15,046 nt of DNA from contig CP070758.1 in the NCBI GenBank assembly GCA_020348925.1, forward strand, positions 2,031,025 through 2,046,070, in the 5' to 3' direction. How positions within the stretch are numbered: the stretch's first letter is position 1; the number at the start of each line of letters is the position of its first letter. The notes beneath the pieces are model-generated. The model saw only the letters and a program-made list of their open reading frames with translations, was not told where the DNA came from and searched no databases. The stretch is from Gemmatimonadota bacterium (lineage in GTDB: Bacteria; JBHIER01; G020348925). Position numbers and translations under genes: made by a program. Positions 1 to 15,046 of the stretch are shown piece by piece.

Positions 1-2974
1 GTCCGTCGCCGCTCAACGGAACCGTCCCCAGAATGTGGTTTATGGTGGCCAGCACATCCAGAATATTGATGCTGCCGTCGTTGTTGACGTCCCCACGAAC
101 CCCCTCCAACCAGGAAGGACTGAAAGTGATCCCGATGTTCTCCTCCCAACCCTTGGTCACGCGCACTATCTCAGGCTCACCGGCACGACCCTCTATGGCT
201 CCACCGCGACTCCGAGAGCCGCCCTCGGCATAGTACATCCAGTTGCGATGAAACGCCCCGTCCGGAAGAAGGGGCTTGGCGAAAAATCGGACCGCCGTCT
301 CATCCGTGGCCCTCAGGTGAATCCAGAAATCCCCGCAAAGCCCGACCAGACTCTCGTAGTCCGGACGCTGCGTCAAGTCGAGCACAATCCGGCCGTCGGC
401 ATCGACGGAGTCCGGATAGAACAGAAAGGGGGCGATCAGCTCATCACCAAAAGTGCTGTCGTTTTCCCCCGGCCCAAAAACGTACACCTCCAAGGGTGAG
501 ACCTCATCGCTCATCCCCCGGTCCCGGCCTCTGTCCGGGCAAGAAGAGGACGAAACAGAACCGTTCCAGGCCGCACCGATCACAAGGGTCTGAAGAGCCG
601 CCTCTGGCGTCTCTCCCGGTATGCTGAAGCGGACTGCCGGCCCTGCACCGGGCTCCGACTCGACGCTATCGCGCTCCGTGCTGTAAGGATCAAAATAACC
701 CAAATACCCTGAACCGGATTCACTGACCGCCACAGGACCGATGAGCATCGTGTCGTTCACACCAAGCGTATCGCACGGAGATTCGAGTAAAACCTTCAGG
801 TAATACAGTCCACCAGCTGCCGGTCTCCAGTCGTACTCATAGGCATAGATAGTATCACCGGCTGGAAGGAGGAAGAAGGGATATTGAAACTTGGGGCCAA
901 TCGGATGGACATCGCCGGGGAGAATACTTACACCGCCCTCATCAAGGATATCGATGTAGGCATTTCCAGGGGCCATGTCGAGATTGCTGAGATTGGTAAT
1001 GGCAACCTGGACCGGCGTGGTATAGTTCACTGAAACCGGATTGGAAACTGCGATGTGGGTGACGGCGAAGTCGCACTCGGCGTGGATAACGAAAAACTCA
1101 TCGTTCTGGTCGCAGCAGGTGGAGTCCAGGGCGTCGCAGATGATGACGAGGCAGTTGTCGGAGGGGGTGCCGGGAACGGTCCAGTCATACGATCCATCGT
1201 CCTCGGTGCCTCCACTTATGGGTATGTAAAATTCGCCTCCGTCAGGGGAGTATTCGATGATGACTGTACCGCTGGTGTTTTCTGAAATCCACGTGATGAT
1301 CTCCGTCTCCCCAGCCTCCCAGATCTCCCCCCCGTTGGGGGAGCTGACCTCAAGGAAGCACGGTACCTGGATCTCGATACACTGGGAGAACTCAGACGTG
1401 TTGCCTGAAGGATCCGTGGCCGTGGCCGTTATGAATTGGCCCTCGGCAATAGCGTCAGAAGGGGTGAAACTGAAACTCGCATCGCCGCCAGTGTCAGTGT
1501 ATACAATTATCCCCTCCAAAAATGTCTCCCCTTCACCGTAGCCGGAAGGATCGCATTCGGTGTTGGAGAAGAAGTCGATTCTGAATTCTGTATTCGGCGT
1601 GCTGTTGAGGTTTCCTTGAACGAGGTCCGGTGTGGCCGAGGTTAACACTGGAAAATTTTGCACATGGTTGGCACCTGCATCACCATCCCCGGCATCATTG
1701 GGTGTCACGCCGTCATCGTTCAGATCGATTCCCAGGCCACCGTTGGAGAAGACGGTATTGGAGAGAATAGCGTTACCCGTGCCGGAAGAAGACACCACAC
1801 CTGCGAGCACGTTGAAGGCAATGGTATTACCTGCGGTCCCTCCAATACTGTTATCCGAGGCCTCATCATCGATCCGCACACCGTCCCCGCCATTTCCCAG
1901 GGCCCCTGTACCGTAGCTGTCGACACCGATGAAGTTGCCCAGCACCAGATTATCCGTGGTGCCGCTATTGGCTAAGTAGACGCCTGCGAAGCCGTTGCCT
2001 GAGATAACGTTGGTCGATTCCATCGAAGTTCCGCCGATGGTGTTGTTCGAGGCCTGCTGCTGGATAACGACGCCCGCGTTTGAGTTACCGATCGGTGATG
2101 TGCCGGTAACGTCAGTGCCGATAAAGTTGCCCTGCACGACATTGTTTGAGGCGGTGCTTTCAATAATCAGGACGCCGATGGCGTCGTTGCCTGAAATGAC
2201 ATTGTGAGCTCCGGGATTCGTTCCGCCGATGGTGTTGTTTGCCCCTCCGAAGATAGAGATCCCAAAGAGGGCGTTGCCCCGGTCGGCGGTTCCGCTGATG
2301 TCGGTGCCGATGAGGTTGCCCTGCACCACATTGCCGGTGACACCTGCACCTATCATGAGGACGCCCATCTGGGCGTTGCCTGATAGAAGGTTACGTGCCG
2401 CAGGCGTTGTTCCCCCGACGGTGTTGTTGCTGCTCCAAATCGATACGCCTTCCATGCCGTTGCCTGAAGCAGATATGCCGCTGAAATCCGTTCCGATGAA
2501 GTTGCCTTCGATGACATTTCCACCGCCGGTGTGTATCCAGATCCCCTCGGCGCTAAAATCTTTGATCACCAGCCCTCGCACCGTACTGTTCCCGGCAACG
2601 ATCTCCAGGCCCATGGCATCGCCGGCACTGCTTCCGTTCAGGACGATCTTCAATACCGTGTTCAGACCCTGGCCGACAGGATTTGTATTGGGACTGGCTC
2701 CGGTCTGTGTATAGCCGTCTATTATGACCGGATCGGTGATGGGGGGAAGGATAGATGAGGGCTGGATGGTATGCACCAAGCCAGCGGGGGGAATGTTGAA
2801 CTCGATAAGATCCGATCCCGGATTGCGGTTGGCGTCCTCGATGGCCTGTCTCAGTGAACCTGGCCCGCTGTCCTCTGCGTTCGTGACCGTGATGCTCATG
2901 GCCGGAAGCGAACCGGGCACTACCACGAACGCCAAGAGATACACAAGACCTACGATAAGCGATATGAGACGCAT
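1..2974 (-). CDS. Secreted right-handed beta-helix protein with C-terminal dockerin repeat (3' end outside window)
   Basis: The frame is open for 991 residues from ATG at 2974 to the left edge, so the C-terminus is missing. AAGGAGG (2984-2990) sits 9 nt before the ATG. Residues 1-25 are a signal peptide (MRLISLIVGLVYLLAF then a cleavage-like LPA). A GSLRQAIEDAN segment follows, of the kind that precedes many bacterial beta-helix regions. Residues about 155-420 are tandem beta-helix coils with recurring N-x-I-G-G-T, N-V-I-S-G-N and G-N-F-I-G-T-D motifs. Residues about 540-635 (SPNGGEIWEAGE) resemble the Kre9/KNH-like domain, and about 635-735 a CARDB-like Ig fold. Residues from about 961 form a dockerin type I calcium loop (D962, N964, D966, D973, then ATINHILG); a second repeat would lie off the window. 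It is probably exported and surface-attached or released, and binds a partner or polysaccharide through the helix. No lyase or hydrolase active site is recognisable. Substrate and cohesin partner are unknown. Confidence 0.9.
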   Translation of the reverse strand, partial: MRLISLIVGLVYLLAFVVVPGSLPAMSITVTNAEDSGPGSLRQAIEDANRNPGSDLIEFNIPPAGLVHTIQPSSILPPITDPVIIDGYTQTGASPNTNPVGQGLNTVLKIVLNGSSAGDAMGLEIVAGNSTVRGLVIKDFSAEGIWIHTGGGNVIEGNFIGTDFSGISASGNGMEGVSIWSSNNTVGGTTPAARNLLSGNAQMGVLMIGAGVTGNVVQGNLIGTDISGTADRGNALFGISIFGGANNTIGGTNPGAHNVISGNDAIGVLIIESTASNNVVQGNFIGTDVTGTSPIGNSNAGVVIQQQASNNTIGGTSMESTNVISGNGFAGVYLANSGTTDNLVLGNFIGVDSYGTGALGNGGDGVRIDDEASDNSIGGTAGNTIAFNVLAGVVSSSGTGNAILSNTVFSNGGLGIDLNDDGVTPNDAGDGDAGANHVQNFPVLTSATPDLVQGNLNSTPNTEFRIDFFSNTECDPSGYGEGETFLEGIIVYTDTGGDASFSFTPSDAIAEGQFITATATDPSGNTSEFSQCIEIQVPCFLEVSSPNGGEIWEAGETEIITWISENTSGTVIIEYSPDGGEFYIPISGGTEDDGSYDWTVPGTPSDNCLVIICDALDSTCCDQNDEFFVIHAECDFAVTHIAVSNPVSVNYTTPVQVAITNLSNLDMAPGNAYIDILDEGGVSILPGDVHPIGPKFQYPFFLLPAGDTIYAYEYDWRPAAGGLYYLKVLLESPCDTLGVNDTMLIGPVAVSESGSGYLGYFDPYSTERDSVESEPGAGPAVRFSIPGETPEAALQTLVIGAAWNGSVSSSSCPDRGRDRGMSDEVSPLEVYVFGPGENDSTFGDELIAPFLFYPDSVDADGRIVLDLTQRPDYESLVGLCGDFWIHLRATDETAVRFFAKPLLPDGAFHRNWMYYAEGGSRSRGGAIEGRAGEPEIVRVTKGWEENIGITFSPSWLEGVRGDVNNDGSINILDVLATINHILGTVPLSGDG

Positions 2975-3196
2975 CTCAGAGTCCCTCCTTTCCTTCCTCA
3001 CGGATATATTGAGTGTGTGTCAAAAAGTCCTCAGCCTTCGAATACCAGCTGACTTCGAAATTTTAAACGTTTTTAAATTCTTGAGGAATATCCATACTCT
3101 TTTTGCTGGAAGTTTTACACGAATGTCTGATTCTGGTTGATTCTCGTATATGCAGATGTGACGATGTCTTGGCTGATAGCCTGACAGCGTCATCTA

Positions 3197-3225
3197 ATTA
3201 TAGCATATAAACAATTGTTTGTCAA
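3197..3225 (-). promoter_or_regulatory. Consensus sigma-70 promoter for the beta-helix/dockerin gene
   Basis: On the minus strand TTGACA (3225-3220) and TATAAT (3202-3197) are separated by exactly 17 nt, a perfect sigma-70 consensus. Transcription would start near 3190 and leave a leader of about 215 nt before the ATG at 2974. The spacer holds the perfect palindrome AAACAATTGTTT (3209-3220), which touches the -35 box, so a dimeric regulator binding there would directly control access of polymerase. The promoter is read directly from sequence; the operator is inference. Confidence 0.8.
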
Positions 3226-3553
3226 GACATTTTTGGCACAAAATCACTTTCTGAAAAGGGCGGCTCATAGTGCCAGTATTGTTAGAGGCATCACGGGACA
3301 TACGAACGCGATATTTTTCCAATCGGTTCTATGAATTTTTTCTTGCTTTTTTCGGCAAAGTGAGATAGTTTGCATGAGACGATCGCGAGTTGTGATCTGG
3401 TGGATAGGTGGCAAGGACCATGAAGAGTGCAGCGCTCTTCTCAATAATAATCGCAAGAATCCGATACCGAAAAAAGATGTGTGCGGCGATGATAAAATGA
3501 TTGTTCCCTTGATCGCACAATACATCGCATTTGCTGACTTTTGTGGTAATAAT

Positions 3554-3582
3554 CTTTACGAAATCTCGAACGTTTCGTAAAG
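3554..3582. repeat. Perfect 10-bp inverted repeat just upstream of the kinase gene
   Basis: CTTTACGAAA (3554-3563) and TTTCGTAAAG (3573-3582) are exact reverse complements separated by 9 nt. The right arm ends 6 nt before the GGAG ribosome site (3589-3592) of the kinase. It could be an operator for a dimeric regulator with about two helical turns between half-sites, or an RNA hairpin that affects translation. There is no T-tract, so it is not a terminator. Confidence 0.6.
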
Positions 3583-3599
3583 GTAAATGGAGAAAATAA

Positions 3600-6593
3600 A
3601 TGGATAATTTCATCGGTCAAACGATATCCCACTATCAAATCATCGAGAAACTCGGCGAAGGCGGCATGGGGGTCGTCTATAAGGCTGAGGACACCAAGCT
3701 CCGGCGCACCGTTGCCCTGAAATTTCTACCGGCAGTTATGACCCGTGACCCGGAGGCTAAGGAGCGCTTCATCCAGGAGGCACGGGCGGCCTCGGCCATG
3801 GACCATTCCAATATCTGTACCATTCATGAAATCGGCGAGACCGAAGATGGGCATATGTTCATCTGTATGGCCTGCTATGAGGGACAGACCCTCAAGGACA
3901 AAATCAAAGACGGACCGTTGGAGCTTGGAGAGGCCGTGAATATCGCTGTGCAGGCTGCGCAAGGTCTGGCCAAAGCTCACGATCAGGGAATTGCCCACCG
4001 GGACATCAAGCCGGCCAACATTTTCATCACCGAAGATAACGAGGTGAAAATCGTCGATTTCGGTCTGGCTAAATTGGCGGGTAACATGGGGCTCACGAAG
4101 ACCGGAACGACTGTGGGTACGGTGCCCTACATGTCACCCGAACAGATCCGCGGCCAGGGAGTTGATCACCGAACCGACATCTGGTCTCTGGGCGCGGTGT
4201 TGTATGAGATGGTCACCGGGGAGATGGCCTTCAAAGGGGAATACGAGCAGGCGGTGATGTATTCTATCATGAGTGAGGAGCCGGAGCCGATCGTAAATTT
4301 CCGCTCGGATGTGCCACAGGATCTGGAATGGGTTATCCAGAAGGCGCTCCAGAAGGATGTCAGCGAGCGATATCAGGATGTGGCTGAAATGCTGATCGAT
4401 CTGAGGAGGTTCGCCCAGGGTGCGGTGGTCGAAGGTGCGATCCGGCCGCCCAGGGTATTGGAGGAGGAGATCACAAAAAAATTGTTGAAGAGGATTGTGT
4501 TGCCTGTGGGTATTGTCCTCTTTTTCGTCATCGCCGTTGTCCTGGTCCGACCGCTTCTTCTCCAGCAGGTACTGGTTTCGGAGCCGAAGCCCATCGCCGT
4601 GATCAGCTTTGTCAACCAGACGGGGGACAGCACCTATGATTATCTCCAAACGGTCATTCCGAATTTATTGATCACGAGCCTTGAACAATCACCCAATATC
4701 CGTGTCGCCACCTGGGAGCGCATGTATGACCTCCTGAAACAGATCGGCAAGGAGGATAGGGATATCATTGACAGGGAACTGGGATTTGAAATCTGCCGCA
4801 TGGATGGTATCGATGTCATCGTCCTGGGCAGCTTCACCCGAACGGGCGATATATTCGCGACTGATGTGAAGGTGTTGGATGTGACAACGAAAGATCTGCT
4901 GAAGGGTGCCACGTTCAAAGGCGAGGGGGTTGCCAGCATTCTCAAAACACAGATCGATGAACTCACGAGGGAGATCTCTCGAGGTGTGGGCATTTCCGAT
5001 CTTGCGTTCGAAGAAGCCGGAACCGGGATCGCCGATATGACAACTTCCTCAATGGAGGCGTACAACTATTTCTTGAGGGGTAAAGAGAATTGCGAAAAAT
5101 TCTATTACGATGATGCCCTGCCATTTCTCGAAAAGAGTGTGGATCTCGATTCGACCTTCGCTGTGGCATACCTCTATCTTGGCTGGGCATACGATTGGTT
5201 GCACGATAACGACGCCAGAAAGAACGCCTACGAGAAGGCGAAAAAATTCTCCCAAAAAGCAACAGACAAGGAAAGACTCTATATCGAGGCGACGTACGCC
5301 GGGGAGATTGAAAACGATCGGGAAAAGAAATATCATGTCCTCAAACAGATTACCCAGAAATATCCGAAGGAAAAGCGAGCGCATCTCTTATTGGCGGAGT
5401 ATTACAGAACACAGAGAGTGCTGGCTGAGGCCATACTTGAGTTCCATAAGGCCCTGGAACTCGATCCCAATTACGGATTTGCCATGAATCAGCTGGCTTA
5501 CACGTACGCTGATAGTGGTGACTTTGAGAAGGCCATCGAATATTTTGAGAGGTACGCATCCGTATCTCCCGGGGACGCAAATCCATTCGATTCAATGGCC
5601 GAGCTCTATGTGCGCATGGGAAAGCTCGATGAGGCGATAGTACAATACAACAAGGCCTTGGACATAAAACCGGACTTCGGTTCGGATTGGAGTATCGCCT
5701 ACATCTATGCCTTGAAGGAAGAGTACTCCGAGGTCATGACGTGGATCAATCAGTTTTTATCCATGGCCCCTTCGCCGGGGATACGAGTACAGGGATATGT
5801 GTGGAAGGGGCTGTATCACTGCTTACTGGGGAGTTTCGACGAGTCCCTGAGTGATCTTGAAAGAGCGGTGGAACTGGCCGACGTCATAGGGAACGAGGCG
5901 TGGAAAGCCCATGCGGACAGGACAAAAGCGTGGATTTATTATGAGAAGGGTGAGTTTGAGCGCGGTCGGAGATTCATTCGAAATTGGCTCGATTTCTATT
6001 CAGAATACTATCCACCATACATACCATATTTTACGGCCAGTCATAAAACGTATCTTGGTTTGGCTGATATAAAGCAGGGGCGAACCGATTCGGCATGGGT
6101 CAGGCTGGAAGATATAAAATCTCTGTTGCCCGACATAGCTCCGAAGGTGAAGGGAAATATAACGTTCGGTTATGACGTGCTTTACGGAGAGTACTTGCTC
6201 GCTTCAGACTCCCTCGAAAAAGCCATCGCTACCGGCGAAAAAGCATCGCCTCTGGGAAAGCTTCCGCTGATGCACCCATGGAATCTCCTCCCCTATAATG
6301 TGCCCTTCCGGAAAGATGTATTGGCGCGGGCATATCAACGGACGGGAGAGATCGACGAAGCCATCTCCGAGTACGAGCGTTTGATCACAGTTGACCCGAA
6401 CAGCGTGGAGCGGCCGCTCATTCACCCCGTGTATCACTATCATTTAGCCAATCTGTATTCGGAGAAGGGCCTGTCAGACAAAGCCGTTTCCCAGTACGAG
6501 CAGTTCCTCGACATCTGGAAGGATGCCGATGAAGATCTGCCAGAACTGATAGACGCCAAGGCGAGATTGGCGAGGTTGAGGGAGGCGGGTTGA
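3600..6593 (+). CDS. Transmembrane Ser/Thr protein kinase with TolB-like domain and TPR repeats
   Basis: This 997-residue protein starts at ATG 3600 with GGAG 7 nt upstream. Residues about 12-272 are a Hanks-type kinase with all key residues: glycine loop GEGGMGVV (19-26), K41 in VALK, E60 in helix C, HRDIKPAN (133-140, catalytic D135), DFG (153-155), GTVPYMSPE before E181, and D193. It should therefore be active. A basic stretch is followed by one membrane span at about 298-318. Residues about 329-460 match the TolB-N/FlgO-like fold (PIAVISFVNQTGD) often attached to such kinases. Residues about 470-995 are TPR-like helices with classical units such as ALELDPNYGFAMNQLAYTYA. The kinase would face the cytoplasm and the TolB/TPR part the periplasm, where it may sense an envelope partner. 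Ligand and substrates cannot be read from the sequence. No partner gene is co-transcribed. Confidence 0.95.
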   Translation: MDNFIGQTISHYQIIEKLGEGGMGVVYKAEDTKLRRTVALKFLPAVMTRDPEAKERFIQEARAASAMDHSNICTIHEIGETEDGHMFICMACYEGQTLKDKIKDGPLELGEAVNIAVQAAQGLAKAHDQGIAHRDIKPANIFITEDNEVKIVDFGLAKLAGNMGLTKTGTTVGTVPYMSPEQIRGQGVDHRTDIWSLGAVLYEMVTGEMAFKGEYEQAVMYSIMSEEPEPIVNFRSDVPQDLEWVIQKALQKDVSERYQDVAEMLIDLRRFAQGAVVEGAIRPPRVLEEEITKKLLKRIVLPVGIVLFFVIAVVLVRPLLLQQVLVSEPKPIAVISFVNQTGDSTYDYLQTVIPNLLITSLEQSPNIRVATWERMYDLLKQIGKEDRDIIDRELGFEICRMDGIDVIVLGSFTRTGDIFATDVKVLDVTTKDLLKGATFKGEGVASILKTQIDELTREISRGVGISDLAFEEAGTGIADMTTSSMEAYNYFLRGKENCEKFYYDDALPFLEKSVDLDSTFAVAYLYLGWAYDWLHDNDARKNAYEKAKKFSQKATDKERLYIEATYAGEIENDREKKYHVLKQITQKYPKEKRAHLLLAEYYRTQRVLAEAILEFHKALELDPNYGFAMNQLAYTYADSGDFEKAIEYFERYASVSPGDANPFDSMAELYVRMGKLDEAIVQYNKALDIKPDFGSDWSIAYIYALKEEYSEVMTWINQFLSMAPSPGIRVQGYVWKGLYHCLLGSFDESLSDLERAVELADVIGNEAWKAHADRTKAWIYYEKGEFERGRRFIRNWLDFYSEYYPPYIPYFTASHKTYLGLADIKQGRTDSAWVRLEDIKSLLPDIAPKVKGNITFGYDVLYGEYLLASDSLEKAIATGEKASPLGKLPLMHPWNLLPYNVPFRKDVLARAYQRTGEIDEAISEYERLITVDPNSVERPLIHPVYHYHLANLYSEKGLSDKAVSQYEQFLDIWKDADEDLPELIDAKARLARLREAG

Positions 6594-6651
6594 TATCAAG
6601 CTTTTCGAAAAACTTTACTAATCTGTATAATTCCTTGATAAAATAAAAGTT

Positions 6652-6736
6652 GTCATTCGTCCGAAGGCAGGAACCTCCTCGATTTGCTGATCACACACAC
6701 TCCAGTAAGGAGATTCCGGGGAAAAACCGGCATGAC
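6652..6736. repeat. Degraded palindromic dispersed repeat (REP/MITE-like), copy 1
   Basis: The element begins GTCATTCG and ends GGCATGAC. Its arms are partly complementary: AGGAACCTCCT on the left pairs with AAGGAGATTCC on the right. The GTCATTC...GAATGAC shape resembles short non-coding palindromes seen in many environmental bacterial genomes. No transposase is present. It most probably forms a long imperfect hairpin between the convergent genes. Confidence 0.55.
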
Positions 6737-6878
6737 GTAGTAATTACCGTGAAATGTGTCGTGTAACAAAGTACAAAACCAAAAATCACCATAAGTCAAT
6801 AAATATTTTAAGGTTACGCTGCATTTAAATTATTTTATGACCGAAACTGAGCGATCTTTAGACAAAAGTAACGGAGTG

Positions 6879-6964
6879 GTCATTCTGAACGGAGCAAGGC
6901 CAAGTGAAGAATCTCACTCACAAGGTGAGAGATGCTTCGCCCGATAAATCAAGCTCAGAATGAC
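6879..6964. repeat. Palindromic dispersed repeat (REP/MITE-like), copy 2
   Basis: Ends GTCATTCTGA (6879-6888) and TCAGAATGAC (6955-6964) are perfect 10-bp inverted repeats. Inside, GAAGAATCTCAC pairs with GTGAGAGATGCTTC with few mismatches. The design matches a widespread family of short palindromes that begin GTCATTCTGA and carry GAAGAATCTC. It has no coding potential and is likely a relic non-autonomous mobile or REP element. Confidence 0.65.
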
Positions 6965-7122
6965 ATCTCAGTCATAGTGTTTGCCAAGAATTACTCAATT
7001 TAGGTACGAATAATTCAGGCGAAACTTTGAAAGTGTCGTGAAGTTCAATGAGAATAGATGGCGGAATACATGGACTGCCAGCGAGATTGAAGGACCGGAG
7101 CCTTTTCTCTCTTTCGATACAT

Positions 7123-8133
7123 TCAGACACCCTGGAGCATGTGCAGTTGCCACAGTTCCCGGCTGCTCGTATGAAGAAAGGGCGAAATGGCCAACCTCCC
7201 TGTTTTCCCGATGCTTTTTTCCAAATATCTCATCTCCTCGAAGTTCTCTCGTATCTCCGGGTCCGCAGAGGGTTCGAATCCGGCCTCCCGTAGCATGAGT
7301 ATCCCCTTGGCTCTGACGGACAACTCCAGGTGAATCCGCAACAGACACAGCATATCGGCCACAATCTCTCCGGAAAACCGGTCTTTGAGGGAATCCAGGT
7401 ACCTCCCAATTTTGGTCTCCGAGATGTTTCCCGTGGTGATCATGTCGAGAAGAAGGACATCCGTATCAAGACCCACCTCCAGCCAGAATTGGAGGGATTT
7501 TTCGCTCCGGGAGAAAACGACAACGATGACCAGGGGAAGCAGAATTAACTGCAAGACGGTTGTCACAACCGGCGAGAAGATGAAGTTGTTAAAGAATCCA
7601 TGGATTACAATCGCTACGATGATTCCCGGGAGAAAGATGTGGAATTTTTCAGTGAATCCCCGATCGGCTGCATTCTTTGACATGATCCCCATGGCTGCCG
7701 TTGTCCCACCATGCATCACCGCCGTTCCCAGTCCTCGAAGGATCCAAAGGAATATATTCGCATCCTGCAAATACTTGAGATAATATATGTTTTCGACAAG
7801 GGCGAAGCCGGCCCCGATGGCGAAGCCGTAGATGGCCGCATCCACCAGAAATCCGATCCTTTTCGATTTGATTAAAAAGACAATATAGACTGCCTTGAAT
7901 AGCTCCTCAATAACCGGGGCTCCACCCTTGGAGTATGATGAGAAATCGACGCCCAAAAGATTTATCAAGAGACTGTTCATGAACAGGGATCCCACTGCTG
8001 TAACGCAACCAATGAGGATCGTCAGCAGGATCGAGCGAAATTTCACCAGCTTATAGCTGTCCAATACTACAAAAGCCACAAGGAAATAGAAAACGGGCAG
8101 GAGACTTACTGACGCTCTGACGATGAAATCCAC
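7123..8133 (-). CDS. PrsW-family intramembrane protease
   Basis: This 336-residue protein starts at GTG 8133; an in-frame stop lies about 30 nt upstream and no other start is close. No clear Shine-Dalgarno precedes it. It is a multi-spanning membrane protein with the motifs of the PrsW family: EELFK (E76, E77, K80), GFALVEN (E114, N115), MHGGT (H141) and HGFFN (H178, N182). Members such as Bacillus PrsW cut membrane-bound anti-sigma factors; the substrate here is unknown. After the last membrane span (about residue 207) a soluble tail of about 130 residues follows that I do not recognise. The gene follows the 8255-11242 gene in the same direction after 121 bp with no visible terminator, so read-through is possible. 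Confidence 0.88.
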   Translation of the reverse strand: MDFIVRASVSLLPVFYFLVAFVVLDSYKLVKFRSILLTILIGCVTAVGSLFMNSLLINLLGVDFSSYSKGGAPVIEELFKAVYIVFLIKSKRIGFLVDAAIYGFAIGAGFALVENIYYLKYLQDANIFLWILRGLGTAVMHGGTTAAMGIMSKNAADRGFTEKFHIFLPGIIVAIVIHGFFNNFIFSPVVTTVLQLILLPLVIVVVFSRSEKSLQFWLEVGLDTDVLLLDMITTGNISETKIGRYLDSLKDRFSGEIVADMLCLLRIHLELSVRAKGILMLREAGFEPSADPEIRENFEEMRYLEKSIGKTGRLAISPFLHTSSRELWQLHMLQGV

Positions 8134-8254
8134 GGTAGGAGCAAAGAGAGTGAAACTCTTGATTTACAGGTTTACATTAGTACGCTCACCGGTGTACCAA
8201 CACAGTGCCAGGCTGGACGTATTATTGAGACACTTCTCCTTTTGAAACAAAATA

Positions 8255-11242
8255 CTATCTCAATATTTTAAGGGAAATCATAAACTCTTTCTCTATAGAA
8301 TGATGTTTCTCGAAGGCCAATGCATATCCCAGAGAGAGTGTCGACGGAAGGTTAGAGAATATGACGAGCTGCATATCTATCTGACCACCGGCATTCATTA
8401 CGGATCGTCTGTAATCTTTGCTCGTCAGCTCGAAGAGATCGTCAGGATCCACGTTCGTCTTGATTCCGGAGGTGAAAACGGCCATTCGGGCCCAGTTACA
8501 GTACAGGACAGGAAATCCGAATCGCCGGAATCGCAGAGGCGGAAAGGTCCATTCGAGCATCATTTTGGCGTAATTTGTACCACCGATGGCGTTGAGCTCG
8601 ACACCGGGAAAGCTGTAATACTCCCTGTAACGCTTGATGGACAAATAATCGACCCAGTTGTTGCCAAACCCTCCGAAATAAAAGTTGGCAAAGGGTTCGT
8701 CCCGATCACCGTGAGCATATCCGAAGGAGCTTCTCAACCAGAGTGCCATGTGCTCGATGGGGAGCAAAAACCCGTAATCGAGGTTTGCGTTGACATGAGG
8801 GTAGAATTTTTCGTTGACGTAGGTGTTGAAGGAGTTTATTTGCCCAGTCACCCCTTTCTCGGAATCGACCCCACCCAATGTTGTCCGCTTATTGGAGTAA
8901 TTCAAATTTGCCCGCAGTGTCACAAACTTGTCGTAGGAGACCGCAACGTTCTGGAAATCCGGGAGCCGTTCGAGTCCGCCGTAACCGGCCACATTGAAGG
9001 AATAATCCAGCATCTTCGGCTTCTCGTAGATGAGGTAACTTTGATAATTCAGGGACAACGAATAGCCTTTCCGACTCTTCTTGGTGGGGCCGAAAAGGTC
9101 GTAGAAATCCGCTCCGTTGTATGAGGCCGAGATATCCCACGGCCACTTGCTATAGTTAAAGGTGGTGTGGAATCGTTCGTCACCCGGTAATTTCGAATAG
9201 GGCGAATAGGATGCTGTGAGATTGAAGTCGTTCATCCTGATGGGATCGGCGAAATTCATGCGGATCCCAAGGGCCACATAATCACTGTGTCCGTCAACGT
9301 ACGTGTCCCTGTATCCCTCAACAACGGGATAGACGGAGGCAAGTTTTATGTTCCGAAAAGGACTGTAGGGACCGCTAAAGGTTGTCAGGGAATCGATATT
9401 GATGGACGCCGGTGATCCGGCCATCCACTCCGTGACGATGGGGTGTCGGTCCACAACGGCCTGCCCCAGGTACCGTATGGCACTCACGTCCTCCAGCGGT
9501 TGCGCGGAGATCATGACCGGTAGAAATCCTTTCCCTGTGTACCGGAAGACGATGAGAGAGTCGCCCGGGAGAGGGACCGGTCGAAAGAAACCGGTCTCGC
9601 AATTTGTCAGGATGTCCATGTGTTCGGTTTCGAAATCGTATCTCCAGACGTTTGAGACACCCGTGTAGTATGAGGTTCCGAGGAGATAGCGACCGTCGTC
9701 AGTGAAGACAAAATTTTGAGGGGCATTTTCCTCGAATTCGTACAGCACGTCGTAGGAGGTGTCCTTGCTCAGGAGGTTTTCGATGTTCATTCTGATGAGA
9801 CGCTGCCTGCCGGTGACCTCGATGATGGACGCCGTCAGGTACTTTCCGTCCGGGGAGATATCGAGATCGAAGATGTTCTTTCCGTAGGGCAAGACGAAAA
9901 TATCCTCCCACGTCTCATAAGGAGATGGAATCCGAACCACTATGGATCGCCCGTTGTGGTGTTGCACACCCCATAACGATTTGTCCGCACGATTGAAGGC
10001 CAGATCCCCGGTCCGACAGTCCTTGATCAGCCTTTTCGACGTTCCGGTCTGAAGGTCGACGACCCGAATATCCCGCCAGCGAAAAACGTTATCGGTCGTG
10101 AAGAAGATGTTCCGTGTGTCCGGATCGTAGGCCAGGGACGAGACGTAGTACAAGGCAGGCCCGGGAACATTGCAGATCTTCTCGATCCTGCCGGTGTCGA
10201 TATCGATGGAGGAGATGTTGGCCAGTTGGCCGGGGTAGAGGGTGGCTGCATACAGTTTTCTCGTCACTGGATCGTAGAATGAGCGTGAGACCGAGCCGAG
10301 GGCGCGCTCGGACAGAGGCCGATACTGCGTCACAGGATTGGCATGAATCGAGTCGAGATTTGTCCGTTGCCACTGATGCTCCCACTCGACCCAAGCGACC
10401 CACTCGTCATCCAGGGATCGCCCGTACACCTTCTTGAACTGGGAGGTAAAATATCGTTTGCTCTCACCAGTTCGATCGAACCACTCCAGCAGTTTCTCAG
10501 GCCCATAGTGATAGGCCAGATAGCTCACGAAACGGGTCCCGTAGAGGTAAGAGTTTTGGCCGACCTGAAAATCGATGGTCGTGCCCTCGGATTCGAGCCC
10601 CACGATATCGTAGAAGTAGCTGCTGTCCCGAACCATGGTTCTGAAAACCATCTCATCATAACCACCCAGGGCGCGTCCGAGACCTCCAGACATCCACGTC
10701 TCCAAAAAGACGGCGATCCCTTCATGGTACCACCGCGGACAGTACCACCGGGGACTCGTCAGATAACTGTAAAACATCGAGAGGGGATAGTCGGCGATGG
10801 GCAAGACCTTTCCGAAGAATATCGTACGATAGAATTCATCGTTCGGTGAAGATTTGTCTGTGGCCACCACGTGGACAAGCTCATGGTGCATGAGCCAGTT
10901 CATTCGCTCATTGGACGGGGCCGTTTCATACACCTGCTCAAAAGGTTCGATACCGAGGGTGATGTAGTTCCAGGGCATCGTTATCGTCCCGCCGTGTCCA
11001 ATATCTCCAAAATCATGCAGCAGAATGAGCACTTTTTCCGAAGGCGTATAGTCAAAAAGCTCCCTGTGAAACTTCATTGAGTTTTCGAAACTCCGGGCCA
11101 GATGGGCAATGATGTAGTAACTTTCCTCGAAGTACACCAAAAGCAGAAACTCTGTCTCCAGCGACTGAAGCTGCACTGAGGCGGCGGGCATTGAGATGAG
11201 GAATAAAAAAATGCAACTTATAGAAAAAACAAAACGTTTCAC
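8255..11242 (-). CDS. Exported metallopeptidase (HExxH, MA-like) fused to beta-propeller and C-terminal beta-barrel
   Basis: I choose GTG 11242: AAAGGGAGGG (11251-11260) lies 8 nt upstream, and the product then begins MKRFVFSISCIFLFLI, an ideal signal peptide. An in-frame ATG at 11263 would add 7 residues, but it overlaps that ribosome site. With the GTG start (995 residues), about 35-295 is a gluzincin domain: HELVH (H120, E121, H124) and a downstream E174 in WYHEGIAVFLE, the usual third zinc ligand of peptidase-MA-like domains. Residues about 313-593 carry repeated blades with S-P-D-G-K/T-D-D-G-R motifs (TolB/WD40-like propeller). Residues about 633-995 alternate polar and hydrophobic with many aromatics (YSLSLNYQSY, FNYSKWPW), like a surface-antigen/BamA-type barrel. 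It probably sits in the outer membrane. The last residue is R, not the usual aromatic of many barrels, so the barrel call is less certain than the peptidase. Confidence 0.88.
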   Translation of the reverse strand: MKRFVFSISCIFLFLISMPAASVQLQSLETEFLLLVYFEESYYIIAHLARSFENSMKFHRELFDYTPSEKVLILLHDFGDIGHGGTITMPWNYITLGIEPFEQVYETAPSNERMNWLMHHELVHVVATDKSSPNDEFYRTIFFGKVLPIADYPLSMFYSYLTSPRWYCPRWYHEGIAVFLETWMSGGLGRALGGYDEMVFRTMVRDSSYFYDIVGLESEGTTIDFQVGQNSYLYGTRFVSYLAYHYGPEKLLEWFDRTGESKRYFTSQFKKVYGRSLDDEWVAWVEWEHQWQRTNLDSIHANPVTQYRPLSERALGSVSRSFYDPVTRKLYAATLYPGQLANISSIDIDTGRIEKICNVPGPALYYVSSLAYDPDTRNIFFTTDNVFRWRDIRVVDLQTGTSKRLIKDCRTGDLAFNRADKSLWGVQHHNGRSIVVRIPSPYETWEDIFVLPYGKNIFDLDISPDGKYLTASIIEVTGRQRLIRMNIENLLSKDTSYDVLYEFEENAPQNFVFTDDGRYLLGTSYYTGVSNVWRYDFETEHMDILTNCETGFFRPVPLPGDSLIVFRYTGKGFLPVMISAQPLEDVSAIRYLGQAVVDRHPIVTEWMAGSPASINIDSLTTFSGPYSPFRNIKLASVYPVVEGYRDTYVDGHSDYVALGIRMNFADPIRMNDFNLTASYSPYSKLPGDERFHTTFNYSKWPWDISASYNGADFYDLFGPTKKSRKGYSLSLNYQSYLIYEKPKMLDYSFNVAGYGGLERLPDFQNVAVSYDKFVTLRANLNYSNKRTTLGGVDSEKGVTGQINSFNTYVNEKFYPHVNANLDYGFLLPIEHMALWLRSSFGYAHGDRDEPFANFYFGGFGNNWVDYLSIKRYREYYSFPGVELNAIGGTNYAKMMLEWTFPPLRFRRFGFPVLYCNWARMAVFTSGIKTNVDPDDLFELTSKDYRRSVMNAGGQIDMQLVIFSNLPSTLSLGYALAFEKHHSIEKEFMISLKILR

Positions 11243-11300
11243 GAGTGATTCCCTCCCTTTCATTCCACATAGTTCTCTTGGAATTTATCACCTGTGACCA

Positions 11301-11329
11301 AACATAAGATGCTTTCTTCTCGTTGTCAA
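11301..11329 (-). promoter_or_regulatory. Sigma-70-type promoter for the metallopeptidase/barrel gene
   Basis: On the minus strand TTGACA (11329-11324) is followed after exactly 17 nt by TATGTT (11306-11301), which matches the -10 consensus at 4 of 6 positions. The predicted start near 11294 gives a leader of about 52 nt to the GTG at 11242. It lies directly downstream of the terminator of the repeat-protein gene, so the two genes are separate units. Confidence 0.65.
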
Positions 11330-11346
11330 GTTTTTTGTTATAAAAA

Positions 11347-11377
11347 GAAAGAGATGCCGAGCCTCGGCATCTCTTTC
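11347..11377 (-). terminator. Rho-independent terminator of the octapeptide-repeat gene
   Basis: Arms 11363-11377 and 11347-11361 are perfect 15-bp inverted repeats with GC-rich core (GATGCCGAG / CTCGGCATC) and a single unpaired base; a few central pairs would open to form the loop. On the minus strand the hairpin is followed at once by TTTTT (11346-11342). It lies 32 nt after the stop codon at 11410-11412. Confidence 0.9.
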
Positions 11378-11409
11378 CCCTCTACTGTGTATGTCAACGA
11401 CCGCCTGTC

Positions 11410-14400
11410 TTAGTGTTGATACTCCAGCTGGAAGGCCTGCAGATCGGAAACTAAGTTCTCAAGAGCTCGGATTTCCTCTCTCTGCAGAGTGGGGATCACC
11501 TGCTTCCTGAACCCATCAAACTCAGCCACAAGGTTCTCCAAAGCCTGGATCTGCTCGCGCTCCAGAGCCGGGATGACCCGCTTGTCCAAAGTCCGCAACT
11601 CAGCGCCCATATGTTCAAGGGCTTGGATCTGCTCACGCTCCAGGGCCGGGATGACCTGCTTCTGAAAGCCGTCATACTCAGTGACCAGGTTCTGCAAGGC
11701 CAGGATCACTTGCTTCTCGAGCACCCGCAGCTCCTGCCGCTCCAGGGCCGGAATGACCTGCCGGTCCAAAGTGCGGAACTCACCGGCCATATGCTCAAGG
11801 GCCTGGATCTGCTCGCGCTCCAGGGCCGGGATGACCTGCTTCTGGAAGCCATGAAACTCAGTCACAAGGCTCTGCAGGGCTTGAATCTCTTGCCTCTGGA
11901 GGACCACTATCTCTTGCCTCTCAAGAGCGGGAATGATCTCTCGCTCCAGGGCCGGGATCACCTGCTTCTGCAGGGCCGGAATGACCTGCCGCTCCAGGGC
12001 CGGAATGACCTGCCGGTCCAGTGTCCGGAACTCACCGGCCATGTGTTCGAGGGCACGAATCTCCTCTTTCTCCAGGGCCGGGATCACCTGCTTCTGAAAA
12101 CCATGAAAGGCAAGTGTCAGGTTCTCTAGGGCAGGGATGATCTCTTTCTCCAGGGCCGGGATCACCTGCTTCTGCAGGGCCAGAATGACCTGCTTCTGCA
12201 ATGCGGGGATGATCTCTTTCTCCAGAGCTTGAATTTCCTGCTTCTCCAGGGCTGGAATGACCTGTCGCTCCAGGGTCGGGAGAACCTCTCTCTGCAAGGT
12301 CAGAATGACCTGCCTCTGGAGGGCCGGGATGACCTGCTTGTCCAGGGTGTTCAGCTCAGCGCCCATATGTTCGAGGGCACGAATCTCCTCTTTCTCGAGG
12401 GCCGGGATCACCTGCTTCTGGAAACCATCGTACTCTTTAACCAGGCTCTCCAGAGCCGGGATGACCTCTCTCTCCAGGGCCGGGATCACCTGCTTGAACA
12501 AGGCAGGTAAGACCTCTTTTTCCAGGGCCAGAATCACCTGCTTCTCATAAGCTGGGATCACTTGCCTCTTTAGGGTGCTTAACTCAACCGCCATATGCTC
12601 AAGAGCCTGAATCTGTTCTCTCTCCAGAGCCGGGATCACCTGTTTCTGGAAACCATCAAACTCCGTGACCAAACTCTCCAACGCCTGAACCACTTCCTTT
12701 TCGAGGACCCGCAGCTCCTGGCGCTCAAAAGCAGGGATCACCTGCTTGTCCAGGGTGCGCAATTCAACCGCCATACTTTCGAGAGCCCTGATTTCCTCTC
12801 TCTCCAGCGCCGGGATGACCTGCCTCTGAAAACCGTGAAACTCAGTGACAAAACCCTGCAACACCTGAATCTCTTGCTTCTGGAGAACCAGCATCTCTTG
12901 CCGCTCCAAGGCCGGGATGACCTCTCTCTGAAGCGCCGGGATCACTTGTCTCTCCAGGGCCGGAATGATTTGCCGCTCCAGGGCCGGAATGACCTGCTTG
13001 TCCAGGGTAGTCAACTCAGCGGCCATGTGCTCAAGAGCACGGACTTCCTCTCTCTCTAAGGCCGGGATAACCTGCTTCTGAAAGCCATGAAACTCTTTGA
13101 CCAAATTCTCCAGGGCCGGGATGACCTCCCGCTGCAAGGCCAAGATCACCTGCTTTTCCAGAGCCGGGATGACCTCCCGCTCCAGGGCCGGAATGACCTC
13201 TCTCTCCAGCGCCGGGATCATCTCCCTCTCCAGAGCCGGAATAACCTGCCGCTCCAAGGCAGGGATCACCTGCTTCTGCAGGGCTGGAATTATCTGCCGC
13301 TCCAGAGCCGGAATGACCTGCTTGTCCAGGGTGTTCAGTTCTGCGGCCATATGTTCCAGAGCCCGGATTTCCTCTTTCTCCAGAGCCGGGATCACCTGCT
13401 TCTGGAACCCGTCAAATTCAACCACCACGTTCTCAAGAGCAGAAACGACCTCTTTCTGCAGGGCCAGAATGACCTGCTTCTCCAGGGCCGGGATGACCTC
13501 TCTCTGCAGGGCCAGAATGACCTGCTTCTCATAAGCCGGGATCACCTGCTTCTCCAGGGTGCTCAGCTCAGCGGCCATATGTTCCAGAGCCTGGATCTGC
13601 TCACGCTCCAGAGCCGGGATCACCTGCTTCTGGAAGCCATCAAACTCTTTGACCAGGTTCTCCAACGCCCGAATTTCTTCCCTTTCGAGAACCATTATTT
13701 CCTGCCTCTCAAGAGCGGGAATGACCTGTCGTTCCAAGGCCGGAATGACCTGCCGCTCCAAGGCCGGAATGACCTGCCGCTCTAAAGTAGGAATGATCTG
13801 CTTGTCTAAGGTGTTCAGCTCAGCAGCCATGCGTTCGAGAGCTTGGATCTGCTCGCGCTCCAGTGCAGGAATCACCTGTTTCTTGAAACCATCAAACTCC
13901 TTGACCAGGTTTTCCAGGGCCGGGAGGACCTCTCTCTGCAGAGCCGGGATGACCTGCTTATTCAAAGCGGGAATGACCTCTTTCTCCAGGGCAGGGATCA
14001 TCTCTTTCTCCAGGGCCGGAATAACCTGCCTGTCCAAGGTAGGAACAACCTCTTTCTGGAGTGCCGGCAGGACCTCTCTCTGCAGGGCAGGAATAACCTC
14101 TCTCTGCAGCGCAGGAATGACCTGCTTGTCCAATGTGCTCAATTCAGCGGCCATATGTTCGAGGGCTTGAATCTGCTCTTTTTCCAGCGCGGGCATCACC
14201 TGCCTTTTGAAGCCATCGAACTCCTTAACCAGGTTCTCCAAAGCCGGAATAACCTCTTTCTCCAAGGCCGGAATGACCTGTTTTTCCAAAGCCGGGATGA
14301 CCTCTTTCTCCAAAGTCAGCATCACCTGCTTCTCGAATGTGGGGACCACGAGCTTTTCCAGTTTCCGCAACTGAGCGGTTGTCTGCTCGAGGGCCTGAAT

Positions 14401-14817
14401 TTGCTCTTTCTCAAGAACAGGAAGCACCTGCTTCCGAAAACCATCAAACTCTGTCACGAGATTCTCTAACGCACGCAGCTCCTCCTTCTCTAAGACGGGG
14501 GTCACCTGCCGTCCCAAGTGCTGCAATCTGGCAATCAAGTTCGCCAGTTGACGACCATCCATCTCCCCCAATTGGGGCTTCGTCGTATTTTCAAAGGCCT
14601 CAAACTGCGCCGCCAAATTAAGGAGTTGTTGGCCTTCGAGGACCACGTCACTTTCTGTAATCTGATCCGCCCGGTATTTCTTGACTTTTCCGATCGTACC
14701 CCGTACGTCTTCACCGGGCGTAGGTGGATAGAAGAACGCAAAATAAGCGATGACAAGAACTGCGATGACTATGCCACCAGCTAAAATTTTCTTCATCAAA
14801 CCACTGCGCTTTTCCAT
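11410..14817 (-). CDS. Membrane-anchored octapeptide-repeat protein of unknown function
   Basis: This 1135-residue protein starts at ATG 14817 with AAGGGAGGG (14825-14833) 7 nt upstream. It has one N-terminal membrane span (about 10-30, ILAGGIVIAVLVIAYFAFFY) after a basic start. The rest is probably periplasmic, though a cytoplasmic location is not excluded. Residues 37-104 are a non-repetitive cap (RGTIGKVKKYRADQITESD). From 105 to the end everything is octads (consensus VIPALE-K/R-E/Q) and decads. Decads are of two kinds, A (VKEFDGFQKQ) and B (AAELSTLDKQ), strictly alternating: A at 121, 197, 305, 389, 465, 573, 657, 717, 793, 901, 985, 1045 and 1097. Two octads follow every A; 2-9 follow every B. 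I see no Cys or Trp. Proline recurs every 8 residues, unlike an ordinary coiled coil. I recognise no catalytic motif or named family. A structural rod, spacer or molecular ruler is one idea; this is inference. Confidence 0.92.
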   Translation of the reverse strand: MEKRSGLMKKILAGGIVIAVLVIAYFAFFYPPTPGEDVRGTIGKVKKYRADQITESDVVLEGQQLLNLAAQFEAFENTTKPQLGEMDGRQLANLIARLQHLGRQVTPVLEKEELRALENLVTEFDGFRKQVLPVLEKEQIQALEQTTAQLRKLEKLVVPTFEKQVMLTLEKEVIPALEKQVIPALEKEVIPALENLVKEFDGFKRQVMPALEKEQIQALEHMAAELSTLDKQVIPALQREVIPALQREVLPALQKEVVPTLDRQVIPALEKEMIPALEKEVIPALNKQVIPALQREVLPALENLVKEFDGFKKQVIPALEREQIQALERMAAELNTLDKQIIPTLERQVIPALERQVIPALERQVIPALERQEIMVLEREEIRALENLVKEFDGFQKQVIPALEREQIQALEHMAAELSTLEKQVIPAYEKQVILALQREVIPALEKQVILALQKEVVSALENVVVEFDGFQKQVIPALEKEEIRALEHMAAELNTLDKQVIPALERQIIPALQKQVIPALERQVIPALEREMIPALEREVIPALEREVIPALEKQVILALQREVIPALENLVKEFHGFQKQVIPALEREEVRALEHMAAELTTLDKQVIPALERQIIPALERQVIPALQREVIPALERQEMLVLQKQEIQVLQGFVTEFHGFQRQVIPALEREEIRALESMAVELRTLDKQVIPAFERQELRVLEKEVVQALESLVTEFDGFQKQVIPALEREQIQALEHMAVELSTLKRQVIPAYEKQVILALEKEVLPALFKQVIPALEREVIPALESLVKEYDGFQKQVIPALEKEEIRALEHMGAELNTLDKQVIPALQRQVILTLQREVLPTLERQVIPALEKQEIQALEKEIIPALQKQVILALQKQVIPALEKEIIPALENLTLAFHGFQKQVIPALEKEEIRALEHMAGEFRTLDRQVIPALERQVIPALQKQVIPALEREIIPALERQEIVVLQRQEIQALQSLVTEFHGFQKQVIPALEREQIQALEHMAGEFRTLDRQVIPALERQELRVLEKQVILALQNLVTEYDGFQKQVIPALEREQIQALEHMGAELRTLDKRVIPALEREQIQALENLVAEFDGFRKQVIPTLQREEIRALENLVSDLQAFQLEYQH
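11686..12669 (-). repeat. Super-repeat 3 of octapeptide gene (4 A-B pairs, residues 717-1044)
   Basis: This block has exactly the same length (984 bp) and the same 5, 9, 6, 3 octad series as super-repeat 2, with the same marker octads (VIPAYEKQ-VILAL, E-I-V-V-L, RQELRVLEK). By hand count, 61 of the first 76 residues equal those of super-repeat 2. A short terminal unit follows (11413-11685): a pair with only 2 octads, a last A decad, and a degenerate end. Confidence 0.85.
12670..13653 (-). repeat. Super-repeat 2 of octapeptide gene (4 A-B pairs, residues 389-716)
   Basis: This 984-bp block encodes four A-B pairs with 5, 9, 6 and 3 octads after the B decads. Marker octads fix the register: VIPAYEKQ-VILAL opens the 5-block, E-M-L-V-L marks the end of the 6-block, and RQELRVLEK marks the 3-block. 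Confidence 0.85.
13654..14457 (-). repeat. Super-repeat 1 of octapeptide gene (3 A-B pairs, residues 121-388)
   Basis: This 804-bp block encodes three A-B pairs whose B decads are followed by 5, 9 and 6 octads. It is 60 residues shorter than the next two super-repeats because the fourth pair (B plus 3 octads) is missing. Its first B block (VVPTFEKQ, VMLTLEKE) is the most diverged, as expected for an edge copy. Confidence 0.8.
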
Positions 14818-14875
14818 TGCTTTACCCTCCCTTCAAAGGTTTCAAACTTCCGACTACCAACCATCAACCATACAG

Positions 14876-14896
14876 CTAACGGATCAGACGAACCAT
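14876..14896 (-). other. Possible 6-codon leader ORF with ideal ribosome site
   Basis: On the minus strand AAGGAGGTGA (14908-14899), a full match to the usual 16S tail, precedes ATG at 14896 with 5 nt after the GGAGG core. The frame reads M-V-R-L-I-R and stops with TAG at 14876. It ends 58 nt before the ATG of the octapeptide gene. It could be a leader peptide, or the site may serve ribosome loading. A chance ATG after a purine run cannot be excluded. Confidence 0.35.
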
Positions 14897-15046
14897 ACTC
14901 ACCTCCTTTTTTCATTGTCCAAATCTTTCAAGATCGTTAACTCATTACGTTGTCTTATCAAAGTACAAATCAAACTCGAAATAGTTGGTCTTTTTTTATA
15001 CTTTTCCAATCATCCGGTATCCCGCCTGACAATAATAGGGCGGTCA

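Follow-up and report, generated by a model that had tools for sequence, protein, structure and literature searches.

The window analysed here, a stretch of 15,046 nucleotides from a Gemmatimonadota bacterium (contig CP070758.1), encodes a giant tandem-repeat protein, here named REP, that belongs to a family defined, as far as sequence comparison goes, by a single transmembrane helix followed by a GTIG..KYR..QI...DV motif. This N-terminus has no counterpart in Pfam or NCBIfam, and on that basis the family is undescribed. Its members lie in a conserved locus with genes for an ECF sigma factor and an anti-sigma factor. We put at roughly 50% the probability that REP is an extracytoplasmic, length-defined helical sensor or spacer in an ECF-sigma envelope-stress system. 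This reading draws on the locus, co-occurrence, a gene fusion, the transmembrane helix, length conservation and purifying selection.

Organization of the repeat array

The REP start is preceded by a strong ribosome-binding site, GGAGGGTAAAGCAATG. The gene and its internal organization are as follows.

11410..14817, minus strand: REP gene, 1,135-aa membrane-anchored tandem-repeat protein (open frame; dN/dS between internal copies 0.10-0.15)
11422..14613, minus strand: residues 69-1132, array of octads (VIPALEKQ) with A (xxEFDGFxKQ) and B (AAELxTLDKQ) decads (parsing, pattern statistics)
13576..14379, minus strand: superunit copy 1, residues 147-414, lacking a 60-aa module (parsing, copy alignment, register test)
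12592..13575, minus strand: superunit copy 2, residues 415-742 (same evidence)
11608..12591, minus strand: superunit copy 3, residues 743-1070 (same evidence)

Parsing from residue 105 yielded 96 octads, 13 A decads and 12 B decads, with A and B strictly alternating, which reproduces the count of a first-pass annotation made from the letters alone. That annotation also had the units summing to 1135 without remainder. Nearly all of REP does parse, but the units add up to 1018 residues (96x8 + 25x10) and the C-terminal 13 residues, a degenerate thirteenth B decad (VSDLQAFQLE) plus YQH, break the tally. The array start had been placed at residue 105; a diverged A..B block occupies residues ~69-104, and the array therefore begins earlier. 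The octad pattern was matched 93 times, whereas 1,000 shuffled sequences averaged 1.5 matches and never exceeded 8, indicating that it is not due to chance.

Each A..B pair encloses exactly two octads (12/12), giving a 36-residue block, and the B..A runs contain 5, 9, 6; 5, 9, 6, 3; 5, 9, 6, 3; and finally 2 octads. Runs of 5, 9, 6 and 3 build a 328-residue superunit present in three copies, the first without one 60-aa module. The superunits match one another best when in register. Pairwise comparison gave pS values of 0.56-0.67, pN values of 0.12-0.14 and dN/dS of 0.10-0.15 with zero internal indels, and the differences fell mostly at third codon positions. The superunits are thus under purifying selection. 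The earlier proposals that synonymous codons differ between copies and that selection acts on protein spacing are both borne out, the former by the 97 parsed octads, which occur in 95 different DNA versions, and the latter by superunit dN/dS and alignments that need no gaps.

The octad runs have a hydrophobic period of 4.0, with the prolines opposite the V/L stripe, and the A-octad-octad-B blocks one of ~3.65-3.7, near 11/3; an 11/3 periodicity throughout REP was not found, as the octad runs peak at 4.0. As one straight helix the array would measure ~1,590 Å. AlphaFold models, from the single sequence or from a superunit with the internal copies as alignment, were all-helical with mean pLDDT of 44 and 46, a predicted confidence too low to be useful structurally.

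The N-terminus and the relatives of REP

14728..14817, minus strand: residues 1-30, positively charged start and single transmembrane helix (sequence; helix kept in all relatives)
14638..14712, minus strand: residues 36-60, family motif ED..GTIG..KKYR..QI...DVVL (alignment of 22-27 relatives)

More than 30 relatives were found, spread over at least four phylum-level groups. What they conserve is the N-terminus, a transmembrane helix and then PP..ED..GTIG..KYR..QI...DV, which is 30-60% identical between REP and 26 others; an N-terminal profile extends the family, with E-values of 1e-9 to 1e-25 for the added members. The motif had no match above cut-off in Pfam and NCBIfam. The N-terminus is probably a type II anchor, a cleavage site not being obvious.

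Relatives with the same locus and the same N-terminus carry arrays with units of 12, 9 (9/18), 11, 22 or 44 residues; others show no clear repeat. With periods of 8/10, 9/18, 11, 12, 22, 44 or none, the repeat grammar is not the defining trait of the family; on these alignments, octads and decads are the version of the window's lineage and not family-wide. The first-pass annotation had proposed an undescribed repeat family, naming freely varying unit lengths in homologs as evidence against it. Unit lengths do vary between lineages, though they are fixed within a clade. Of that proposal, the part that stands is that the array is covered by none of the families in Pfam, NCBIfam or PDB; the part that falls is the octad/decad grammar as the family's hallmark.

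Array length within clades is exact. Arrays of 602 and 602 residues align without gaps at 71% identity and arrays of 330 and 330 at 61%; other pairs measure 598/599 and 532/534, and a punctuation spacing of 142, 130, 142 is shared by species with 54% identity between their arrays. Across lineages, length ranges from 203 to 1,135 aa.

These comparisons bear on the idea that REP binds lipid or lies along the membrane as an amphipathic array, like apolipoproteins or perilipins, its proline-kinked helices lying on or around lipid instead of spanning the envelope. Amphipathic helical units that recur regularly and carry periodic prolines, the two hydrophobic pitches described above and a weak match to Perilipin_2 (E 0.024; 14.5 bits, cut-off 30.1) are consistent with it. 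We nevertheless consider it improbable, as the units of 9, 11, 12 and 22 in relatives share no single amphipathic pitch, no family match was obtained, and coating lipid does not need exact length conservation.

A conserved sigma factor locus

15010..15046, minus strand: 3' end of the anti-sigma gene, directly upstream of REP (reads DRPIIVRRDTG-stop, identical in L006 8609-9409)
11342..11382, minus strand: strong intrinsic terminator directly 3' of REP (fold -27.5 kcal/mol, z -6.3)
8255..11263, minus strand: secreted protein with a gluzincin-type (HELVH) metalloprotease domain, a beta-propeller-like middle and a likely outer-membrane barrel end (weak Peptidase_MA_2 match)
7123..8133, minus strand: PrsW intramembrane protease (PF13367, E 8e-24)

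The gene order, conserved in genomes that are only distantly related, is ECF sigma, anti-sigma, REP, outer-membrane metalloprotease/propeller protein and PrsW, often with genes for an RsbW-like kinase and a PP2C phosphatase. The remainder of the window's anti-sigma gene lies past a scaffold gap on L006 (8609-9409); its product has one transmembrane helix and a weak NCBIfam anti-sigma match (E 0.002), and homologs are in place in many loci. A match elsewhere in the genome (C1:4936311), considered as a second repeat gene, proved to be this locus resuming on the far side of the gap. The sigma gene (L006 9390-9941) encodes sigma-70 regions 2 and 4 only (Pfam Sigma70_r2, r4_2); SigW was the top-scoring NCBIfam model, yet the score was below that model's cut-off.

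An ECF sigma or anti-sigma gene lies upstream of REP in 28 of the 36 loci, and 4 others end at a contig edge; PrsW is just downstream in 22. The PrsW of the window is the only one in its genome, and relatives in the same locus are 46-56% identical to it. Metalloprotease/propeller proteins adjoining REP are 47-63% identical, and HExxH is kept in 24 of the 25 compared, the exception being a partial sequence without the region. Within one phylum, the REP N-terminus and the protease protein were both present in 15 cases, one without the other in 1 and 2, and both absent in 64 (Fisher p 2e-13). Two loci (L034 and L036) have REP and the protease protein, with no sigma or anti-sigma gene within the fetched stretch. 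In G434, a single gene (L053 6582-7637) that starts within the end of the sigma gene encodes an anti-sigma domain (NCBIfam, E 6e-9; BLAST to locus anti-sigmas, E 7e-6 to 2e-5) followed by a transmembrane helix, the GTIG motif and an 11-mer array. This is the one such fusion. Membership of the locus in at least four phyla, together with the fusion to an anti-sigma factor, suggests that REP is probably a length-controlled envelope sensor or spacer. The first-pass annotation had offered no function, and it is the neighbouring genes that provide one.

The terminator between REP and the protease gene indicates that in the window the two do not form one transcript, and similar hairpins follow the gene in several relatives. 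REP is the last gene of the sigma/anti-sigma transcription unit. This would also suit an envelope-strengthening rod or tether that is a target of the sigma factor and stands outside the sensing machinery, as would the retention of REP in some loci without a sigma gene and the fact that length-conserved tandem-repeat proteins typically have structural roles. We think such an effector rather unlikely, since the G434 fusion is not readily accounted for if the gene is just a target. The two proteases of the locus, one with a conserved HExxH, and the low complexity of the array could instead point to a sacrificial substrate or decoy, which the metalloprotease would cut so that fragments or loss report the state of the envelope. 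Exact length within clades and purifying selection on every unit exceed what a decoy needs, and we hold this to be quite improbable.

Relation to known repeat families

Searches of Pfam, NCBIfam and PDB returned only short, compositional matches, none covering the array. Neither pattern scans of contigs from 84,980 species nor array-based searches of viral contigs, phages and 386 genomes turned up a relative of the array. Whole-protein matches in Pfam, NCBIfam and PHROGs (RAD51D_N, a T3SS translocon, phrog_36925 and others) were short, compositional and incoherent in coverage, and PDB matches to CorA stalk helices were generic helix matches. The G305 match was TrpE-like, that in G059 a short tandem repeat without a gene, and that in G040 a tetrad-type helical protein with neither transmembrane helix nor locus, judged convergent; N-terminal matches in G260 and G330 were an RNase Y-like and an unrelated transmembrane protein. 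A phage tape-measure identity was rejected, as there were no phage matches and the locus speaks otherwise.

ALTTAQ repeats (PF20080) and the HeliScrew4 structure (PDB 9zem) resemble REP in their octad period, I-x-A-L core and giant tandem arrays. By tblastn, REP matched rhizobial plasmid proteins at 24% identity over ~1,000 residues (E down to 1e-45), with scores of 196 and 179 bits; reversing the sequence lowered the score to 60-73 bits, and permuting octad positions to 28 or less. It is nonetheless extremely improbable that REP is an ALTTAQ protein with a HeliScrew-type fold. The Pfam model scored 12.3 bits, below its cut-off of 26.4, and was absent from hmmscan at E<=1, and the REP proline is half an octad off the Ser/Thr-Pro start of HeliScrew4 units. 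The ALTTAQ consensus is QIAALSTA, as compared with VIPALEKQ in REP, and ALTTAQ arrays are without decads. Relatives at the REP locus are not octad proteins, indicating that the octad arose inside the REP family. We know of no sigma locus for ALTTAQ repeat proteins. As to the fold, a profile of the superunit matched 9zem at E 0.015, with CorA helices scoring at least as well. Thermotoga Omp-alpha, TolA and similar proteins are long periplasmic helical rods that serve as membrane-anchored spacers; they differ from REP in being heptad coiled coils or of other architecture, and Pfam and PDB searches with REP gave no sequence match to rods of this type.

A proposed role in envelope-stress signalling

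In the sensor or spacer reading we infer for REP a periplasmic location, contacts, a ruler function and proteolysis. REP would be held in the inner membrane by its N-terminal helix, followed by the juxtamembrane GTIG..KYR motif, and its helical array would project outside the cytoplasm, where it would act with the anti-sigma factor as the latter's sensing part. Such an array, a rod or bundle whose length is fixed, could reach or measure the envelope, such as the outer-membrane protease protein or peptidoglycan. A change in the envelope would alter the exposure of the anti-sigma factor or REP to proteolysis, for which PrsW is the candidate intramembrane protease, and the sigma factor would be freed. 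In this view nothing but length, helicity and anchoring matters, so that separate lineages could re-invent the sequence and even the length of the unit.

The anti-sigma factor RsiW is cut at site 1 by PrsW (PMC3498285). The REP locus is like Bacillus subtilis SigW-RsiW-PrsW in its ECF sigma factor, membrane-spanning anti-sigma factor and PrsW-family protease, and adds the repeat protein, the outer-membrane metalloprotease/propeller protein and frequently RsbW and PP2C genes; cleavage of its anti-sigma factor by PrsW would be a candidate step. In Escherichia coli, envelope signalling relies on Lpp and RcsF being of matched length (PMC5736177). The proposed principle, in which signalling hinges on how long an envelope-spanning component is, would be shared by analogy only; there is no sequence relation, and the Rcs output is a phosphorelay and not a sigma factor.

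Several points count against these proposals. A range of 203 to 1,135 aa is unexpected for a strict ruler of the periplasm unless arrays fold differently, and the length of the straight helix far exceeds a periplasm. Against a sensor stand L034 and L036, the terminator that puts REP and the protease gene on separate transcripts in the window, the singleness of the fusion and the low confidence of the structure models. We are more tentative about a wider version, possible though not favoured, in which a widespread stress system uses a modular, membrane-anchored helical array as a length-coded envelope sensor, exact in length per lineage and with its unit repeatedly replaced, REP being the anti-sigma factor's extracytoplasmic domain, either detachable or fused to it.

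The octad/decad protein is the visible end of an undescribed family tied, in phyla about which little is known, to a conserved stress-signalling locus. The family also illustrates clearly a turnover of tandem repeats that function outlives, even when the repeat unit is fully replaced. Should the sensor reading hold, its many independent arrays, with differing unit lengths, exact length within clades and one anti-sigma fusion, would be natural experiments on how cells measure their envelope.

An old octad/decad array in REP

The repeat gene of the window encodes a membrane-anchored tandem-repeat protein, termed REP together with the relatives that share its N-terminus. The first-pass annotation had its coordinates right; the strand is minus.

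Features of the window
7123-8133: PrsW
8255-11263: protease protein gene; product secreted, with an HExxH metalloprotease motif, a propeller-like middle and a probable outer-membrane end
11410-14817, minus: REP gene; 1,135 aa, pI 5.0, without Cys or Trp
15010-15046, minus: 3′ end of the anti-sigma gene (the window's final 37 bases)
3600-6593: serine/threonine kinase with TPR repeats
2-3001, minus: secreted repeat protein with a dockerin-like C-terminus, continuing past the window edge

A dynamic-programming parse of REP reproduced the grammar that had been read by eye, in which 8-residue units (octads, consensus V-I-P-A-L-E-K/R-Q/E) are interrupted by two kinds of decad, A (xxEF[DH]GFxKQ) and B (AAELxTLDKQ). 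The counts of 13 A, 12 B and 96 octads stood. The parse is not without remainder, the final 13 residues (a further degenerate B decad and YQH) being left over, and the array does not begin at residue 105, since a diverged copy of the grammar also precedes it. Exactly two octads separate A from B in 12 of 12 pairs, giving a fixed 36-residue block (A-oo-B), and the octad runs from B to the next A are 5,9,6,5,9,6,3,5,9,6,3,2. A 328-residue superunit is present in three copies, the first without one 60-residue module. The superunits match best in register, contain no internal gaps and differ chiefly at third codon positions (pS 0.56-0.67, pN 0.12-0.14, dN/dS 0.10-0.15). These properties bear out the earlier observation and demonstrate that the array is an old protein feature under selection.

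Calculated from the sequence at 100 degrees per residue, a hydrophobic stripe would shift by +80 degrees per octad and −80 per decad, so that each A-oo-B block would make ten whole turns and keep its face. The hydrophobic period is 4.0 in octad runs and about 3.65-3.7 in A-oo-B blocks. That REP is a lipid-binding array ranks second among the alternatives considered. Two AlphaFold models were all-helical at low confidence (mean pLDDT 44 and 46), and no fold was drawn from either. An unrelated 771-aa soluble helical protein in another locus (L003 1195-3510), without a named family, has a hydrophobic residue every four positions (ELRPALEEELAQEL).

Searches of Pfam, NCBIfam, PHROG and PDB returned no family covering the array, and array relatives were absent from pattern scans of the contigs of 84,980 species, viral contigs and phages, and from 386 diverse genomes searched by profile. 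REP aligned at 24% identity across about 1,000 residues with rhizobial plasmid proteins (196 and 179 bits; reversed controls reach 60-73 and octad-permuted ones at most 28). These belong to the ALTTAQ-repeat proteins (PF20080), whose repeat is matched by PDB 9zem (HeliScrew4). The similarity of pattern is genuine, but PF20080 scores REP at 12.3 bits against a cut-off of 26.4. We read the octads as being of one kind and do not take REP as a member of the ALTTAQ family, which ranks fourth among the alternatives.

Arrays turn over between lineages and keep their length within them

A query restricted to the first 150 residues of REP recovered relatives in other genomes, sharing a TM helix and the motif PP..ED..GTIG..K.KYR..QI...DV.L, for which Pfam and NCBIfam held no family above cut-off. 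Counted by genome grouping, they appear to span at least four phylum-level groups: the window's phylum (one genome), those of genomes G190 and G172, and G078 and G326 outside all three, which may share one phylum.

Among 33 family proteins, array periods were 12 (or 6), 9 (or 18), 11, 22, 44, 8/10 (window) or none clear. A tree built from the protease protein placed the window's locus with the 12-residue clade at support of 89/89, below the threshold for certainty; its nearest sequence was that of locus L060 (63% identical), and period 9 required at least three changes on the starred branches. Arrays of the 12-residue clade carry decad-sized punctuation, MEAFDKLPMQ, at spacings of 142, 130 and 142 in several species. 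It recalls the FDG core of the A decad, and homology may be guessed at. Lengths within clades were equal at 602 and 602 (71% identity, gap-free) and at 330 and 330 (61%, gap-free), or nearly so (598/599; 602/598 at 54%; 534/532). A conserved octad/decad grammar is thus refuted, as lineages differ in period; the lengths, exact or nearly so inside clades, are the strongest support for the suggestion that spacing is selected. Short 24-nt tandem repeats, one frame of which reads SLETRGVA, lie apparently between genes in L004 (about 1500-1770).

REP belongs to a conserved sigma locus

In the locus of one relative, genes for an ECF sigma and an anti-sigma factor and for the REP relative were accompanied by a homolog of the gene that follows REP in the window. 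With the protease protein as bait, 32 further loci were obtained. Of 36 loci examined in total, 28 have an ECF sigma or anti-sigma gene upstream in the same orientation, and contig ends truncate four of the other eight. In 22, the gene immediately after that of the protease protein encodes PrsW. Among 82 genomes of one phylum, 15 carried both the REP N-terminus (E below 1e-9) and the protease protein (above about 45% identity), 1 and 2 carried a single one, and 64 neither (Fisher p 2e-13). At L036 5351-7473, three tandem REP genes (203-215 aa, no clear arrays) adjoin the protease protein and PrsW.

The window ends at a 100-N scaffold gap, and its edge junction (331 bp, 98.8% identity) recurs 2.9 Mb away in the same genome, at C1:4.94 Mb (L006 8215-8645), also beside a 100-N gap. 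Beyond it lie anti-sigma, ECF sigma (Pfam), RsbW-like and PP2C genes. The two edges are almost certainly a single locus split by scaffolding, because L033 has the corresponding order (PP2C phosphatase, RsbW-like, sigma, anti-sigma, REP, protease protein, PrsW); the REP gene would therefore lie 190 bp behind the anti-sigma gene. Probably the scaffold order is wrong at the 331-bp repeat, or strain variants were retained. Between the anti-sigma and repeat genes, both junction copies have a tiny frame, MVRLIR (window 14876-14896, minus), with a strong Shine-Dalgarno sequence (ATGGTTCGTCTGATCCGTTAG), possibly a leader peptide or relic. Because a strong intrinsic terminator (z −6.3) follows the REP gene, as comparable ones do in several relatives, sigma, anti-sigma and REP probably share a transcription unit, separate from that of the protease gene.

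A possible part in envelope signalling

In one case, G434 (L053 6582-7637), a single N-free open frame begins within the end of the sigma gene. Its product runs from an anti-sigma domain (NCBIfam E 6e-9; against the anti-sigmas of the loci, BLAST E 7e-6 to 2e-5) through a TM helix and the GTIG motif to an 11-mer array. This fusion indicates that the array can act as the extracytoplasmic part of the anti-sigma factor.

REP could also be a structural effector, the first-ranked alternative, or a proteolytic decoy, the third. PrsW cleaves RsiW in B. subtilis (PMC3498285), and length matters in envelope signalling elsewhere (PMC5736177). The locus, co-occurrence, fusion, anchoring helix and length selection are observed; topology, contacts, ruler action and cleavage we infer. 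On the best supported reading, REP would be anchored in the membrane and extend outside the cytoplasm as a helical sensor or spacer of defined length. It would act together with the anti-sigma factor in an ECF-sigma envelope-stress system, PrsW being the candidate protease and the outer-membrane protease protein the candidate partner.
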